From Streptomyces sp. NBC_01476 (GTDB lineage: Bacteria > Actinomycetota > Actinomycetes > Streptomycetales > Streptomycetaceae): a DNA stretch of 64,000 bases. A model generated the notes under the pieces. It saw only the letters and a list, made by a program, of their open reading frames with translations, was not told the origin of the DNA and did no database searches. The stretch is from positions 6,713,001 to 6,777,000 of the forward strand of contig NZ_CP109446.1 in the NCBI RefSeq assembly GCF_036227265.1, given 5' to 3'. Of the stretch, positions 1 through 64,000 are shown piece after piece (positions within the stretch are counted from its first letter, which is position 1; the number at the start of each line of letters is the position of its first letter). A program made the translations under genes and the position numbers.

Positions 1-38
1 TCCGCCAGCACGGCACGCACCGCCTGCGCGTCGGCCAC
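1..38 (-). CDS. 5' fragment of an unidentified gene leaving the left edge
   Basis: On the minus strand a GTG at position 38 opens a frame that reads MADAQAVRAVLA up to the window edge. It is preceded at a spacing of about 6 nt by a GGAAGGGG ribosome-binding-like stretch. Only 12 residues are visible, so no function can be given. It would be divergent from the ABC-F gene, with the 208 bp between them serving as promoter space. Confidence 0.35.
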   Translation of the reverse strand, partial: MADAQAVRAVLA

Positions 39-246
39 GGGCCACCCCTTCCGGTCACACTGCGGAACGAGCGTGGCAGGGGCCGGAAAAACAATCAAGC
101 GTGCTTGCATTTTTCCCCCACGAGAACCTCACCCCCCACCCACGCGCCACCGCCGACCCACGCGCCACCGCCCACCCCGCCCCGCGGGCGCCCCCCCGTA
201 AACCGGTCGGAGGCTCGCCCCCGCAGCGGATAAAATCCGGAATCTG

Positions 247-1887
247 ATGAGTGCCACTCTCGTTGCCAAGAATCTCGCCGCCGGGCACGGCGACCGTGCG
301 TTGTTCAGCGGGCTCGACCTGGTCGTCGCGCCGGGGGACGTGATCGGTCTGGTCGGTGCCAACGGGGCCGGGAAGTCGACGCTGCTGCGGCTGCTCGCCG
401 GGCTCGCCACCCCGGAGGACGGCACGCTGCGGCTCAATCCGCCGACGGCGACCGTCGGGCATCTGCCGCAGGAGCCCGAGCGGCGGCCCGGCGGCGAGAC
501 CGTACGGGAGTTCCTGGCCCGCAGGACCGGGGTCGCGGCAGCGCAGGCCGCACTGGACGCCGCCACCCAGGCGCTGGTCGACGCGGCGCCCGGCGCCGAC
601 GACGCCTACGCCGACGGTCTGGAGCGCTGGCTGGCGCTGGGCGGCGCCGACCTCGACGAGCGGGCCGAGGAGGCCGCCGCCACCCTCGGCCTCGGTGTCA
701 GCCTCGACCTGGAGATGTACGCACTCTCCGGCGGCCAGGCCGCCCGCGCCGGCCTCGCCTCACTGCTGCTCAGCCGGTACGACGTCTTCCTGCTGGACGA
801 GCCCACCAACGACCTGGACCTCGACGGCCTGGAGCGGCTGGAGAAGTTCGTCACCGGCCTGCGCGCCGGCACCGTCCTGGTCAGCCACGACCGCGAGTTC
901 CTCACCCGTACCGTCACCCGTGTCGTCGAACTCGACCTCGCCCAGCAGCAGGTCAACGTCTACGGCGGTGGCTACACCTCGTACCTGGAGGAGCGGGAGA
1001 CCGCCCGCCGGCACGCCCGGGAGGAGTACGAGGAGTACGCCGACACCAGGGCGGGCCTGGAGGCCCGGGCCCGGATGCAGCGCGGCTGGATGGACAAGGG
1101 CCTGCGCAACGCCGTCCGCAAGGCCCCCGACAACGACAAGATCGCCCGCAAGGCCAGGACCGAGAGCAGCGAGAAGCAGGCCGCCAAGGCCCGCCAGACC
1201 GACCGGATGATCGAGCGTCTCGACACCGTGGAGGAGCCCCGCAAGGAGTGGGAGCTGCGGATGGAGATCGCCGCGGCGCCCCGCTCGGGCGCGGTCGTCG
1301 CCACCCTGCGCGGCGCCCGCGTGCGGCGCGGGGACTTCGCCTTCGGCCCGGTGGACCTGCAGATCGACTGGGCCGACCGGGTGGCGATCACCGGCGCCAA
1401 CGGCTCGGGCAAGTCCACCCTGCTGGCCGCGCTGCTCGGCCGGCTGCCGCTGGACGAAGGGCAGGCCACCCTCGGCCCCGGCGTACTGATCGGCGAGGTC
1501 GACCAGGCCAGGGCGCTCTTCCGCGGCGACGAACCGCTGCTGGACGCCTTCCGGGCCCCCGCGCCCGACCTGGATCCGGCCGACATCCGCACCCTGCTCG
1601 CCAAGTTCGGTCTCAAGGCGGCCCATGTGCTGCGGCCCGCGGCCACCTTGTCGCCCGGTGAGCGCACCCGCGCCGCCCTGGCACTGCTCCAGGCCCGCGG
1701 CGTCAATCTGCTGGTGCTCGACGAGCCCACCAACCACCTCGACCTGCCGGCCATCGAGCAACTGGAGGCGGCACTGGCCGCGTACCAGGGCACCTTGCTG
1801 CTGGTCACCCACGACCGGCGGATGCTGGACGCCGTCGACGTCACCCGCCGCATCGAGGTCGCCGACGGGCGGATCACCGAGCGCTGA
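247..1887 (+). CDS. ABC-F family ATP-binding protein
   Basis: This 546-residue soluble protein has two fused ABC ATPase domains and no membrane segment, the layout of ABC-F translation factors and antibiotic-resistance proteins that act on the ribosome. Domain 1 has a Walker A GANGAGKST (37-45), signature LSGGQ (from 160) and Walker B VFLLDEPTND. Domain 2 has GANGSGKST (383-391), a degenerate signature LSPGE (from 468) and LLVLDEPTNH. A charged Lys/Arg-rich linker lies between them (about 255-325). ATP hydrolysis is expected; whether it protects the ribosome from a drug or is a housekeeping factor cannot be decided here. The ATG start has no strong ribosome-binding site. The 208-bp upstream region could hold an attenuator, which is common for resistance ABC-Fs, but I see no clear leader peptide. 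Confidence 0.92.
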   Translation: MSATLVAKNLAAGHGDRALFSGLDLVVAPGDVIGLVGANGAGKSTLLRLLAGLATPEDGTLRLNPPTATVGHLPQEPERRPGGETVREFLARRTGVAAAQAALDAATQALVDAAPGADDAYADGLERWLALGGADLDERAEEAAATLGLGVSLDLEMYALSGGQAARAGLASLLLSRYDVFLLDEPTNDLDLDGLERLEKFVTGLRAGTVLVSHDREFLTRTVTRVVELDLAQQQVNVYGGGYTSYLEERETARRHAREEYEEYADTRAGLEARARMQRGWMDKGLRNAVRKAPDNDKIARKARTESSEKQAAKARQTDRMIERLDTVEEPRKEWELRMEIAAAPRSGAVVATLRGARVRRGDFAFGPVDLQIDWADRVAITGANGSGKSTLLAALLGRLPLDEGQATLGPGVLIGEVDQARALFRGDEPLLDAFRAPAPDLDPADIRTLLAKFGLKAAHVLRPAATLSPGERTRAALALLQARGVNLLVLDEPTNHLDLPAIEQLEAALAAYQGTLLLVTHDRRMLDAVDVTRRIEVADGRITER

Positions 1888-1982
1888 GCCGCCGCCCGTA
1901 CGAGACCCGGGCAGGGAACCGCTTCCGCCTCCGCCGCGTCACATCCCCGACCGGACACCCGGGGCACGGTGAGGGAGGAAGA

Positions 1983-2429
1983 GTGGGGAAGCGGATACGC
2001 ACTCGGACACCGGCCGTGCTGGCCGCCGTGGCCGCGGCCGCCGTGCTGATCGCGGGCTGCGGTTCGGACGGCGGTTCCGGCGGGAGTACGAGCGGCGGCT
2101 CGGGCGGCGGCTCGGGCGGCGGGGGAAGTACGACACCCTCCGCGCCGGGCAGTTCGGCGGGGTGCGGCGATGTCGTGCTCACCCCGACCAGCGGCAGCGA
2201 GGTCTGTGTGGGGCTCGGCCGCACCCTGCGGCTGGACTTCGGCCAGGGGAACAACTCCGCCCACGCGACCGGCACCGCACTCACCCAGATCTCCCCAGGC
2301 GTCTTCCGTGGCGCCCGGGCGGGCAGCGCCGAGCTGAGCGGTCAGCGGCGCCTGTGCCCGACCGCGAAGCCCGGGGAAGTCGCGTGTGACGGCATCGCCG
2401 GGTGGCGGGTCACCGTCCGGGTGCGCTGA
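1983..2429 (+). CDS. putative small lipoprotein
   Basis: This 148-residue protein starts at GTG, preceded by a GGGAGGAAGA ribosome-binding stretch. The N-terminus is a lipoprotein signal: basic residues (KRIRTRT), an Ala/Val-rich hydrophobic stretch and a lipobox LIAG-C with Cys26. A Gly/Ser-rich flexible linker follows (about 27-60), then a compact C-terminal domain of about 90 residues with four Cys that could form two disulfides outside the membrane. I do not recognise the domain. It stands alone, 95 bp after the ABC-F gene and facing the protease gene across a shared terminator. The function is unknown. Confidence 0.8.
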   Translation: MGKRIRTRTPAVLAAVAAAAVLIAGCGSDGGSGGSTSGGSGGGSGGGGSTTPSAPGSSAGCGDVVLTPTSGSEVCVGLGRTLRLDFGQGNNSAHATGTALTQISPGVFRGARAGSAELSGQRRLCPTAKPGEVACDGIAGWRVTVRVR

Positions 2430-2451
2430 GCAGACGTGCCCGGCGGTGACG

Positions 2452-2498
2452 GACGAAGGACCCGGACCGGCAATGGGGGCCGGTCCGGGTCCTTCGTC
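2452..2498. terminator. 20-bp hairpin, bidirectional terminator
   Basis: Arms 2452-2471 and 2479-2498 are perfectly complementary over 20 bp (GACGAAGGACCCGGACCGGC on the left), with a 7-nt loop. The hairpin lies between the stops of two convergent genes, the lipoprotein and the S53 protease, as expected for a shared terminator. Confidence 0.85.
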
Positions 2499-2542
2499 TT
2501 GTCGCTGATTGTCGCTGAGTCTTTCCCTGCTCCTTCAGGTGA

Positions 2543-4603
2543 TCAGCTGACGCTGACCGCCGTGTCGTCGATGAGGAAGCTGGTGGAGAGGGAGCTGTCC
2601 TCGGTGCCGGTGAACTTCAGGGTGACGGTCTGGCCGATGTAGGGGGTGAGGCTGACGCTGCGCTGGACGTAGCCGGTGCCCTTGTTGGCGTTGGAGTAGC
2701 TGGCGATGGTGGTGGAGCCGGCCTGGACGGTGAGCTTGTCGTAGGCGGTGCTGCTGGTCTCCTGGGAGCTGATGTAGAGGTAGTAGGTGAAGGTGGCGCT
2801 GGTGCAGGTGGCGGGGATGGTCACCGACTGGGAGAGGGTGTCGGTGTGGGTGGTGCCGTAGCCGTCGAGCCAGGCCTTGTAGGAGCCGGTGTGGGCGGGG
2901 GCGCCGGTGCTGTTGTCGATGACGCCGGTGGACTGGGTCCAGCCGGTGGCGCCTGATTCGAAGCCGGGGTTGGTGAGGAGCTGGCCGGCGGTGCAGCCTC
3001 CGCCGCCGCCTGAGCTGGTGACGGTCCAGGTGAAGGAGGCCGAGCCGGTGGCGTTGGTGGAGTCCGTGGCGGTGACGGTGACGCTGGAGGTGCCGGTGGC
3101 GGTGGGGGTGCCGGAGATCAGGCCGGTGGAGGCGTTGATCGACAGCCCGGCCGGCAGGCCCGTCGCACTGTAGGTCAGGGTCTGGCCGGAGGCCGAGTCA
3201 GTGGCGTGGACCTGCAGGCTGGCCGCGGTGTTCACCTGCGTCGACTGGTTGCCCGGGCTGGTGACCGTCACCGTGTTGCCGCCGGTCGAGCCGCCGTTGG
3301 TGAAGGCCGCGGTGCCGTTCGGGGTGCCGAGGCCGGTCGGACCGTCGTAGCCGGACTTGGCGGTGCACAGGTAGCTGCTGCCGCACGAGCCGTTGGCGCC
3401 GCTGGTCACGTCGTTGAGCGACCCGGTGTGGGAGTAGGGGTAGGAGGCGGGGACCGTACCGGCCGCGGGGGTGCCGGCCAGCGCGTAGACCGAGGCGATG
3501 ATCGGCGACGAGGCACTGGTGCCGCCGTAGACCTGCCAGCCGCTCGCCTGGTAGCTGTCGTAGACGGCCAGACCGGTGTTCGGGTCGGCGACCGCGGAGA
3601 CGTCGGCGATGGTGCGCTTGCTGCAGCCGGTGTCGGTCTGCCAGGACTGCTTGGTGTCGTAGGCGGAGCAGCCGGAGCCGGCGCCTTCACCACCGGAGCT
3701 GGAGCCCCACACCGACTCGGTCCAGCCGCGCGAGGAGCCGCTGGACCGGCTCAGCGAGGTGCCGCCGACCGCGGTGACGTACTTGGAGGCGGCCGGGTAT
3801 TCGGCGCCGTAGCCCTCGTCGCCTGAGCTGACGGTGATGGCGACGCCCGGGTGGTTGAAGTACGAGCTGTCGTAGGAGGTGTCCGAGGACGACTCGCTGC
3901 CGCCGTAGCTGTTGGAGACGTACTTCGCGCCGAGCGACACGGCGGTGTTCACCGCGGTGCCCAGGTTGGACATGCTCGCCGAGGTCGCCTCGACCAGCAG
4001 GATGTGGCACTGCGGGCAGACCGCGCTGACCATGTCGAGGTCGAGCGAGATCTCACCGGCCCAGCCGGAGTCCGGGCTCGGGTAGCTGGTGCCGCCGGTC
4101 TGGTTGACCTTCTTGAAGCAGCCGTTGGCCGTGGTGCAGGCCGACAGGCCGTACTGCGAGCGGTAGGTGCCCAGGTCGGCCTCGGCGTTGGGGTCGTCCT
4201 GCGCGTCCACGATGGCCACCGTAGCGCCGGATCCGGCGCTCGACGGCAGGGCGTAGGCGCTGCGCAGGTCGGTGGGGCCGTAGCCGGACGGGGTGGCGTT
4301 CGGGGTGATGCCGAGGTGGTGCACCACGTCGGTGCGCACCAGCGACAGACAGGACATGTATCCCTGCTTGGCGGGGGTGGCACAGACGCGCTCGGTCTGC
4401 GGGGTGGACGCCTGGACGGAGATCCGGGGGGCTGCCTTGGCGGCAGGGTGGACGGCCGCCGGAGCGGCGGCGACGGACGGCGCGGCGGTGGCCATGAGGC
4501 CGCCGGTGACGAGGGCGCCGGTCGCGACGAGCGCGAGGGTGGCGCGGCGGACAGCCCGCGCGACCCGGCCGGGACTCTTCAACTGCAATGAACTGCCCTC
4601 CAT
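2543..4603 (-). CDS. secreted S53 (sedolisin-type) peptidase with Ig-like and C-terminal beta-rich domains
   Basis: This is an exported serine-carboxyl peptidase. Starting at the second Met (4603) gives 686 residues; an upstream ATG at 4648 is also open but puts 15 extra residues before the signal peptide. A signal sequence with an RR pair and a hydrophobic core (ATLALVATGALVTGG) comes first. The catalytic domain shows the S53 Glu/Asp pair in GEISLDLDM, the oxyanion Asp in SSGDEG and the nucleophile in GGTSASSP. The large pro-kumamolisin propeptide usual in S53 enzymes looks absent or very short (about 60-90 residues). C-terminal to the catalytic domain are a putative Ig (He_PIG-like) domain, a Ser/Gly linker and a beta-rich domain of about 150 residues, probably for substrate or surface binding. 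It is the only gene on its strand here. Confidence 0.93.
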   Translation of the reverse strand: MEGSSLQLKSPGRVARAVRRATLALVATGALVTGGLMATAAPSVAAAPAAVHPAAKAAPRISVQASTPQTERVCATPAKQGYMSCLSLVRTDVVHHLGITPNATPSGYGPTDLRSAYALPSSAGSGATVAIVDAQDDPNAEADLGTYRSQYGLSACTTANGCFKKVNQTGGTSYPSPDSGWAGEISLDLDMVSAVCPQCHILLVEATSASMSNLGTAVNTAVSLGAKYVSNSYGGSESSSDTSYDSSYFNHPGVAITVSSGDEGYGAEYPAASKYVTAVGGTSLSRSSGSSRGWTESVWGSSSGGEGAGSGCSAYDTKQSWQTDTGCSKRTIADVSAVADPNTGLAVYDSYQASGWQVYGGTSASSPIIASVYALAGTPAAGTVPASYPYSHTGSLNDVTSGANGSCGSSYLCTAKSGYDGPTGLGTPNGTAAFTNGGSTGGNTVTVTSPGNQSTQVNTAASLQVHATDSASGQTLTYSATGLPAGLSINASTGLISGTPTATGTSSVTVTATDSTNATGSASFTWTVTSSGGGGGCTAGQLLTNPGFESGATGWTQSTGVIDNSTGAPAHTGSYKAWLDGYGTTHTDTLSQSVTIPATCTSATFTYYLYISSQETSSTAYDKLTVQAGSTTIASYSNANKGTGYVQRSVSLTPYIGQTVTLKFTGTEDSSLSTSFLIDDTAVSVS

Positions 4604-4966
4604 GGGGGGATCGGCTCCCAATGGGCTGTTCCGTACGGCCGGCGTCATATGTCAAGCGCATGACAATCCGTTGACCGAGGGGCTGGTCAAGGTCATGACA
4701 ATCTTGCAACCGATCGCACGGTGGTACGGCATCGCCCGGGACTGCGTGTGGCGCACGTTCACTGGTGATCTGGCTGTCAATGACGGTCAACGACTGTCAA
4801 CGGCTGCCAACTCCTGCTGACTGCCACCCCGTTGAGTGGTGACCGGACTGAAGGTAGTGAGCGGTGCGTCAAGGGATTACCGGGGAATGGCAAAGGATTC
4901 CCCCCGGCTTCCACCATCCGCCCCGCGCTTCCGCCGGACGATCTCCGCCGTATACCTTGAGGCGCC
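4604..4966. promoter_or_regulatory. divergent promoter region between protease and TrmB-type regulator
   Basis: About 360 bp without a gene separates the protease (minus) from the TrmB-like regulator (plus). It contains the 10-mer CATGACAATC twice (4659-4668 and 4694-4703, 35 bp apart) and, farther out, four 10-bp phased repeats (listed separately). On the minus strand these read GATTGTCATG and GTTGACAG, so both sets could be regulator sites or -35-like elements for the protease. A GAGG ribosome-binding site lies just before the TrmB ATG. Confidence 0.5.
4774..4813. repeat. four tandem 10-bp repeats, helically phased
   Basis: The units are CTGTCAATGA, CGGTCAACGA, CTGTCAACGG and CTGCCAACTC, each 10 bp long and related as CNGYCAANNN. 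The period equals about one helical turn, so equivalent bases face the same side of the DNA. They lie in the divergent region upstream of the protease gene. Confidence 0.7.
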
Positions 4967-5782
4967 ATGGAGACGGAGGAAGGACCGGTCAACGACCTCG
5001 TGGCGCTGGGCCTGGCCCGCTACGAGGCCCGGGTCTACCTCGCGCTCATCCGCCGCGAGTCGTACACCGCGGCCGAGGTCGCCCGCGAGGCGGATGTACC
5101 GCGGCAGCGCGTCTACGACGTGCTCGACGCGCTGGTCCGCCGGCGGTTGGCCACCGCCCACCCCGGCCGGGTCGCCACCTTCTCCGCGGTCGCGCCGGAA
5201 CTGGCCGTCGCCCGGCTGATGACGCTGCAGCGCGAGACGCTGGAACGGCTCGACCGAGTCTCCTCGACCCTGACCGCCGCCCTCGTCCCGGTCTGGTCCG
5301 ACGGCCGCACCCACACCGTCCCGCTGGACTACGTCGAGATCCTGCGCGACCCCAAGGCCATCGCCGAGGCGTTCCTGGACATCCAGGCCCAGGCGAGGAA
5401 CGAACTGCTCAGCTTCTGCAAACCGCCCTTCGTCGCCCCGGCGCTGAACACCCCGGGCATCAAGGCGGTACGGCGGCTGCGCCGGGCCGGCGGCTCGGTC
5501 CGGGCGGTCTACACCCACGAGGCGCTGGACGACGACGACGTCCTGGAGAACGTGCGCCGCTCGCGGGCCGCGGGGGAGGAGAGCCGTTTCGCCGCGGAGC
5601 TGCCGCTGAAGCTGGTGGTCGCGGACGCGACCCTGGTGCTCTGTGACATGCCCGACCCGGTGGCCGGGACCGGAGCCACCACCGCGCTCTACATCGAGCA
5701 CCCCGCGCTCGCCGCGTGCCTGCGGCTGGCCTTCCTCACGGTGTGGGATGGAGCACAGGCGGAACCGGTGGGCAGGCCCTGA
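4967..5782 (+). CDS. TrmB family transcriptional regulator
   Basis: This 271-residue DNA-binding regulator has an N-terminal winged helix typical of TrmB (about 8-75, including YTAAEVAREADVPRQRVYDVL and a wing RRRLATAHPGRVATF). A short helical region (75-100) leads into a C-terminal sensor domain of about 170 residues. Archaeal TrmB proteins sense sugars; in streptomycetes the ligands are mostly unknown. The ATG start has GAGG six bases upstream; a GTG 21 bp downstream is an alternative. The gene is divergent from the S53 protease and shares its 360-bp promoter region, so the protease is the obvious candidate target. That link is inferred from position only. Confidence 0.85.
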   Translation: METEEGPVNDLVALGLARYEARVYLALIRRESYTAAEVAREADVPRQRVYDVLDALVRRRLATAHPGRVATFSAVAPELAVARLMTLQRETLERLDRVSSTLTAALVPVWSDGRTHTVPLDYVEILRDPKAIAEAFLDIQAQARNELLSFCKPPFVAPALNTPGIKAVRRLRRAGGSVRAVYTHEALDDDDVLENVRRSRAAGEESRFAAELPLKLVVADATLVLCDMPDPVAGTGATTALYIEHPALAACLRLAFLTVWDGAQAEPVGRP

Positions 5783-5872
5783 CCGGGATTCCCGGCCGGG
5801 AGCGGCTGTGAGGTGCGTCCGGAACCGCGCCGAACAGGCCGGACGGGACATCCCGGGCGTTACAGTGACGGC

Positions 5873-6760
5873 GTGGCCGTGTTCCTGCTCGGAGTCGGTG
5901 CCGCCTGCTGCCTCGGCTGGGGTTTCGTGCTGCAGCAGCGCGCAGCTGCCCGTGCCCCGATCGCGGACTTCCTCTCCTTCCGGCTGCTGCTCGACCTGAT
6001 CCGGATGCCGGACTGGCTGCTGGGCGTGGCGCTGATGGTCTGCGGCCAGGTGCTCGGCGCGGTCGCGCTCGCCTACGGTGAGATCTCCCTCGTCGAGCCG
6101 CTGACCGCGACGAACCTGCTCTTCGCGATGGCGCTGTCCCGCTGGATCACCCGGCAGCCGCTGGGCTGGTCGGGATGGTGCGGTGTCCTCCTGCTGGCAC
6201 TCGGTGTGACCTCCTTCATCGTCGGCGGGCGACCACAGGGCGGCGGCCACGAGGCCGGAGCGCTGCGGCACTGGCTGGTCTTCGGCATCGTCGCCGGGCT
6301 CGCACTGCTGCTCACTCTCAAAGCCCGCAGGCTCCAGCCGTCGGCCGAGGCGGCGCTGCTGGGGCTGGCCGCGGGACTCCTCTACGGGCTCCAGGACGCG
6401 CTCACCCGCGTCTGCGGCCAGATCGTCCAGGACGAGGGCATCGCCAGTCTCTTCACGCACTGGCAGCCCTACGGCGTCGGCGCGATCGGCCTGACCGGCA
6501 TGCTGCTGGTGCAGAGCGCCTTTGAGATGGCCCCGCTGCGGATGTCGCTGCCCTCCCTCACCGCCGCCCAGCCACTGGCCGGTATCGCCTGCGGAGTGGG
6601 CTTCCTCGGCGACCGGCTCCGGGTCACCCCGGGCGCCCTGGCCTGGGAGGTTGCCGGACTGGTCGCGATCGTGATCGGCGTCGTCCTGCTGGGCCGGCAC
6701 CCCGCGATGCCCACCGGCGCCCCGCCCAAGCCGAAGGTGGGCGCGACCCGGGTCGAGTGA
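5873..6760 (+). CDS. EamA/DMT-type multipass membrane transporter
   Basis: The frame is open from 5813, but the GTG at 5873 places the start directly before the first hydrophobic helix (VAVFLLGVGAACCLGW), giving 295 residues. About nine to ten hydrophobic segments follow, arranged as two similar halves, as in drug/metabolite transporters of the EamA fold. A short polar insert (GGRPQGGGHEAG) separates the halves. The substrate cannot be told from the sequence. The gene follows the TrmB regulator by 90 bp on the same strand and may be cotranscribed with it. Confidence 0.82.
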   Translation: MAVFLLGVGAACCLGWGFVLQQRAAARAPIADFLSFRLLLDLIRMPDWLLGVALMVCGQVLGAVALAYGEISLVEPLTATNLLFAMALSRWITRQPLGWSGWCGVLLLALGVTSFIVGGRPQGGGHEAGALRHWLVFGIVAGLALLLTLKARRLQPSAEAALLGLAAGLLYGLQDALTRVCGQIVQDEGIASLFTHWQPYGVGAIGLTGMLLVQSAFEMAPLRMSLPSLTAAQPLAGIACGVGFLGDRLRVTPGALAWEVAGLVAIVIGVVLLGRHPAMPTGAPPKPKVGATRVE

Positions 6761-6771
6761 GGTTCCCCCGC

Positions 6772-7569
6772 TCAGCCGGCCGGCCGGGCCCAGGTGAACC
6801 GCGGCTCGCGGCGCTCCAGGAACGCGGCGATGCCCTCGGCCGCCTCCCGCTCGGCCCCCGCCGGGCGGGGATCGCGGTCGGCGCCCGGTTTCCCCTCCGG
6901 CGGCAGGGCCTTCCCCTCCGGCGGCAGGGCGGCGGACTCCTTCGCGGTGACCTGGGTCAGCTGCGAGCGGGACCCGAGCAGCGCGGTGTACTCGCGCACC
7001 CGCCGGTCCAGCGCGCCGGCCGGCAGCACCTCGTCGACCAGACCGGTCCGCAGCGCCCGCTCGTGGTCGATCAGCTCGGCCGAGAAGAGCAGGTGCTTCG
7101 CGGCCGACGGTCCGGTGAGCGCGACCAGCCGCCGGGTGGTGGCGGCCGGGTAGACGATCCCGAGCCGGGCCGGGGTCACCCCGAAGCGCGCGCCCTCCGC
7201 CGCGAACCGCAGATCGCAGGCGACCGCGAGCTGGCAGCCGCCGCCCACACAGAAGCCGCGGATCACCGCGAGCGTCGGCTTGGGGAAGGCCGCCAGTGCC
7301 TCCTCGGCCGCCACCGACGCGGCCCGGCCCGCCTCGACGCCGCCCGGCCGCGACAGGTCGTTGATGTCCGCGCCGGCGCAGAAGGTGCCGCCCGCGCCGG
7401 TGAGCACCAGCACCCGTACCCGTGGATCGGCGGCCAGCGGTGCCAGCACCTCCGGCAGCGCCTCCCACATGGCGAGCGTCATCGCGTTGCGCCGGGCGGC
7501 GTTGCCGATGGTGACGGTGGCGGTGCCGCCCTCGACGCGCACCAGCAGACCAGGACCTGGCACGGTCAT
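6772..7569 (-). CDS. enoyl-CoA hydratase/isomerase family protein
   Basis: This 265-residue crotonase-fold enzyme has oxyanion-hole segments CAGADINDL (about 85) and CVGGGCQLAVACDLRFA (about 130), followed by GARFGVTPARLGIVYP. It would act on a 2-enoyl-CoA or related acyl-CoA; the exact reaction is not fixed by these motifs. Near the C-terminus a seven-residue stretch, ALPPEGK, occurs twice in tandem, from a 21-bp DNA duplication at 6890-6931 that keeps the frame. It stops 12 bp after the convergent transporter gene. The ATG start (MTVPGPGLLV) leads directly into the first beta strand. Confidence 0.9.
   Translation of the reverse strand: MTVPGPGLLVRVEGGTATVTIGNAARRNAMTLAMWEALPEVLAPLAADPRVRVLVLTGAGGTFCAGADINDLSRPGGVEAGRAASVAAEEALAAFPKPTLAVIRGFCVGGGCQLAVACDLRFAAEGARFGVTPARLGIVYPAATTRRLVALTGPSAAKHLLFSAELIDHERALRTGLVDEVLPAGALDRRVREYTALLGSRSQLTQVTAKESAALPPEGKALPPEGKPGADRDPRPAGAEREAAEGIAAFLERREPRFTWARPAG
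6890..6931. repeat. 21-bp tandem duplication inside the enoyl-CoA hydratase gene
   Basis: Units 6890-6910 and 6911-6931 are identical except for the last base. They add seven residues in frame in a loop near the C-terminus, which suggests recent replication slippage. Confidence 0.85.
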
Positions 7570-7655
7570 ACGGGCCCCTCACCTCTTTCTGGATCTCCGG
7601 CGCTTCCGGCATGCGGAAGATCGGACACTACGGATGGTACGGATCGGACGGAGAT

Positions 7656-7684
7656 CACTTCCGGGCCGCTCACAGCCGGAAGTG
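7656..7684. promoter_or_regulatory. inverted repeat CACTTCCGG / CCGGAAGTG in divergent region
   Basis: Perfect 9-bp arms (7656-7664 and 7676-7684) with an 11-nt spacer lie in the 295-bp gap between the divergent enoyl-CoA hydratase and ATPase genes. They could be an operator. No other gene is seen in the gap. Confidence 0.4.
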
Positions 7685-7864
7685 GTCGCCCCGCGGACTG
7701 ATTGCGTCGGGAAGAGTCGAAAACCGCGGAAAGGCGCGGACTTACGATTTCCTGCACGTGCAGTTGCAACGGGCGTCGACACTTTGACCTGTAAGGCGGA
7801 AGCTGCCGGACGGCCGGCCGCGGATGCGGGGACACGTCACGGGAAGGCGCGGGTGGGTGCGGTC

Positions 7865-8335
7865 ATGGAGGTCCGCGGGAGCGTTCCGACAGGTCAGGCT
7901 CCGGCTCCGAGACCGTACGAGGGGGTGTGGCGGTTCACCGTCCCGGCCATCGACTCGTCCGTCCCGCAGGTGCGGCACGGCGTCCGCGGACTCGTCGCCG
8001 ACCTGGGTGTCCCGATGGAGGAGGACCTGTTCTACGGGTTGCTGCTGATCGTCTCGGAGCTGGTCACCAACGCGGTCAAGCACGCGGCGGTGCTCTCGCC
8101 GGAGATCTCGGTGGAGGTCGCGGTCGGCGCCGAGTGGATCAGGGTCGCCGTCGAGGACAACCACCCCTACCGCCCCAAGGCCCTGGAGACGGACCACGGG
8201 CGTACCGGCGGACGCGGGCTGCTGCTGGTCAAGAGCATCACCGACGACGCAGGCGGCTCCTGCGACGTCACCCAGACCCCGACCGGCGGCAAGGTCATCT
8301 GGGCGGCGCTCCCGTTGCGCGCCGCCGCGGGTTGA
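7865..8335 (+). CDS. small ATP-binding protein, RsbW/SpoIIAB-like histidine-kinase fold
   Basis: This 156-residue stand-alone GHKL ATPase domain has an N-box ELVTNAVKHA (about 63-72), a G1-type VEDNHP and a G2 box GRTGGRGLLLVKSI. It lacks a histidine phosphoacceptor domain, so it is of the anti-sigma-kinase or AbaA-like regulatory class common in Streptomyces. Such proteins bind a sigma factor or antagonist, but no partner gene is adjacent. The frame is open upstream to 7280, but homology begins only at this ATG. The gene ends 18 bp before the stop of the convergent idi gene. Confidence 0.85.
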   Translation: MEVRGSVPTGQAPAPRPYEGVWRFTVPAIDSSVPQVRHGVRGLVADLGVPMEEDLFYGLLLIVSELVTNAVKHAAVLSPEISVEVAVGAEWIRVAVEDNHPYRPKALETDHGRTGGRGLLLVKSITDDAGGSCDVTQTPTGGKVIWAALPLRAAAG

Positions 8336-8353
8336 GCCCCCTCCCGGCCCCGG

Positions 8354-8971
8354 CTACCAGCCGGCCTTGCCGCCGGTGATCTCGCGGACCGTCGGCAGCA
8401 CCGCGTCCAGCACGGTCTGGAACCAGGCGGAGAACGGCCCGTCGGCGCGCAGCCGCTCCAGCTCCTCGGGACCGACGAAGGAGGTCTCCTCGATCTCCTC
8501 CGGGTCCGGCCGCAGCCGGTCGTGGACCAGCCCGACGAAGAGGTGGTTGTACTCCTGCTCGACCAGCCCGGAGGCCGGGTCCGGGTGGTTGTAGCGGACG
8601 GTGCCGGCCTCGCGCATCAGCACCGGGGCGACACCCAGCTCCTCGGCGGTCCGCCGGGCCGCGGCCACGAACGGCTTCTCGTCGGGGTACGGGTGCCCGC
8701 AGCAGGTGTTGGACCAGACACCGGGGGAGTGGTACTTGCCCAGCGCCCGGCGCTGGAGCAGCAGCCGGCCCTCGTCGTCGAAGAGGAAGACCGAGAAGGC
8801 GCGGTGCAGCCGCCCGGGCGCCAGGTGCGCCGACAGCTTCTCCGCCGTACCGATGGTCACGCCGTCCTCGTCGACGAGTTCGAGCATGATCGGTTCCGCG
8901 ACCCCGTTCGGGGACGGCGGGGCCGAGACCGCGCCGGGTCGGCCGGTGGCAGGACTGGTGGGCATATCCAT
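8354..8971 (-). CDS. idi: type I isopentenyl-diphosphate delta-isomerase
   Basis: The enzyme interconverts isopentenyl and dimethylallyl diphosphate, feeding the hopanoid pathway encoded 10 kb away. It is a 205-residue Nudix-fold protein with the catalytic Cys in SNTCCGHP, the catalytic Glu in QEYNHLF and the metal-binding Nudix-like segment following PDEKPFVAAARRTAEELG. Met3 (8965) is an alternative start. The gene stands alone, convergent with the ATPase gene. As I recall, S. coelicolor also has idi close to its hopanoid cluster, so the linkage looks conserved. Confidence 0.95.
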   Translation of the reverse strand: MDMPTSPATGRPGAVSAPPSPNGVAEPIMLELVDEDGVTIGTAEKLSAHLAPGRLHRAFSVFLFDDEGRLLLQRRALGKYHSPGVWSNTCCGHPYPDEKPFVAAARRTAEELGVAPVLMREAGTVRYNHPDPASGLVEQEYNHLFVGLVHDRLRPDPEEIEETSFVGPEELERLRADGPFSAWFQTVLDAVLPTVREITGGKAGW

Positions 8972-9117
8972 CCTTCGCGTTCGACGACAAGACCTTAGTC
9001 TGCCTCACCCACCGTCCCCGCCCGCGACCGCATCGCGCACCGGGACCGGCGCTTCGGGGTACGGCGGTGGGACCCGCGGGGCGCCCGCGCTCCGCCTTCC
9101 GCTTCCGGCCGCGCCGG

Positions 9118-10050
9118 TCAGCGGCACAGCCCCGCTTCGTGCTCCGCGTGGCCGCCGGGCTCCAGCTGGAAGGTGCAGTGCTCCACGTCGAAGTGGGTGC
9201 CGAGGCAGCCCTGCAGATCATGCAGCATCTTCTCGTAGCCGACCGCGTCCAGTACGTCCTGGCTGACCACCACATGGGCGGAGAGCACCGGCAGGCCCGA
9301 GGTGATCGTCCACACATGCAGGTCGTGCAGGCCCTCGACGCCGTTGAGCTCCTCGATGTGCCGGCGGATCTGGCCGATGTCCACACCCTTGGGCGCCGCC
9401 TCCAGCAGGACGTCCACCGCTTCACGCAGCAGCCGCCAGGTGCGCGGCACGATCAGCACGCCGATCAGCAGCGACGCCACCGCGTCCGCCTGCCGCCAGC
9501 CCGAGGCGAGGAAGACCACTGCCGCCACGACCACCGCGAGCGAGCCGAACGCGTCCGCCATCACCTCAAGGAACGCGCCGCGGACGTTGAGGCTCTCCTG
9601 CTGGCCGCGCATCAGCACCAGCAGCGACACCGAGTTGGCCACCAGCCCGATCAGACCGAAGACGATGGTGGCGCCGCCGTCGATCCCGTGCGGGGTGATC
9701 AGCCGCCTGATGCCCTCGTAGAAGATGAACGCGCCGACCCCGAAGAGCAGCACACCGTTGAGTACGGCGGCCAGGATCTCTGCGCGGGCGAAGCCGAAGG
9801 TGCGGCGCTCGGTCGGCGGGCGGGAGGCGATCTGGATGGCCAGCAGCGCCATACCGAGACCGGCCGCGTCGGTGGCCATGTGCCCGGCGTCCGCGAAGAG
9901 CGCAAGCGAGCCGGTCAGCAGGCTTCCGGTCACCTCGGTGACCAGCACCAGCAAGGTGATGCCGAGCGCGATCAGCAGCCGGCCGCGGTACACCGCTCCG
10001 GCGGTGCGCGCCGGAGTGTGGCCGTGACTGTGGCTGTGCCCTGCCCCCAT
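9118..10050 (-). CDS. cation diffusion facilitator (CDF) metal exporter
   Basis: The ATG at 10050 gives 310 residues and begins with the His-rich metal-binding tract HSHSHGHT; the frame extends upstream to 10128 but that part looks non-homologous. Six membrane segments follow. The transport-site signatures are DAGHMATDAAGL in helix 2 and MADAFGSLAVV in helix 5. A cytoplasmic C-terminal domain (about 205-310) carries further His residues. The family exports Zn(II), Co(II) or related divalent ions in exchange for protons. The tract and the DxxxD/HxxxD pattern suggest zinc, but the metal is an inference. Confidence 0.92.
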   Translation of the reverse strand: MGAGHSHSHGHTPARTAGAVYRGRLLIALGITLLVLVTEVTGSLLTGSLALFADAGHMATDAAGLGMALLAIQIASRPPTERRTFGFARAEILAAVLNGVLLFGVGAFIFYEGIRRLITPHGIDGGATIVFGLIGLVANSVSLLVLMRGQQESLNVRGAFLEVMADAFGSLAVVVAAVVFLASGWRQADAVASLLIGVLIVPRTWRLLREAVDVLLEAAPKGVDIGQIRRHIEELNGVEGLHDLHVWTITSGLPVLSAHVVVSQDVLDAVGYEKMLHDLQGCLGTHFDVEHCTFQLEPGGHAEHEAGLCR

Positions 10051-10438
10051 GGTCGCGGTCCCCTTCCGCCCGGTCCGCCGCGGCATCCGTACCCGTGCCG
10101 GTTTGCGTGTGCGCCGGCCAGTCAACACCGGTCACCCACCGTGGGCAAGCCGGTACTGGAGACCGTTGTCATGTGCGGTGACCTGCGGTGATGAGGCGCG
10201 CGGAACGAGAGGGCGAATGGCCGCCGGCCTCACCCGTACGGCGGAGGCGGGCGGTACGGGTGAGGCGGGCGGAACACGGGCGGAACGCGGGGCCCGGTGC
10301 GGCCGGCCGGGGCCTATCACGGGTGGGCGAACACGCAGTGAACGATGCCCGACCGGTATCCGATAGCCTCGCGGTCATGCCCGGTCCGGCGGAGTAGCCG
10401 GTGGTCAGCGGGCACTTTTCCGCACGCCTTGCCTCGCC
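10051..10438. other. 388-bp divergent intergenic region
   Basis: This is the space between the CDF exporter (minus) and the envelope-lipid operon (plus). It has short GC-rich repeats such as GAGGCGGGCGG (twice, near 10245-10270) and TGCGGTGA (twice, near 10177-10190). I see no gene or clear promoter. The main promoter of the Region 2 operon must be here. Confidence 0.5.
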
Positions 10439-12409
10439 TTGAGGGAGTGGGTACCTCTGTCGACCGCCATCCTGACCGGCCCCGGCACCGGGGCGCCGTC
10501 GTCGCCGGCCGACGATCTGCGGGCCCTCGGATTCCAGGTCGTGGCGGCGGCGACCCCGGTGGAAGCGGCCGCCCGGCTCGCCGCGATCCCGCCCGCCGAG
10601 CGGGTGGCCGTGGTCGACGCCCGCTTCGTCGGACACCGCCACACCCTGCGGCTCGCCCTCACCGACCCCCGCTTCGACGTGGCGGCGGTCCCGGGCGCCC
10701 TGTCCGTACAGGCCGCCGCCCGGCCGGCCCTGGCGAAGGCGCTCCAAGAGAAGACCGCCGGCGCGGGCGCCTCCGCCGGCCGCCCGGCCGGCCAGGCCGG
10801 CGCGGTGACGGCGCTGCACGGCCCGCCCGCCGCCGCACACGGCGCAGCGGCCGGCCGCGGCCTCCCCGCCGCCGGGCCGCAGGGCGCGGGCGGCGGCCCC
10901 GGAACCCCCGCCGACAGCCTGCCGGACCTGCTCGCCGCCGCCCTGGACGCGGAAGGAGCCGCCCCGCACCGCCCCGACCTGGGTGTCCTCGTCGCCGAGG
11001 TGCCCGTGGACGACGCCGGGCGGGCCGCCGCCGAAGCGGCGGTCGCCGCGGTGGACGACGAGGCGGTACGGCTGCGCAGCGCGGTGAAGTCCCGGGACGG
11101 CTTCTTCACCACCCACTTCGTCAGCCCGTACTCCCGCTACATCGCCCGCTGGTGCGCCCGGCGCGGCCTGACCCCCAACCAGGTCACCACCGCCTCCCTG
11201 GTGGTGGCGCTGATCGCGGCCGGCTGCGCGGCCACCGGCACCCGTGGCGGCTACCTCGCGGCCGGTGTGCTGCTGCTCGCCTCCTTCGTCCTGGACTGCA
11301 CCGACGGCCAGCTGGCGCGCTACTCGCTGCGGTTCTCGACGCTCGGCGCCTGGCTGGACGCGACCTTCGACCGGGCCAAGGAGTACGCCTTCTACGCCGG
11401 GCTCGCCCTCGGCGCCGCCCGCGGCGGTGACGACGTATGGGCGCTGGCACTGGGCGCGATGGTGCTGCAGACCTGCCGCCACGTGGTGGACTTCGCCTTC
11501 AACGAGGCCAATCACGACGCGAGCGGCGCGACGGGCGGTGCCAGTCCCACCGCGGCGCTGTCCGGCCGGCTGGACAGCGTCGGCTGGACGGTCTGGCTGC
11601 GCCGGATGATCGTGCTGCCGATCGGTGAACGCTGGGCGCTGATCGCGGTGCTCACCGCGGCCACCACCCCCCGGATCACCTTCGTGGTGCTGCTCATCGG
11701 CTGCGCCTTCGCCGCCTGCTACACCACCGCGGGACGCGTACTGCGTTCCCTCGCCCGCAAGGCCCGCCGCACCGACCGGGCCGCCCGGGCGCTCGACGAC
11801 CTCGCCGACAGCGGGCCGCTCGCCGAAGCCGTGGCCCGCCTCACCGGGCCGTTCGCCCGGCGGCTGCCGTCCTTCGCGCCGCCCGTGGCCGCACTGGCCG
11901 GCGGCGCGCTGCTGACCGCGACCGCCGCGCTCGCCCCGCGCGGCAGCGCCTGGCCGGTGGCCGCCGCCGCCGTATACGTCATCACCTCGGGCCTCGCGGT
12001 GGCCCGGCCGCTCAAAGGCGCCCTGGACTGGCTGGTCCCGCCCTTCTTCCGGGCTGCCGAATACGGCACCTACCTGGCATTGGCGGCCTCATCACAGGTA
12101 AACGGAGCATTGCCAGCCGCTTTCGGGCTGGTGGCGGCGGTCGCCTACCATCATTACGACACGGTGTACCGCATCCGCGGCGGTACCGGGGCTCCACCCA
12201 GGGTTCTGGTACGCACGGCGGGCGGGCACGAGGGCCGGGCACTGCTGGTGACCGTCCTCGCGGCCGCCCTGGTGCACCGCTCGGGCTTCCAGGTCGCGCT
12301 GACGGTGCTCGCTGCCGTGCTGGCGCTGTTGGTCCTGATCGAGAGCATCCGCTTCTGGGTGTCCTCCGGGGCTCCCGCCGTACACGACGAATCAGGAGAA
12401 CCCGCATGA
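10439..12409 (+). CDS. CDP-alcohol phosphotransferase with extra N- and C-terminal domains (DUF5941-like)
   Basis: This 656-residue membrane protein has an Ala-rich N-terminal domain of about 200 residues with no clear catalytic motif. The central CDP-alcohol phosphatidyltransferase domain has the complete signature DCTDGQLAR-N8-GAWLDATFD, with all four Asp, at about 287-312. A C-terminal membrane-rich domain ends with four to six helices (about 470-645). The enzyme should transfer a phospho-alcohol from a CDP-alcohol to an acceptor at the membrane. The TTG at 10439 has no ribosome-binding site. A CTG at 10457 (LSTAILTG) has GAGGGAG nine bases upstream and may be the real start. It overlaps the next gene by 4 bp and heads an operon of six or seven genes. 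Confidence 0.85.
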   Translation: MREWVPLSTAILTGPGTGAPSSPADDLRALGFQVVAAATPVEAAARLAAIPPAERVAVVDARFVGHRHTLRLALTDPRFDVAAVPGALSVQAAARPALAKALQEKTAGAGASAGRPAGQAGAVTALHGPPAAAHGAAAGRGLPAAGPQGAGGGPGTPADSLPDLLAAALDAEGAAPHRPDLGVLVAEVPVDDAGRAAAEAAVAAVDDEAVRLRSAVKSRDGFFTTHFVSPYSRYIARWCARRGLTPNQVTTASLVVALIAAGCAATGTRGGYLAAGVLLLASFVLDCTDGQLARYSLRFSTLGAWLDATFDRAKEYAFYAGLALGAARGGDDVWALALGAMVLQTCRHVVDFAFNEANHDASGATGGASPTAALSGRLDSVGWTVWLRRMIVLPIGERWALIAVLTAATTPRITFVVLLIGCAFAACYTTAGRVLRSLARKARRTDRAARALDDLADSGPLAEAVARLTGPFARRLPSFAPPVAALAGGALLTATAALAPRGSAWPVAAAAVYVITSGLAVARPLKGALDWLVPPFFRAAEYGTYLALAASSQVNGALPAAFGLVAAVAYHHYDTVYRIRGGTGAPPRVLVRTAGGHEGRALLVTVLAAALVHRSGFQVALTVLAAVLALLVLIESIRFWVSSGAPAVHDESGEPA

Positions 12410-13158
12410 TCGGCCTCGTGCTGGCGGCCGGCGCCGGACGCCGTCTGCGCCCCTATACCGACACCCTGCCCAAGGCACTGGTGCCGGTGGGTCCCGAGGG
12501 CGCCGAGGACAGCATCACCGTGCTCGACCTGACCCTCGGCAACTTCGCCGAGGTCGGGATCACCGAGGTCGCGGTCGTCGTGGGGTACCGCAAGGAAGCG
12601 GTGTACGAGCGCCAGGCGGAGCTGGAGGCCAAGTACGGCGTCACCCTCACCCTGGTCGACAACGACAAGGCAGAGGAGTGGAACAACGCCTACTCCCTGT
12701 GGTGCGCGCGCGATGTGCTCCGGCAGGGCGTGATCCTGGCCAACGGCGACACCGTGCACCCGGTGTCGGTGGAGAAGACACTGCTCGCCGCCCGCGGCGG
12801 GGACCGCCGGATCATCCTGGCGCTCGACACCGTCAAGCACCTCGCCGACGAGGAGATGAAGGTCGTCGCCGACCCGGCCAAGGGCATGCGCCGGATCACC
12901 AAGCTGATGGACCCGGCAGAGGCCACCGGCGAGTACATCGGCGTCACCCTCATCGAGGGCGAGGCGGCCGGCGCCCTCGCCGACGCGCTGCGGACCACCT
13001 TCGAGCGCGACCCGCAGCTGTACTACGAGGACGGCTACCAGGAACTGGTCGACCGGGGCTTCACCATCGACGTGGCACCGATCGGTGCCGTGCCCTGGGT
13101 GGAGATCGACAACCACGCCGACCTCGCCAGGGGAAGGGAGATCGCGTGCCAGTACTGA
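12406..13158 (+). CDS. LicC-like nucleotidyltransferase (sugar/alcohol-phosphate cytidylyltransferase)
   Basis: This 250-residue cytosolic enzyme has the nucleotidyltransferase signature LAAGAGRRLRPYTDTLPKALV at the N-terminus and NNAYSLW (about 97), seen in LicC-type phosphocholine cytidylyltransferases. It also has the metal-binding ANGDTVHP and a late EIDNHADL. It should activate a phospho-alcohol as its CDP (or NDP) derivative, the donor needed by the two flanking CDP-alcohol phosphotransferases. The neighbouring dehydrogenase suggests glycerol-1-phosphate as substrate; this is inference. It overlaps the genes before (4 bp, ATGA) and after (13 bp), indicating translational coupling. Confidence 0.85.
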   Translation: MIGLVLAAGAGRRLRPYTDTLPKALVPVGPEGAEDSITVLDLTLGNFAEVGITEVAVVVGYRKEAVYERQAELEAKYGVTLTLVDNDKAEEWNNAYSLWCARDVLRQGVILANGDTVHPVSVEKTLLAARGGDRRIILALDTVKHLADEEMKVVADPAKGMRRITKLMDPAEATGEYIGVTLIEGEAAGALADALRTTFERDPQLYYEDGYQELVDRGFTIDVAPIGAVPWVEIDNHADLARGREIACQY

Positions 13159-14207
13159 CCCGGCTGATTCCCTCGCCGGTGGTCGTCGACATCAACAGCG
13201 GCGCCCTCGCCGACCTCTCCAAGCTCCTCGCGGACCAGCGGATCTCGACCTCGGGCAAGCTCGCCGTCGCGGTCAGCGAGGGCTCCGGCAGCAAGCTCCA
13301 CGACCGGCTGACGCCCGAACTGCCCGGCGCCGACTGGTACCCCGTGCACGGCGGCACCATCGACGCCGCGGTCAAGCTCGCCGACGCCATGCGCGGCAAG
13401 CGCTACGACGCGGTGGTGGGGCTGGGCGGCGGCAAGATCATCGACGTCACCAAGTACGCCGCCGCCCGGGTCGGGCTGCCGATGGTCGCGGTCGCCACCA
13501 ACCTCTCGCACGACGGCATCTGCTCGCCGGTGGCCACCTTGGACAACGACAACGGCCGCGGGTCCTACGGCGTCCCCACACCGATCGCGCTGGTGATCGA
13601 CCTGGACGTGATCCGTGAGGCGCCCGCACGCTATGTCCGGGCCGGCATCGGCGACGCGGTCTCCAATCTGTCGGCGCTGGCCGACTGGGAGCTGTCGCAC
13701 CGCGAGACCGGCGAGCCGATCGACGGACTGGCCGCCGCGATGGCCCGCAGCGCCGGCGAATCGGTGCTGCGCCACCCCGGCGGCATCGGCGACGACGACT
13801 TCCTGGTGGTCCTCTCCGAGGGCCTGGTGCTCTCCGGGATCGCCATGTCCATCAGCGGCGACACCCGCCCCTCCTCCGGGGCGTGCCACGAAATCAGCCA
13901 CGCCCTGGACCTGCTCCACCCGCAGCGCGCCGCCGCGCACGGCGAGCAGGTCGGTCTTGGCGCCGCCTTTGCGATGCATTTGCGCGGTGCGTACGGGGCC
14001 TCCGGGATGATCGCGGAGGCGCTGCGCCGCCACGGGCTACCGGTACTGCCGGCCGAGATCGGATTCACCGACCGGGAGTTCGCCGAGGCGGTGCGGTACG
14101 CCCCGCAGACCCGCCCCGGGAGGTACACGATTCTCGAACACCTGGACCTGTCCGACACCGATATCAGGGACGCTTACGCCGACTATGCCAAAGCCATCAG
14201 TAGCTGA
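13146..14207 (+). CDS. iron/zinc alcohol dehydrogenase, glycerol-1-phosphate dehydrogenase-like (AraM/G1PDH type)
   Basis: From the GTG at 13146 the protein has 353 residues. It shows the dinucleotide-binding GGGKIIDVTKYAA, the family segment NLSHDGICSPVATL, and metal-ligand regions ISGDTRPSSGACHEISHALD and HGEQVGLG. These are features of sn-glycerol-1-phosphate dehydrogenases, which reduce dihydroxyacetone phosphate to G1P with NAD(P)H. G1P is the archaeal-type glycerol stereoisomer and is unusual in bacteria apart from the AraM/PcrB route. Between a cytidylyltransferase and a CDP-alcohol phosphotransferase it would provide the phospho-alcohol for an envelope polymer or lipid. Other 2-deoxy-inosose-synthase-like family members are possible, so the substrate remains inferred. 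Confidence 0.82.
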   Translation: MPVLTRLIPSPVVVDINSGALADLSKLLADQRISTSGKLAVAVSEGSGSKLHDRLTPELPGADWYPVHGGTIDAAVKLADAMRGKRYDAVVGLGGGKIIDVTKYAAARVGLPMVAVATNLSHDGICSPVATLDNDNGRGSYGVPTPIALVIDLDVIREAPARYVRAGIGDAVSNLSALADWELSHRETGEPIDGLAAAMARSAGESVLRHPGGIGDDDFLVVLSEGLVLSGIAMSISGDTRPSSGACHEISHALDLLHPQRAAAHGEQVGLGAAFAMHLRGAYGASGMIAEALRRHGLPVLPAEIGFTDREFAEAVRYAPQTRPGRYTILEHLDLSDTDIRDAYADYAKAISS

Positions 14208-14970
14208 ACTGCGCCCGGTCGTTCACCCCGGTGGCATCAAGGACCGGAAGAACGGCGAACACTGGGCCGGGCGCCTGTACATGCGCGAGATCTCGCTGCG
14301 CTGCACCCGGGTGCTGCTCAACTCGCCGCTGAGCCCCAACCAGTACACGTATCTGATGATCGTGGCCGGTATGGCGGCCGGCGCCGCGCTGCTGATCCCC
14401 GGGCTCACCGGCGGCATCCTCGGGGCGCTGCTGATCCAGCTGTACCTGCTGCTGGACTGCGTGGACGGCGAGCTGGCCCGCTGGCGCCACCAGACCTCGA
14501 CCGTGGGCGTCTACCTGGACCGGGTCGGGCACTACCTCTCCGAGGCGACCCTGCTGGTCGGCTTCGGCATCCGGGCCGCGGACATCTTCCACAAGGACGG
14601 CGCGTCCACCCAGTGGCAGTGGGCGTTCCTGGGCACGCTGGCCGCGCTCGGCGCGATCCTGATCAAGGCCGAGACCGACCTGGTGGACGTGGCCAGGACC
14701 CGGCGCGGGATGCCCGCCGCGGAGGAGACCGCGAACGTGCCGCGCTCCTCCGGGGTGGCGCTGGCCCGGCGGGCCGCGTCCGCGCTGAAGTTCCACCGGC
14801 TGGTCGGCGGGGTCGAGGCGTCCTTGCTGATGCTGCTGGCGGCCATCGGCGACCACTTCCACGGCGACCTGCTCTTCACCCGGGTCGCGGTGGTGGTGCT
14901 GGCCGCCGTGGCGGTACTGCAGACCCTGCTGCACCTGGTGAGCATCCTCGCATCCAGCAGGCTGAAGTGA
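14185..14970 (+). CDS. second CDP-alcohol phosphatidyltransferase, last motif Asp replaced by His
   Basis: This 261-residue integral membrane enzyme has about five to six helices. The signature reads DCVDGELAR-N8-GVYLDRVGH at about 93-117. The family consensus is DxxDGxxAR-N8-GxxxDxxxD, so the fourth acidic residue, usually proposed as catalytic base, is His here. The other residues are intact, and a His could still act as a base. It probably moves a phospho-alcohol unit onto a lipid or glycan acceptor. It overlaps the dehydrogenase gene by 23 bp and is followed directly by the glycosyltransferase. Confidence 0.85.
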   Translation: MPKPSVAELRPVVHPGGIKDRKNGEHWAGRLYMREISLRCTRVLLNSPLSPNQYTYLMIVAGMAAGAALLIPGLTGGILGALLIQLYLLLDCVDGELARWRHQTSTVGVYLDRVGHYLSEATLLVGFGIRAADIFHKDGASTQWQWAFLGTLAALGAILIKAETDLVDVARTRRGMPAAEETANVPRSSGVALARRAASALKFHRLVGGVEASLLMLLAAIGDHFHGDLLFTRVAVVVLAAVAVLQTLLHLVSILASSRLK

Positions 14971-15014
14971 GCGCCCGCAGGAAGGGGCGCAAGAACGCCA
15001 GGAGGAGGCCCCCG

Positions 15015-15887
15015 ATGAAGCTCGGGGTGGTGATCATCACCATGGGCAGCCGGCCCGAGGAGCTGCAGGACCTGCTGGACTCGGTGGCCAAGCAGCAGGG
15101 CCCGGCGCTGCGGGTCGCGGTGGTCGGCAACGGCACCCCGCTGCCGCCGCTGCCCGGGGACGTACGCACCGTGGAGCTGCCGGAGAACATCGGCATCCCC
15201 GGCGGCCGGAACATCGGGGTCGACCTGTTCGGCCCGGGCGGCTCCGAGGTCGACGCGGTGGTCTTCCTGGACGACGACGGGATACTTCCCTGCGACGACA
15301 CCGCGGAGCTCGTCAGAGCGGCCTTCACGGCCAATCCCAGGCTCGGCATCATCAGCTTCCGGATCGCCGATCCGGTGTCCGGCGTCACCCAGCGCCGCCA
15401 TGTCCCACGGCTGCGCGCCTCCGACCCGATGCGGGACTCGCCGGTCACCACCTTCCTCGGCGGTGCCTGCGCGATCCGCACCCGGATCTTCCGGGAGGTG
15501 GGCCGGCTGCCCGAGGAGTTCTTCTACGCGCACGAGGAGACGGATCTGGCCTGGCGAGCTCTTGACGTCGGCTGGCAGATCGAGTATCGGTCCGACCTCG
15601 TACTGCACCATCCGGCTACCTCGCCGTCCCGGCACGCGGTCTACCACCGGCTGGTGGCCCGTAACCGCGTGTGGCTGGCCCGTCGCAATCTGCCCTGGGT
15701 GCTCGTCCCGGTCTATCTCGGCGTATGGTTCGCTCTTACGCTGCTGCGCCGGCCGTCCCGACCGGCGCTGCGGGCCTGGCTCGGCGGTTTCCGGGAGGGC
15801 TGGACCACTCCCTGCGGCGAACGGCGGCCGATGAGCTGGCGCACGGTCTGGCGGTTGACCCGGCTGGGCCGACCCCCGATTATCTGA
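15015..15887 (+). CDS. family 2 glycosyltransferase
   Basis: From the ATG at 15015, with GGAGGAGG six bases upstream, the protein has 290 residues. A GTG at 14967 overlapping the previous stop is an alternative that adds a basic N-terminal extension. The GT-A fold is shown by the N-terminal LGVVIITMGSRPEELQDLL, the acidic metal-binding triad FLDDDGIL (about 84) and the acceptor-side motif FFYAHEETDLAWRA (about 170). A hydrophobic C-terminal segment (LPWVLVPVYLGVWFALTLL) suggests membrane contact. It should add a sugar to the lipid or polymer made by the surrounding CDP-alcohol enzymes. Confidence 0.9.
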   Translation: MKLGVVIITMGSRPEELQDLLDSVAKQQGPALRVAVVGNGTPLPPLPGDVRTVELPENIGIPGGRNIGVDLFGPGGSEVDAVVFLDDDGILPCDDTAELVRAAFTANPRLGIISFRIADPVSGVTQRRHVPRLRASDPMRDSPVTTFLGGACAIRTRIFREVGRLPEEFFYAHEETDLAWRALDVGWQIEYRSDLVLHHPATSPSRHAVYHRLVARNRVWLARRNLPWVLVPVYLGVWFALTLLRRPSRPALRAWLGGFREGWTTPCGERRPMSWRTVWRLTRLGRPPII

Positions 15888-15959
15888 AAAGCTCGGACCT
15901 GAGAGCATCAGGCGCAGCCCGGGAATCCCCCTGCCCCGGCGCGCACCTTGAGGACGAAA

Positions 15960-16898
15960 GTGTCAACTGTGAGCGAGACAACGCACAATGGTGCGGTCGC
16001 CGTCGGTGCCCCCCCGGCGCCCTCGGCCGATGACGGCTTGAGCCCCGCCCAGCTTGCGGCCAAGTACGGCCTCTCCGTCAGCGGTGCCCGTCCCGGCCTG
16101 CTGGAGTACACGCGGCAGTTGTGGGGCCGCCGACATTTCATCAATGAGTTCGCCAAGGCGCGTACCGCTGCCCAGTACACCCAGGCGCGGCTCGGACAGC
16201 TGTGGCAGGTGATGACGCCGCTGCTGAACGCGGCCGTCTACTACTTGATCTTCGGCCTGCTGATCGGCACCAGCAAGGGCATCGACAACTTCATCGCCTT
16301 CCTGGTCACCGGCGTCTTCATCTTCACCTTCACCCAGTCCTCGGTGATGAGTGGTGTCCGGGCCATCGCCGGCAACCTCGGTCTGATCCGGGCGCTGCAC
16401 TTCCCGCGCGCCTCGATGCCGATCGCGCTGACGCTGATGCAGCTTCAGCAGCTGCTGATGTCGATGTTCGTCCTGCTGTCGATCGTGCTGATGACCGGTG
16501 AGACCCCGGACCTCTCCTGGCTGTTGGCCATCCCGGCGCTGCTGACCCAGTGGGTGTTCAACACCGGCCTGGCACTGATCGTGGCCCGGCTCGGCAGCAA
16601 GATGACCGACCTGGCGCAGCTGATGCCGTTCATGCTCCGCACTTGGATGTACGTCTCCGGCGTCATGTACAGCATCGACAAGCTCACCGCGACCGCGCCG
16701 CACTTCGTCCGGATCCTGCTCGACATCAACCCGGCCGCGGTCTACATCGACCTGATGCGCTTCGCGCTGATCGACAGTGTCACCGGCTCCCAGATGCCGC
16801 CGCACGTATGGGCCAGCGCGGTCGGCTGGGCGGTGCTGGTGGGCGTCGGCGGGTACATCTACTTCTGGAAGGCTGAAGAGCAGTATGGCCGTGGCTGA
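15960..16898 (+). CDS. ABC-2 type polysaccharide/teichoic-acid exporter permease (Wzm/TagG-like)
   Basis: The GTG at 15960 follows GAGGA by about six bases and yields 312 residues; a TTG at 15948 is also open. After a polar N-terminus of about 50 residues and the conserved amphipathic entry (LWGRRHFINEFAKARTAAQYTQARLGQLWQV), six membrane helices follow. The arrangement matches ABC-2 permeases that export undecaprenyl-linked glycans or teichoic acids. It overlaps the ATPase gene by 14 bp. The pair implies that the product of this operon is carried across the cytoplasmic membrane. Confidence 0.9.
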   Translation: MSTVSETTHNGAVAVGAPPAPSADDGLSPAQLAAKYGLSVSGARPGLLEYTRQLWGRRHFINEFAKARTAAQYTQARLGQLWQVMTPLLNAAVYYLIFGLLIGTSKGIDNFIAFLVTGVFIFTFTQSSVMSGVRAIAGNLGLIRALHFPRASMPIALTLMQLQQLLMSMFVLLSIVLMTGETPDLSWLLAIPALLTQWVFNTGLALIVARLGSKMTDLAQLMPFMLRTWMYVSGVMYSIDKLTATAPHFVRILLDINPAAVYIDLMRFALIDSVTGSQMPPHVWASAVGWAVLVGVGGYIYFWKAEEQYGRG

Positions 16899-17691
16899 GC
16901 AGCAGACCCTGGTAAGCACGCCGGCCGCCGGCACGCGCGTGCCCACCGTCGTCGTCGACGACGTCCATATCGTCTACACGGTGCACGGCGCCGGCACCGG
17001 CCGTGGCACCGCGACCGCCGCGCTCTACCGGCTGCTGTCCCGCAAGGGCTCGCCCAACGTCCGCCGGGTGCACGCGGTGCGCGGGGTCACCTTCACCGCC
17101 TACCGCGGTGAGGCGATCGGCATCATCGGCTCCAACGGCTCCGGCAAGTCGACGATCCTGCGGGCCATCGCGGGTCTGCTGCCGCCGGAGAGCGGCAAGA
17201 TCTACACCGACGGCCAGCCGTCCCTGCTGGGCGTCAACGCGGCGCTGATGAACGACCTGACCGGCGCCACCAACGTCCTGCTCGGCGGTCTGGCCATGGG
17301 CATGTCGCAGGAGGAGGTGCGCAGCCGCTACAAGGGCATCGTCGACTTCTCCGGCATCAACGAGAAGGGCGATTTCATCTCGCTGCCGATGCGGACCTAC
17401 TCCTCCGGTATGGCCGCCCGGCTGCGCTTCTCGATCGCGGCCGCCAAGAACCACGACGTGCTGATGATCGACGAGGCCCTGGCCACCGGTGACCGCGCCT
17501 TCCAGCGCCGTTCGGAGGAGCGCATCCGCGAACTGCGCAAGGAAGCCGGCACCGTCTTCCTGGTCAGCCACAACAACAAGTCGATCCGGGACACCTGCGA
17601 CCGGGTGCTGTGGCTGGAGAAGGGCGAGCTGCTGATGGACGGTCCGACGGACGAGGTCATCAAGGCGTACGAAGCGCACAGCGGCAAGTGA
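16885..17691 (+). CDS. ABC exporter ATPase (Wzt/TagH-like)
   Basis: The 268-residue ATPase has Walker A GSNGSGKST (about 92-100), a TagH-type signature YSSGMAARL in place of LSGGQ, Walker B VLMIDEAL and a switch His in LVSHNN. The N-terminal lead-in (VVVDDVHIVYTVHG) is typical of polysaccharide-export ATPases. There is no C-terminal carbohydrate-binding domain like that of E. coli O9a Wzt, so recognition probably lies with the permease. It is the last gene of the operon and is followed by a strong terminator. Confidence 0.92.
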   Translation: MAVAEQQTLVSTPAAGTRVPTVVVDDVHIVYTVHGAGTGRGTATAALYRLLSRKGSPNVRRVHAVRGVTFTAYRGEAIGIIGSNGSGKSTILRAIAGLLPPESGKIYTDGQPSLLGVNAALMNDLTGATNVLLGGLAMGMSQEEVRSRYKGIVDFSGINEKGDFISLPMRTYSSGMAARLRFSIAAAKNHDVLMIDEALATGDRAFQRRSEERIRELRKEAGTVFLVSHNNKSIRDTCDRVLWLEKGELLMDGPTDEVIKAYEAHSGK

Positions 17692-17721
17692 CCGAACTGC
17701 AACAATTCCAGGGCATGATGG

Positions 17722-17754
17722 GCGACCCCCGCCGGATGATCCGGCGGGGGTCGC
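17722..17754 (+). terminator. 16-bp hairpin after the ABC exporter operon
   Basis: Arms 17722-17737 and 17739-17754 are perfectly complementary (GCGACCCCCGCCGGAT on the left), so about 14 bp can pair around a short loop. The hairpin starts 30 bp after the wzt-like stop and separates the exporter operon from the hopanoid operon. Confidence 0.85.
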
Positions 17755-17995
17755 GTGTTGTGACCTCTGTTGACCTTCGCGCCCCCGGCGTACGCCGGAG
17801 GATGCCCCGACGTAAGCTGTACCGGTGCTGGGAGCCTGCCGATGATCGATACCGACCGGGTGGGACACCTGGCGCGGCGTGTCCGAAATGGGAAGTTTCG
17901 AGTGGGCGGTGTAGAACGGGGGATGTGGCGGCCATGATGATCGGGACCATCCTGCTCCGGGGCACGTACGCCGCCAGGGTGCCGGGAACCCCGCG
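17755..17995 (+). promoter_or_regulatory. promoter region of the hopanoid operon with a 14-bp palindrome
   Basis: The 241 bp upstream of hpnC have no gene. A TTGACC (17770-17775) could be a -35 element, and directly after it lies the perfect palindrome CCGGCGTACGCCGG (17785-17798), a candidate operator. No convincing -10 can be assigned. The palindrome placement is seen; the regulatory role is inferred. Confidence 0.45.
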
Positions 17996-18883
17996 GTGAC
18001 CGGGGACGACACGTCCCGGGCCGTCCTGGACAAGGCGGCGCGCGAGAACTTTCCGGTGGCACCCGTGTTCCTGCCGCGCGCCTGGCGGCAGGACCTGATG
18101 GCCGTCTACGGATTCGCCCGACTGGTGGATGACATCGGCGACGGCGACCTGGCGAACGGCGGCCGCGACGACGCCCGGCACCTCGGCCTCGACCCGGCGG
18201 CGGCCGGCGACCGCCTGGCCATGCTCGACGCCTTCGAGGCGGACCTGGGCCGGGTCTTCGACGGCGCTCCCCGGCACCCGCTGCTGGTCGCCCTGCAGCC
18301 GACGGTCAACCGGCACCGGCTCACCCCCGACCCCTTCCTGGGCCTGATCGGCGCCAACCGGCAGGACCAGCAGGTCCGTCGGTACGGCACCTACGACGAC
18401 CTGCTCGCCTACTGCGAGCTGTCCGCCAACCCGGTCGGCCGCCTGGTCCTGGCCATCACCGGTACCTCAACCCCGGAACGGGTACGCCGTTCGGACGCGG
18501 TCTGCACCGCGCTGCAGATCGTCGAGCACCTGCAGGATGTGGCGGAAGACCTCGGCCGGGACCGGATCTATCTGCCGGCCGACGACATGAAGCGCTTCTC
18601 GGTGGACGAGGCCGATCTCGCCGCACCGAGTGCGGGACCGCAGGTCCGTGAGCTGATCGCGTTCGAAGCCGGACGCGCCCGCGACCTGTTGGCCGAAGGT
18701 ACTCCCCTGGTGGGCAGCGTCCGTGGCAGGCTTCGCCTGCTGCTCGCCGGTTTCGTCGGCGGCGGCCGTGCCGCCCTGAAGGCGGTGGAGAACGCGGGAT
18801 ACGACGTGCTGGCGGTTTCGCCGAAGGCCACCAAGCCCGGCCTGTTGCGCGAAGTGGGTTCGACATTGCGAAGAGAGGGGTGA
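17996..18883 (+). CDS. hpnC: squalene synthase HpnC (hydroxysqualene synthase)
   Basis: HpnC acts on presqualene diphosphate to give hydroxysqualene, the second of three steps from farnesyl diphosphate to squalene in the HpnCDE route. The 295-residue trans-isoprenyl synthase fold has the first Asp-rich motif DDIGD (45-49) and the second as EHLQDVAEDLGRDRIYLP. It begins with GTG and overlaps hpnD by 4 bp (GTGA). It could be mistaken for phytoene synthase, but the following hpnD, hpnE and shc settle the assignment. It is the first gene of the hopanoid operon. Confidence 0.93.
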   Translation: MTGDDTSRAVLDKAARENFPVAPVFLPRAWRQDLMAVYGFARLVDDIGDGDLANGGRDDARHLGLDPAAAGDRLAMLDAFEADLGRVFDGAPRHPLLVALQPTVNRHRLTPDPFLGLIGANRQDQQVRRYGTYDDLLAYCELSANPVGRLVLAITGTSTPERVRRSDAVCTALQIVEHLQDVAEDLGRDRIYLPADDMKRFSVDEADLAAPSAGPQVRELIAFEAGRARDLLAEGTPLVGSVRGRLRLLLAGFVGGGRAALKAVENAGYDVLAVSPKATKPGLLREVGSTLRREG

Positions 18884-19824
18884 GCCGGACCGTGAACGGT
18901 TCCGCCCAGACGTCCGGACAGGTACTTGCGGCCTACAGATACTGTGAGACCGTGACCGGTCATGAGGCGCGCAACTTCGCCTATGGGATCCGACTCCTGC
19001 CCACTCCCAAGCGGCAGGCCATGTCGGCTCTCTATGCGTTCTCGCGGCGCGTCGACGACATCGGTGACGGCGAACTCGACCCCGAGGAGAAGGTCCGCCG
19101 GCTTGATCTGACCCGCGCCACCCTGGCCCGGGTCCGGGACGGCGCGGTCGCCGAGGACGACATCGACCCGGTGGCGGTCGCGCTCGCCGACGCGGCGGTG
19201 AAATTCCCGCTTCCGCTCGCCGGCCTGGACGAACTCATCGACGGCGTTCAGATGGACGTTCGAGGCGAGACCTATGAAACCTGGGACGATCTGGCCGTTT
19301 ACTGCCGCTGTGTGGCCGGCGCGATCGGAAGGCTTTCCCTGGGCGTTTTCGGCACCGTGAATGGGAACGATCCTGCACGTGCCGCCGAATACGCCGATAC
19401 TCTCGGCCTCGCTCTGCAACTCACCAACATCCTCCGCGACGTCCGCGAGGACGCCGGCAACGGGCGTACCTACCTGCCCGCACAGGACCTCGCCAAGTTC
19501 GGCTGCGCGGCCGGTTTCCACACCGACACTCCGCCGCCCGGCTCGGACTTCACCGGTCTGGTGGAGTTCGAAGTGCGCCGCGCCCGCAAGCTGTTCGCAA
19601 CCGGTTACCAGCTGCTGCCGATGCTCGACCGGCGCAGCGGCGCCTGTGTCGCGGCCATGGCGGGGATCTACCGCCGCCTGCTGGAACGGATCGCCGCCGA
19701 CCCCGAGGCCGTGCTGCGCGGCCGGGTCTCGCTGCCCGGACGCGAGAAGGCGTACGTCGCGATGCGCGGACTCACCGGCCTCGACGCCCGGCGTACCGCA
19801 CGCCTGCCGCGGAGGGACGCGTGA
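18880..19824 (+). CDS. hpnD: presqualene diphosphate synthase HpnD
   Basis: HpnD joins two farnesyl diphosphates head to head to make presqualene diphosphate. The 314-residue protein carries DDIGD (59-63) and NILRDVREDAGNGRTYLP, both Mg-diphosphate-binding motifs of the squalene/phytoene synthase family. The GTG start overlaps the hpnC stop; a second GTG 12 bp later is possible. A gap of 132 bp separates it from hpnE, the longest gap in the first half of the operon; I see no hairpin there. Confidence 0.93.
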   Translation: MSRTVNGSAQTSGQVLAAYRYCETVTGHEARNFAYGIRLLPTPKRQAMSALYAFSRRVDDIGDGELDPEEKVRRLDLTRATLARVRDGAVAEDDIDPVAVALADAAVKFPLPLAGLDELIDGVQMDVRGETYETWDDLAVYCRCVAGAIGRLSLGVFGTVNGNDPARAAEYADTLGLALQLTNILRDVREDAGNGRTYLPAQDLAKFGCAAGFHTDTPPPGSDFTGLVEFEVRRARKLFATGYQLLPMLDRRSGACVAAMAGIYRRLLERIAADPEAVLRGRVSLPGREKAYVAMRGLTGLDARRTARLPRRDA

Positions 19825-19956
19825 GATCCACCCGCGATGGCGCGGGCCCAGCCGCGCCACCGAATGGACACGACCGGGTAAACCGCGCAACCCCACCGAC
19901 CCGCGCTGCGTCACTTCCCGCATCAGCCCACGCGGCTCGGGGGGAGGGGACGCACC

Positions 19957-21375
19957 ATGAGCAGCACGCACACCGGGGCTGACCCGCGCACCGGCTCGGG
20001 TCCGCATACGGCCGTGGTGGTCGGCGGCGGTCTCGCCGGCACCACCGCCGCGCTCGCGCTGGCCGACGCCGGCGTCCGGGTGGTCCTCACCGAGGCCCGC
20101 CCCCGGCTGGGCGGCCTCGCCTTCTCCTTCAAACGCGGTGAACTCACCGTCGACAACGGCCAGCACGTCTTCCTGCGCTGCTGCACCGCCTACCAGTGGT
20201 TCCTTGACCGGATCGCCGCCCGCGACCTGGTCACCCTGCAGGACCGGCTCGACGTACCCGTGCGCGACGCGGCCAGCGGGCGGCTCGGCCGGATCAGCCG
20301 GGCCGGCCTGCCGGTGCCGCTGCACCTGGCGCCGAGTCTGATCCGCTACCCGCACCTGTCCTTGAAGGAACGCGCCTCGGTCGGCCGCGCGGCCCTCGCG
20401 CTGCGCGGCCTGGACCTGGCCGACCCGGCGCTGGACGACACCGACTTCGGCAGCTGGCTCGGCGCCCGCGGGCAGTCCCCGCGGACCATCGAGGCGCTGT
20501 GGGACCTGGTGGGAGTGGCCACTCTCAACGCGACGGCCGGCAACTCCTCGCTCGCCCTGGCCGCGATGGTCTTCAAGACCGGACTGCTCTCCGACCCGGG
20601 CGCCGCCGACATCGGCTGGGCCTCGGCCCCGCTCGGCGACCTCCACGACGGCCGGGCCCGTACCGCGCTGGACACCGCGGGGGTGCGTACGCTGCTGCGG
20701 ACCCGGGCCGCGGCGATCAAGCAGAGCCCGGACGGCGGTTGGCAGGTGTCGGTCGAGACCGGTCCCGGTCAGGCCGAGCAACTCGACGCGGACATCGTGG
20801 TGTTGGCGGTGCCGCAGCGCGAGACACACGGACTTCTTCCGGCCGGAGCCCTGGCGGAGCCGGAAAAACTCTTGCGTATCGGCACCGCGCCGATCCTCAA
20901 TGTCCATGTGGTCTACGACAGAAGGGTGCTCGAACAGCCCTTCCTCGCGGCGCTCGGCAGCCCTGTCCAGTGGGTCTTCGACCGCACCGGGACCTCCGGA
21001 CTCACCGGCGGCGGCCAGTACCTGGCGCTGTCCCAGTCCGCCGCACAGGACGAGATCGATCTGCCGGTCGCCGAGTTGCGCGACCGCTATCTGCCGGAGC
21101 TGGAGCGGCTGCTGCCCGCTGCCCGCGGTGCCGGCGTCCGCGACTTCTTCGTCACCCGGGAGCGCACGGCGACCTTCGCGCCCGCGCCTGGCGTCGCCGC
21201 ACTGCGCCCCGGACCTGCGACGAGTGCCCCCGGGCTGTTCCTGGCCGGGGCATGGACCGCCACCGGCTGGCCCGCGACCATGGAGAGCGCGGTACGCAGT
21301 GGGTTGAACGCCTCCCGAGAAGCGTTGTCCGCCCTCGGGCTGCCCTGTGACAACGGCGTTCTGGAGGCGGCATGA
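19957..21375 (+). CDS. hpnE: hydroxysqualene dehydroxylase HpnE
   Basis: This 472-residue FAD-dependent amine-oxidase/phytoene-desaturase fold enzyme converts hydroxysqualene to squalene. The Rossmann dinucleotide motif is VVVGGGLAGTTAALALADAG followed by the ribose-binding acidic E in VLTEARPRLGG. The C-terminal FAD segment reads GLFLAGAWTATGWPATMESAVRSG. It overlaps the polyprenyl synthase gene by 4 bp (ATGA). Annotation as phytoene desaturase would be wrong in this context. Confidence 0.92.
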   Translation: MSSTHTGADPRTGSGPHTAVVVGGGLAGTTAALALADAGVRVVLTEARPRLGGLAFSFKRGELTVDNGQHVFLRCCTAYQWFLDRIAARDLVTLQDRLDVPVRDAASGRLGRISRAGLPVPLHLAPSLIRYPHLSLKERASVGRAALALRGLDLADPALDDTDFGSWLGARGQSPRTIEALWDLVGVATLNATAGNSSLALAAMVFKTGLLSDPGAADIGWASAPLGDLHDGRARTALDTAGVRTLLRTRAAAIKQSPDGGWQVSVETGPGQAEQLDADIVVLAVPQRETHGLLPAGALAEPEKLLRIGTAPILNVHVVYDRRVLEQPFLAALGSPVQWVFDRTGTSGLTGGGQYLALSQSAAQDEIDLPVAELRDRYLPELERLLPAARGAGVRDFFVTRERTATFAPAPGVAALRPGPATSAPGLFLAGAWTATGWPATMESAVRSGLNASREALSALGLPCDNGVLEAA

Positions 21376-22442
21376 GTGCTATTGGTGCAACAAGAGGAGA
21401 GAACGTGACCGCTGACAGCGTCATCGGGCTGCTGGAAAACGGCCGCATCCTGACCACTCCGGTGCTGCGCGCTGCCGTGGCACGCCTCGCCCCCCCGATG
21501 GACACCGTCGCCTCCTACCACTTCGGCTGGATCGACAGCACCGGCAGGCCCGCGGACGGTGACGGCGGCAAGGCCGTACGCCCCGCGCTGGCGCTGCTGT
21601 CCGCCCAGGCGGCGGGCGCGCCCGCCGAGACCGGGGTGCCCGGGGCGGTGGCGGTGGAGCTGGTGCACAACTTCTCGTTGCTGCACGACGATCTGATGGA
21701 CGGCGACGAGCAGCGGCGGCACCGCGACACGGTGTGGAAGGTGCACGGTCCCGCGCAGGCGATCCTGGTCGGCGACGCGCTCTTCGCGCTGGCCAACGAG
21801 GTGCTGCTGGAGCAGGGCACCGCCGACGCCGGCCGGGCCACCCGCCGGCTCACCACCGCCACCCGCAAACTGATCGACGGCCAGGCCCAGGACATCTCCT
21901 TCGAGCACCGCGAACGGGTCACCGTCGAGGAGTGCCTGGAGATGGAGGGCAACAAGACCGGTGCGCTGCTGGCCTGCGCGTCTTCCATCGGTGCGGTGCT
22001 CGGCGGCGCCTCGGAGGCGGACGCCGACGCGCTGGAGGAGTACGGCTACCATCTGGGGCTTGCCTTCCAGGCGATTGACGACCTGTTGGGCATCTGGGGC
22101 GATCCGGCCACCACCGGCAAGCAGACCTGGAGTGACCTGCGGCAGCGCAAGAAGTCGCTGCCGGTGGTCGCCGCGCTGGCCGCCGGCGGGTCGGCGTCGG
22201 AGCGGCTGGGTGAACTCCTTGCCGCCGACGCCAAAAATCCGGAAAACGATGCCTTCAGCGAGGAAGAGTTCGCTATGCGCGCAGCGTTGATCGAAGAAGC
22301 CGGTGGCAGGGACTGGACCTCTCAAGAGGCCAGGAGGCAGTACGCGACTGCTATCGGCGCCCTCGACAAAATGGACATGCCTGAACAAATCAAGCAGAAG
22401 CTCGTAGGACTGGCGGATTTTGTGGTGGTTCGCGAGAAGTAA
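21372..22442 (+). CDS. polyprenyl diphosphate synthase (farnesyl/geranylgeranyl type)
   Basis: This is a 356-residue all-helical chain-elongating prenyltransferase. The first Asp-rich motif LLHDDLMDGD (DDxxD at 106-110) and the second AIDDLLGIWGD are both intact. In this operon it most likely supplies farnesyl diphosphate to HpnD. Product length cannot be read safely from the sequence. The ATG at 21372 is translationally coupled to hpnE; a GTG at 21405 (VTADSVIG) with AGGAGAG before it is another candidate start. Confidence 0.92.
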   Translation: MSAIGATRGENVTADSVIGLLENGRILTTPVLRAAVARLAPPMDTVASYHFGWIDSTGRPADGDGGKAVRPALALLSAQAAGAPAETGVPGAVAVELVHNFSLLHDDLMDGDEQRRHRDTVWKVHGPAQAILVGDALFALANEVLLEQGTADAGRATRRLTTATRKLIDGQAQDISFEHRERVTVEECLEMEGNKTGALLACASSIGAVLGGASEADADALEEYGYHLGLAFQAIDDLLGIWGDPATTGKQTWSDLRQRKKSLPVVAALAAGGSASERLGELLAADAKNPENDAFSEEEFAMRAALIEEAGGRDWTSQEARRQYATAIGALDKMDMPEQIKQKLVGLADFVVVREK

Positions 22443-22541
22443 AGAACAGTCAGTGGAGCGTTTGACGTCGCCAGTCCCTTTCATGTGACGGCCGACGGCC
22501 GCCCCCGACACCGCAGACGTCTCAACTGCAAAGGGGAAGCC

Positions 22542-24599
22542 ATGACAGCGACGACCGATGGCAGTCCAGGTACGCCAACTCACCGGACACCCTCGGCCAG
22601 CACCACCTCGGAACCGGAGCCTGTTCCATCCGGAACCACCGAGGAGGCGGCGCAGCGTGCCGTGCAGCGCGCCACCGACCACCTGCTGGCACGGCAGCAC
22701 GCCGACGGATGGTGGAAGGGCGACCTTGAGACCAACGTGACCATGGATGCCGAGGACCTGCTGCTGCGGGAGTTCCTCGGCATCCGGGACGAGAAGGTCC
22801 TGGCCGCTTCCGCCCGTTGGATCCGTTCGCAGCAACGCGAGGACGGCGCCTGGGCCACCTTTCACGGCGGCCCCGGCGACCTCTCGGCCACCATCGAGGC
22901 GTACGTCGCACTGCGCTTCGCCGGGGACACTCCGGACCAGGCGCACATGGCGCTCGCCGCGAAGTGGTCGCGGGGTGAAGGAGGGGTGGCCGGCAGCCGG
23001 GTCTTCACCCGGATCTGGCTCGCCCTGTTCGGCTGGTGGAACTGGGACAGCCTCCCGGAACTGCCGCCCGAGCTGATCTTTCTGCCGAAGTGGATGCCGC
23101 TGAACATCTACTCGTTCGGCTGCTGGGCCCGGCAGACCATCGTGCCGCTGACCATCGTCGGCGCCCACCGGCCGGTCCGGCCGGCGCCCTTCGGCATCGA
23201 CGAACTGCACATCAACCCGCTGCAGCCCAGCCCGAAGCAGCGCAAGGCGCCGATCACCAGCTGGGACGGCGTCTTCCAGCGGCTGGACCAGGTGCTGCAC
23301 CTCTACCGGCGCTACACCCCGCGCTCGGTACGGCGCTCGGCGATGAACGCCTGCGCCCGCTGGATCATCGAGCGCCAGGAGGCCGACGGCTGCTGGGGCG
23401 GCATCCAGCCGCCCGCGGTCTACTCGGTGATCGCCCTGCACCTGCTCGGCTACGACCTCGAACACCCGGTGCTCAAGGCCGGTCTCGACTCGCTGGACCG
23501 TTTCGCCGTCTGGCCCGAAGAGGGCGTCCGGATGATCGAGGCGTGCCAGTCGCCGGTCTGGGACACCTGTCTGGCCGCGATCGCGCTCGCCGACGCCGGA
23601 CTCGCCCCGGACCACCCGGCGCTGGTCAAGTCCGCCGACTGGATGCTCGGCGAGCAGATCACCCGGCCCGGTGACTGGTCGGTGCAGCGCCCGCAACTGG
23701 CGCCCGGCGGCTGGGCCTTCGAGTTCCACAACGACAACTACCCGGACATCGACGACACCGCGGAAGTGGTGCTCGCGCTGCGCAGGGTCGCCCACCCGGA
23801 CCCGGCCCGGCTGGACGCCGCGGTGGAGCGGGCGGTGCGCTGGAACGTCGGCATGCAGTCCAGGAACGGCGCGTGGGGCGCCTTCGACGCCGACAACACC
23901 AGCCCCTTCCCCAACCGGCTGCCGTTCGCCGACTTCGGCGAGGTCATCGACCCGCCCTCGGCCGACGTCACCGCGCACGTGGTGGAGATGATGGCCGCGC
24001 TCGGTCTTGAGCACGACCCGCACACCCGCCGCGGCATCGAGTGGCTGCTGGCCGAACAGGAGGAGAACGGCGCCTGGTTCGGCCGCTGGGGGGTCAACTA
24101 CATCTACGGCACGGGGTCCGCGGTCCCCGCGCTGGCCGCCGCCGGTCTGTCGGCCGGCCACCCCGCGATCCGCCGGGCCGTCGCCTGGCTGGAGTCGGTG
24201 CAGAACACCGACGGCGGCTGGGGCGAGGATCTGCGCTCCTACTCCGAACAGGAGTGGGCGGGCCGCGGGCACTCCACCGCCTCGCAGACCGCCTGGGCGC
24301 TGATGGCCCTGCTGGCGGCCGGCCGGCGCGACACCGAGGCGGTCAGGCGCGGCGTGGCCTGGCTCACCGAGACACAGCTGGAGGACGGCTCGTGGGACGA
24401 GCCCTACTTCACCGGGACCGGCTTCCCCCGGGACTTCTCCATCAACTACCACCTGTACCGGATGGTCTTCCCGCTGACCGCGCTCGGGCGCTACGTGCGC
24501 AACGAGCCGTTCGGCGCCGGCCACCCCGGTGCCCCGGCCCTCACTGGCTCCTCCGCAGCCGCGGCGGGCGGCAGCAGCAGCACCGGAAAGGGGGCCTAG
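22542..24599 (+). CDS. shc: squalene-hopene cyclase
   Basis: This 685-residue monotopic membrane enzyme cyclises squalene to hopene and hopanol. The proton-donating motif is DIDDTA (D402, D404, D405). At least six QW motifs are visible, including QREDGAW, QEADGCWG, QSRNGAWG, QEENGAWFG, QNTDGGWG and QLEDGSW. The ATG at 22542 follows AAGGGGAAG; the frame is open 57 bp upstream without a better start. A gap of about 100 bp separates it from the prenyl synthase. The low-complexity Ala/Gly/Ser tail (about 665-685) is not part of the fold. Confidence 0.96.
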   Translation: MTATTDGSPGTPTHRTPSASTTSEPEPVPSGTTEEAAQRAVQRATDHLLARQHADGWWKGDLETNVTMDAEDLLLREFLGIRDEKVLAASARWIRSQQREDGAWATFHGGPGDLSATIEAYVALRFAGDTPDQAHMALAAKWSRGEGGVAGSRVFTRIWLALFGWWNWDSLPELPPELIFLPKWMPLNIYSFGCWARQTIVPLTIVGAHRPVRPAPFGIDELHINPLQPSPKQRKAPITSWDGVFQRLDQVLHLYRRYTPRSVRRSAMNACARWIIERQEADGCWGGIQPPAVYSVIALHLLGYDLEHPVLKAGLDSLDRFAVWPEEGVRMIEACQSPVWDTCLAAIALADAGLAPDHPALVKSADWMLGEQITRPGDWSVQRPQLAPGGWAFEFHNDNYPDIDDTAEVVLALRRVAHPDPARLDAAVERAVRWNVGMQSRNGAWGAFDADNTSPFPNRLPFADFGEVIDPPSADVTAHVVEMMAALGLEHDPHTRRGIEWLLAEQEENGAWFGRWGVNYIYGTGSAVPALAAAGLSAGHPAIRRAVAWLESVQNTDGGWGEDLRSYSEQEWAGRGHSTASQTAWALMALLAAGRRDTEAVRRGVAWLTETQLEDGSWDEPYFTGTGFPRDFSINYHLYRMVFPLTALGRYVRNEPFGAGHPGAPALTGSSAAAAGGSSSTGKGA

Positions 24600-24602
24600 T
24601 TC

Positions 24603-25202
24603 GTGGGCCGTCCACAACCACCCCTGCTGGTGGTGTGCGCCCTGCGCATCGAGCGCTTCGCGCTGCGCAGGGGCACGGCCAGAGTCGCGGCTCCGGTCAC
24701 CGTGCTCCGTACCGGCATGGGACCGATAGCCGCCGACAAGGCCGTGCGCGAAGCCCTGCACGACCCCGCACTGCACGATGCGGCCGTACTGACCACCGGC
24801 TTCTGCGCGGGGCTCGCCCCGGGCATGCGGCCGGGTGATGTCGTCGTCTCCGACGACGGGCACGAGAGCGCGGCGCTCGCCGCCGCGCTCAAAGCCGCCG
24901 GCCACACCGTGCACACCGGCACCCTTGCGGAATCCGACCATGTCGTGCGGGGCGCCGAGCGCACCGCACTCGCGGCGAGTGGTGCCATCGCCGTGGACAT
25001 GGAATCGGCCGCGATGCGGCGCGCCGCCCTCGCCGAGGGCGTGCACCGCATCGCGGCGGCCCGCGTCGTCGTCGACACGCCCGAGTTCGAACTCGTGCGG
25101 GTCGGCACGCTGCGCACCGGATTCATCGCGTTCCGGGTGCTGAGAGATCTTGTTCCCGCCTTTCATGATTGGCACCGCACTACCGCGCTCCCCTGGAGGT
25201 GA
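24603..25202 (+). CDS. hpnG: adenosylhopane phosphorylase-type enzyme HpnG
   Basis: HpnG belongs to the purine nucleoside phosphorylase fold and removes adenine from adenosylhopane, giving the ribosyl(phosphate) hopane intermediate of extended hopanoids. The 199-residue protein shows LRTGMGPIAADKAVREAL near the N-terminus and VDMESAAMRRAA, the family base/ribose-binding segment. It starts at GTG three bases after the shc stop and ends five bases before hpnH, so the three are clearly cotranscribed. Confidence 0.9.
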   Translation: MGRPQPPLLVVCALRIERFALRRGTARVAAPVTVLRTGMGPIAADKAVREALHDPALHDAAVLTTGFCAGLAPGMRPGDVVVSDDGHESAALAAALKAAGHTVHTGTLAESDHVVRGAERTALAASGAIAVDMESAAMRRAALAEGVHRIAAARVVVDTPEFELVRVGTLRTGFIAFRVLRDLVPAFHDWHRTTALPWR

Positions 25203-25207
25203 GCTAG

Positions 25208-26236
25208 ATGGCTATGCCGCTCCGTCAGACCGTCCGTGTCGCGTCGTACCTCTTTGAACAGAAAATGGTCAGGCGACGCGAAAAGTTCCCGCTGATCGTC
25301 GAACTCGAACCGCTCTTCGCCTGCAACCTCAAATGTGAGGGCTGCGGCAAGATCCAGCACCCGGCCGGAGTGCTGAAGCAGCGCATGCCGGTGGCCCAGG
25401 CCGTCGGGGCGGTGCTGGAGTCGGGTGCCCCGATGGTCTCCATCGCGGGCGGCGAGCCGCTGATGCACCCCCAGATCGACGAGATCGTGCGCCAGCTCGT
25501 CAAGCGCAAGAAGTACGTGTTCCTCTGCACGAACGCGCTGCTCATGCGGAAGAAGATGGACAAATTCACCCCGTCGCCGTATTTCGCGTTTACCGTACAC
25601 ATCGACGGCATGCGGGAGCGGCACGACGAGTCGGTGGCCAAGGAGGGCACCTTCGACGAGGCGGTGGAGGCCATCAAGGAGGCCAAGCGCCGCGGATTCC
25701 GGGTGACCACCAACTCCACCTTCTTCAACACCGACACCCCGCAGACGATCATCGAGGTGCTCAACTTCCTCAATGACGAGCTCGAAGTCGACGAGATGAT
25801 GCTGTCGCCCGCCTACGCCTACGAGAAGGCGCCCGACCAGGACCACTTCCTGGGCGTGACGCAGACCCGTGAGCTCTTCAAGAAGGCGTTCGACAACGGC
25901 AACCGCCGCAAGTGGCGGCTCAACCACAGCCCGCTCTTCCTGGACTTCCTGGAGGGCAAAGCCGACTTCCCGTGCACCGCGTGGGCGATCCCGAACTACT
26001 CGCTCTTCGGCTGGCAGCGCCCCTGCTACCTGATGGCCGACGGGTACGTGCCCACGTACGACGAGCTGATCGAGAAGACCGACTGGGACAAGTACGGCCG
26101 CGGCAAGGACGACCGGTGCGACAACTGCATGGCGCACTGCGGTTACGAGCCCACCGCCGTACTCGCGACCATGGGCTCCCTGAAGGAGTCCATCCGCGCC
26201 ATGCGGGAGACCGTCGCGTCCAACCGCGCGAGCTGA
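25208..26236 (+). CDS. hpnH: adenosylhopane synthase HpnH (radical SAM)
   Basis: HpnH joins the 5'-deoxyadenosyl radical of SAM to diploptene, giving adenosylhopane, the first step to C35 bacteriohopanepolyols. The 342-residue protein has the [4Fe-4S] motif CNLKCEGC (C39, C43, C46) and the SAM-binding GGEPLMHP. A C-terminal Cys cluster (CDNCMAHCGYEP) is typical of the family. The ATG has GGAGGTGAG upstream. It is the last gene before a 135-bp gap containing a hairpin. Confidence 0.95.
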   Translation: MAMPLRQTVRVASYLFEQKMVRRREKFPLIVELEPLFACNLKCEGCGKIQHPAGVLKQRMPVAQAVGAVLESGAPMVSIAGGEPLMHPQIDEIVRQLVKRKKYVFLCTNALLMRKKMDKFTPSPYFAFTVHIDGMRERHDESVAKEGTFDEAVEAIKEAKRRGFRVTTNSTFFNTDTPQTIIEVLNFLNDELEVDEMMLSPAYAYEKAPDQDHFLGVTQTRELFKKAFDNGNRRKWRLNHSPLFLDFLEGKADFPCTAWAIPNYSLFGWQRPCYLMADGYVPTYDELIEKTDWDKYGRGKDDRCDNCMAHCGYEPTAVLATMGSLKESIRAMRETVASNRAS

Positions 26237-26254
26237 CCTCCCGGTGATCGCGGT

Positions 26255-26295
26255 CGAGCCACCGGCGCGGTGTCCGCGCCGCCGCCGGTGGCTCG
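26255..26295. promoter_or_regulatory. 13-bp perfect hairpin between hpnH and dxs
   Basis: Arms CGAGCCACCGGCG (26255-26267) and its exact complement (26283-26295) enclose 15 nt. No T-run follows. It could attenuate or terminate transcription, or protect the upstream mRNA, so that dxs and the aminotransferase are made at a different level from hpnC-hpnH. Confidence 0.65.
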
Positions 26296-26371
26296 TCGGC
26301 GTACCGTCACCGGCCGGGGACAGGCGGCCGGCGACACGAAGCAATCCGCGCATGGGGAACGAGGTCCATAC

Positions 26372-28342
26372 ATGTCGATGCTGGAGAACATCCGAAGCCC
26401 CCACGACCTGAAGGCGCTGCCTGACGGCCGGCTCGACGAACTGGCCGCCGACATCCGGCACTTCCTGGTCCAGGCGGTGGCCAGGACCGGTGGCCACCTG
26501 GGACCGAATCTGGGCGTGGTGGAACTGACCATCGCGCTCCACCGGGTCTTCGACTCACCCGCCGACCGGATCCTGTGGGACACCGGCCACCAGTCCTACG
26601 TCCACAAGCTGCTCACCGGCCGGCAGGACTTCTCCAAGCTCCGCAGCAAGGGCGGCCTGTCCGGCTACCCCTCGCGTACCGAGTCCGAGCACGACGTCAT
26701 CGAGAACAGCCACGCCTCCACCGTGCTGGGCTGGGCCGACGGCCTGGCGAAGGCGAACGAGGTCCGCGGCCGGGACGACCACGTGGTGGCCGTGATCGGC
26801 GACGGCGCGCTCACCGGCGGTATGGCCTGGGAAGCGCTGAACAACATCGCGGCCGCCCGCGACCGGCCGCTGATCATCGTCGTCAACGACAACGAGCGCT
26901 CCTACGCCCCCACCATCGGCGGCCTCGCCAACCACCTCAGCACGCTGCGCACCACCGACGGCTACGAACGCTTCCTGTCCTGGGGCAAGCAGGTCCTCCA
27001 GCAGACCCCCGTCATCGGCCAGCCGCTCTACGAGTCCCTGCACGGTGCCAAGAAGGGCTTCAAGGACGCCTTCGCGCCGCAGGGCATGTTCGAGGACCTG
27101 GGGCTGAAGTACCTCGGACCGATCGACGGCCACGACATCGCCGCGGTGGAGTCCGCACTGCGCCGCGCCCGCCGCTTCAGCGGCCCTGTGCTGGTGCACT
27201 GCCTCACCGAGAAGGGCCGCGGCTATTCCTTCGCCGAGCAGGACGAGGCGGACCGCTTCCACACCGTCGGCGCCATGGACCCGCTGACCTGCCTGCCGCT
27301 GGCGCCCTCCCAGGGCCCCTCCTGGACCTCCGTCTTCGGCGCCGAGATGGTGCGGATCGGTGACGAGCGCCCCGACGTGGTGGCCATCACCGCGGCCATG
27401 CTGCAGCCGGTCGGCCTGGAGGCGTTCGCCAAGGCGTACCCGCACCGGGTCTTCGACGTCGGTATCGCAGAGCAGCACGCGGCCACGTCCGCGGCGGGGC
27501 TGGCCACCGGTGGCCTGCACCCGGTGGTCGCGGTCTACGCGACCTTCCTCAACCGGGCCTTCGACCAGGTGCTGATGGATGTCGCGCTGCACAAGTGCGG
27601 CGTCACCTTCGTGCTGGACCGCGCCGGGGTGACCGGAGTGGACGGCGCCTCGCACAACGGCATGTGGGACATGTCGATCCTGCAGGTGGTGCCCGGCCTG
27701 CGGATCGCCGCCCCGCGCGACGCCGACCAGCTCAGGGCCCAGTTGCGCGAGGCGCTGGACGTCTCCGACGCTCCCACGGTGATCCGCTTCCCGAAGGAGA
27801 CCGCGGGCGAGCCGCTGGCCGCGGTGGACCGGATCGGCGGCATGGACGTCCTGAGCCGGCCCGCCGAGGGCACAGCCGACGACGTACTGCTGGTCTCGGT
27901 CGGCGCTCTTGGTGCCAGCTGCCTGGCGGCCGCCGAACTGCTGGCCGGCCGCGGCATCGGGGTGACCGTGGTCGACCCCCGCTGGGTCAAGCCGGTCGAC
28001 CCCGCGCTGCCGGAACTCGCCGCGCGGCACCGCCTGGTGGCCGTCGTCGAGGACAACGGCCGGGCCGGCGGCGTCGGTTCCGCGGTCGCCCAGGCGATGC
28101 GCGACGCCGGCGTGGACGTGCCGCTGCGCGACTACGGCATCCCGCAGGAGTTCCTGGCCCATGCCAAGCGCGGCGAGATCCTCGCCGACATCGGGCTGAC
28201 CCCGGCCGGGATCGCCGGCGGGATCGGCACGGCCCTGACGCGTATCGCGGGAGGGGCGGCCGGCGAGCCCGCGCAGGTCCCCGCGCATACTTCGGTACGG
28301 ATCCACCCACGCAAGGAGCAGGTGAGCGATGACATCGTCTGA
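26372..28342 (+). CDS. dxs: 1-deoxy-D-xylulose-5-phosphate synthase
   Basis: DXS condenses pyruvate and glyceraldehyde-3-phosphate, the entry to the MEP isoprenoid pathway. It is a 656-residue transketolase-family protein with thiamine-diphosphate motif [16 protein letters not shown], the catalytic His region [14 protein letters not shown] and the conserved Glu in [16 protein letters not shown]. The ATG at 26372 ([13 protein letters not shown]) matches the usual N-terminus; the open frame upstream to 26270 lies in the hairpin region. It is probably a second, hopanoid-dedicated DXS, as in other streptomycetes. It overlaps the aminotransferase gene by 14 bp. Confidence 0.95.
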
Positions 28343-29774
28343 GGCGACGCCCGAGGCAGGCGGCGCACCCGGAGCCGGAGCGACTCCGCCGTCGAAGGGG
28401 TTCGACCTGGCGAAGCTGCTCGCCGAACGCGGCGGTGAGCGCTACGACCTGCACACGGCGTACCTGAACCACCAGTTGCCCCGGATGCTGCACACCATCG
28501 GCTTCGACAAGGTCTACGAGCGCGCCGAGGGCGCCCACTTCTGGGACGCCGAGGGCAACGACTACCTCGACATGCTGGCCGGCTTCGGGGTGATGGGCGT
28601 GGGCCGGCACCATCCGGTGGTCCGCAAGGCGCTGCACGACGTGCTCGACGCGGGGCTGCCCGACCTGACCCGTTTCGACTGCCAGCCGCTGCCCGGACTG
28701 CTCGCCGAGAAGCTGCTCACGCACACCCCGCACCTGGACCGGGTCTTCTTCGGCAACAGCGGTACCGAAGCCGTCGAGACCGCGCTGAAGTTCGCCCGCT
28801 ACGCCACCGGCAAGCCCCGGGTGCTGTACTGCAAGCACTCCTTCCACGGCCTGACCACCGGCTCGCTCTCCGTCAACGGCGAGGAGGGCTTCCAGGACGG
28901 CTTCGCGCCCCTGCTGCCCGACACCGCGGTGGAGGTGGGCGACCTCGACGGGCTGGCGAAGGAGCTCAAGCGGGGCGATGTGGCGGCCCTGATCGTCGAG
29001 CCGGTCCAGGGCCACGGTGTGTTCCTTCCGCCGCCCGGCTATCTGCGCGCCGCCCAGGAGCTGCTGCGCAAGCACAAGGCGCTGCTCATCTGCGACGAGG
29101 TGCAGACCGGCATCGGCCGCACCGGGACCTTCTACGCCTACCAGCAGGAGGAGGGCGTGGAACCCGACCTGGTCACCGTCGCCAAGACCCTCTCCGGCGG
29201 CTATGTGCCGGTGGGCGCCACGCTCGGCAAGGACTGGATCTTCAAGAAGGTCTACTCCTCCATGGACCGGGTGCTGGTCCACTCGGCCAGCTTCGGCTCC
29301 AACGCCCAGGCCATGGCGGCGGGTCTGGCCACCTTGTCGGTGGTGGAGGACGAGCAGCTGGTGGAGAACTCCCGCCGCATGGGCGACCTGCTGCGCACCC
29401 GGCTCGCGGCGCTCACCGACAGGTACGAGATGCTCAAGGACGTACGCGGGCGCGGCCTCATGGTCGGCATCGAGTTCGGCCGCCCCAAGTCCCTTGGCCT
29501 GCGCAGCCGCTGGACGATGCTGCAGACCGCCCGCAAGGGCCTGTTCGCACAGATGGTGGTGGTGCCGCTGCTGCAGCGGCACCGTATCCTCACCCAGGTC
29601 TCCGGTGACCACATCGAGGTCATCAAACTGATCCCGCCGCTGGTCGTCGACGAGGCGGACGTCGACCGCTTCGTCACCGCGTTCACCGAGGTGATGGACG
29701 ACGCCCACAGCGGCGGCAGCCTGATGTGGGACTTCGGCCGCACCCTGATCAAGCAGGCGGTCGCCAACAGGTAG
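28329..29774 (+). CDS. class III PLP aminotransferase, HpnO-like
   Basis: This 481-residue ornithine/acetylornithine-type aminotransferase has the PLP-phosphate-binding [15 protein letters not shown], the Asp of [12 protein letters not shown] and the Schiff-base Lys in [15 protein letters not shown]. In hopanoid clusters a related enzyme, HpnO, makes aminobacteriohopanetriol, so the same role is likely here. The N-terminus carries a polar extension of about 20 residues ([15 protein letters not shown]). Its ATG lies inside the dxs 3' end, giving tight coupling. It ends the operon. Confidence 0.88.
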
Positions 29775-29794
29775 CGATACGCAGGGCCTTGTGA

Positions 29795-29833
29795 CCGCGA
29801 GCGCGGACAGTACGACGGAAACAGCGCTCGCGG
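29795..29833. terminator. inverted repeat CCGCGAGCGC / GCGCTCGCGG
   Basis: Perfect 10-bp arms (29795-29804, 29824-29833) with a 19-nt loop lie between the convergent aminotransferase and tyrosine phosphatase genes, at the expected place for a shared terminator. Confidence 0.6.
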
Positions 29834-29870
29834 CCAACACCCTCACCACCCGCGGGCGGCGGCCGGTGGG

Positions 29871-30716
29871 TCAGGTCGCGGGGGCGGTGAGGAAGCGGGA
29901 CTTGAGGCGCTCGCGGCGCTCCGGGGTGAGACCGAGGCCCTCTTCCAGGTAGCGGTCCACCGTGCCCCAGTGCTCCTCGATGGTGGCGAAGGCGGTGCGC
30001 AGGTACTCCACATGGGCCTGGAAGAGCGTGCTGAGCAGTTCGCGGATCTCCGGGTCGATCGCGGTGCCGGTGGCGCCGTCGCCCCGGACCACCTTGTAGC
30101 GGCGGCCCAGGGCGTTGCTCTTGAGGTAGTCCTCCTCGATCGCGGACCGCTCCACCCCCAGCGCCAGCAGGATGATCGCGACCGAGGTGCCCGCCCGGTC
30201 CTTGCCGGCCGCGCAGTGCAGCAGCGCCGGCACCGCCGGGTCCGCCGGCTCGGTGAGCAGCGCCAGCATCTTGGCGTGCTCCGCGGTGCGCTCCAGGATC
30301 AGCGTGCGGTACGCCTCGGCCATCCGGGCCTCGCCCCTGCCCCCGCCGAGCAGCTCGCGCAGCGCCACCACGTCGCCGTCGCGGACGGTCCGCCAGAAGC
30401 CCTCGCCGCCGGCGGCCGGATCGCTCAGCGGCATGTTGAGGTTGCGGGCGCCGGCGATGGCCACGTCAGGGCCCTCCAGCGCGATGTCGTCGCCGTTGCG
30501 GAAGTCGAAGACCGTATGCAGGCCGAGACCGCTGAGGAAGGCGGTGTCGTCGGCGGTGGCGTGCGCGAGGTGACCGCTGCGGAAGAGCACGCCGTGCCGC
30601 ACCCGGCGGCCGTCCGTGGTGGGCAGCCCTCCGACGTCGCGGAAGTTGCGTACACCCGTCAGCTCGGGCTCGGGCTCGGATCCGGTCGGGGCGGACTCCC
30701 GCACGTCCTGCGTCAC
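29871..30716 (-). CDS. tyrosine/serine protein phosphatase family (Y_phosphatase3-like)
   Basis: From the GTG at 30716, with GAGGAG upstream, the protein has 281 residues. The active-site loop HCAAGKDRAGTS matches the HCxxGKDR(T/A)G signature of bacterial tyrosine/lipid phosphatases, with Cys as nucleophile and Lys-Asp near it. The N-terminal GVRNFRDVGGLPTTDGRRV is typical of the family. It could act on phosphoproteins or phosphoinositides; neither the substrate nor a link to the hopanoid operon is evident. The frame is open far upstream without homology, so longer starts are unlikely. Confidence 0.9.
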   Translation of the reverse strand: MTQDVRESAPTGSEPEPELTGVRNFRDVGGLPTTDGRRVRHGVLFRSGHLAHATADDTAFLSGLGLHTVFDFRNGDDIALEGPDVAIAGARNLNMPLSDPAAGGEGFWRTVRDGDVVALRELLGGGRGEARMAEAYRTLILERTAEHAKMLALLTEPADPAVPALLHCAAGKDRAGTSVAIILLALGVERSAIEEDYLKSNALGRRYKVVRGDGATGTAIDPEIRELLSTLFQAHVEYLRTAFATIEEHWGTVDRYLEEGLGLTPERRERLKSRFLTAPAT

Positions 30717-30923
30717 CTGCGCTCCTCGGTCGTTGTTCGGCACGCAGCGGCATTGCCGGCGTAATGGTGACGATACGGTAGCCCGGTAACCACGTACCGA
30801 CGGGTATGTGGCCGATGGAACTATTCTTTTCGGCGCCGTTTTGGCCTGGTGGGATGAATCACTGCGGACGGCTCGCTCCCTACGGTCGCGTAAGTCGCGG
30901 CCGGAGGAGCAAAATGGCCCGAC

Positions 30924-31736
30924 GTGGCTGACGATTCGCAGACCGACCGTACTGACAGTAAAGGCGCGATCGGGTCGTACACGGCGGTGGGGGACAGCTT
31001 CACCGAAGGTGTGGGCGACCCCGGGCCCGATGGCACCTACGTCGGCTGGGCCGACCGGCTCGCCGTCCTTCTCGCCGACCGGCGGGCGCGGTCCGCGCCG
31101 CCCGGCGACTTCCGCTACGCCAACCTCGCGGTGCGCGGCCGGCTGCTCGACCAGATCGTGGCCGAACAGGTGCCCCGGGCCCGGGAACTCGCCCCCGACC
31201 TGGTGACCTTCTGCGCCGGCGGCAACGACATCCTGCGGCCCGGCACCGACCCCGACGCCATCGCGGAGCGCTTCGAGGCCGCCGTCGCCGACCTCACCTC
31301 GGCGGTCGGCACCGTGCTGGTCTGCACCGGCTTCGACACCCGCGGAGTGCCGGTGCTGCGCCATCTGCGCGGCAAGATCGCCACGTACACCGCCCATGTC
31401 CGGGCCATCGCGGACCGCTACGACTGCCCGGTGCTCGATCTGTGGTCGCTGCGCTCGGTGCAGGACCGGCGGGCGTGGAGCCAGGACCGGCTCCACTTGT
31501 CGCCCGAGGGGCACACCCGGGTCGCACAGCGGGCCGCGCAGGTGCTGGGCCTGGAGGTGGCGGCCGACCCGGACCGGCCGTGGCCGGTGGAGCAGTGGCG
31601 TCCGCCGTCCGCGGTGCGCCGGGACAACATCCAGTGGGCCCGGGAGTATCTGGTCCCGTGGATCGGCCGCAGGCTGCGCGGGGAGTCCTCGGGGGACGAG
31701 GTGGCGCCCAAGCGGCCGGACCTGCTGCCGCTCTAG
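30924..31736 (+). CDS. SGNH/GDSL family hydrolase
   Basis: This 270-residue esterase-like hydrolase has block I VGDSFTEGVGD with nucleophile Ser25, block III AGGNDIL and block V DRLHLSPEGH with the catalytic Asp/His. No signal peptide is present, so it probably works in the cytoplasm. The GTG start is preceded by GGAGGAG at a good distance. It is divergent from the phosphatase gene. The C-terminal 40 residues are rich in Arg/Pro and lie outside the domain. Confidence 0.9.
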   Translation: MADDSQTDRTDSKGAIGSYTAVGDSFTEGVGDPGPDGTYVGWADRLAVLLADRRARSAPPGDFRYANLAVRGRLLDQIVAEQVPRARELAPDLVTFCAGGNDILRPGTDPDAIAERFEAAVADLTSAVGTVLVCTGFDTRGVPVLRHLRGKIATYTAHVRAIADRYDCPVLDLWSLRSVQDRRAWSQDRLHLSPEGHTRVAQRAAQVLGLEVAADPDRPWPVEQWRPPSAVRRDNIQWAREYLVPWIGRRLRGESSGDEVAPKRPDLLPL

Positions 31737-31807
31737 GCCGGCCCGGCGGCTAGACCGGCCCGGCGGCGGGCCCGCGGGGGCGGGCCGACCGGAAACCCCG
31801 CCGGAAA

Positions 31808-32266
31808 TCAGTAGGGCGCGTGGTGGGCGGCGATCTCCGCCCACACCACGCGCCCGGTACCGCTGTCTGCCGGGTCCGATCCCCAGGCCAGCGAGAGGAC
31901 GCTGACCAGCAGCAGCCCCCGCCCGCCTTCCTCGTCGGCTTCGGCGGCACAAGGCTCGGGGACCCCGGTTCCCCTGCCCTGGTCGGTGACCTCCAGCCGG
32001 ATGACCCCGCCGGCCTCCTGGAGGACGCAGCTGATCTTCTCGCTGTCGGTGTGCCGGACGGCGTTGGTGAACAGTTCCGTCACGATCAGACTCGCGTCGT
32101 CGCAGGCTTCCGGATCCGTACCCCACTCGCCCAGGCGCGCTCTGACCCGCCCGCGGGCGTCCGCGACGGACGCGCTCAGCGCAGGCAGCCGGAACACGTC
32201 ACGGCGGACCGGATCGCCGACCCCGGCACGGCTCTGGGGCCGTACGGCGTCAGGTGAATGAACCAC
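31808..32266 (-). CDS. stand-alone GHKL ATPase of the XRE/DUF397 module (AbaA-like)
   Basis: The GTG at 32266 gives 152 residues; the frame is open to 32368, where the extra N-terminal residues overlap the promoter area. An N-box ELFTNAVRHT, G1 VTDQGRG and G2 EGGRGLLLVSVL define the ATPase fold. It is divergent from the XRE regulator and DUF397 genes, the usual three-gene arrangement of WhiJ/AbaA-type developmental switches in Streptomyces. It probably modulates a sigma factor or the neighbouring regulator; the target is not known. Confidence 0.8.
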   Translation of the reverse strand: MVHSPDAVRPQSRAGVGDPVRRDVFRLPALSASVADARGRVRARLGEWGTDPEACDDASLIVTELFTNAVRHTDSEKISCVLQEAGGVIRLEVTDQGRGTGVPEPCAAEADEEGGRGLLLVSVLSLAWGSDPADSGTGRVVWAEIAAHHAPY

Positions 32267-32394
32267 TCCGCAACTATGAGGCCCGTGACGGACACATGGC
32301 AAGGTCCGATCTGTAATTTGCAGAATCGGCCGAACATGCTGTCGCCCGACGCTGACGTCATGACACACTGCTTGTCAGTCAAGGGAGTTGGAGG

Positions 32395-33273
32395 ATGAGA
32401 CTCGTGATGGACCCGCGGCCGGGTGGTGCTCCGACCGTCCTGCGCATGGTGCTCGGGAAACGCCTCCAGGATCTCCGGGAGCAGGCGGGGCTCAGCTATG
32501 AGGAAGCCGGACGTGCGCTCGATGTGACCCACGCCACGATCCGCCGGATGGAAAAGGCGGAAGTGGGGCTGAAACTCCCTTATGTCGAGAAGCTCCTGTC
32601 CACCTACGGCGTCACCTCCGCCGAGGAGATCGGCGGCTTCCTCGCCCTGGCCCGCGAGGCCAACCGCCCCGGCTGGTGGCACAGCTTCCGGGACGTCCTG
32701 CCCGACTGGTTCAGCGCCTTCGTCAGCCTCGAAGGCGAAGCCGCCGTGATCCGCGCCTACGAGCCGCACTACGTCCCCGGCCTGCTGCAGACCCCCGACT
32801 ATGCCCGCGCGGTCCTGCGGGCCGGACTGCCGCACGCCGCCGCGGAGGAGATCGAGCGGCTGGTCACCCTGCGCATCGAGCGCCAGGCGCTGCTGGCCCG
32901 CAGTGACGCGCCGCCGCTGCTGTGGGTCGTGATGGACGAGACCGTGCTGCGCCGCCCGATCGGCGGCCGCACGGTGATGCGCGACCAGATCGGCGCCCTG
33001 ATGGACGCCACCGAACTGCCCAACGTACGGCTGCAGGTGATCCCGTACGCCGCGGGACCGCACCCGGCCATGTACGGGCCGTTCCACATCTTCCGGTTCC
33101 AGCTGCAGGAGATCCCCGACATCGCGTACGCCGAGAGCCTGGTCGGCGGCGTCTACTTCGATGAGCGGGACGACGTCTCGACGTTCCTGGAAGCGCTGGA
33201 CCGGATGTGCGCGCAGGCAGCGCCGGCACAGAGTACCAAGGCCATCCTCGATGGCATGCGCAAGGAGATCTGA
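32395..33273 (+). CDS. XRE helix-turn-helix regulator with DUF5753
   Basis: This 292-residue regulator has an N-terminal XRE domain (about 15-75: LGKRLQDLREQAGLSYEEAG, then THATIRRMEKAEVGL as recognition helix) and a C-terminal DUF5753 domain (about 100-280) that starts at YEPHYVPGLLQTPDYARAVL. Members such as WhiJ act as repressors whose partner is the small DUF397 protein. The start at 32395 has GGAGG before it. DUF397 follows 3 bp downstream. The ligand is unknown. Confidence 0.93.
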   Translation: MRLVMDPRPGGAPTVLRMVLGKRLQDLREQAGLSYEEAGRALDVTHATIRRMEKAEVGLKLPYVEKLLSTYGVTSAEEIGGFLALAREANRPGWWHSFRDVLPDWFSAFVSLEGEAAVIRAYEPHYVPGLLQTPDYARAVLRAGLPHAAAEEIERLVTLRIERQALLARSDAPPLLWVVMDETVLRRPIGGRTVMRDQIGALMDATELPNVRLQVIPYAAGPHPAMYGPFHIFRFQLQEIPDIAYAESLVGGVYFDERDDVSTFLEALDRMCAQAAPAQSTKAILDGMRKEI

Positions 33274-33276
33274 ACC

Positions 33277-33591
33277 ATGGATCGCGGCACCAACGACCGC
33301 GTGGAAGCCATGTACGACGGCGCCCACGGGTACGAAGACCTGTACGAAGCTGTTTACGACGGGGTGTACAACGGGATGCCCGCCGCCGCGCTCGGCGCGG
33401 ACGGCTGGCGCAAGCCCTGGAGCGGCGGGAACGGCGGTTCCTGCGTCGAGGCGAAGAAGCTCAACGACGGCCGGGTGGCGCTGCGGCAGTCCACCGACCC
33501 GCAGGGACCGGCGCTGATCTACACCAATCACGAGATCACCACCTTCATCCTCGGCGCCAAGGCCGGCGAGGCGGACTTCCTCCTCTCATGA
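33277..33591 (+). CDS. DUF397 domain small protein
   Basis: The 104-residue protein has a C-terminal DUF397 domain (about 43-104; WRKPWSGGNGGSCVEAKKL, VALRQSTDPQGPALIYTNHE). The N-terminal 40 residues, rich in Asp/Tyr, are longer than in most DUF397 proteins (usually 60-80 residues). It is coupled to the XRE gene and probably binds it to relieve or alter DNA binding, as proposed for WhiJ/BldB-type systems. Confidence 0.9.
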   Translation: MDRGTNDRVEAMYDGAHGYEDLYEAVYDGVYNGMPAAALGADGWRKPWSGGNGGSCVEAKKLNDGRVALRQSTDPQGPALIYTNHEITTFILGAKAGEADFLLS

Positions 33592-33688
33592 CCTTCACCC
33601 CCGTGCCGAACGGGCACGACACGCACCACGGGCACGCCCGGCGCCGGGCGCAGGACCAGCACCACCTATCGATGAAGCGGAGGACGGC

Positions 33689-34495
33689 GTGACCGACCAG
33701 GGATTCCCCGTCGAGGAGATCGACACCAGCAGGCCCCACCCGGCCCGCATGTACGACTACTTCCTCGGCGGCCGGGACAACTACGAGGTCGACCGCGAGG
33801 CCGCCGACCGCGTACTGGACATCGCCCCCGAGGTCCCCGCCAGCGCCCGCGCCAACCGCGACTTCCTCACCCGCGCGGTCCGCTACCTCACCGAGAGCGG
33901 CATCCGGCAGTTCATCGACATCGGCACCGGCATCCCCACCTCGCCCAACACCCACGAGATCGCGCAGTCGGTGGCGCCGGACGCCCGGGTCGCCTACATC
34001 GACAACGACCCGATCGTGGCCACCCACGCCGGCGCCCGCCTGCTCGGCGCCGGCAACACCGGCTTCTTCCTCGGTGACATGCGCGACCCGCAGAGCATCA
34101 TGGAGCACCCCACCATCGGCGAGCTGATCGACTTCGAGCAGCCGATCGCCCTGATGACCGTCTCGGTGATGCACTTCGTCACCGACGCCGAGGACCCGGC
34201 CGGCATGATCGGGGCCTACCGCGACATGCTGCCGGCCGGCAGCCACCTGGTCCTGTCGCACGCCACCGGCGACTTCCACCAGGACCACGTGGACGAGGTC
34301 CTGGAGATCTACAAGAAGGCCACCGCGTCGCTCACCGCCCGCACCCACGCCGAGGTGCTGGCCCTCTTCGCCGGCTTCGAACTCGTCGAGCCCGGCCTGG
34401 TCCAGGTGCCGCTGTGGCGCCCGGACGGACCGGAGCCGGAACCCGAGGACCTGCGCGGGATCTCGGTCTACGGCGGCCTGGGCCGCAAGGCCTGA
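33689..34495 (+). CDS. SAM-dependent methyltransferase, DUF574 type
   Basis: This 268-residue protein belongs to the actinobacterial S-adenosyl methyltransferase family once called DUF574. Family hallmarks are SRPHPARMYDYFLGGRDNYEVDREAA at the start, FIDIGTGIPTSPNTHEIAQ as SAM-binding glycine motif and YIDNDPIVATHAGARLL. It often lies beside XRE/DUF397 modules, as here. The methyl acceptor is not known. The GTG start is preceded by GGAGGAC. Confidence 0.9.
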   Translation: MTDQGFPVEEIDTSRPHPARMYDYFLGGRDNYEVDREAADRVLDIAPEVPASARANRDFLTRAVRYLTESGIRQFIDIGTGIPTSPNTHEIAQSVAPDARVAYIDNDPIVATHAGARLLGAGNTGFFLGDMRDPQSIMEHPTIGELIDFEQPIALMTVSVMHFVTDAEDPAGMIGAYRDMLPAGSHLVLSHATGDFHQDHVDEVLEIYKKATASLTARTHAEVLALFAGFELVEPGLVQVPLWRPDGPEPEPEDLRGISVYGGLGRKA

Positions 34496-34544
34496 CCCGC
34501 AGGCCGGCTTCCCCCCTCATCCCCCCGGGGAGGCCGGCCCGCCG

Positions 34545-34625
34545 GACCGGAAGGTCCCAGCGGCCCCGGCGCCGGCGGGTGCAATCACGGGACCGGAAGG
34601 CCGCAGCGGCTCCGGCGCCGGCGGG
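34545..34625. repeat. two imperfect 35-bp direct repeats
   Basis: Copies 34545-34579 and 34591-34625 share 32 of 35 bases (both begin GACCGGAAGG and end CGGCGCCGGCGGG). They fill much of the 168-bp gap between convergent genes. Function is unknown; a role in termination is possible because each contains GGCGCC. Confidence 0.75.
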
Positions 34626-34663
34626 CGGAGCGCCGGGTCGCAGCTCCGGAAGGCCACCGGCGG

Positions 34664-36025
34664 TCACCCGGCGCCGGTGAAGGCGGTCACCGCCCGCACA
34701 AAGCCCTCCGGGTCGTCCAGCCACGGGTAATGCCCGCTGCCGGGCAGCACCGCCACCGTCGCGTGCGGGAAGAACGCCGCCGCCTGCGCCGCGGCCTCCG
34801 GGTGCGGGCCGCCGTCGACCTCCCCGGCCAGCAGCAGCACCGGCGCGGCCAGAGCGGCGAGCGCCACCTTCGTCGCGGCCGGGTCGAAGGCCGCCGGATT
34901 CCGGTAACTGCCGCCCGCCGCCGTATTGCGCTGCCGTGCGTCGGCCGCCGAGAGCGCCTGCGCGGCCGCGTCCCACCGGCCGTACGTCAGCGGCTCCAGC
35001 ACATCCCAGTCCGCCCCGGTCTCCCGTCCGGCGAACACCCGGTCCATCGCCGCGGCCGCCTCGGCGTGCCACGGCTCGAAGGGCCGCGCCGCCAGCGCCT
35101 GCTTGCGCTGCGCCGCGGTGAACTCCACACCCAGCGCCACCAGGCCCGGCGCGACCAGCGTCAGCGTACGGACCCGCTCCGGATGCCGGGCCGCGTAGAG
35201 GATCGCCAGATCGGCGCCTGCGGAGTGCGCGAGCAGATCGAGCCGTTCCCGTCCGAGTTCGCCCCGCAGCGCCTCCAGATCGGCCACCTGGCGGTCGCAG
35301 CGGTACGTGGCCGGGTCGGCGGGCACCTGCGAGTCACCGGTGCCGCGCAGATCGAGCAGCACCAGCTGCCGGTGGGCGCTCAGCCCGCCGAGGTCGCCCA
35401 GATACGCCGACGCCCGCATCGGCCCGCCGGGCACCACCACCAGCGGCTCCCCCGTACCGCGCCGGTGACAGGCGAGCAGCGTGCCGTCGAAACCCGCGAA
35501 GGTGGCGCGGCCGGCCGCCGCCGGTTCCTGGCGGCGCTCCGCAGCCGGGGGCTCGGCCGCCATCAGCGGCAGCGTGCGGCCGGGGACAGAACCGGACGGC
35601 ACCCGGCCCACCGTGACCGCGCCCATCGCCCGGTAGAAGGACTCGGCGTTCGGATCCGCGTCGATGGCCAGCCGGGTGAACCCCAGCCGTCCGGCCTCCC
35701 GCAGCGCGTGCTCGTACAGCCGCCGGCCGGCGCCGCGGCCCATCGCGTCCGGGTCGACGAAGAGCATGCCGATCGAGCCCTTCGGCGGCTCGCCCTCCAT
35801 CGTCACGAAGCCGAGCACCGTCCCGGTCCCGTCCTCCTCGGCGACCGTCGTCCGCCGGGCACTGATCTCCCCTGTGCGCAGGGTGAGTTCGTCCCGGCAG
35901 GCGGCCATGAAGGCGTCGTCGTACCCCCAGTGCGCCTTGGACCGCAGGGCGAGCGCGGTCAGCGCCGCGGCCTCCACCGGGTAAGCGGCGCGCAACCGCA
36001 CCGTGCCGCCCACCTGCCCGGTCAA
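34664..36025 (-). CDS. fusion of GNAT acetyltransferase and alpha/beta hydrolase
   Basis: This 453-residue two-domain protein has an N-terminal GNAT domain (about 8-155) with the acetyl-CoA loop DAMGRGAGRRLYEHAL and the DADPNAESFYRAMG strand. After a linker of about 20 residues, an alpha/beta hydrolase follows (about 172-453) with oxyanion region VVVPGGPMRAS, nucleophile AHSAGADLAIL and late His in PGSGHYPWLDDP. The hydrolase resembles proline iminopeptidases, although the usual GHSWGG is AHSAGA. The domains may act on the same amine- or peptide-containing compound, one acylating and the other hydrolysing; this is inference. It overlaps the upstream reductase gene by 4 bp. Confidence 0.88.
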   Translation of the reverse strand: MTGQVGGTVRLRAAYPVEAAALTALALRSKAHWGYDDAFMAACRDELTLRTGEISARRTTVAEEDGTGTVLGFVTMEGEPPKGSIGMLFVDPDAMGRGAGRRLYEHALREAGRLGFTRLAIDADPNAESFYRAMGAVTVGRVPSGSVPGRTLPLMAAEPPAAERRQEPAAAGRATFAGFDGTLLACHRRGTGEPLVVVPGGPMRASAYLGDLGGLSAHRQLVLLDLRGTGDSQVPADPATYRCDRQVADLEALRGELGRERLDLLAHSAGADLAILYAARHPERVRTLTLVAPGLVALGVEFTAAQRKQALAARPFEPWHAEAAAAMDRVFAGRETGADWDVLEPLTYGRWDAAAQALSAADARQRNTAAGGSYRNPAAFDPAATKVALAALAAPVLLLAGEVDGGPHPEAAAQAAAFFPHATVAVLPGSGHYPWLDDPEGFVRAVTAFTGAG

Positions 36026-37050
36026 CGCAGCGCGTCCATGGTCACCGTCACACCGTCCAGGGTGCCCGCGAAATCCGCGCCCAGGGCGAGCGAGGGCGTC
36101 TGGAACCCGGCCCGCAGCCCCGGCAGCAGGTCCACGATCCGCAGCACCGCGTCGGCGGTGAGCCGGTACGGGCTCGGGCCGGTCAGCGTCGCGGTCACCG
36201 TATTGCCCGCGGCGTCCCGGGCACGGCCCCAGACCTCACTGCGGGAGGCGCCGAGACTGCGCTCCCCGGGCCCGCGCACCAGCCGCCCCACCGCACCGGA
36301 CACCACCCCCCGCAGCGGGCCGAGCCGCAGCGCCCGGGTGACCGCGAGCGCCGGACCCGGCAGCGCGGTGTACGTGGTGATGTCGGGGATGCCCGTCGAG
36401 TGGTAGGCGGTGCTGACGTCACCCCACGGCACCGACACCACCGTGCGGGCACCGGACGGGAAGGCGGCCCGCACCTGCCGCGAACCGAAGGGGACGGTAC
36501 GGATCTCACCCCCGGCCCGGATCCTGCCGCCGTCCGAGGCGCCTTCGAGCGCGGTCCGCACGCTGCCGGGGCTGGGGCCGCCGCCGGCGAGGAAGGCCAG
36601 GTCCAGCTGGGTGGCGTCGGGCAGCCGGGCGGCGAGCAGCGCGGCCACGCAGTCGGTCGGCACCACGTCGAAGCCCGCACCCGGCAGCAGGGTGACCCCG
36701 GCCGCCCTGGCCCGCGGGCCGAGCCGGTGCAGCGCCTCGAAGACGTCGATCTCCCCGGTGATGTCGAGATACGCGGTCCCGGTCTCGATGCAGGCCGTCG
36801 CCATCGGCACCGCGGTCCGCGCGAACGGCCCCGCGCAGTGCGCCACCGCCGTCACGCCGTCCAGTCCGCGGCGTATCGCGGCCGGCTCGCCGAGCCCGAA
36901 CACCCGGTGTTCCAGGCTGAGTTCGGCAGCCAGCGGCACCAGCTTCGCGGCATTGCGGCCGGCCAGCACCGGGCGCAGGCCCTCGGCGGCGGCGCGGCGG
37001 GCGATGAGGCGGCCGGTGTACCCGGTGGCGCCGTACAACAGCCAGGTCAT
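36022..37050 (-). CDS. saccharopine dehydrogenase-like NAD(P)-dependent reductase
   Basis: From the ATG at 37050 the protein has 342 residues. The N-terminal Rossmann motif is LLYGATGYTGRLIARRAAAEG, followed by AGRN as nucleotide-specificity loop, and VAHCAGPFARTAVP and YLDITGEIDVF as family signatures. Similar proteins in mycobacteria act as trans-acting enoyl reductases in lipid synthesis; others have no known substrate. It forms a two-gene operon with the GNAT-hydrolase fusion. The open frame extends upstream but overlaps the divergent DUF5302 gene. Confidence 0.88.
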   Translation of the reverse strand: MTWLLYGATGYTGRLIARRAAAEGLRPVLAGRNAAKLVPLAAELSLEHRVFGLGEPAAIRRGLDGVTAVAHCAGPFARTAVPMATACIETGTAYLDITGEIDVFEALHRLGPRARAAGVTLLPGAGFDVVPTDCVAALLAARLPDATQLDLAFLAGGGPSPGSVRTALEGASDGGRIRAGGEIRTVPFGSRQVRAAFPSGARTVVSVPWGDVSTAYHSTGIPDITTYTALPGPALAVTRALRLGPLRGVVSGAVGRLVRGPGERSLGASRSEVWGRARDAAGNTVTATLTGPSPYRLTADAVLRIVDLLPGLRAGFQTPSLALGADFAGTLDGVTVTMDALR

Positions 37051-37152
37051 GGGTCTGATCCTCCTCGGAGGTGGTGACCGGAACCGTACACGCGCTGTCC
37101 CACAGCGCGATATCGGGTGGGCGGTCGGCCCCGGGCATGCGACGCTGGTGCC

Positions 37153-37419
37153 ATGACCGACCCAGAGCACGAGGCCACCGTGGCCGCCGAAGCAGACCCT
37201 CAGGACGCCGCCGCGGCCGAGGACCCCGAGACGGCGCCCGCACCGGCGCAGGACCCGGACGAGGACGAGGTGAAGCGGAAGTTCCGCGAGGCACTGGCCC
37301 GTAAGCAGGGTGCCCGCCACGGCGGCACCGGCGGAGGCGGCCCCGACCAGTCCAAGGTCCACGGGGCCCACGGCCGCGCCGGCGGCCCCCGCGAGTTCCG
37401 CCGCAAGAGCGGCGGCTGA
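37153..37419 (+). CDS. DUF5302 small acidic/basic protein
   Basis: This 88-residue protein has an acidic Ala/Glu-rich N-terminal half and a C-terminal part [15 protein letters not shown] followed by a Gly/His-rich region ending REFRRKSGG. This matches DUF5302, a conserved actinobacterial family without assigned function. No Cys or membrane segment is present. The ATG at 37153 is chosen because the conserved MTDPE start is here. Confidence 0.8.
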
Positions 37420-37597
37420 CACCCCGGGGCTGCCCCGCACCCGGCCGTACCGCACCTGTTCCCCCGCCCGCCCGGCACCGCAGCCCCGCCGGGCGGGCTC
37501 GTTCTTCACCCGACCCGGCTCGTTCTTCCCCCGCCCCGGCGCGGGTCCGCCGGTCTTATTGCCGCCCGGGGGCGGCGACCTGCGGCGTAGGGTCGGA

Positions 37598-39616
37598 ATG
37601 GTGACGACGAATCCCTTCCTCAGCCCGAGCACCCTGCCCTACGAGCTGCCGCCGTTCGCCGAGATCCGGGACGAGCACTATCTGCCCGCCTTCGAACGCG
37701 CCCTGGCCGAGCACCTGGCCGAGGTGGAGGCGATCGCCGCCGGCCCCGAGCCCGCGACCTTCGAGAACACCCTCGTGGCGCTGGAGCGCTCCGGCGCCCT
37801 CCTGGGCCGGGTGAGCGCGGCCTTCCAGAACCAGGCGTCGTCACACGTCACCGAGACCCTGCGCGAGATCGAACCACGGGTCAGCGCGCTGCTCGCCGCC
37901 CACAGCGACGCCGTCCACCTCAACGCCCCGCTCTTCGCCCGGATCTCGGCCCTGCACGAGGCCCGCGACACCCTCGGCCTCGACCCGGAGTCGCTGCGGC
38001 TGCTGGAGCGCTACCACACCACCTTCCGCCGGGCCGGCGCCGAACTCTCCGCCGGGGGCCGGGCCCGGCTGCGCGAACTCAACGCCGAGATCGCCGCCGC
38101 CTCCACCGCCTTCGGCCAGAACCTGCTGGCCGCCAACGCGGCCGGCGCCCTGGTGCTCGACGACCCCGCCCAGCTGGCCGGCCTCTCGCCCGACGCCATC
38201 GCCGCCGCCGCCCAGAACGCCCGCGAACTGGGCCACGAGGGCCGCTGGGTGATCAGCCTGAAGAACTTCTCCAACCAGTTCGAACTGGCCGCCCTGGACG
38301 ACCGGGACGTCCGCAAGCGCCTGCTGGACGCCTCGCTGAACCGCGCCCAGGACACCAACGGCCCGCTCGCCGTCACCCTGGCCACCCTGCGCGCCGAACG
38401 CGCCGCCCTGCTCGGCTACGACAGCCACGCCGCTTACGTCGTCGCCGACCGCACCGCCGGCAGCACCGAAGCCGTCACCGACCTGCTCGCCCGGCTCGTC
38501 CCGCCCGCCGTCGCCAACGCCCAGCGCGAGGCCCAAGCGCTCGCCGAACTGGCCGGCGGCACCGTCGAGGCATGGGACTGGGCGTACTGGTCAAGCAGAC
38601 TCCGCAAGGAGCGCTACGACATCGACGACGCCGAACTGCGCCCGTACTTCGAACTCGACAAGGTGCTGCACGACGGCGTCTTCCACGCCGCCCACCAGCT
38701 CTACGGCATCACCCTCACCGAACGCCCCGACCTGCCCGGCTACCACCCGGAGGTCCGGGTCTTCGAGGTCTTCGACGCCGACGGCACCGGGATCGGCCTT
38801 TTCCTGATCGACTTCTTCGCCCGCGACACCAAGCGGGGCGGCGCCTGGATGAACTCTTTGGTCGACCAGTCCGCCCTGCTCGGCCGGCGGCCGGTGGTCG
38901 TCAACAACCACAACATCCCCAAGCCCGCCCCCGGCGAGCCCGCCCTGCTCACCTTCACCCAGGTGGACACGCTCTTCCACGAGTTCGGCCACGCCCTGCA
39001 CGGCCTGTTCTCCGCGGTCCGCTACCCCTTCTTCTCCGGCACCGCCGTCCCCAGCGACTTCGTCGAATACCCCTCGCAGGTCAACGAGATGTGGTCGCTG
39101 TGGCCCGAGGTCTTCGCCCACTACGCCACCCACCACGAGACCGGCGAACCGATGCCCGAGCGGACCGTCGCCCGGATGCGGGAAGCCGCCCTCTTCGGCC
39201 AGGGCTTCGCCACCGTCGAATACCTCGCGGCTACCCTGCTCGACTGGGCCTGGCACACCCTGCCGGCCGGCGCCGACCCCGGCGACGCCCTCGCCTTCGA
39301 GGCCAAGGCACTGCACGAAGCCGGCCTCGCCCTCCCGGCGATCCCGCCGCGCTACCGGACCACGTACTTCTCGCACATCTTCAACAGCCAGTACAGCGCG
39401 GGCTATTACTCCTACATCTGGAGCGAGGTCCTGGACGCCGACACCGTCGACTGGTTCCGGTCCAACGGCGGCCTGCGCCGCGCCAACGGCGACACCTTCC
39501 GCCGCGAACTGTTGTCCAGGGGCGGCAGCAAGGACCCGATGGCGGCCTTCGAAGAAGTGCGCGGGAGGGGCCCGAGGGTCGAACCACTGCTGGAGCGCCG
39601 GGGGCTGCTCACCTGA
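37598..39616 (+). CDS. M3 family metallopeptidase (peptidyl-dipeptidase Dcp/oligopeptidase type)
   Basis: This 672-residue cytosolic zinc peptidase degrades oligopeptides. The zinc motif HEFGHALHG (about 462-470) with the downstream Glu in FVEYPSQVNEMW is intact. The N-terminal helical half (MVTTNPFLSPSTLPYELPPFAEI) matches Dcp-like members. The ATG at 37598 is followed directly by a GTG; either could be used. The frame is open from 37310, but that part overlaps the DUF5302 gene and shows no homology. The late active-site loop with YYSYIWSEVLDADTVDWF is present. Confidence 0.95.
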   Translation: MVTTNPFLSPSTLPYELPPFAEIRDEHYLPAFERALAEHLAEVEAIAAGPEPATFENTLVALERSGALLGRVSAAFQNQASSHVTETLREIEPRVSALLAAHSDAVHLNAPLFARISALHEARDTLGLDPESLRLLERYHTTFRRAGAELSAGGRARLRELNAEIAAASTAFGQNLLAANAAGALVLDDPAQLAGLSPDAIAAAAQNARELGHEGRWVISLKNFSNQFELAALDDRDVRKRLLDASLNRAQDTNGPLAVTLATLRAERAALLGYDSHAAYVVADRTAGSTEAVTDLLARLVPPAVANAQREAQALAELAGGTVEAWDWAYWSSRLRKERYDIDDAELRPYFELDKVLHDGVFHAAHQLYGITLTERPDLPGYHPEVRVFEVFDADGTGIGLFLIDFFARDTKRGGAWMNSLVDQSALLGRRPVVVNNHNIPKPAPGEPALLTFTQVDTLFHEFGHALHGLFSAVRYPFFSGTAVPSDFVEYPSQVNEMWSLWPEVFAHYATHHETGEPMPERTVARMREAALFGQGFATVEYLAATLLDWAWHTLPAGADPGDALAFEAKALHEAGLALPAIPPRYRTTYFSHIFNSQYSAGYYSYIWSEVLDADTVDWFRSNGGLRRANGDTFRRELLSRGGSKDPMAAFEEVRGRGPRVEPLLERRGLLT

Positions 39617-39671
39617 GGCACTCCGGGATATCCGGATGACGTGCGCCGCCGCCCTGCCGCAGGATGGCGGG

Positions 39672-40511
39672 ATGGGATGGACGATCACCGACGACCTGGA
39701 CCGTTTCGAGGCCGAGGCCGGCGGTTTCCTCGCCCGGTACCCGGTGGAGAACTCGGTGCCCCGCACCGTCTGCGGCACCATCCGGCGCCGCGGCCCCCAG
39801 GTCTACGGCGCGGAACCGCCGTACTTCGGCTGGTGGCGCCCGGACGGCGGCGGCGCCGTGGCCGCGGCCTTCCTGCGCACCCCGCCGTACCCGCCACTGC
39901 TCACCCGGGGCACCCCGGAGGCCGCCCGCGCCCTCGCCACCGAACTTCCGCCGCCGCTCGACGGCGTCCGCGGCGGCAGCGAGGCGGTCCGCGCCTTCAC
40001 CGAGGTGTGGCGCGAGCGCACCGCCGCCACGGTGACGGTCGAGCGCGAGATGCGCTCCTACCGGCTCGGCACCCTCACCCCACCGCTGCCCGCCCCGCCC
40101 GGCCGGGCCCGGGTGGCCGAGCCCGGCGACCGGGAGCTCCTGCTGCGCTGGCACGAGGAGTTCGGCCGGGACATCGGCGAACCCCTCCCCGGCCGCGAGC
40201 GGATGGTGGACGACGCCCTCACCTACGGCGGCCGCACCCTGTGGGAAGTGGACGGCACCCCGGTCACGATGGCCGGCTCCACCGCCCCGGCGGACGGCGC
40301 GATCCGGATCGTCTCCGTCTACACCCCGCGGGAGCTGCGGGGCCGCGGCTACGCGGGCGCGGTGACCACCGCCGTCTCGCAAGCGGCACTGGACGCGGGC
40401 GCGGCGACCGTCCTGCTCTCCGCGGACCTGGCGAACCCGGTCAGCAACCGCCTCTACCGGCGGCTCGGCTTCACGGCGGTCCGTGACCAGATGACGGTCG
40501 CCTTCACGTGA
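39672..40511 (+). CDS. GNAT family N-acetyltransferase
   Basis: From the ATG at 39672 the protein has 279 residues. The C-terminal GNAT core (about 150-279) has the acetyl-CoA pyrophosphate loop PRELRGRGYAGAVTTAVSQ and the closing ADLANPVSNRLYRRLGF. The N-terminal half is a degenerate GNAT-like region, as in many two-domain actinobacterial acetyltransferases. Substrate unknown. It follows the M3 peptidase by 55 bp on the same strand. Confidence 0.88.
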   Translation: MGWTITDDLDRFEAEAGGFLARYPVENSVPRTVCGTIRRRGPQVYGAEPPYFGWWRPDGGGAVAAAFLRTPPYPPLLTRGTPEAARALATELPPPLDGVRGGSEAVRAFTEVWRERTAATVTVEREMRSYRLGTLTPPLPAPPGRARVAEPGDRELLLRWHEEFGRDIGEPLPGRERMVDDALTYGGRTLWEVDGTPVTMAGSTAPADGAIRIVSVYTPRELRGRGYAGAVTTAVSQAALDAGAATVLLSADLANPVSNRLYRRLGFTAVRDQMTVAFT

Positions 40512-40550
40512 CGCCTTCACCTGACGCCTTCACCTGACGCCTTCGCGTGA
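40509..40550. repeat. 13-bp tandem repeat after the acetyltransferase gene
   Basis: The unit TGACGCCTTCACC occurs at 40509 and 40522, and as TGACGCCTTCGCG at 40535. A related half copy lies inside the gene end. Each unit carries a TGA, so the gene end is protected against readthrough in that frame. It looks like simple slippage. Confidence 0.75.
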
Positions 40551-40757
40551 CACCGCGCCGGGCCGGGCGCCCTTGCCGCCGACGCACCGGCCCGGCGGAG
40601 CGGGGAACCATTCCGCGCCGATCCCGGTTCTGTTCTGCGGAGCAACCCTTCCGGAACGCGTGACCCAGAGCCACCCAAGGCCCCACCTGAGCCACCGGTC
40701 CGCCGCATAATGGAGACGGCGGAAAACCGCCGCCCGACGATTCCGCATGGAGGTCCT

Positions 40758-42005
40758 GTGACCGGAGCCGGCCGACTGCCCTCCCGCCTCGTGAAGTTGC
40801 GCCCCGCACCCTTTGGCGCGGACCCGACCGGCGCCCGGCTGGAGCGCATTCTCCGGTCGCCGAACTGGGCGGACGGCGCGTTCGTCAACCCGGTGGGGGC
40901 CCGCAGCGTCCCCACCGGCGACATGATCAAGTCGCTGCCGGCCAGCCTCCGCAAGGAGGCCCGGCAGTCGCGCAAACCGCTGCGCCCGATCCCGGTCCAC
41001 CCCACCACCCTGGCCGACATCGCCACGCCGGCCGCCTCCGGTCTGCGGCTGACCTGGATGGGCCACTCCTCCGTGCTCGCCGAGATCGGCGACCGGCGGG
41101 TCCTGTTCGACCCCGTCTGGGGCGAGCGATGTTCGCCCTTCGCCTTCGTCGGACCACGCCGTATCCACCCCACGCCGGTGCCGCTGGCCTCGCTCACCGG
41201 CCTCGACGTCGTGGTCATCTCGCACGACCACTACGACCACCTCGACATGCCTACGATCATGGCGCTGATCAGGAGCGACGTGGTGTTCGCGGTGCCGCTG
41301 GGCGTCGGCTCCCACCTGGAGTACTGGGGTGTGCCGCCGGAGCGGCTGCGGGAACTGGACTGGAACGAGTCCACCGAAGTGGCCGGCCTCACCCTGACCG
41401 CCACCCCCGCCCGGCACTTCTGCGGGCGCGGCCTGCGCGGCCGGCAGCAGACCCTCTGGGCGTCCTGGGTGGTCACCGACGGCACCCACCGGATCTACCA
41501 CAGCGGCGACACCGGCTACTTCCCCGGCTTCGCCGACATCGGTGCCGAGCACGGCCCCTTCGACGCCACGATGATCCAGATCGGCGCCTACAGCGAGTTC
41601 TGGCCCAAGAACCACACTGAGTGTACGCCGGGCGAGCCCTGTGACTGCAAGCCCGATCCAGGCCAGTGGCCGGACATTCACATGACACCCGACGAAGGCT
41701 TGCGCGCCCACCTCGATCTGCAAGGCGGCCAGCCGGGCGGGGTCCTGCTCCCCATCCACTGGGGCACTTTCAACCTCGCCTTCCACCCGTGGGCCGAGCC
41801 TGCCGAACGCACGATGCTCGCCTCGCACCAAGCCGGACAGCAGTCCGCGTCCCCGCGCGTCGGCCAGCCGTTCGAGCCTGCCACTTGTCCCGAGCCTGAC
41901 CCGTGGTGGCGGGACGTAGCGGTCACTCCTGTCAACGGCTGGGCTGTCTGGCCCAGAGACCCGGCAGGCTCCGCACAGCCCTCTGAGGTCGCGGTGGAGG
42001 CGTGA
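40758..42005 (+). CDS. MBL-fold (UlaG/NAPE-PLD-like) metallo-hydrolase with island-supplied C-terminus
   Basis: From the GTG at 40758, with GGAGG close upstream, the protein has 415 residues. The metal site is built from SHDHYDHLD, the His of ATPARHFCGRGL, the Asp of YHSGDTGY and the His of LLPIHWGTFNLAFHPW. The family hydrolyses lactones, phosphodiesters or N-acyl phospholipids; the substrate here is unknown. The sequence up to EFW (280-282) has the high GC3 of the neighbours. From there on it changes to lower GC3 and begins with a Cys-rich insert NHTECTPGEPCDCKPDPG. The last part (41606-42005) is homologous to a displaced fragment at 49514-49852 and seems to have come with an inserted island, so this is a hybrid gene. 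Confidence 0.9.
   Translation: MTGAGRLPSRLVKLRPAPFGADPTGARLERILRSPNWADGAFVNPVGARSVPTGDMIKSLPASLRKEARQSRKPLRPIPVHPTTLADIATPAASGLRLTWMGHSSVLAEIGDRRVLFDPVWGERCSPFAFVGPRRIHPTPVPLASLTGLDVVVISHDHYDHLDMPTIMALIRSDVVFAVPLGVGSHLEYWGVPPERLRELDWNESTEVAGLTLTATPARHFCGRGLRGRQQTLWASWVVTDGTHRIYHSGDTGYFPGFADIGAEHGPFDATMIQIGAYSEFWPKNHTECTPGEPCDCKPDPGQWPDIHMTPDEGLRAHLDLQGGQPGGVLLPIHWGTFNLAFHPWAEPAERTMLASHQAGQQSASPRVGQPFEPATCPEPDPWWRDVAVTPVNGWAVWPRDPAGSAQPSEVAVEA
41597..41605 (+). repeat. candidate left attachment core GTTCTGGCC
   Basis: This is the left copy of the 9-bp repeat that bounds the island. It is read as codons for F-W-P in the MBL gene. A second stretch of similarity, TGGCCGGACAT (41667-41677 against 49526-49536), lies where the island-borne 3' end realigns with the displaced one. 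Confidence 0.6.
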
Positions 42006-42199
42006 TGGACGCCGAGCTTCGTCAGATCACTGATGTCTTTTCGCGCTTGCCGGCAGACGAGCGACGGAAGGTCGTGAAGGCCATCGACGGGCCTCCGCGC
42101 GGAGGACAAGCGGCAAGTAGCAACTGCATCCCGCTGCCCGCATCGCGGGGCGCATTTCGTCTGCCCGTGCGCGTGGTTCGCATCCGAGACGACGCGTAG
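42005..42199 (+). CDS. small hypothetical protein coupled to the MBL gene end
   Basis: An ATG overlapping the MBL stop (TGATG) with GGAGG upstream opens a 64-residue frame, starting MDAELRQITDVFSRLPADERRKVVKAI. The first 30 residues are plausibly helical; the rest has no feature I recognise. It is the first island gene to the right of the hybrid hydrolase and faces the convergent kinase gene. I have no family for it, and part of it could be noise. Confidence 0.45.
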   Translation: MDAELRQITDVFSRLPADERRKVVKAIDGPPRGGQAASSNCIPLPASRGAFRLPVRVVRIRDDA

Positions 42200-42274
42200 T
42201 CAGCGGCCTGCACAGAAGCCCAGTCGCCGCCGGAGGCAACGACCGGGCCTGTGCATGTCAGCGTATTGATTCCT

Positions 42275-43111
42275 TCACTGACGCTGTGCATCTTCAAGAA
42301 GGCTGTCGACATGCCGCCGAAGAGGTGTCTCCAACTCCAGGTTGTTGCCGCGCTGTATCCCTTGAAGGAACTCGCTGGCTACGACGAGTTGGGAGAAGCG
42401 GCCGGCTTGGGAGTCAAGTGCTTCCCTGAAGGTCTCGTGGACCTGTTCGGCGATCTCGGGTACGGCGAGGCTGGAGATGTACAGGCACGCCTCGTCGTAT
42501 CCGGTCGGTGCCAGTCCCCATCGCTCCCAGTCCAGGATGCACAGATCTGGGCCAGCGAGGTTCGACCACTGGATGTCGGCGTGCGTTGTGGACCACTGGG
42601 GCACTGTCGTGTCCAGGTCCGTTTCGAGGAACTGGGGCATCGCCCAGTGGAGGCGTTCCTGGCGGACGGCTGTCCGGTCGGTGGGGGTTGACGCTACGGC
42701 GGCCAGGGCGACGCGGAGGGAAGTCCACCAGGTGTCCGGGAGTCGGATACTCGCGGGTGCGAGGGCTGTTTTGCTCAGGGAGCTGGCGTGAACGCGCTCG
42801 TACAGTTCCGCGCGGTAGGCGTAGTCAGCCTCAGACCAGTCGTGGACGGCGTGGAGGCGGGGGCGTGGGACGGTGGCGGGGATTGCTTTCTCCGCCGTTT
42901 CCGGGCCGTCCCACGCGGCGGTGCTGGCCTTCTCCGCGCGTACGGCCAGGAGGCGGAGCCAGCGGTCACCCGCCACCGGGCCGCTCAGACTGCGGGCGTC
43001 CCAGCCCCACGTCTCGCCGCCTTCGTCCACCGTGACGCAGAGTTCATCCGCTGCTCTTTGCCAGGAGCGGCGCATGCGCTCTGATGTCGCGTCATCAGGT
43101 GGAGAAGGCAT
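42275..43111 (-). CDS. APH/choline-kinase-fold phosphotransferase
   Basis: This 278-residue protein has the aminoglycoside-phosphotransferase catalytic loop HADIQWSN (H177, D179, N184) and a metal-binding ILDWERWG (D194). The C-lobe is typical; the N-lobe is short and the nucleotide-binding Lys is hard to assign (candidates around LRLLAVRAEKA). Family members phosphorylate small molecules such as antibiotics, choline or homoserine, and some act on Ser/Thr of RiPP precursors. It is the last gene of a four-gene operon and overlaps the aldo/keto reductase gene by 17 bp. Its codon use is less GC-rich than the chromosomal genes. Confidence 0.85.
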   Translation of the reverse strand: MPSPPDDATSERMRRSWQRAADELCVTVDEGGETWGWDARSLSGPVAGDRWLRLLAVRAEKASTAAWDGPETAEKAIPATVPRPRLHAVHDWSEADYAYRAELYERVHASSLSKTALAPASIRLPDTWWTSLRVALAAVASTPTDRTAVRQERLHWAMPQFLETDLDTTVPQWSTTHADIQWSNLAGPDLCILDWERWGLAPTGYDEACLYISSLAVPEIAEQVHETFREALDSQAGRFSQLVVASEFLQGIQRGNNLELETPLRRHVDSLLEDAQRQ

Positions 43112-43994
43112 CCGTGATCCTCCGGAGTACGTCGCTGTCGAAGGGCTCGCCCGAGGTTGCTCGAACGGCCTCCGCCCAGTGTTCCGGCGTACTCGCGGAC
43201 AGCAAAATCCGGCTCACCCCAGGGACATAAGCCACCGTGCCAAGGATGATCCGGAGGGGAGAAACGCCGGGCAGAAGTTCTTCTGCTGCGGCGGGTGTAA
43301 TGAACTCAGGCAGCTCACCACCGCCCAGCGGGGCAGAGGCGAAGACCGCGAGGCCGGCTGATTGAGCTTCGGCCAGGACACCATGACCGTCTATGGCGTC
43401 CGCGATCGGCCCGAGCTGGATCAGGGATAGGGGAAGCTGCACAGCCCGAAGCCGGTGGAAAGGGCCGCCAGCCGCGCGGGCCAGGTCGATCAGCCCTGGA
43501 ACGGTCAGCGACCCGTCGTGCAGGGCCGACCACGTTGCCACGCCGTAGCCATGGATCAGCCCCTGGTCGCAGCACTTTTCCAGGGCACGGAAGGCTTGCT
43601 CAACCCGCTCGGCCAGTGCGGTGGGAGCGGGGTCACCATGCTCCGGATTGTGCACGAACGTGATGTCAGGGCAGCGACCAAGCGCGGCTGCGCTGCGGGC
43701 GACCTGCCACGTCACATAGCGCGGGTCAAGGCTGAAGCCCGAACCCGCTTCGGCCTCGGACAGCACGCCAGCCTGGACAGCCTCATCCTGCTGCGGGCCG
43801 GCCACGAAGCCCACCTTTGTGGAGACGCGGATACCGCCGTACGCCTTGAGGAAAGGCGCAAGGCGGGTCTCAGCCTGTCCGTGCTGGTAGTTGGGTGCGG
43901 TATCAACCCAGTCCACCCCGAACTGAAGAGCAGCCTCCGCGGCTTCCACAACGCCCTGGGTCCGGTACGTGCCTAGACCGAGCAGCGCCCTCAC
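43095..43994 (-). CDS. aldo/keto reductase
   Basis: This 299-residue TIM-barrel NADPH-dependent reductase has the full catalytic tetrad: D31 (VDTAPNY), Y36, K60 (STKVGF) and H115 (FVHNPE). It reduces a carbonyl to an alcohol or the reverse. The substrate may be the product of the JmjC oxygenase whose gene overlaps it by 4 bp (ATGA), but this is inference. The C-terminal nucleotide-binding part (ILGTVAYVPGVSRILLSASTPEHWAEAV) follows the family pattern. Confidence 0.9.
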   Translation of the reverse strand: MRALLGLGTYRTQGVVEAAEAALQFGVDWVDTAPNYQHGQAETRLAPFLKAYGGIRVSTKVGFVAGPQQDEAVQAGVLSEAEAGSGFSLDPRYVTWQVARSAAALGRCPDITFVHNPEHGDPAPTALAERVEQAFRALEKCCDQGLIHGYGVATWSALHDGSLTVPGLIDLARAAGGPFHRLRAVQLPLSLIQLGPIADAIDGHGVLAEAQSAGLAVFASAPLGGGELPEFITPAAAEELLPGVSPLRIILGTVAYVPGVSRILLSASTPEHWAEAVRATSGEPFDSDVLRRITDAFST

Positions 43995-45178
43995 GACAGG
44001 TTCCCGACGGCCGCCACCTGACCCTTGACGAGTTCCCAGACCAGGGCTGCCGCTTGCTCGACGGACAGGCCGGTGCCGTCGACAAGCTCCTTCAGTGTGT
44101 GCGGGTGACGGTCGGCGAGCCTGTCCAGCACTGGCCTGGCGGCACTCGCAAAGGTCCAGGTCTCGCCGCCAGCCGTGAGCACGACGTTCCCGGACTCGTC
44201 GGAGGCCACGTCGTGAGTCGTGGACAGCAGACGAACGAGCACGTGCGGATCGTTGGGCACCCCGAAGACGTGAGGTAGCGAGGGGCGCATCCGAACGCGT
44301 TCCGTCGCATCGCGGTGAGCGGCGAAGCGGTCGACCAGATCGGCACCGTCTGAGAATTCATTCATCAGCAGGTCGCGCAGCCGATCGGCGAACTGCTGCT
44401 TCTCCTCCGGCGTTCCGAACCGGGGAAGGTCTGCCCGTACAGCTTCGTCCCGACGCAGGATCTCGGACAGCCACGTTATGAGGTCCGCGCCGGTCACGGA
44501 GGTCAGCCCGCAGGTGAGGTGAAGGGACCGTTCGCCCTCCGAGGCTGAGACGCTGTGCCACCAGCCCCGCGGTAAGTAGAGAAGGTCTCCAGCCGTCAGT
44601 ACGAACTCGGCCGTGGGCTCCTCGGGAGGGGCCTCCGGTTCGGCTACGTCCTGGTGCATGGGCGCAATGCGCGTCGGCCCGTAAAGCTTCCAGCGCTTGG
44701 AGCCGTCCAGTTGGACCACCACAACATCGTGATCGTCCCAGTGGGTGCCGAAGCCCTCCTTGCCCGTCCAGGAGGCGTACAAGTTGACCTGGATGCGTGC
44801 GCGGAGCCAGGACTGAAGGTCGTCAGCCAAGAGGTGCACCGGCGGGTGCAGTTCTTCGAGGGCATCAATCACCAGCGTTGCGCCGTCGGCGAGCTGCTGG
44901 TGGAAGGCCGCAGGGTGAAGGTTCTGCCAGACATTGGCCCGGCGGTTCACGATGGATTGCGCGTAGGCGTCCTGGGGCACGGTCACGCCATCAGCGGAGA
45001 GCCGGAGACGTGGCACCTCCAGGCGATGCCGGCCGAGAATTTCGTTGAGGTCGTCCCAGCCGAAGATGTCGGCAACCATGCCGGCTTCACCAGGGACGTG
45101 GCGGAAGGTGCGGCCGAACGCCCCGGCGAGGAAGTCCTCGCCGAGGCGCGCGACGACCGCACGGTGCTTTGCGGTCAT
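43991..45178 (-). CDS. JmjC/cupin-4 type Fe(II)/2-oxoglutarate hydroxylase
   Basis: This 395-residue oxygenase is related to the ribosomal oxygenases YcfD/NO66. The iron triad is H146-W-D148 and H208 (LPRGWWHSV). The segment VVVVQLDGSKRWKLYGP contains the Lys/Trp pattern after the second strand that is conserved in JmjC proteins. The C-terminal 170 residues form helices and a winged-helix-like tail (DRLADRHPHTLKELVDGTGL), as in cupin-4 hydroxylases. Known relatives hydroxylate Arg, His, Asn or Lys side chains in proteins. A 42-residue peptide gene ends 12 bp upstream, with a CAGGA ribosome-binding site next to its stop, so the peptide is a candidate substrate. Confidence 0.88.
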   Translation of the reverse strand: MTAKHRAVVARLGEDFLAGAFGRTFRHVPGEAGMVADIFGWDDLNEILGRHRLEVPRLRLSADGVTVPQDAYAQSIVNRRANVWQNLHPAAFHQQLADGATLVIDALEELHPPVHLLADDLQSWLRARIQVNLYASWTGKEGFGTHWDDHDVVVVQLDGSKRWKLYGPTRIAPMHQDVAEPEAPPEEPTAEFVLTAGDLLYLPRGWWHSVSASEGERSLHLTCGLTSVTGADLITWLSEILRRDEAVRADLPRFGTPEEKQQFADRLRDLLMNEFSDGADLVDRFAAHRDATERVRMRPSLPHVFGVPNDPHVLVRLLSTTHDVASDESGNVVLTAGGETWTFASAARPVLDRLADRHPHTLKELVDGTGLSVEQAAALVWELVKGQVAAVGNLS

Positions 45179-45190
45179 GAGTCAGTCCTG

Positions 45191-45319
45191 TCAGGTGTCG
45201 TTCTGGTCGGACTTGCCGCCGGTGTTGTCGGACGGGATGGCCGTACGGGCGCGAGCCGCAGCGACCTTCCCCTTGGCGAGGAGCAGATCGCTCCCGGTGG
45301 TCTGGGGCGTGTTCTCCAT
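45191..45319 (-). CDS. 42-residue peptide, candidate RiPP-like precursor / JmjC substrate
   Basis: An ATG at 45319, preceded by GAGAGGGAC, opens a 42-codon frame ending at 45191. The N-terminal part reads MENTPQTTGSDLLLAKGK, the middle VAAARARTAIP is basic/Ala-rich, and the tail SDNTGGKSDQNDT is polar and rich in Asn/Asp/Thr. There is no Cys, signal peptide or membrane segment. It is the first gene of the minus-strand operon peptide-JmjC-AKR-kinase and is translationally coupled to the oxygenase. A leader of 18-25 residues and a short hydrophilic core with Asn, Asp, Lys and Ser/Thr as modification sites would fit, but no homologue is known to me. Confidence 0.6.
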   Translation of the reverse strand: MENTPQTTGSDLLLAKGKVAAARARTAIPSDNTGGKSDQNDT

Positions 45320-45397
45320 GTCCCTCTCATTCCTTCGGGTGGGTACTTACCTTGCTGACCCGCCCCAGCCCCTCAAGGGCCGGAGTGGGGGTTAATC

Positions 45398-45459
45398 CCC
45401 GCCTCCGCGAGCCGCACGGAGTTTGGGAGCGCCCGCGGTTGGCAATTCGCGGAGGCGGG
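45398..45459. promoter_or_regulatory. 13-bp inverted repeat upstream of the peptide operon
   Basis: Arms CCCGCCTCCGCGA (45398-45410) and the exact complement (45447-45459) enclose 36 nt. It lies about 80 bp upstream of the peptide gene on the minus strand and downstream of the small basic gene. It may end the latter or act as an operator/attenuator for the former. The rest of 45320-45552 shows no gene. Confidence 0.55.
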
Positions 45460-45552
45460 AGTCTCAGGGGACCTCGGGCCGCTTGGGTGGAGTGCGGGGT
45501 ATGGGGTCGGGACCAGGAACCGGGCCTCCGGGTAAGGACTTCTGCGCCGGCA

Positions 45553-45699
45553 TCAGTTGCTGGGCTTCTGCTTCGCCGCCGCGCGCCGTTCGGCGCGGTT
45601 GCCGTTGGGGTCCGGGGTGATTCTCTCCACGGGAACCCTGCCCGCAACAACGGTCGGCCCAGCCGTCGATTTCGTTTTCTTCTGCCCGTTCCTGGTCAA
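45553..45699 (-). CDS. small basic protein (48 residues)
   Basis: A TTG at 45699 with GGAG about five bases upstream gives 48 residues, starting (M)TRNGQKKTKSTAGP and ending NRAERRAAAKQKPSN. The frame is open upstream to 45771 but that part enters the tRNA-like sequence. The protein is strongly basic and probably disordered or nucleic-acid binding. An NRAERRA-like motif is common in small actinophage proteins, which fits an origin on a mobile element. Function unknown. Confidence 0.5.
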   Translation of the reverse strand: MTRNGQKKTKSTAGPTVVAGRVPVERITPDPNGNRAERRAAAKQKPSN

Positions 45700-45741
45700 A
45701 ATTTCTCCACTTCCATAGTGCAGTCCTTGTTCGGACTGCCG

Positions 45742-45837
45742 TCCCCTCGCCCGGACTCGAACCGAGGTCACCGGGACGCCGTACGACCGTCTACGGGGGT
45801 GGGCGTCTCGGGCCCTTCCGTTTTGAGCTACGAGGGG
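45742..45837 (-). tRNA. tRNA-like sequence with aberrant anticodon arm (possible pseudo-tRNA)
   Basis: Read on the minus strand, 96 nt start CCCCTCG and end CGAGGGGA. All seven acceptor pairs form, and an A sits at the discriminator position. The T arm is CTCGG-TTCGAGT-CCGGG with one wobble pair. A D arm GCTC-AAAACGGAA-GGGC is also present. The 46 nt between D and T arms do not form a normal 5-bp stem with a 7-nt loop and U33. The best alternatives are GACGCC/GGCGTC enclosing 21 nt, or GGGC-CCGAGAC-GCCC with a long variable arm. It is followed by a 6-bp hairpin CAGTCC/GGACTG (45721-45737). It may be a degenerate or non-canonical tRNA carried by the island. Confidence 0.5.
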
Positions 45838-45855
45838 GTGTTCTGCGCGAGCGTG

Positions 45856-46260
45856 CTATGTGCGACTGAAGACTGTTCCGAACAACGGGCTCTCCGTAAG
45901 TTCCCAGGTGTGGCCGCCGGGGTGATGCTCGAAAAACGTGCATATATCGGAGGCGTCCGACGAGGGAGCAAGGCAGTCAGCTCGTACCTCCATCGAAAAA
46001 ATCATGTCCGTGCTGTCCCAAGGCAGTTCGAGGGCGAGGCCGTAGTGAATGGGGAAGGCGTGCTCTTGCAGGGCGCAGCGAAAATCCTGCTCCACATCGC
46101 TTGGGGCGCACTCACTCTCGGGCACGAGGTCGAGCACACTTTGGACGAATCCGTCAGACATGTGTGCTGATTCGCCGCACACGTGACGTAGTGGATCGGG
46201 GAGTGATGTCATCGTCATGTCCGTTGCTTTCTCGCGGTTCCTCGCCATACGTTCATTCAA
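45856..46260 (-). CDS. hypothetical protein, about 120-134 residues
   Basis: The frame from 46260 gives 134 residues; an ATG at 46218 (MTMTSLPDPLRHVCGES) gives 120 and seems more natural, because neighbours also start MTMT. Ribosome-binding signals are weak for both. The protein is acidic, with PESECAPSDVEQDFRCALQEHAFPIHYGLALELPWD in the centre and FFEHHPGGHTWELTESPLFG near the end. I do not recognise a family. It lies in the minus-strand series of island genes between the DUF6415-like gene and the tRNA-like sequence. Confidence 0.6.
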   Translation of the reverse strand: MNERMARNREKATDMTMTSLPDPLRHVCGESAHMSDGFVQSVLDLVPESECAPSDVEQDFRCALQEHAFPIHYGLALELPWDSTDMIFSMEVRADCLAPSSDASDICTFFEHHPGGHTWELTESPLFGTVFSRT

Positions 46261-46320
46261 GCTGGGGCCGCTCCGGTCACGGATCTTCCTCGCGGGCTCT
46301 CGTGACCGGAGCGGGGCTAT

Positions 46321-46713
46321 TTAAGGGCCGCCACGATGGGAGTCGGCGGAAGACACTGAGGGAACAGACGCTATGTACTCGTCAGCAAGGTCCAGAACCG
46401 CAGTGGCCAGACGCCTGAGATATCCCAGTGCCTTGAGTTCACACTGAGGAAGCGGCTCCAGCAGGAGATTGATAGTCAACGGTTCCATTGAACGGCTCGG
46501 CCTGCCGATTCTCAGCATTGCGCGGAGCGCTGAGTGAAGGCGATTCGCCAGACCTCGAAAATCCTCCGGCTCCGGATGCGCGTCCTCGTCCAGTACCGCT
46601 TCCAGGTCGTTCATGATCGTGTCGCTCAGGGGAAGCGACTCAATCTCGTCCCAGAGATCGCCTGTCTCATGTGAATCTTCATCCGAGTCCAGCAGCGCGG
46701 TAGAGGTCATCAC
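46321..46713 (-). CDS. DUF6415-like small helical protein
   Basis: This 130-residue protein has a pattern (LPLSDTIMNDLEAVLDEDAHPEPEDFRGLANRLHSALRAML, later LGYLRRLATAVLDLADEYIA) that resembles DUF6415, which is often annotated near natural-product genes in Streptomyces. The resemblance is by eye only. Its ATG overlaps the stop of the ATPase gene by 4 bp, so the two are translationally coupled. No catalytic motif is visible. Confidence 0.6.
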   Translation of the reverse strand: MMTSTALLDSDEDSHETGDLWDEIESLPLSDTIMNDLEAVLDEDAHPEPEDFRGLANRLHSALRAMLRIGRPSRSMEPLTINLLLEPLPQCELKALGYLRRLATAVLDLADEYIASVPSVSSADSHRGGP

Positions 46714-47273
46714 GCGCTCACGGCCTTCTGCCGGGCGCCCGAAGGATACGAGGTGGATAACGGCGTCGGGGTGACGCTCTCAGCCCGTCCGTCCGCTTCG
46801 GGCGTACTGGCTCGGGGCCTTCTGGCGGGGAGGCGCAGCCAAGCCCAAACGATCTTTCCGGGTCGGTCGTTGGCCGGCTGATAGCCCCAGGCGCCTTCGC
46901 TCAGGCCCGCGATCAGTCGCACACCCCGACCGGTCACGGCGTCGTCGGACTCGGGCCGCAGGACGGGGGGCTCAGGGCTCTCGTCGGACATCGAGAGACA
47001 CAGCCGCCCACCACTGATCCAGAGGACGAGCGCACAGGTGGGTACCCGCGGCTGTCCCCCGCTCGGGTCGAAGGGCTGCGTGTCGACCCCAGCGTGTCGA
47101 ACCGCGTTGGACGAGAGTTCCGCCACGATCGTGAGCGCGTCGAACGCTATGTCGTCGGGGAAGCCCCACTCGCGCAGGACCACCTCGGCGTGCTTCCTCG
47201 CGTGGCGAACCGCCGACTGCTCGCACGCCAGGTCCAGCCTGCTGAGGTAGCGAGAGTTGGGGGTCATGGTCAT
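46710..47273 (-). CDS. GHKL ATPase of the island's XRE/DUF397 module
   Basis: This 187-residue ATPase has an N-box ELSSNAVRHA, a G1-like MSDESPEPP and a G2 VTGRGVRLIAGLSEGAWGYQ. The last 40 residues are a polar tail not part of the fold. It is divergent from the XRE regulator across a region with repeated AACGTTGC boxes. The second ATG (47267) fits the AAAGG site better than the first. It is the second such module in this window and only distantly similar to the one at 31.8 kb. Confidence 0.8.
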   Translation of the reverse strand: MTMTPNSRYLSRLDLACEQSAVRHARKHAEVVLREWGFPDDIAFDALTIVAELSSNAVRHAGVDTQPFDPSGGQPRVPTCALVLWISGGRLCLSMSDESPEPPVLRPESDDAVTGRGVRLIAGLSEGAWGYQPANDRPGKIVWAWLRLPARRPRASTPEADGRAESVTPTPLSTSYPSGARQKAVSA

Positions 47274-47381
47274 GCCTTTCGCCGGGTCGCGGTTCGAAGT
47301 GCGGGCGATTCACCGTACGGACAATGACGGTGCCAACACGGGGAGTTGAACCGCCAGCGGTAGCAACTGTGGACTATGAGA

Positions 47382-47452
47382 AACGTTGCTGGCAACCTTC
47401 AAGAATAAGAAACGTTGCTCATATGCGGATTGGCATATGCCAGCAACGTTGC
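47382..47452. promoter_or_regulatory. iterated AACGTTGCT boxes, candidate operator of the island XRE regulator
   Basis: AACGTTGCT occurs at 47382-47390 and 47411-47419 (29 bp apart), and inverted as AGCAACGTT at 47442-47450, within the perfect palindrome GCAACGTTGC (47443-47452). Two CATATG hexamers (47420 and 47434) lie between. The cluster lies in the divergent region between the ATPase gene and the XRE gene, ending 39 bp before the XRE ATG. Autoregulation is the simplest reading. Confidence 0.65.
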
Positions 47453-47491
47453 GGGCGCTACCCTGCAACCGACGACGAGGGAGGCAGGCCG

Positions 47492-48361
47492 ATGGTGGAA
47501 GCACGGCCCAACGTGCATCGACGCAGGCTCGGATCGGCCCTGCGGTCCCTCCGCAGCGGCGCCGGGCTCTCGATGGAAGAGGCCGCAGAGCGGCTTGGCC
47601 TCGCGGGGAAGCCTGCACTGAGCAAGATTGAGAACGGCAAGCAGCGGGTCTCGGGCCTTGGCCTGACGGCCTTCTTCCAGATCTACGGTGTCGACTCCGA
47701 GGAGACACGCGCGAAGATCAAGGCCATGGCTTCCCTCGCGGCATCCGGCAAGCGGACGAACCTGCTGGACGAGTACAAGGAGGCCATCCGGACTCACGAG
47801 TTCGAGGACTACCTACACCTGGAAGGAATGGCCGCCATGGCCGAGGCGTACCTGCACGTCGTACCTGGGCTGCTCCAGACCGAGGACTACGCGACGGCCA
47901 TCGTGGAACGCAGCCAGAAGTGGCCTTCGAAGCGCGAGGTCAAGCACTTCGTGGATCTACGCTTGGCCAGGCAGGTCGCCCTGACCCGGGAGAATCCCAT
48001 CACCATGTGGAGCATCCTGGACGAAGCAGCTCTCCGCCGCGCGGTCGGCGGACCGGAGGTCATGAGGGGCCAGCTCCAACACCTGCTGGACATGATGGAG
48101 AAGCACAGCCACGTAGAAGTCCAAGTGCTCCCCTTCTCGGCCGGCGCCCATGCGGGCATCGACGGCCCGTTCCAGCTCCTACACTTCCAGGTAGGACCGC
48201 CGGTTGCGGTCGTTGAGACGATGACAACCTCCGTCTACCTGGAGGAAGATAGGGACGTGGGCAGATACGCCTCGGCCCTCGACTTCCTTCGCACGCAGGC
48301 TCTCGACGGCCCAGCTTCGCGCCGCTTCATCCACGACTTGATCAAGGACAGCCACACATGA
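47492..48361 (+). CDS. XRE helix-turn-helix regulator with DUF5753 (island copy)
   Basis: From the ATG at 47492, with GGGAGG upstream, the protein has 289 residues; the frame is open to 47324 through the operator boxes. The XRE domain (about 10-65) includes LGSALRSLRSGAGLSMEEAAERLGL and KPALSKIENGK. DUF5753 (about 95-280) begins YLHVVPGLLQTEDYATAIVERS. It is the expected repressor or activator of the divergent gene series that ends in the peptide-JmjC operon. Confidence 0.92.
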   Translation: MVEARPNVHRRRLGSALRSLRSGAGLSMEEAAERLGLAGKPALSKIENGKQRVSGLGLTAFFQIYGVDSEETRAKIKAMASLAASGKRTNLLDEYKEAIRTHEFEDYLHLEGMAAMAEAYLHVVPGLLQTEDYATAIVERSQKWPSKREVKHFVDLRLARQVALTRENPITMWSILDEAALRRAVGGPEVMRGQLQHLLDMMEKHSHVEVQVLPFSAGAHAGIDGPFQLLHFQVGPPVAVVETMTTSVYLEEDRDVGRYASALDFLRTQALDGPASRRFIHDLIKDSHT

Positions 48362-48579
48362 ACAGTAACGTCGACCTCACCAACGCCAACTGGGCCAAGA
48401 GCGAACTGTCTAACGGTGGAGACAACTGCCTGGAGGTCGCCTTTGTCGACGGGGTTGTGGCGCTGCGCGACTCCGTCGATGTGGGTGACCCTGACGCAAA
48501 GGTCTTGATCGTCTCTCGTCGGGACTACGAGCTGTTCACCGCAAGTGTGCAAGCCGGACAGAAGGACCTTCTGGCCTGA
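48358..48579 (+). CDS. DUF397 domain small protein (island copy)
   Basis: This 73-residue DUF397 protein (ANWAKSELSNGGDNCLEVAFVDGVVALRDSVD) is coupled to the XRE gene by a 4-bp overlap. It is the typical length for the family, unlike the extended chromosomal copy at 33.3 kb. It probably acts with the XRE regulator. Confidence 0.9.
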   Translation: MNSNVDLTNANWAKSELSNGGDNCLEVAFVDGVVALRDSVDVGDPDAKVLIVSRRDYELFTASVQAGQKDLLA

Positions 48580-48603
48580 CTCCCGCTTCTGACCGTTCGA
48601 ACG

Positions 48604-48629
48604 GCCCCCATCCCTTTGAGGGTGGGGGC
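48604..48629 (+). terminator. hairpin terminator after DUF397
   Basis: GCCCCCA pairs with TGGGGGC over 7 bp, extended by CCC/GGG around a loop TTTGA. A TTTT tract follows at 48635. It starts 25 bp after the DUF397 stop. Confidence 0.8.
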
Positions 48630-48639
48630 TGAGCGTTTT

Positions 48640-49156
48640 GGCAAAGTGCGTCCTCTACCGAAGTGGGGGATTCCTTTATTTCATTCACTCATCGAAACCC
48701 TTCGAAGGAGGCCGGAACCCGTGCGCTTGGCTGCTGCCGGTTCGGACCTCAGCTACGGAAAGCCAGCCAAGGCGCTGGGTCTGTCGACCGCTCAGGCGCG
48801 CGTGTGTCTCGCTGCACCCCCACTATGCCAAGCCACGCCATTTCGTTCGTGAACGTCACGTCGGGCGGTTTCGCGTCTGCTGTGCCGTGGTGGCTGCGGT
48901 CGTGCCCCGTCTCGCGTGACCTGCCTGTGCCCGGTGTGTTCCGTGATGGTGTTGGCCTGGGACCGGTGGGGGTTATATGCGGGCCTGGTGGGTCACTGTT
49001 GCTTTCTTGCGCGCTGAGCGGTGGGACGGTAGACAGGAGCGACGGCGGCCACCGGCCGCCAGCGCGCGCGGCCGGCGCCAGTGGGCCGCCTTGATCCAGT
49101 AAAGAAACTTTGAACAGTCTGTCGGTCAGGGAACCGCATTACGGAGCGTAACTACG
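48640..49156. other. island stretch without a convincing gene
   Basis: Several overlapping frames are open on the plus strand, but none has a good ribosome-binding site, codon bias or recognisable product. The last 60 bp (AAAGAAACTTTGAACAGTCT and nearby) are AT-rich compared with the rest. It may be decayed coding DNA or a control region. Confidence 0.5.
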
Positions 49157-49207
49157 CTCTCGCCAGGCGCCCCGAAACTCGTAGAGTTTCGGGGCGCCTG
49201 GCGAGAG
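49157..49207. terminator. 24-bp perfect hairpin with 3-nt loop
   Basis: Left arm 49157-49180 (starting CTCTCGCCAGGCGCCCC) and right arm 49184-49207 are exactly complementary over 24 bp, with loop GTA. It begins 11 bp after the stop of the minus-strand 71-residue gene. There is no T-run on either strand. A very strong terminator is likely; a replication or recombination structure is possible given its position near the island's right end. Confidence 0.8.
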
Positions 49208-49217
49208 GCACGTTCAA

Positions 49218-49433
49218 TCAGTGGATAGTGAAACCGGTTCCGGTCGCCAGCTTCGTGAATACGACGGACTGACCCGGAGGAATCGTCCCTCCGCAGCCAC
49301 CCGTCGAAGTGCACGCGCTGACGGTGTAGCTGCCGGCGATGTACCCGATGCGGTCGTCCCACGTTCCGGTCTCTCGCCGGCGCAGATCCTCCAGCTCTCG
49401 CAGCTCGGAAGCGGACCACCCTATGTCAGGCAT
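49218..49433 (-). CDS. 71-residue Cys-containing small protein, possible precursor peptide
   Basis: The ATG at 49433 has AGGA eight bases upstream. The N-terminal half (MPDIGWSASELRELEDLRRR) is charged and helical. The C-terminal half (YIAGSYTVSACTSTGGCGG, then TIPPGQSVVFTKLATGTGFTIH) is rich in Ser/Thr/Gly with two Cys. This leader-plus-core look resembles ribosomal-peptide precursors, but no modifying enzyme is adjacent. It could also be a small structural protein. It is the right-most complete gene of the island. Confidence 0.5.
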   Translation of the reverse strand: MPDIGWSASELRELEDLRRRETGTWDDRIGYIAGSYTVSACTSTGGCGGTIPPGQSVVFTKLATGTGFTIH

Positions 49434-49462
49434 TGGCCGATCCTAGTGTTCGGTGTCAGATG

Positions 49463-49487
49463 GTGTGGATCTGAGCGAGATCCACAC
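49463..49487. repeat. 10-bp inverted repeat near the right island junction
   Basis: GTGTGGATCT (49463-49472) and its complement (49478-49487) enclose 5 nt. It ends 34 bp before the right core GTTCTGGCC and could be a recombinase arm site or a terminator for an island transcript. Confidence 0.55.
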
Positions 49488-49513
49488 GACGCGCGACCAA
49501 CAACGGCCTCTAC

Positions 49514-49852
49514 ATGGTGTGGTTCTGGCCGGACATCCACATGACCCCGGCCGAAGGCATGCGGGCCCACGTCGACCTCTCCGGCGGCACACCGTCCGGC
49601 GTGATGCTGCCGATCCACTGGTGCACCTTCAACCTCGCCCAGCACGCCTGGTCCGAGCCGGCCGAGGGCACGGTCGCCGCGGCCCGGGAGACCGGATCGA
49701 AGATCGCCACGCCCCGCGTCGGTGCCCCCTTCGAACCCTCCGCCGCCCGGAGCGACGACTGGTGGTGGCGTGAAGTGGCCCCCGTCCCGCAGGGCGGCTG
49801 GCCGGTCCACCCGGCCGCGTCCCTCGAAAAGGAGGACCTGGCGGAGGCGTGA
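49514..49852 (+). pseudogene. displaced 3' end of the MBL hydrolase gene
   Basis: The frame encodes the last about 110 residues of a UlaG/NAPE-PLD-like hydrolase: WPDIHMTPAEGMRAHVDLSGG, then the metal-site PIHWCTFNLAQHAWSEP and PRVGAPFEPS. It aligns throughout with the C-terminus of the hybrid gene ending at 42005 but is clearly diverged. It lacks the HxHxDH half of the active site and cannot work alone. Its high GC3 fits the chromosome, which supports its being the original end. Confidence 0.8.
49522..49530 (+). repeat. candidate right attachment core GTTCTGGCC
   Basis: Right copy of the 9-bp repeat. It is followed in frame by the displaced MBL 3' end, giving WPDIHMTPAEG. Confidence 0.6.
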
Positions 49853-49948
49853 GCGCCACGCACTCCAGCGCCTGTCCCCGTCCCCGCCCGGCGGCCCCAC
49901 GGCCACCGGGCCGTTCCGTTCCCGCACCTGCCCGCAGGCACATCCCGG

Positions 49949-53458
<3,510 letters not shown>

Positions 53459-54073
53459 ATGCCGCACAGCATGTCCCGTGCCGCCGAGCCGATCTCCGGC
53501 CTCGACGGCATGCACGCCTTCGTCCTCATCGCGATCGTGGTGGTGGTCATCGCCGGCGTCGCGGTGGTCCCGCTGATCCTCGACGTGATCCGGGCCACCG
53601 CCTGGCGCCGGCAGCTCACCGACCGGCTGATCGACCGGGCCGCCGACGACCAGGACGTACGGGACTTCCTGCGTGACCTCCGCGAACCGCGTGGTGTCCG
53701 CGGCCTGACCCGCAGCGTCATCGCCCTGCTCATCCTGGCCCTGGTCGGGTTCGCCCTCGCCGTCACCATGCTCTCCTCCGGCAGCGACTCCAGCGACCTC
53801 CGCAAGACGATCGTCACGTCGCTGATGACCGTCCTCGCCACCGTGGCCGGCTTCTACTTCGGCAGCCTCGGTGCCCAGAACAGCGCGGAGGACGCCCGCC
53901 GCGGCGCGGGTGCGCGCAGCACCGCGAAGGCGACGACCGCACCGGGCGACACGACGGTGACCGCCGGGGCCGGCACGGACGCGGCGGGCGGTGCGGTGGC
54001 GGGGGTGACGGTGGAGGACTCCCCGGCGGACCCGGTTCCGTCCGGCCCGGCCGGGAACCCGCCGCCGAAGTGA
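53459..54073 (+). CDS. small membrane protein of unknown function
   Basis: From the ATG at 53459 the protein has 204 residues. Three hydrophobic segments are visible: AFVLIAIVVVVIAGVAVV, SVIALLILALVGFALAV and SLMTVLATVAGFYFG. A polar loop of about 45 residues with many Arg/Asp (TAWRRQLTDRLIDRAADDQ) lies between the first two. The C-terminal 65 residues are Ala/Thr/Gly/Pro-rich and disordered. I do not recognise a family. It stands between the beta-galactosidase and transketolase genes, both on the other strand. Confidence 0.72.
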   Translation: MPHSMSRAAEPISGLDGMHAFVLIAIVVVVIAGVAVVPLILDVIRATAWRRQLTDRLIDRAADDQDVRDFLRDLREPRGVRGLTRSVIALLILALVGFALAVTMLSSGSDSSDLRKTIVTSLMTVLATVAGFYFGSLGAQNSAEDARRGAGARSTAKATTAPGDTTVTAGAGTDAAGGAVAGVTVEDSPADPVPSGPAGNPPPK

Positions 54074-54233
54074 CCGCAGAGCTGACCCGCTCGGCGCCGC
54101 CTGTCGTTGGTGTGAGGCGAGGAGACGTGCCGGTGCGGGCCCACGACGGCGGCGTGACCGCGGAGCGGACCCGCCCTGACCCCCGCCCCGGTACGCGCCG
54201 CCGGAGGCACGACCCGTAAGAGAGGCATCCCGC

Positions 54234-55136
54234 TCAGACCCGCAGGAACGCGTCGATACGTCCGCGCAGGCCCGCCGCGTCCAGGCCGTGCGCGGCGACG
54301 TGCTCCTGCCAGGACCCGTACCGCCGCAGTTCCTCGCGGCGGGTGCCCAGCGCCAGCACGCGGTGCGGTACGTCGGCGAGCGCCTCGTCCGCCTGGGCCG
54401 CCGACGTACCGGCGAGGCAGGGCTCGACCAGCACCAGGTCCGCCTGCCGCGAGTCCGCCACCACCGCGCGGACGCCGGCCGCGTCGAAGGGCCGTACCGT
54501 CGAGGCGTACAGCACCGTCACGTCCCGCCCCTCGGTCGCCGCGAGCACCGCGTCCAGCAGCGGCCCGACCGCGAGCACCACCCCGGCCCGCCCCTCCCGC
54601 ACCACCGGGAAACGTCCCGGCGACACCGGCAGCGGCGCCGCGTTGGTCTGCAGCCCGAGCCGTACGTACACACGGCTGTCGCCGTCCGCCGCCGCGTGCC
54701 GCAGCAGCGCCTCCGCCTCGTCCGGGTGCCCCGGCACGTGCACGGTCCAGCCGTCCAGTGTGTCGAGCAGCGCCACATCGCCCGGTGACTGGTGGGTACG
54801 CCCGCCGGCCGCCACGTCGTACGACGCCCCCGCGCTGACCAGCACCGCGCCCACGCCCTGGTGCCCGAGGTCGAGCTTGACCTGCTCGAAGGGCCGCTCG
54901 ACCAGGAAGCTCGCGAAGGTGTGGACGATCGGGCGCAGCCCGGTGAGCGCGAGGCCGCCGCCGACGCTGACCAGCAACTGCTCGCGGATGCCGACGTCGA
55001 TCACCCGGTCCGGATGGGCGCGGGCCGCCTCCTTGAAGAGGTCGCCCGAGATGACGGCGAGCACGAGGGCGAGCCGGGGGTCGTCGTCGAGGAGTTCGGT
55101 GGTGACGGTGCTGAAGCGTTCACGCATGGTGTCCAC
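54234..55136 (-). CDS. transketolase, C-terminal (pyrimidine-binding plus C) subunit
   Basis: From the GTG at 55136, with AAAGG upstream, the protein has 300 residues; an ATG at 55127 is the alternative. It carries the catalytic Glu in RVIDVGIREQLLVSVGGGLA and the substrate-side HTFASFLVERPFEQVKLD and GGRTHQSPGD. A transketolase C domain follows (about 180-300). Together with the preceding gene it forms a split transketolase moving two-carbon units between sugar phosphates, or a related thiamine-dependent enzyme. It is 50 bp behind the N-terminal subunit gene, and the frame continues through it without homology. Confidence 0.9.
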   Translation of the reverse strand: MDTMRERFSTVTTELLDDDPRLALVLAVISGDLFKEAARAHPDRVIDVGIREQLLVSVGGGLALTGLRPIVHTFASFLVERPFEQVKLDLGHQGVGAVLVSAGASYDVAAGGRTHQSPGDVALLDTLDGWTVHVPGHPDEAEALLRHAAADGDSRVYVRLGLQTNAAPLPVSPGRFPVVREGRAGVVLAVGPLLDAVLAATEGRDVTVLYASTVRPFDAAGVRAVVADSRQADLVLVEPCLAGTSAAQADEALADVPHRVLALGTRREELRRYGSWQEHVAAHGLDAAGLRGRIDAFLRV

Positions 55137-55186
55137 GGGGGGCCTTTCGGTTCTGCTCTGTTCGGCGGATGGGGCGCGGGCGGCCG

Positions 55187-55900
55187 TCAGTTCTGGGCTT
55201 CGACCCGGGCCACGACAGCGTGCGGACTGCCCGGGTGCGGCGCGGTGAACGCCTCGTGGAGCGCCGCGTGATCCCGCCCGTCGACCGTCACCGCCGACCA
55301 GCCTTCCGCCGCGAACCGGGAGGCGAGCCCGCCGGGCGGCGGGTAGGTGGCCGACGCGTTGTCCACCACCACCACGTTCAGCTGCTCCAGGCCCACCGCG
55401 GCCGCGTACTGCACTGCCTCGTGGTTGCTGCCCTCGTCCAGCTCGGCGTCGCCGACCAGGACCCACACCTTCGTCCGGTCCAGACCCTGGGCCCGTACCC
55501 CCAGCGCCGTACCCACCGCGAGCGGCAGCCCGTGCCCGAGCGACCCCGACCCGATCTCCACCCCCGGCACCAGCGTCCGGTCCGGGTGGTGGCCGAGCGG
55601 CGAGTCGTACGTCCCGAACCCGGCGAGCCATTCCGGCGGGATGAAGCCCTTGGCGGTGAGCACCGCGTAGTACGCCATCGGGCCGTGCCCCTTCGACAGC
55701 AGGAATCGGTCGCGTTCGGGATCGTCCGGGCGGTCGGCGGAGACCCGCAGTACGCGGTCGTAGAGCACCCACAGCACGTCGAGCGTTGAGGTGGCGGCCG
55801 GCCCGTGCTTCTCGTCGCCGGTCATCCGGGACATCAGTGGCCGCAGGTCGTCGTACGTACCCATGCGCCCGGTCGCCCGGGCCCCCGTCTCAGTCGTCAT
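55187..55900 (-). CDS. transketolase, N-terminal (thiamine-binding) subunit
   Basis: From the ATG at 55900 (MTTETGARATGR) the protein has 237 residues. The thiamine-diphosphate motif GDAELDEGSNHEAVQYAA and the earlier DRFLLSKGHGPMAYYAVL and IGSGSLGHGLPLAVGTALG are intact. It pairs with the C-terminal subunit downstream. The start lies 15 bp from a perfect 20-bp palindrome shared with the divergent soxR, so expression is probably controlled by SoxR. The frame is open back to 55921, inside the palindrome. Confidence 0.92.
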   Translation of the reverse strand: MTTETGARATGRMGTYDDLRPLMSRMTGDEKHGPAATSTLDVLWVLYDRVLRVSADRPDDPERDRFLLSKGHGPMAYYAVLTAKGFIPPEWLAGFGTYDSPLGHHPDRTLVPGVEIGSGSLGHGLPLAVGTALGVRAQGLDRTKVWVLVGDAELDEGSNHEAVQYAAAVGLEQLNVVVVDNASATYPPPGGLASRFAAEGWSAVTVDGRDHAALHEAFTAPHPGSPHAVVARVEAQN

Positions 55901-55914
55901 GCCACGACGATGCA

Positions 55915-55934
55915 ACTTCAAGCCGGCTTGAAGT
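55915..55934. promoter_or_regulatory. SoxR operator, perfect 20-bp palindrome
   Basis: ACTTCAAGCCGGCTTGAAGT is a perfect palindrome with the CTTGAAG/CTTCAAG arms and 4-bp centre of SoxR boxes (E. coli soxS has CCTCAAGTTAACTTGAGG). On the minus strand TTGACT lies 5' of it and CATCGT follows after 19 bp, the long spacer typical of MerR-family-activated promoters. It sits between the divergent transketolase and soxR genes. Confidence 0.85.
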
Positions 55935-55952
55935 CAAGCTACGCTCGGCCGT

Positions 55953-56417
55953 ATGGCGCTCTCCACCCGCGATCTGCTGCCCATCGGCGAGCTGGCCGCC
56001 CGCAGCGGCACGGCCGCGTCCGCACTGCGTTACTACGAGGAGATCGGCCTCATCCACGCCGAACGCACCGCCGGGGGCCAGCGCCGCTACCGGCGGGCCA
56101 CCCTGCGCCGGCTCGCCTTCATCCGCGCCGCCCAGCGGATCGGCCTCACCCTGGACGAAGTCCGCGACTCCCTGGCCGGCCTGCCGCTCGACCACGTCCC
56201 CACCGCCGCGGAGTGGAACGCGGTCGCGACCACCTGGCAGCGCCGTATCGACGCGCAGATCGCCGACCTGCAGCGGCTGCGCGCCCGCCTGACCAGCTGC
56301 GTCGGCTGCGGGTGCCTTTCGCTGACGCGGTGCGGGCTCTACAACAGCGGGGATGCGGCGGCGGCACTGGGGCCGGGTGCGCGGTATCTCGTCGGGGACG
56401 AGCCGGGCGCCTCGTGA
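55953..56417 (+). CDS. soxR: redox-sensitive MerR-family activator SoxR
   Basis: This 154-residue protein has an N-terminal MerR winged helix (LLPIGELAARSGTAASALRYYEEIGL), a dimerisation helix (about 80-115) and the [2Fe-2S] cluster motif CVGCGCLSLTRC, exactly Cx2CxCx5C as in SoxR. It senses redox-active compounds such as actinorhodin-type quinones or phenazines and untwists long-spacer promoters. The palindrome directly upstream is its expected site, with the divergent split transketolase as probable target. Confidence 0.95.
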   Translation: MALSTRDLLPIGELAARSGTAASALRYYEEIGLIHAERTAGGQRRYRRATLRRLAFIRAAQRIGLTLDEVRDSLAGLPLDHVPTAAEWNAVATTWQRRIDAQIADLQRLRARLTSCVGCGCLSLTRCGLYNSGDAAAALGPGARYLVGDEPGAS

Positions 56418-56462
56418 GGGGTGGGGGGAGGGGGCGCGGTGGGGGTGCCGGAGGGGGTGGGG

Positions 56463-56567
56463 ACCTTGCGGGAGGGGCGGTGGCCCTTGCGGGAGGGGCG
56501 CGGCCCTTGCGGGAGGGGGCGGTGGCCCGAGCTTCCGCGACTTCCGCGACTTCCGCGACTTCCGCAG
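56463..56567. repeat. GC-rich tandem repeats after soxR
   Basis: Three copies of about 21 bp built on CCTTGCGGGAGGGGCGG (56463-56526) are followed by four copies of the 9-mer CTTCCGCGA or CTTCCGCAG (56532-56567). More degenerate copies run to about 56680. The region lies between soxR and the convergent membrane gene and contains no supported gene. Confidence 0.8.
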
Positions 56568-56683
56568 CCCCCGCGATTCCCGCAGCTCCCGTAGGTTCCG
56601 CGGGTCCCGCAGCTCGTGCCGCTTCCGCGGGTCGCAGCCCCCCGCGACTTCCGCAGCTCATGCTGCTCCCGCGAGCCCCGCGG

Positions 56684-56974
56684 TCAGAGCCCTTCCACCT
56701 TGAACGGATCGTGCTCCGTGAGCAGCTTGTCGAGCCGGGCCTGGTCCACCCGGCTGACCATTTGCCCGACCTCCTGCCGGTCGCGGATCACCTTCGACAG
56801 CGTGAACGCCGCCGTCACCACGTACAGCAACCCCACCCCCAAGAACGCCCGGACCCACCCGCCCACCGGCAGGTAAGCCACCCCAATCACCATCGCCCCG
56901 AGCGCCACCCCGAACGAAATCGCGGCCTGGGCCGCGTAGGCCGCCGTCGTCTGCTGAGCAATCACCTTCGCCAT
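56684..56974 (-). CDS. YiaA/YiaB-family inner-membrane protein
   Basis: The ATG at 56974 with GGGGG upstream gives 96 residues. Two membrane helices are visible (AAISFGVALGAMVIGVAYLPV and AFLGVGLLYVVTAAFTLSKVI) joined by a short GGWVR turn, followed by a charged cytoplasmic tail (DRQEVGQMVSRVDQARLDKLL). This matches the YiaA/YiaB family, whose function is unknown. The frame extends upstream but without homology. Confidence 0.85.
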   Translation of the reverse strand: MAKVIAQQTTAAYAAQAAISFGVALGAMVIGVAYLPVGGWVRAFLGVGLLYVVTAAFTLSKVIRDRQEVGQMVSRVDQARLDKLLTEHDPFKVEGL

Positions 56975-57240
56975 ACCCCCACGATGCGCCGCTGTGACCG
57001 GCCCCACATGAGTACGGCTACTCATCCCCCGTGGGGCGGCCACCTCATCTCCGCACCGTCGCCGAGACCACATCCGAACCGCGACGGGTGGCCACGTCCT
57101 CGTCCACCGGAGCCGGCGCCCACCCCTGCCACGCCCTGCCACCCCCGGCGACAACCTGCGAGCGACCACCCCCCGGGGTGCGCTATTCTTCTCGTGCAAG
57201 GTCAACCGAACCGCCCGCCGGATCGGCACCGACCAAGCAC

Positions 57241-57314
<74 letters not shown>

Positions 57315-57322
57315 CGGTGCGA

Positions 57323-57366
57323 GAAGGGCCCGCTGACTGGCATGTGGCCAGGTCAGCGGGCCCTTC
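57323..57366 (+). terminator. 15-bp hairpin after tRNA-Pro
   Basis: GAAGGGCCCGCTGAC (57323-57337) pairs perfectly with 57352-57366 across a 14-nt loop. It begins 9 bp after the tRNA and should end its transcript. Confidence 0.85.
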
Positions 57367-57509
57367 GGCTTGTCGGCAACAGTTTCCATGTGACGGGGCG
57401 TCAGGGTCCTGGGGACCACCTGGGGACCACGGCCGCGGAAAAACCGCAGGTCAACGTGATTCTGCCAGGGACCGAGATCGTCTCAGCCGTGCGTGGCGTT
57501 GTCCGGTTC

Positions 57510-58736
57510 CTACAACCGGCGGAGGGTCGCGGACATGCCGGGGGAGGGCGGCGGGAGGCCCGGGGTGGCGGTCAGGTGGGTGCTGAGGTCCCGTCCGGCA
57601 CGGACGACGCTTTGCAGGTCGGGGTGGAGGTAGCGCTGGGTTGTCTGCAGGGAGCCGTGCCCGGCGATCAACCGCAGGACGTGCAGGGGGACCCCGGCGT
57701 CCGCCATCCACGTCAGGCCGGTGTGGCGCAGGTCGTGCCGGCGCAGGTGCTCGTAGCCGAGGGACTGGACGACCTCGTCCCAGTGGGTGGCGTCGCGCAG
57801 CACGGCGGTGGTGATCCGGCCGCCGCGGGGGCCGGTGAACAGCCGGGCATCGGCTCTTCCGCCGAGGGCGAGCACGCGCTGGGCAACCATGGGACGCAGC
57901 TCGTCGATGAGCGGGACGCGGCGGGCGACCTTTCCCTTGGTGTTCTTGTCGGCGAGGCCGCCGGGGGACGGGGTGGTCTGCCGCCGGAGGTTCCAGATCC
58001 AGTTCGCGGTGTCGATGTCCTTGACCCGCACGCCGGAGACTTCGCCGATGCGGGCGGCGGTGCAGGCGGCGAAGGTCACCACATCGCCCCAGCCGCGGTA
58101 CTGGTCGAAGGATCTGGCGACCAGGGCCTGGCTGAGTTCCTGGAGCGCGTCCCAGTCACGCAGTGCCAGGGAGCGGGGGTCGTCGAGTTCATCCTCGGCC
58201 AGCTGGTACTGCCGCTGCCATCCCTTGATCCGGGCGGGATTGGCGGTGATCAGACCGTCGCGGACAGCCTGCTCCATGACCCGCACCAGGACGGCGAGGC
58301 TGTTCTTGACCGTCGAGCGGCCCTCGCCGTCGGCGATCCACGCGTAGACGGTGCGGTCGACGGCCCCGTTGGTGACCATGGTCACCGGCAGGTGCCCGAG
58401 CGCGGGCACGACCCGCAGCCGCCACCCGGCCAGGTAGGGGTCGGTGGTCTTGGGCTCAAGCCCGCGCAGCGCCAGTTGCATATGGGCGTCGCCGTACTCG
58501 GCCAGGGACTGGGTCGCGGCCGACGGGTCGATCCCCCGGCCCGCCGAGGCGAGCAGGGAGTCGATCCAATCCTGCGCCGCCTCGTTAGTGGCGTGCATCT
58601 GGGCGACGGAGCGTCGGCGCTTGGTGTGGGGGTCCACCCAGCGCATGCGCGCCTTGTAGGGGAGCTTCCGGCCGGGGCGCTGCTCGACGTCGTGCGACAG
58701 AGGGACAGCGATGGGAAGTTGGTGACGGTAGGCCAC
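57510..58736 (-). CDS. int: tyrosine recombinase (site-specific integrase)
   Basis: From the GTG at 58736 the protein has 408 residues. An N-terminal SAM-like core-binding domain (about 60-160) precedes the catalytic domain. The catalytic residues are Arg in CTAARIGEVSG, the HxxR box in RRHDLRHTGL, His in IAGHGSLQTTQ and the nucleophilic Tyr in TQRYLHPDL. The gene is one base behind the excisionase-like gene, so they form a coupled int-xis unit. Its 3' end faces tRNA-Pro, the probable attachment site. A Pro-rich tail follows the active site. Confidence 0.94.
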   Translation of the reverse strand: MAYRHQLPIAVPLSHDVEQRPGRKLPYKARMRWVDPHTKRRRSVAQMHATNEAAQDWIDSLLASAGRGIDPSAATQSLAEYGDAHMQLALRGLEPKTTDPYLAGWRLRVVPALGHLPVTMVTNGAVDRTVYAWIADGEGRSTVKNSLAVLVRVMEQAVRDGLITANPARIKGWQRQYQLAEDELDDPRSLALRDWDALQELSQALVARSFDQYRGWGDVVTFAACTAARIGEVSGVRVKDIDTANWIWNLRRQTTPSPGGLADKNTKGKVARRVPLIDELRPMVAQRVLALGGRADARLFTGPRGGRITTAVLRDATHWDEVVQSLGYEHLRRHDLRHTGLTWMADAGVPLHVLRLIAGHGSLQTTQRYLHPDLQSVVRAGRDLSTHLTATPGLPPPSPGMSATLRRL

Positions 58737-58737
58737 G

Positions 58738-59025
58738 TCAGGCCGCCTTCCGCCGAGAGCCAGGCACGGAACGGCGCTCGTCCAGCCAGCCCTGCAAATC
58801 ATCGGCGCCGTACAGAACCACGCGCTCGGACAGCCGGATAAAGGGCGGACCCTGCGGGGGACGTTCCGCCCGCCACCGCCGAACCGAGGACGGATCGACC
58901 CGCAGGAGTCGGGCCACTTCTTCGGTGGTCAGCAGTCGTGAGGTCCGTAGCCCTGCGGGGGTGGCATCGACAGCGTGCCGGGTCGGAGCGGAGTGGGCTG
59001 CTGGTATGGCGGAGCGTTGGGGCAT
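58738..59025 (-). CDS. excisionase-like helix-turn-helix protein
   Basis: From the ATG at 59025 (MPQRSAIPAAHSAP) the protein has 95 residues. It carries a MerR-like/AlpA HTH_17 domain: LLTTEEVARLLRVDPSSVRRW, wing FIRLSERVVLYGADDLQGWLDERR. Such proteins are directionality factors or regulators in integrative elements. The gene lies directly upstream of the integrase. A longer frame from 59112 overlaps a perfect hairpin and is unlikely. Confidence 0.85.
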   Translation of the reverse strand: MPQRSAIPAAHSAPTRHAVDATPAGLRTSRLLTTEEVARLLRVDPSSVRRWRAERPPQGPPFIRLSERVVLYGADDLQGWLDERRSVPGSRRKAA

Positions 59026-59095
59026 GCACTTCCTTGACGTCGGCTTCAGGAGCAAGACAAAACGATGGACACAAACCCCACGAAGTCCAGCCAAG

Positions 59096-59128
59096 CAGCG
59101 GCTGTTCTCCATGGGAGAACAGCCGCTG
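59096..59128. repeat. 15-bp perfect hairpin, 3-nt loop
   Basis: CAGCGGCTGTTCTCC (59096-59110) pairs with 59114-59128 around ATG. It lies 70 bp upstream of the excisionase-like start (minus strand) and 40 bp before the first 32-bp repeat. Confidence 0.75.
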
Positions 59129-59167
59129 GCTGAACAGGGATCCGCTATCCATCTTCATCAAGAAAGG

Positions 59168-59199
59168 CGTTTTGCCTGACGGCATTTTCCGTGTTATCA
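59168..59199 (+). promoter_or_regulatory. 32-bp direct repeat, copy 1 (promoter/operator-like)
   Basis: A 32-base sequence starting CGTTTTGCCTGACGGCATTT and ending CCGTGTTATCA is identical here and at 60757-60788. It contains TGCC-TGAC-GGCA as small palindrome. TTGCCT and TATCAC are spaced by 17 bp, like a -35/-10 pair in the plus direction. About 12 of the 20 bases upstream also match between copies. The nuclease gene starts 440 bp downstream. Confidence 0.75.
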
Positions 59200-59410
59200 C
59201 GCCCGGGCGTGGACTGCCTTCAGCCGCTGACCCACTCGCAGATGACACGGGCCGACCGCGGAGCGCGGGGGAGGGACGCCCGCCAAAGTCACACAGATGA
59301 CCGGACGCACAAGCACGATGAAGAGTCCCAGCCCCGCACGCAAGCGGCGTACCCAGGCCACTTGCGACGCACGCATACGCTGCCAGGGCGGGGCGGCAGG
59401 GCGGCAGGAA

Positions 59411-59439
59411 AGAGTAACGGCTCCGGAGGACGTTACTCT
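59411..59439. repeat. inverted repeat AGAGTAACG / CGTTACTCT
   Basis: Perfect 9-bp arms (59411-59419, 59431-59439) surround a loop that itself contains CTCCGGAG. Possible operator or terminator between the first 32-bp repeat and the nuclease gene. Confidence 0.65.
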
Positions 59440-59639
59440 CCCAGACGTTTCCGCAGGTCAGAGAGGTATCTGGCGCAACGTTGGGTCCGCCGCGCCACAA
59501 ATACGCCACGCGCTCCGACCTGAGAACTGATTACCCATCAGGCGGCTGCGGTGAACCTCTGCGCCGGAAATAATTGCGCATCCCTGCCGTGTTGGTGTCA
59601 CGTCGGTGATCGGTGTGAAGGATCGCAAGGGTGGCGTAG

Positions 59640-60521
59640 TTGAAGCTGTTCACGCTGGGTGATGGCAACGCTATAGAGATCGTACCGCAGGCGCTGGGAT
59701 TCGAGCGGGATCTCCAGAGGCTGGTCGAGGCGAACATGCCCGCGCTGCTGGGCGTCCGCTTCCTGGCGAGCGAGTACAGCACGGGCCCGGTGCACGGCGG
59801 GCGGATCGATTCGTTGGGGATCGACGAGAACGGTGCTCCGGTAGTGGTGGAGTACAAGCGCGAGCGTGACCCGGGGGTGATCACCCAGGGGCTGTTCTAC
59901 CTGGCATGGCTGACCGATCACCGGGCGGAATTCGAGGCCCTGGTCCGCGACCGGCTCGGGGTTCCGACCGCGGCCCAGGTGCTGTGGAGCGCACCGAGGC
60001 TGATCTGCGTCGCGGAGGATTTCACCCGCTACGACCGGCACGCGGTCGGTGAGATCCGCCGCTGCATCGACCTGGTCCGCTACCGCTTCTTCGGCGCCGG
60101 CCTGCTCGGCCTTGAGCCGGTCGTCACCGCCGCGGCCCGCGACCGCGGCCGGGGAGCGGGGTCGGGCCGCGCCGGGCGCATGCCGAAGAGGCAGCCGACC
60201 GGGGGCGGGATCGGCGAGCTGCGGGACGCGCTGGACGAGGTGCTGGTGTCCTTGGGCGAGGACGTGCGGCGGATCGAGCGCAAGCAGTACCGGGCCTACC
60301 GCAGGCTGCGGAACGTCGCCTGCGTCGGCCGCGGCCACCGCAGTGAGGTGCTGGTATACCTGCGGGCGGATCCCAAGAAGGTCGACCTCGTACCTGGGTT
60401 CAGCCGGGATGTGAGCGGTCTGGGTCATCACGGGACCGGTGACCTGGAGGTCCGGCTGCGCACCGAGAACGACCTGGAGCGCGCCAGCGACCTGCTGCGG
60501 CTCAGCTACGCCGCGGCGTAG
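59640..60521 (+). CDS. PD-(D/E)XK nuclease-like protein with DUF5655-like C-terminus
   Basis: The TTG at 59640, with AAGG and GGTGG upstream, gives 293 residues. The N-terminal domain shows RIDSLGIDENGAPVVVEYKRE, that is D57 and E71-x-K73, a PD-(D/E)XK nuclease core like that of NucS-type endonucleases. A linker with many Arg/Gly (about 165-185) leads to a C-terminal domain of about 100 residues resembling DUF5655 (VACVGRGHRSEVLVYLRADPKKVD). It probably binds or cuts damaged or branched DNA. It lies on the tRNA-Pro element and shares an upstream repeat with the polymerase-like gene. Confidence 0.8.
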   Translation: MKLFTLGDGNAIEIVPQALGFERDLQRLVEANMPALLGVRFLASEYSTGPVHGGRIDSLGIDENGAPVVVEYKRERDPGVITQGLFYLAWLTDHRAEFEALVRDRLGVPTAAQVLWSAPRLICVAEDFTRYDRHAVGEIRRCIDLVRYRFFGAGLLGLEPVVTAAARDRGRGAGSGRAGRMPKRQPTGGGIGELRDALDEVLVSLGEDVRRIERKQYRAYRRLRNVACVGRGHRSEVLVYLRADPKKVDLVPGFSRDVSGLGHHGTGDLEVRLRTENDLERASDLLRLSYAAA

Positions 60522-61053
60522 CGGGCCGCTACGGGTGGCGAGGATGGGTGTCGGCCGGACCGGGCGGCACCCATCGGCGTGCCTGCGGCGGAGCTGCTTC
60601 GACGGGTGCGAGCGCCGGGCTGACACATGGGAGCGCTGATGGTCCCGCACGGAATGCGGCTCTGTGTCAGGGATGCGCATGGAGGTGGCGGTGGCGGCTC
60701 CTTTCGTCGGCACGGGCGGGAGGTGGCGGTGTGTATTCCATGATGCTGAGAAAAGACGTTTTGCCTGACGGCATTTTCCGTGTTATCAGGCGCCTGGGCT
60801 CGGACCCAGGGCAGTCGGCGGGTCGTCATCGCGTCCGCCGGTCCGTCGCACCATCGGCTGGAGACGCCGGTCCCGTGTCGCGTTCCGCGCGGTAGGCCAG
60901 GCGATGCGGGCCCTCGGGTAGCGGCTGAGACGTTGGGGTGTCGCGGGCCGCTGTATCGCCGCACCGGTCTTGGCTTCTGAGGAGAGTGCATCCCGCGCAG
61001 CGTGTTCGAATTAAGTTCGAGTAGCTTTGGGGTTCGATCCGGGAGGTGGCCAC
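60522..61053. other. 532-bp intergenic region upstream of the polymerase-like gene
   Basis: There is no supported gene. It contains the second copy of the 32-bp direct repeat followed by the palindrome CAGGCGCCTG (60787-60796). Near 61000 a less GC-rich part (GTGTTCGAATTAAGTTCGAGTAG) contains TTCGA twice, facing GGGAGG just before the ATG at 61054. Confidence 0.55.
60757..60788 (+). promoter_or_regulatory. 32-bp direct repeat, copy 2 (promoter/operator-like)
   Basis: Identical to 59168-59199 over 32 bases. It lies 265 bp upstream of the Y-family polymerase-like gene, and like copy 1 is followed directly by a perfect palindrome, although the palindromes differ. A shared control site is likelier than a transposon end, since the copies are direct and each precedes a gene. 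Confidence 0.75.
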
Positions 61054-62064
61054 ATGGAGATGCCGCAGCAGGCTGCTGTGCGGGGAGCGCATGTGCTGCA
61101 TGTGCGGTGCCGGCCGGGAACCGGTGAAGCGGGCTACTGGGCCCTGCTTGACCTGGCCTGCGATGTCTCGCCGGTGGTGCAGGTGCTCCCGCCGGCTGCC
61201 GCGCTGGTCGATGTGGCGGGGGCGCTTCGTTACTGGGACGCCTCCCCTTGGGATCTGGGCATGCGGTTGCGGCTGCGCGCCGCGGCCCTCCTGGGGATCG
61301 ACGTGCGGGTGGGGGCCGGCCCGAACTGGACGGTCGCTGCGATGGCCTCCAAGGGGCCGCTGCCGGTGGCCCTGGTGCCCGACGACTCGGTGGCGGTGAG
61401 GTCGTTCCTGGATCCGCTGCCGGTCGGCATGCTGCACGGCATCGGCCCGGTCCAGGCCGAGCGGCTGGTCTCCTTCGGTCTGCACAGCGTCGGCCTGCTG
61501 GCCGCGACCCCGGAGGGCACCGTGCAGCGGATCCTCGGCGGCCGGGCCGGCCGCCTGCTGCGCGACCGCGCCCTCGGCATCGACCCGCGCCCGGTGACCC
61601 CGTCCAGCCTGCCCTCCTCCACCAGGGAGCGTCGCATCTTCGACCGCGACACCCTCGACGCCGAAGCGGTTCGTACCGCGCTGCTGGAATCCGCGGTCGC
61701 CCTGGGGGCCCGGCTGCGCGCCCGGCAGCAGATCGCCGGCACCCTCGCACTGGAGGTCGCCTTCGCCGACGGCTCAGCCATCACCCGCACCCGGACGCTT
61801 CCCGAACCCTCATGCCACACCGACGACCTGCGCACGGCTGCGTACGGGGTGTTCCAGGCGCTGCACCTGGAGCGCGCCCGTATCCGCGCGATCACCCTTA
61901 CGGTGGACAAGCTCGCCGCGGCCGGCAGCGCGGGCGGGCAGATCAGCCTGGACCGGGCCCGGGAGAACCGGCTGCGCGCCGAGCCTGTCATCGACGAGCT
62001 GAATGCCAGGTTCGGTCCTGGCGCGGTACGTCCGGCGGCCCTGTCGTGGCGCCGAGCGGGCTGA
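61054..62064 (+). CDS. Y-family DNA polymerase-like protein, catalytic acids apparently missing
   Basis: From the ATG at 61054, with GGGAGG upstream, the protein has 336 residues. The helix-hairpin-helix thumb segment is clear (LPVGMLHGIGPVQAERLVSFGLHSVGLLAATP), followed by GRAGRLLRDRALGIDPRPVTP and a little-finger domain. In active enzymes the N-terminus reads like HVDMDAFFA and later SIDEAFLD; here the matching parts are VLHVRCRPGTGE and ALVDVAGALRYW, so most metal-binding acids are not seen. It resembles ImuB-type non-catalytic partners of mutagenic repair. This reading rests on motifs, not an alignment. Confidence 0.82.
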   Translation: MEMPQQAAVRGAHVLHVRCRPGTGEAGYWALLDLACDVSPVVQVLPPAAALVDVAGALRYWDASPWDLGMRLRLRAAALLGIDVRVGAGPNWTVAAMASKGPLPVALVPDDSVAVRSFLDPLPVGMLHGIGPVQAERLVSFGLHSVGLLAATPEGTVQRILGGRAGRLLRDRALGIDPRPVTPSSLPSSTRERRIFDRDTLDAEAVRTALLESAVALGARLRARQQIAGTLALEVAFADGSAITRTRTLPEPSCHTDDLRTAAYGVFQALHLERARIRAITLTVDKLAAAGSAGGQISLDRARENRLRAEPVIDELNARFGPGAVRPAALSWRRAG

Positions 62065-62211
62065 CCGGCGTCTGCCTGAGAGGACCCCGGCGTAATGGCG
62101 TTCGGGCTGAGGCGGTGCTGAGTGCCGCGTCCGGTCGTGATCCGGCGCAGGACGATGAGACCCTAGGCTGGTCGGTCTCAGGTTCCCGTGTGCAGGAAGT
62201 TGTAGGCGCCG

Positions 62212-63423
62212 ATGAACAACCAGCAAGCCGCCGCCGTGCCGGCCGACCCGACACAGCTGATGGTGGAGTTCACCCACGTGCACCGGTTCCTGGACCCGGC
62301 CGAGCGGGGCGTGCAGACCTGGCGGGTCCGGCTTACGGCCCAGGACCGGCCGGTGGGGACTTTTCGGGTGACCCGCGGCTTGTACTGGAAGAGCGGCAAT
62401 CTGCGTGAGCGGCTGTCCGATGAGCAGGGGTTCCCGGAGGTGGTGGCCGGGCAGCTGCTGAACTCCGACGGGTCGTTCAGTACCGCGTTCGAGGCTTTCG
62501 TGGAGATGGCCGGCAGCATTGTGGTGGTGGAGCTGCTGGAGCTGGCCGAGCCCTGGGACGACGCGGCGCTGGTGGCCGGGGTGGTCGCCAGCATCATCGA
62601 CCGCCTGGCGGACAACGACTGCGCCGTGGTCTTCCCCCGCGCCGACGAACCGGACGCCACACGCTGCCAGGAGGTGCTGGCGCAGGCCGCCGCACTGCTG
62701 AGCGCCGCGTACTTCTCCGACGAGCTGCAGATCATCGACACCGCTCTGGACGCCCCGGAACAGGCCGCGAAGCAGGTACGCGGGCACCTGTGCGCGCGCA
62801 TCGCCGTTGTGGGCGCCGATTTCTGGGACGAGGACGACGAGGGCACCGGCGATGAGGACTACCCGGTGCTCACGGCCCGGTCGGCGGCGGTGCTGCGCCG
62901 TGCGCTGGAGGACCTGTCGGATGAGGCGTGGCGGGAGGTGGCGTCGCTGGGCGGAGAGCCGTTGGGCCCGGGTGTCGGCGGGTTGTTCGGTTCCCTGCCG
63001 CGGGTGACCTTCAACCAGGGCGGGCCGTGGCGGCGGCAGATGGCCCGTGCCTTTGATGACCTGGCGGCCGATCTGGCCGGCGGGGTCGAGGTCGTGCCGC
63101 GCTGTACGGGTGAGGAGATGGCGCTGCACCTGGGCATCGCTCGCGCCCGGGCACTGACGCGCAACCGCCCCCGACTGGTCGCCGAGAGCGTCGCCGGTCT
63201 CCCGGAGGACCGGCGCGACTTCGGGTGGGAAGCCGCCTCCGAGGAGCTGTTCGAGGACGGTGACGTGCTCATGCTGTTCGACCAGAGCCTGGACGGCATC
63301 GAGAACAGCGGCAACGAGGCTAACCAGGCGCTGGGCATGGTCAACCTCGCCCCGGTCGACTGGTTCACCGCGTTCGATGCCGACTTTGCCCGCGACCCCG
63401 GGCGAGGCTTCCGCAACCCCTGA
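62212..63423 (+). CDS. hypothetical protein of 403 residues
   Basis: The ATG at 62212 opens a 403-residue acidic protein without signal peptide or membrane helix. The N-terminal half is hydrophobic/acidic with a helical part (FVEMAGSIVVVELLELAEPWDDAALVAGVVASIIDRLADND). Acidic clusters occur in the centre (FWDEDDEGTGDEDYPVL) and end (EELFEDGDVLMLFDQSLDGIEN). I do not recognise a family. It follows the polymerase-like gene by 147 bp on the same strand in the integrative element. Confidence 0.75.
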   Translation: MNNQQAAAVPADPTQLMVEFTHVHRFLDPAERGVQTWRVRLTAQDRPVGTFRVTRGLYWKSGNLRERLSDEQGFPEVVAGQLLNSDGSFSTAFEAFVEMAGSIVVVELLELAEPWDDAALVAGVVASIIDRLADNDCAVVFPRADEPDATRCQEVLAQAAALLSAAYFSDELQIIDTALDAPEQAAKQVRGHLCARIAVVGADFWDEDDEGTGDEDYPVLTARSAAVLRRALEDLSDEAWREVASLGGEPLGPGVGGLFGSLPRVTFNQGGPWRRQMARAFDDLAADLAGGVEVVPRCTGEEMALHLGIARARALTRNRPRLVAESVAGLPEDRRDFGWEAASEELFEDGDVLMLFDQSLDGIENSGNEANQALGMVNLAPVDWFTAFDADFARDPGRGFRNP

Positions 63424-63709
63424 CCGCGGTAGCCCGCAGGTCGGCGCAGGTCACCGTCCGGTTTCCCGCGGAAGCCTCAACCCGAGTGAACGGGGTGGAA
63501 CCGGCGCGGTGTCGTGGGCGCCGGCCAGCGCCTGAGCCGAGGCGTCTTCGCGCCCGTGCCCTCGGCGGCGGCGAACGGCCCCCCAATCGTGCTGCACATG
63601 GCCAACTGCCGGGCCATCGACGGGAAGACGCTGCGACGCCCCACGGCCTGCCGGATGGATGGTGGGTTGCCGTTCTCGGGCACTGCGTCAGGCTGCCGTG
63701 GTGGAGGAG

Positions 63710-64000
63710 TCACCGGCCGCGCTGCGGAAGGTCTTCCTGGCGCAGGGCGAGATAGGTCTCGGGGGTTGCCGCTTCGAGAAGGTCGGGGTGCTCGGTGAGG
63801 TCGAGCGGTGGTTCCTGGGCGCTGGGCAGGAGCTGGTTCCACCGTTCGGTGTCGCCCCGGTCGTAGGCGGCGCGGACCCGGGGCGCGATACGGGGACGGG
63901 CGTCTTCCTGCTGTTCGCGGAAGATGCGCCCCTGGGTCCGGCGCCGTTCCAGCTCGGCGTCTTCATCGGCGTCCTCCTCGACGCGGTCGCGGTCTTCGGC
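63710..64000 (-). CDS. 3' part of an unidentified gene running off the right edge
   Basis: On the minus strand the frame is open from the window edge to a TGA at 63710-63712, giving 96 residues without a start in view. The sequence is acidic then Arg-rich (EEDADEDAELERRRTQGRIF), then RVRAAYDRGDTERWNQLLP and LTEHPDLLEAATPETYLALRQEDLPQRGR. It is probably the C-terminus of a larger protein with a helical tail. Codon usage (GC3) supports this frame over others. The 286 bp between it and the 403-residue gene hold nothing I can support. Confidence 0.6.
   Translation of the reverse strand, partial: AEDRDRVEEDADEDAELERRRTQGRIFREQQEDARPRIAPRVRAAYDRGDTERWNQLLPSAQEPPLDLTEHPDLLEAATPETYLALRQEDLPQRGR

Follow-up and report, generated by a model that had tools for sequence, protein, structure and literature searches.

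A repeated site in a tRNA-Pro element

Within the window (the whole stretch of 64,000 nucleotides that was analysed) lies an element at a tRNA-Pro gene in which the 32-base sequence CGTTTTGCCTGACGGCATTTTCCGTGTTATCA occurs identically at 59168-59199 and 60757-60788. Its features are as follows, "form A" (A-type) denoting the type of site to which both copies belong:

57241-57315 (+): tRNA-Pro(GGG), the presumed integration target
57510-58802 (-): tyrosine recombinase (integrase, int), longest ORF
58738-59025 (-): excisionase-like HTH_17 protein (xis), with the start ATG at 59025 after AAGGAAG being our choice
59085-59135 (-): leader hairpin between copy 1 and xis, tip TTCTCC-NNN-GGAGAA, from a predicted RNA fold
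59151-59199 (-): module copy 1 (A-type), a 38-bp core plus the -10-like hexamer GAAGAT (59156-59151), reading leftward to xis-int
59404-60788 (+): nuclease module, comprising a DUF5655/NucS_C-like gene (59640-60521) and motif copy 2; homologous blocks in the genomes G028 and G018 stop at the motif
60740-60788 (-): module copy 2 (A-type), a 38-bp core plus the -10-like hexamer CATCAT (60745-60740), reading leftward to the 3' end of the DUF5655/NucS-like gene

The 5' end of the longest integrase ORF overlaps the xis ORF, so the true integrase start is probably further in; for xis, the longest ATG ORF starts at 59112. The predicted RNA fold of 59078-59150 has an energy of -42.1 kcal/mol (z -5.1), and since the hairpin is retained in the relative G013 with altered stem letters, it may gate xis translation. 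The polymerase-like gene at 61027-62064 (+) matches Pfam in its Y-family C-terminal and HHH parts only, with no match to the catalytic palm, and is possibly an inactive form. Further into the region (L118, genome positions 6780621-6783142), our sequence reading finds pieces resembling an ATP-dependent DNA ligase that are apparently split by an insertion.

The identity of the two 32-base copies, as claimed by the sequence-only reading, is exact and far beyond chance, about 2e-8 such exact repeat pairs being expected in 64 kb by base composition, and the similarity between both copies reaches 55 nt at 84%. The perfect palindromes that were said to follow each copy, CACGCCCGGGCGTG and CAGGCGCCTG, are indeed present beside them, but a palindrome of at least 10 bp adjoins the core at just these two of 30 related sites (background 1.4%). 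They are thus peculiar to the window copies and fall outside the conserved feature.

Both copies lie at module boundaries. In several relatives, homology to the int module begins within tRNA-Pro(GGG), and in relatives it stops at 59198-59199, at the motif, while homology to the nuclease module (about 59404-60788) likewise stops at the motif; the direct repeat therefore arises where two site-bearing modules adjoin. Another locus of the same genome (L071, position 6922853) has a left flank of the copy-1 type (90% over 20 nt) and a right flank of the copy-2 type (87% over 100 nt), with no nuclease gene between them. Whatever the order of events behind it, this chimera has the junction that copy-to-copy recombination would give, and recombination at the repeat, as envisaged by the sequence-only reading, is plausible.

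The repeat is the core of a promoter-like site

Judged by its sequence and that of its relatives, the 32-base repeat is the core of a promoter-like control site of about 47 bp (roughly 50 bases). The wider module occurs eight times in its own genome (one 8.4-Mb contig), the exact 32-mer in two of these, and a profile search of the 35 genomes in the genus found strong form A matches in 12. We take this genus to be Actinacidiphila, since a locus in one of its members is identical to that of Actinacidiphila paucisporea. Among the 395 family genomes searched, the form A pattern had no match in other genera. An exact 19-mer search of genome contigs returned three relevant actinomycete loci, the remaining matches being chance-like, and plasmid and phage collections held no relevant match to form A. 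The Rfam scan gave tRNA and one sub-threshold match and nothing else, and the literature search for the form A or form B sequence (form B is described below) found nothing relevant.

Alignment of 27 form A sites in reverse complement revealed, in order, a conserved block ATARCACGGAAAATACCGTCAGGCAAAACGCGTTTTCT, an xAnnnT hexamer at positions 42-47 and an invariant G49. All of the 27 A sites (27/27) and of the 11 B sites used in the comparison keep A43 and T47 of this -10-like hexamer. Conservation drops steeply past the module edges, with flanks that differ by locus family. The layout matches the spacing and pattern of a promoter in which the conserved site would cover the -35 region, and a good -35 hexamer is absent from the module.

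Three other identities for the repeat were rejected. A peptide, MPSGKT, encoded across it is at odds with the GGTA variants, in which the ATG is missing. A tyrosine-recombinase core (att, dif or pdif) has two inverted arms of about 11 bp around a 6-8 bp spacer, whereas form B has a 12-bp dyad with a 5-nt spacer and form A has lost the arms. The end of an insertion sequence, given by the sequence-only reading as an example of what would refute its own proposal, does not fit either, nor does a MITE: both would show inverted terminal copies around a mobile unit inserted at random places, whereas recurrent gene families accompany the site in many genomes and its copies are single or direct, with no inverted partner copy seen.

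Five kinds of locus bear form A. The first is xis-int, and at the second, that of window copy 2, a short leader points at the 3' end of a DUF5655/NucS_C-like gene. The third comprises rep-SpdB-Mob-relaxase elements with serine recombinases, the fourth an operon in which an MFS transporter accompanies two HxlR-like regulators, and the fifth further int genes. Several of these gene names come from our own sequence reading, the Pfam and NCBIfam scan having covered the window proteins. On the minus-strand side of the module the first gene is co-directional with it at 33 of the 45 sites that have a gene there, while on the opposite side a gene reads away from the module at 11 of 38 sites, both counts resting on our own simple gene caller. 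Because the hexamer and the usual co-directional gene lie on the minus-strand side, copy 1 most likely serves xis-int rather than the nuclease gene. At sites of the copy 2 kind (type II), the leader has an RBS-like end and no conserved reading frame follows. The HxlR/MFS operon is apparently chromosomal, with no transfer gene seen alongside its sites.

These findings bear on the earlier idea that a common switch drives the nuclease and polymerase-like genes. A shared promoter- or operator-like site is supported; the proposed direction and targets are not, as the hexamer and gene starts lie on the minus-strand side and neither window copy points at the plus-strand repair-type genes. The polymerase-like gene is not next to the motif in L060, a relative that has both.

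Site type follows the host clade

Two genomes of the genus, G021 and G007, have the xis-int genes and the HxlR operon without form A, and another sequence is common to both promoters. This form B, with the consensus CAACATAGCCGNNGATCGCCGGTTAGCCAAACCGGCGATNNTCCGGAYCATTGAT, aligns with form A without gaps across 47 positions and keeps A43 and T47. It was found (at most three mismatches) in 144 of 395 family genomes, a single genome having as many as a dozen or so sites, and the reversed pattern used as a control gave few matches. Two circular plasmids from Streptomyces sp. SNU607 carry it as well. Its neighbours belong to the same gene families as those of form A, the convergent DUF5655 gene included. 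Form B contains a 12-bp dyad, GGTT-N5-AACC, with co-varying arms, folds with a z of -4.5, and differs in this from form A, which has lost the dyad. In the plus direction B-type sites read TTGGCT-N17-TATGTT, with CAACATAG conserved in most, and a divergent promoter is therefore possible in form B.

At six loci (L214, L215, L220, L226, L227 and L229) a convergent DUF5655/NucS-like gene accompanies form B. Aligned without L229, these show a leader of about 50 nt that ends in CGAAAGG or a near form, has no conserved frame behind it and is possibly a small RNA. One of them, L226, on a Streptomyces sp. SNU607 plasmid, encodes at 7688-7966 a 92-residue "MarR family" protein that resembles the DNA-binding domain of LexA without the protease part; similar proteins are found as extra copies in several B-type genomes.

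To compare distances, 22 A sites and 11 B sites were picked by hand, leaving aside the weaker A sites and the mixed class of int sites. Within this set, A sites from different locus families differ at 4-5.7 of 38 positions (maximum 9), and A and B sites within one locus family at 16.7-17.9 of 38 (minimum 15). In a tree of the lexA region, built without G013, G034 and G014, all 10 A genomes fall within one clade of 17 tips and the 5 B genomes among the other 11; random dealing of the labels over the 15 tips would give so clean a split once in 3003 times, kinship being ignored in this figure. Since the same locus families carry A in one clade and B in the other, the site follows the host and not the locus. 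One element of the window's own genome has the same private variant, with 35 identical bases, at both its int and its rep site (genome positions 2227546 and 2232092); this variant is nearer to A and has some letters in common with B.

A proposed regulator and its alternatives

On this sequence evidence, we think it probable that mobile elements of the Streptomycetaceae use the repeat as a promoter-operator module, that each copy directs transcription leftward, and that a trans-acting factor belonging to the host lineage controls it. Copy 1 would drive minus-strand transcription of the xis-int operon, and copy 2 that of a short leader which runs towards the 3' end of the DUF5655/NucS-like gene. 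The putative protein would bind the core of about 38 bp over the -35 region and so switch a set of elements together, in their integration and excision, replication and mobilisation, and cargo. What suggests a host-lineage factor is the use of A by elements of one host clade and of B by those of its sister clade and elsewhere in the family. That it activates rather than represses is a guess from the missing -35. The loss of the dyad from A-type sites is odd for a simple dimer operator and counts against the promoter-operator reading, as does the lack of a conserved reading frame behind the leader of type II sites.

More tentatively, a single host-encoded regulator could run the promoters for integrase, replication/mobilisation and cargo genes in many elements that are unrelated to one another, its DNA specificity having shifted once in one clade and the residents having followed, which would create a clade-level barrier to exchange; we regard this version as possible but doubtful. 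Also counting against the promoter-operator reading, no gene common to all motif-bearing elements was found as a candidate regulator, and no common autoregulated gene was seen in single-site genomes. One candidate, a LexA-type DNA-binding protein of a B-type plasmid (P0001), was set aside: extra copies occur in 5 of 6 B genomes and also outside them, in G008, G019, G026 and G034 (the last being the sole A genome with one), and the association is confounded by kinship.

The main rival is that recombination, not a regulator, homogenises the sites, with elements of one host population swapping modules at them as mosaic phages do at boundary sequences. The L071 chimera within the same genome and the end of both int and nuclease module homology at the motif speak for such exchange, but similarity drops sharply at the module edges into flanks specific to each locus family, and conversion tracts would have to halt at a functional boundary every time. 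We consider it unlikely. A folded site, as single-stranded DNA or an RNA hairpin, for a relaxase, integrase or replication protein (an oriT or a recombination core, for example) would account for the 12-bp stem of form B, its compensatory arm changes and fold z of -4.5, and for the sites within relaxase-bearing elements. It leaves the -10-like hexamer and the close gene starts unexplained, the stem is lost in A-type sites and no transfer gene is seen beside the HxlR/MFS operon sites; we rate this explanation as very unlikely.

Equally hard to credit is the reading in which TTGCCT-N17-TATCA acts as a plus-strand promoter for the nuclease and polymerase-like genes, perhaps in response to DNA damage. 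The plus-direction TTGGCT-N17-TATGTT of B sites and their mostly conserved CAACATAG speak for it; against it, the last T of the -10 is missing in 27/27 A sites, plus-side genes are not conserved and the scan for sigma-70-like promoters found none. Nor does the suggested damage control find a basis, as there is no LexA box GAACNNNNGTTC near the copies: 57-64 kb contains no exact match, and overall the box is about as frequent as chance predicts.

Under the promoter-operator reading, if true, one factor over integrases and replication genes would explain the joint silencing or waking of many unrelated Streptomycetaceae elements, and the A/B difference would make it possible to test whether elements track a regulator of their host. 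The module can also serve as a profile in searches for mobile elements of this kind.

Comparison with known systems

The LexA/SOS regulon of Actinobacteria, with its operator GAACNNNNGTTC, resembles the present case in the idea of a dyad operator, and differs in that this operator is not found near the copies, the B dyad being GGTT-N5-AACC and form A having none. SetCD of SXT/R391 and AcaCD of IncC are master activators of the FlhDC type, encoded by a helper element, that also act on satellite genomic islands. In those systems one activator site recurs, where a -35 is missing, at xis/int and other promoters of elements that are otherwise unrelated. The present case is alike by sequence, a common site over the -35 region being found at xis, int and rep promoters of several elements. 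Unlike in those systems, the site type here follows the host clade.

Nearest among the systems in the papers found is the Pra/KorSA circuit of pSAM2 from Streptomyces ambofaciens, which controls repSA-xis-int (PMC8584621, PMC3218068). PMC3218068 reports a proposal that elements within one strain engage in cross-talk. The published motif of the KorSA homologue SCO3932, AC[TC]T[AG]TT[GC][TG][GT]ACG, does not match the core by eye, a comparison made with the SCO3932 consensus only. As in pSAM2, one regulator would act on both the replication and the xis-int genes of a Streptomyces integrative element. In contrast to its single Pra-dependent repSA-xis-int promoter, rep and xis-int are apart here, each with a site of its own, and the present site is common to elements without a shared gene and to an apparently chromosomal operon.

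Follow-up and report, generated by a model that had tools for sequence, protein, structure and literature searches.

ImuB is a catalytically dead member of the Y family of DNA polymerases that carries a clamp-binding motif and a RecA-NT motif, and in the mycobacterial protein the latter is reported to be critical for ImuA' binding (PMC11791113). A 2026 study modeled the ImuB-C domain as the main contact of ImuB with DnaE2 and the thumb as one of two such contacts (PMC12926913). A second inactive group is known from Streptomyces: a review describes for Streptomyces coelicolor a DinB2 gene overlapping dnaE2, and this DinB2 was classed as an inactive Y-family polymerase in 2019 (PMC6511836). The scDinB2-like protein is the inactive polymerase (iPolY) of a putative DnaE2B-iPolY-RecA complex (PMC12926913). 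Both group-defining papers tie iPolY to dnaE2 (PMC6511836, PMC12926913), with the gene "often" in the dnaE2 operon, and hence not obligatorily so (PMC12926913, PMC6511836). The literature covered, which for these two papers means passages of their main texts, yielded no description of stand-alone iPolY copies, and the word "plasmid" is absent from both main texts (PMC6511836, PMC12926913).

The window analyzed here, a stretch of 64,000 nucleotides from Streptomyces sp. NBC_01476, contains a 336-amino-acid open reading frame on the plus strand (positions 61054 to 62064), an inactive Y-family (iPolY) gene. Its start codon is the ATG at 61054, and by inspection a ribosome-binding-like GGGAGGTGG lies close upstream (61041 to 61049, plus strand). 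A preliminary description of this DNA had the reading frame, its coordinates, and its quoted peptides correct, and the thumb and little-finger parts that it recognized were confirmed by Pfam. IMS_HHH matched residues 114 to 143 (E = 2.1e-5; helix-hairpin-helix thumb motif, 61393 to 61482, plus strand), and IMS_C matched residues 193 to 299 (E = 1.2e-17; little-finger domain, 61630 to 61950, plus strand). The IMS model gave a match below the cut-off and with its C-terminal part only (residues 39 to 100 against model positions 88 to 148). All nine NCBIfam matches were to DNA polymerase IV models, far under their cut-offs, and in the best alignment residue 30 fell on model position 85. The closest solved structure by sequence was 7yll, a Pol IV (E = 2.8e-22). 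An AlphaFold2 model built from a four-row alignment had a mean pLDDT of 56 and an unreliable N-terminal half; the 50 Foldseek matches listed for this low-confidence model were Y-family polymerases by title, with rmsd values above 10 Å. The gene is under purifying selection, with a dN of 0.139 and a dS of 0.56 relative to its nearest orthologue (L008) and dN/dS ratios of approximately 0.25 to 0.38 relative to three orthologues. Downstream lies a 403-amino-acid open reading frame (62212 to 63423) for which neither Pfam, NCBIfam, and PADLOC nor PHROG gave a match at the limits applied; a 34% partial match to it occurs near the closest orthologue (L008, L069).

The protein was compared with relatives from 87 loci, which were called orphan when no dnaE2 match ended within about 3.2 kb upstream (only 0.8 kb was available for L072 and 2.9 kb for L079) and linked otherwise. 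The tree and alignment hold 80 of these (36 orphan and 44 linked) plus DinB. Proteins of fewer than 310 residues (L059, L064, L065, L067, L068, and L077) and L143, with a 393-residue start artifact, were left out, and L143 was counted in the neighborhood and promoter sets of 37 orphan loci. The preliminary description regarded the window protein as a Y-family relative that lacks its active-site acids, and the alignments agree, as R18, A48, and A49 occupy the three catalytic-acid positions. When the 36 orphan rows were aligned as a profile with DinB1 (usable sequence from 17 of 25 DinB loci), the match had a probability of 99.87 and an E value of 1.7e-31 over residues 30 to 273 against 84 to 325. 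In this alignment, A48 and A49 fall on the D and E of S-x-D-E, within PPAAALVDV (residues 46 to 54; 61189 to 61215, plus strand), and D53 falls on the other conserved D, in F-L-D-L. Because the aligners did not cover the strand bearing the first palm motif, we matched it by eye on the shared H, which places H-V-R (residues 16 to 18; 61099 to 61107, plus strand) in the position of H-x-D. Among the 36 orphan rows, 35 carry R at residue 18, and 42 of the 44 linked rows have H or R there; neither group has an acid at this residue (0/36 and 0/44). None of the 80 rows has an acid at the E position, and at the D position 4/36 orphan rows have one versus 35/44 linked rows. Other acids occur nearby, at position 21 in 16/36 orphan rows (absent from the window copy) and at position 53 in 33/36, but neither position aligns with a catalytic one, and D53 is the sole acid within residues 13 to 23 and 43 to 57 of the window protein. 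We also looked, at the sequence and profile levels, for three acids conserved in shifted positions, which the preliminary description had considered, and found no such set. In host DinB, 94 residues separate the aspartates of the H-L-D and S-L-D-E motifs (D21 and D115, reading-frame numbering), whereas their counterparts R18 and A48 are separated by 30; this stretch is thus 64 residues shorter in the window protein, and most of the part that contains the fingers is missing. Judged from its sequence, the window protein is a non-catalytic Y-family homologue.

Y-family proteins carry clamp motifs after the little finger. The window protein has a candidate in this place, QISLD (residues 296 to 300; 61939 to 61953, plus strand), which agrees with the clamp-binding consensus and has a predicted clamp role assigned by analogy; such a motif was among the features that the preliminary description proposed to look for. 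The pentapeptide, Q-I/L-S/T-L/F-D, is mostly kept in both groups, with Q at the first position in 92% of the 36 orphan and 100% of the 44 linked rows, L at the fourth in 86% and 66%, and D at the last in 86% and 93%, respectively. Three orphan rows are quite different at this site. These are probably L061, L062, and L063, members of a third orphan group that has diverged further and whose boxes read TCGAGC-N4-GTTCGA. Residues 306 to 330 (61969 to 62043, plus strand) form a RecA-NT-like segment, the best of all offsets against the N terminus of host RecA at the profile level (z = 3.7 for the orphan and 4.7 for the linked profile); for the window sequence alone the match was not significant, with 333 of 2,000 shuffles reaching its score. 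The protein ends six residues past this segment, and no further Pfam domain, ImuB-C included, scored above the cut-off. The share of positions at which the orphan and linked groups have the same consensus residue (32 and 39 rows, with domain limits set by hand) is largest in the thumb (47/75, versus 44/99, 49/105, and 20/46 elsewhere).

The window protein fits the dnaE2-linked inactive DinB2 proteins of Streptomyces (scDinB2-like iPolY) by sequence relationship. It is 42% identical to a host IMS_C paralogue whose start overlaps dnaE2 by 4 bp, versus 32% identical to host DinB, and the tree groups it with the dnaE2-linked DinB2-type proteins and not with DinB1. The scDinB2 identity of this group rests on the dnaE2 overlap known from print, and likeness to it was judged on the dnaE2-linked copies collected here, a comparison that did not include the S. 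coelicolor DinB2 sequence itself. With the scDinB2 group (PMC6511836, PMC12926913), the window protein shares its domain order, disrupted catalytic acids, RecA-NT-like tail, clamp-type motif, and SOS-like control. In contrast to that group, it stands alone on an island in which no DnaE match was found, it has lost the D of the acid pair, and its promoter box has a 3-nucleotide spacer. A homologous palm remnant, thumb, and little finger are shared with DinB1/Pol IV, but the three catalytic acids of an active enzyme are missing, the inter-palm stretch is shortened, and a RecA-NT-like tail is present. Reduced ImuBs still have a thumb and little finger (PMC12926913), as does the window protein, and the clamp-type and RecA-NT-like motifs are further points of resemblance. 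We nevertheless rejected its identification as ImuB itself, as it has no ImuB-C domain, the locus has no dnaE2, and no ImuA was found in the host genome, where a single RecA-family match was obtained at E = 0.001, a threshold that a very divergent ImuA could escape. The ImuB-like adaptor of the preliminary description therefore holds as to its non-catalytic, ImuB-like kind, but the protein is not ImuB and fits the scDinB2-like inactive group.

The 80-row tree with DinB places the window copy among 37 rows that form a clade with support of 100/99; dnaE2 is absent beside 32 of these rows and present beside 5. A second clade of 38 rows, whose support of 82/86 does not reach the starred level, includes 37 rows with dnaE2, and neither clade takes in the remaining three orphan and two linked rows. 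On this tree, the orphan/linked label requires five changes, with three forced by well-supported branches, indicating that the two kinds do not separate in one clean split. The window protein matched 168 plasmid records (134 of them from Streptomyces), 84 of these over at least 80% of the query; the five plasmid records examined are all linear, and three hold orphan copies. Among 297 genomes of the family, 44 had a match at E = 1e-70, although at this cut-off some of the matches are linked copies. The viral contigs searched gave one short match of 43% identity, and phage records gave three matches, the best of 34.8% over 80%.

The host genome encodes three IMS_C proteins, two DnaE proteins, one RecA-family match, and two Ku proteins. 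Its dnaE2-DinB2 pair lies 1.8 Mb from the window copy, so that a candidate dnaE2 partner of the kind the preliminary description proposed to look for does exist elsewhere in the genome. A DnaE2-type gene was found in all 28 orphan-bearing genomes checked, beside a linked copy in 24 and standing alone in 4 (G001, G076, G171, and G244), where no linked copy lay within the 18 kb examined; the four lone products are 55 to 58% identical to a plasmid DnaE2. The orphan is thus usually not the sole copy. A second DnaE match occurs as well in 27 of the 28 comparison genomes, so that this count does not discriminate; freedom from orphan copies was no criterion in choosing these genomes, and G060 and G056 show extra or partial matches. 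The idea that an orphan replaces a lost linked copy was rejected because no enrichment was seen: among the 9 of 56 genomes with no match at E = 1e-30, 8 have a second DnaE, with DnaE1 and DnaE2 counted together. Stops inside some linked matches fall at the natural protein end, judged by the match ends, and were not counted as pseudogenes. G076, which holds an orphan copy and a lone dnaE2, also has a second DnaE directly behind a 520-amino-acid open reading frame with weak (27 to 33%) matches to linked iPolY (L196:7352-12059); on these matches, the two look like an ImuB-DnaE2 pair.

The promoter of the window gene contains an SOS-box-like element, TCGAAT-TAA-GTTCGA (61006 to 61020, plus strand), with a 3-nucleotide rather than a 4-nucleotide spacer. 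This element was detected only by comparison; when the window was scanned for generic SOS boxes with up to three mismatches, 45 matches versus 23.6 expected were obtained, none of them in the iPolY promoter. The 20-mer pattern around the box occurs exactly once in the 8.4-Mb genome. The start-proximal box has the 4-nucleotide form (TCGA-A/T-T/C-N4-GTTCG) in 20 of 37 orphan genes and the same sequence with the shorter spacer in 8, the window gene included, while 9 have neither. Of the 28 genes that have one form or the other, 26 show TANNNT immediately behind the right half-site or one base farther on; in the window it reads TAGCTT (61022 to 61027, plus strand), a likely -10 element. An SOS-box-like site agreeing with the SOS box at 10 or more of its 12 fixed positions was present within 300 bp upstream of 25/37 orphan genes, compared to 0.4 expected from shuffles, although in about 7 of those 25 the top score belongs to a second site farther from the gene. 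For the dnaE2 genes of linked loci, the corresponding count was 37/38, and the site of host dnaE2 scores 11/12. The window box has a canonical score of only 8/12, which together with its 3-nucleotide spacer makes LexA control of the window copy uncertain.

Damage induction has been reported for a plasmid operon of S. venezuelae, pvnz_37140-pvnz_37135, which has the SOS box TCGAACACGTGCTC, is induced 15.4- and 7.5-fold by mitomycin, and includes pvnz_37135 as a LexA target (PMC9380542). On a plasmid of the same strain, we found the 14-mer TCGAACACGTGCTC starting 24 bp before a two-gene operon that ends in an orphan copy (L089); the printed position of the box is -14 (PMC9380542). By locus and sequence, this orphan matches pvnz_37135 of pSVJI1. 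An orphan copy is present in S. venezuelae NRRL B-65442. It belongs to the same orphan clade as the window copy, is plasmid-borne, and has no dnaE2 within about 9 kb, but unlike the window copy it is the second gene of its operon, behind an SOS box with a 4-nucleotide spacer (PMC9380542). The gene before it (L089:8729-8980) encodes an 83-residue protein with no Pfam family, overlaps the orphan copy by 4 bp, and is by locus the LexA-controlled pvnz_37140.

The preliminary description also regarded the window gene as element-borne, which the att pair corroborates. An attL-like 50-bp repeat (57271 to 57320, plus strand) comprises the 3' part of a tRNA-Pro gene (57241 to 57315) and recurs exactly at genome positions 6901152 to 6901201, where no tRNA was found. 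The repeats delimit an island of about 130.9 kb. A tyrosine integrase (57510 to 58802, minus strand; Phage_integrase, E = 3.6e-19) adjoins the tRNA, and an excisionase-like HTH_17 protein is encoded at 58738 to 59112 (minus strand; E = 1.5e-7). Integrase and excisionase were matched beside none of the relatives in the loci compared, indicating that the iPolY gene is carried in different contexts. The neighboring NucS_C/DUF5655-like gene (59640 to 60521, plus strand; Pfam and PADLOC) matches the PADLOC candidate defense family PDC-S18 with an E value of 9.4e-126 and is on that basis a candidate anti-phage gene. A partnership of its product with the Y-family protein, suggested earlier, did not hold up: the gene occurs near 2/37 orphan and 0/44 linked copies, these two being the window copy and its nearest orthologue, from which the gene is spaced differently, and we rejected it as a general partner. 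A 55-nucleotide direct repeat (84%, with a nearly identical core; 59148 to 59202 and 60737 to 60791) flanks this gene and could mark a small mobile cassette. Elsewhere on the island, two giant open reading frames of 7,682 and 3,564 amino acids (G000:C1 6814405-6837453 and 6869667-6880361) share a peptide near their starts.

Neighborhoods were compared over a median of about 8.5 kb on either side of orphan loci and 9 kb for linked loci, with families assigned by Pfam, and no neighbor was universal. A DUF6233 gene lies on the opposite strand upstream of orphan copies (L089 and L115 to L141) and is near 17/37 orphan versus 0/44 linked copies. Ku was found near 8/37 orphan versus 2/44 linked copies (Fisher P = 0.038), and ATP-dependent ligase was found near 4/37 versus 0/44 (Fisher P = 0.040).

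Our preferred reading, which we hold to be probable by a modest measure, is that the window protein is a mobile, damage-controlled adaptor linking clamp, RecA, and DNA for host DnaE2, with recruitment as the inferred step. The protein would be made after DNA damage and dock on the sliding clamp and RecA, its little finger would hold DNA, and its thumb would recruit host DnaE2 in trans, so that the error-prone mutasome of the host would gain an additional or exchangeable subunit. The sequence basis for this consists of the lost acids, the short palm and fingers, the retained thumb and little finger, the pentapeptide, the tail, the selection on the gene, and the SOS-like sites. DnaE2 in trans would be the likeliest partner, since the thumb is both the most shared region and a modeled DnaE2 contact and since every orphan-bearing genome checked has a DnaE2-type gene. 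Against the adaptor reading, the window protein has no ImuB-C, the main modeled contact of ImuB with DnaE2, and deletion of dnaE2 in S. coelicolor has no phenotype reported in secondary accounts (PMC3919608).

Docking parts without catalysis would allow the orphan to occupy the clamp, RecA, or DnaE2 and so damp or redirect the host mutasome. We consider such a decoy unlikely. In its favor, a complete dnaE2-linked pair is present in 24/28 orphan-bearing genomes, and the active-site D position, acidic in most linked copies, is lost in 32/36 orphans; against it, the conserved thumb suits a productive partner equally well, and inhibition is a proposal only. A DnaE2-independent role, in which orphans hold or align broken ends at the clamp for Ku and ligase repair or help to fill gaps on linear replicons, is doubtful. 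The Ku and ligase counts point to it, and end patching of linear replicons has been reported to require DinB1 or DinB2 (PMC4513846). Eight plasmid records are common to the relative and Ku matches listed; taking the best place per record, read by eye among those matches (40 relative and 60 Ku rows), Ku is within about 5 kb in four and more than 100 kb away in four. However, Ku occurs on 162 Streptomyces plasmid records, so that part of the excess may reflect a shared habitat; P rises to 0.071 without L079, an orphan inside the linked clade, and the window copy has no Ku beside it. Nearness to plasmid ends was rejected: the one-sided Kolmogorov-Smirnov P value was 0.025 (40 records), but 10 of 40 relatives were within 10% of an end versus 8 expected, which does not place them clearly closer (Ku control, 7/60 versus 12 expected). 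Our literature search found no paper on the subject of Streptomyces nonhomologous end joining and DinB.

That the window gene is a decaying duplicate without function is very unlikely; the accessory distribution (44/297 genomes) would suit it, but the low dN/dS relative to three orthologues, the conserved promoter element, and the full-length reading frame argue against decay. Residual or unconventional polymerase activity is the least credible reading. The NCBIfam DNA polymerase IV matches, all far below cut-off, speak for it, but at two of the three catalytic positions no acid occurs in any of the 80 rows, and the palm and fingers are short.

The iPolY group has been known since 2019. A well-supported mobile clade whose copies mostly lack dnaE2 implies that mutasome subunits spread without their polymerase. 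It is a speculative and rather improbable extension that this mobile, SOS-induced, dead Y-family clade has parted from DnaE2 and provides plasmids and islands with an independent docking factor that assists in break repair or the filling in of linear-DNA ends and not only in DnaE2 mutagenesis. Were it true, it would explain how a DinB2 without activity can replace DinB1 in telomere end patching, where Streptomyces DinB2 is described as interchangeable with DinB1 (PMC4513846). The puzzle is sharpened because the same DinB2 is inactive according to the 2019 study (PMC6511836). Of the three catalytic acids, two are missing from the 44 dnaE2-linked copies in our alignment.
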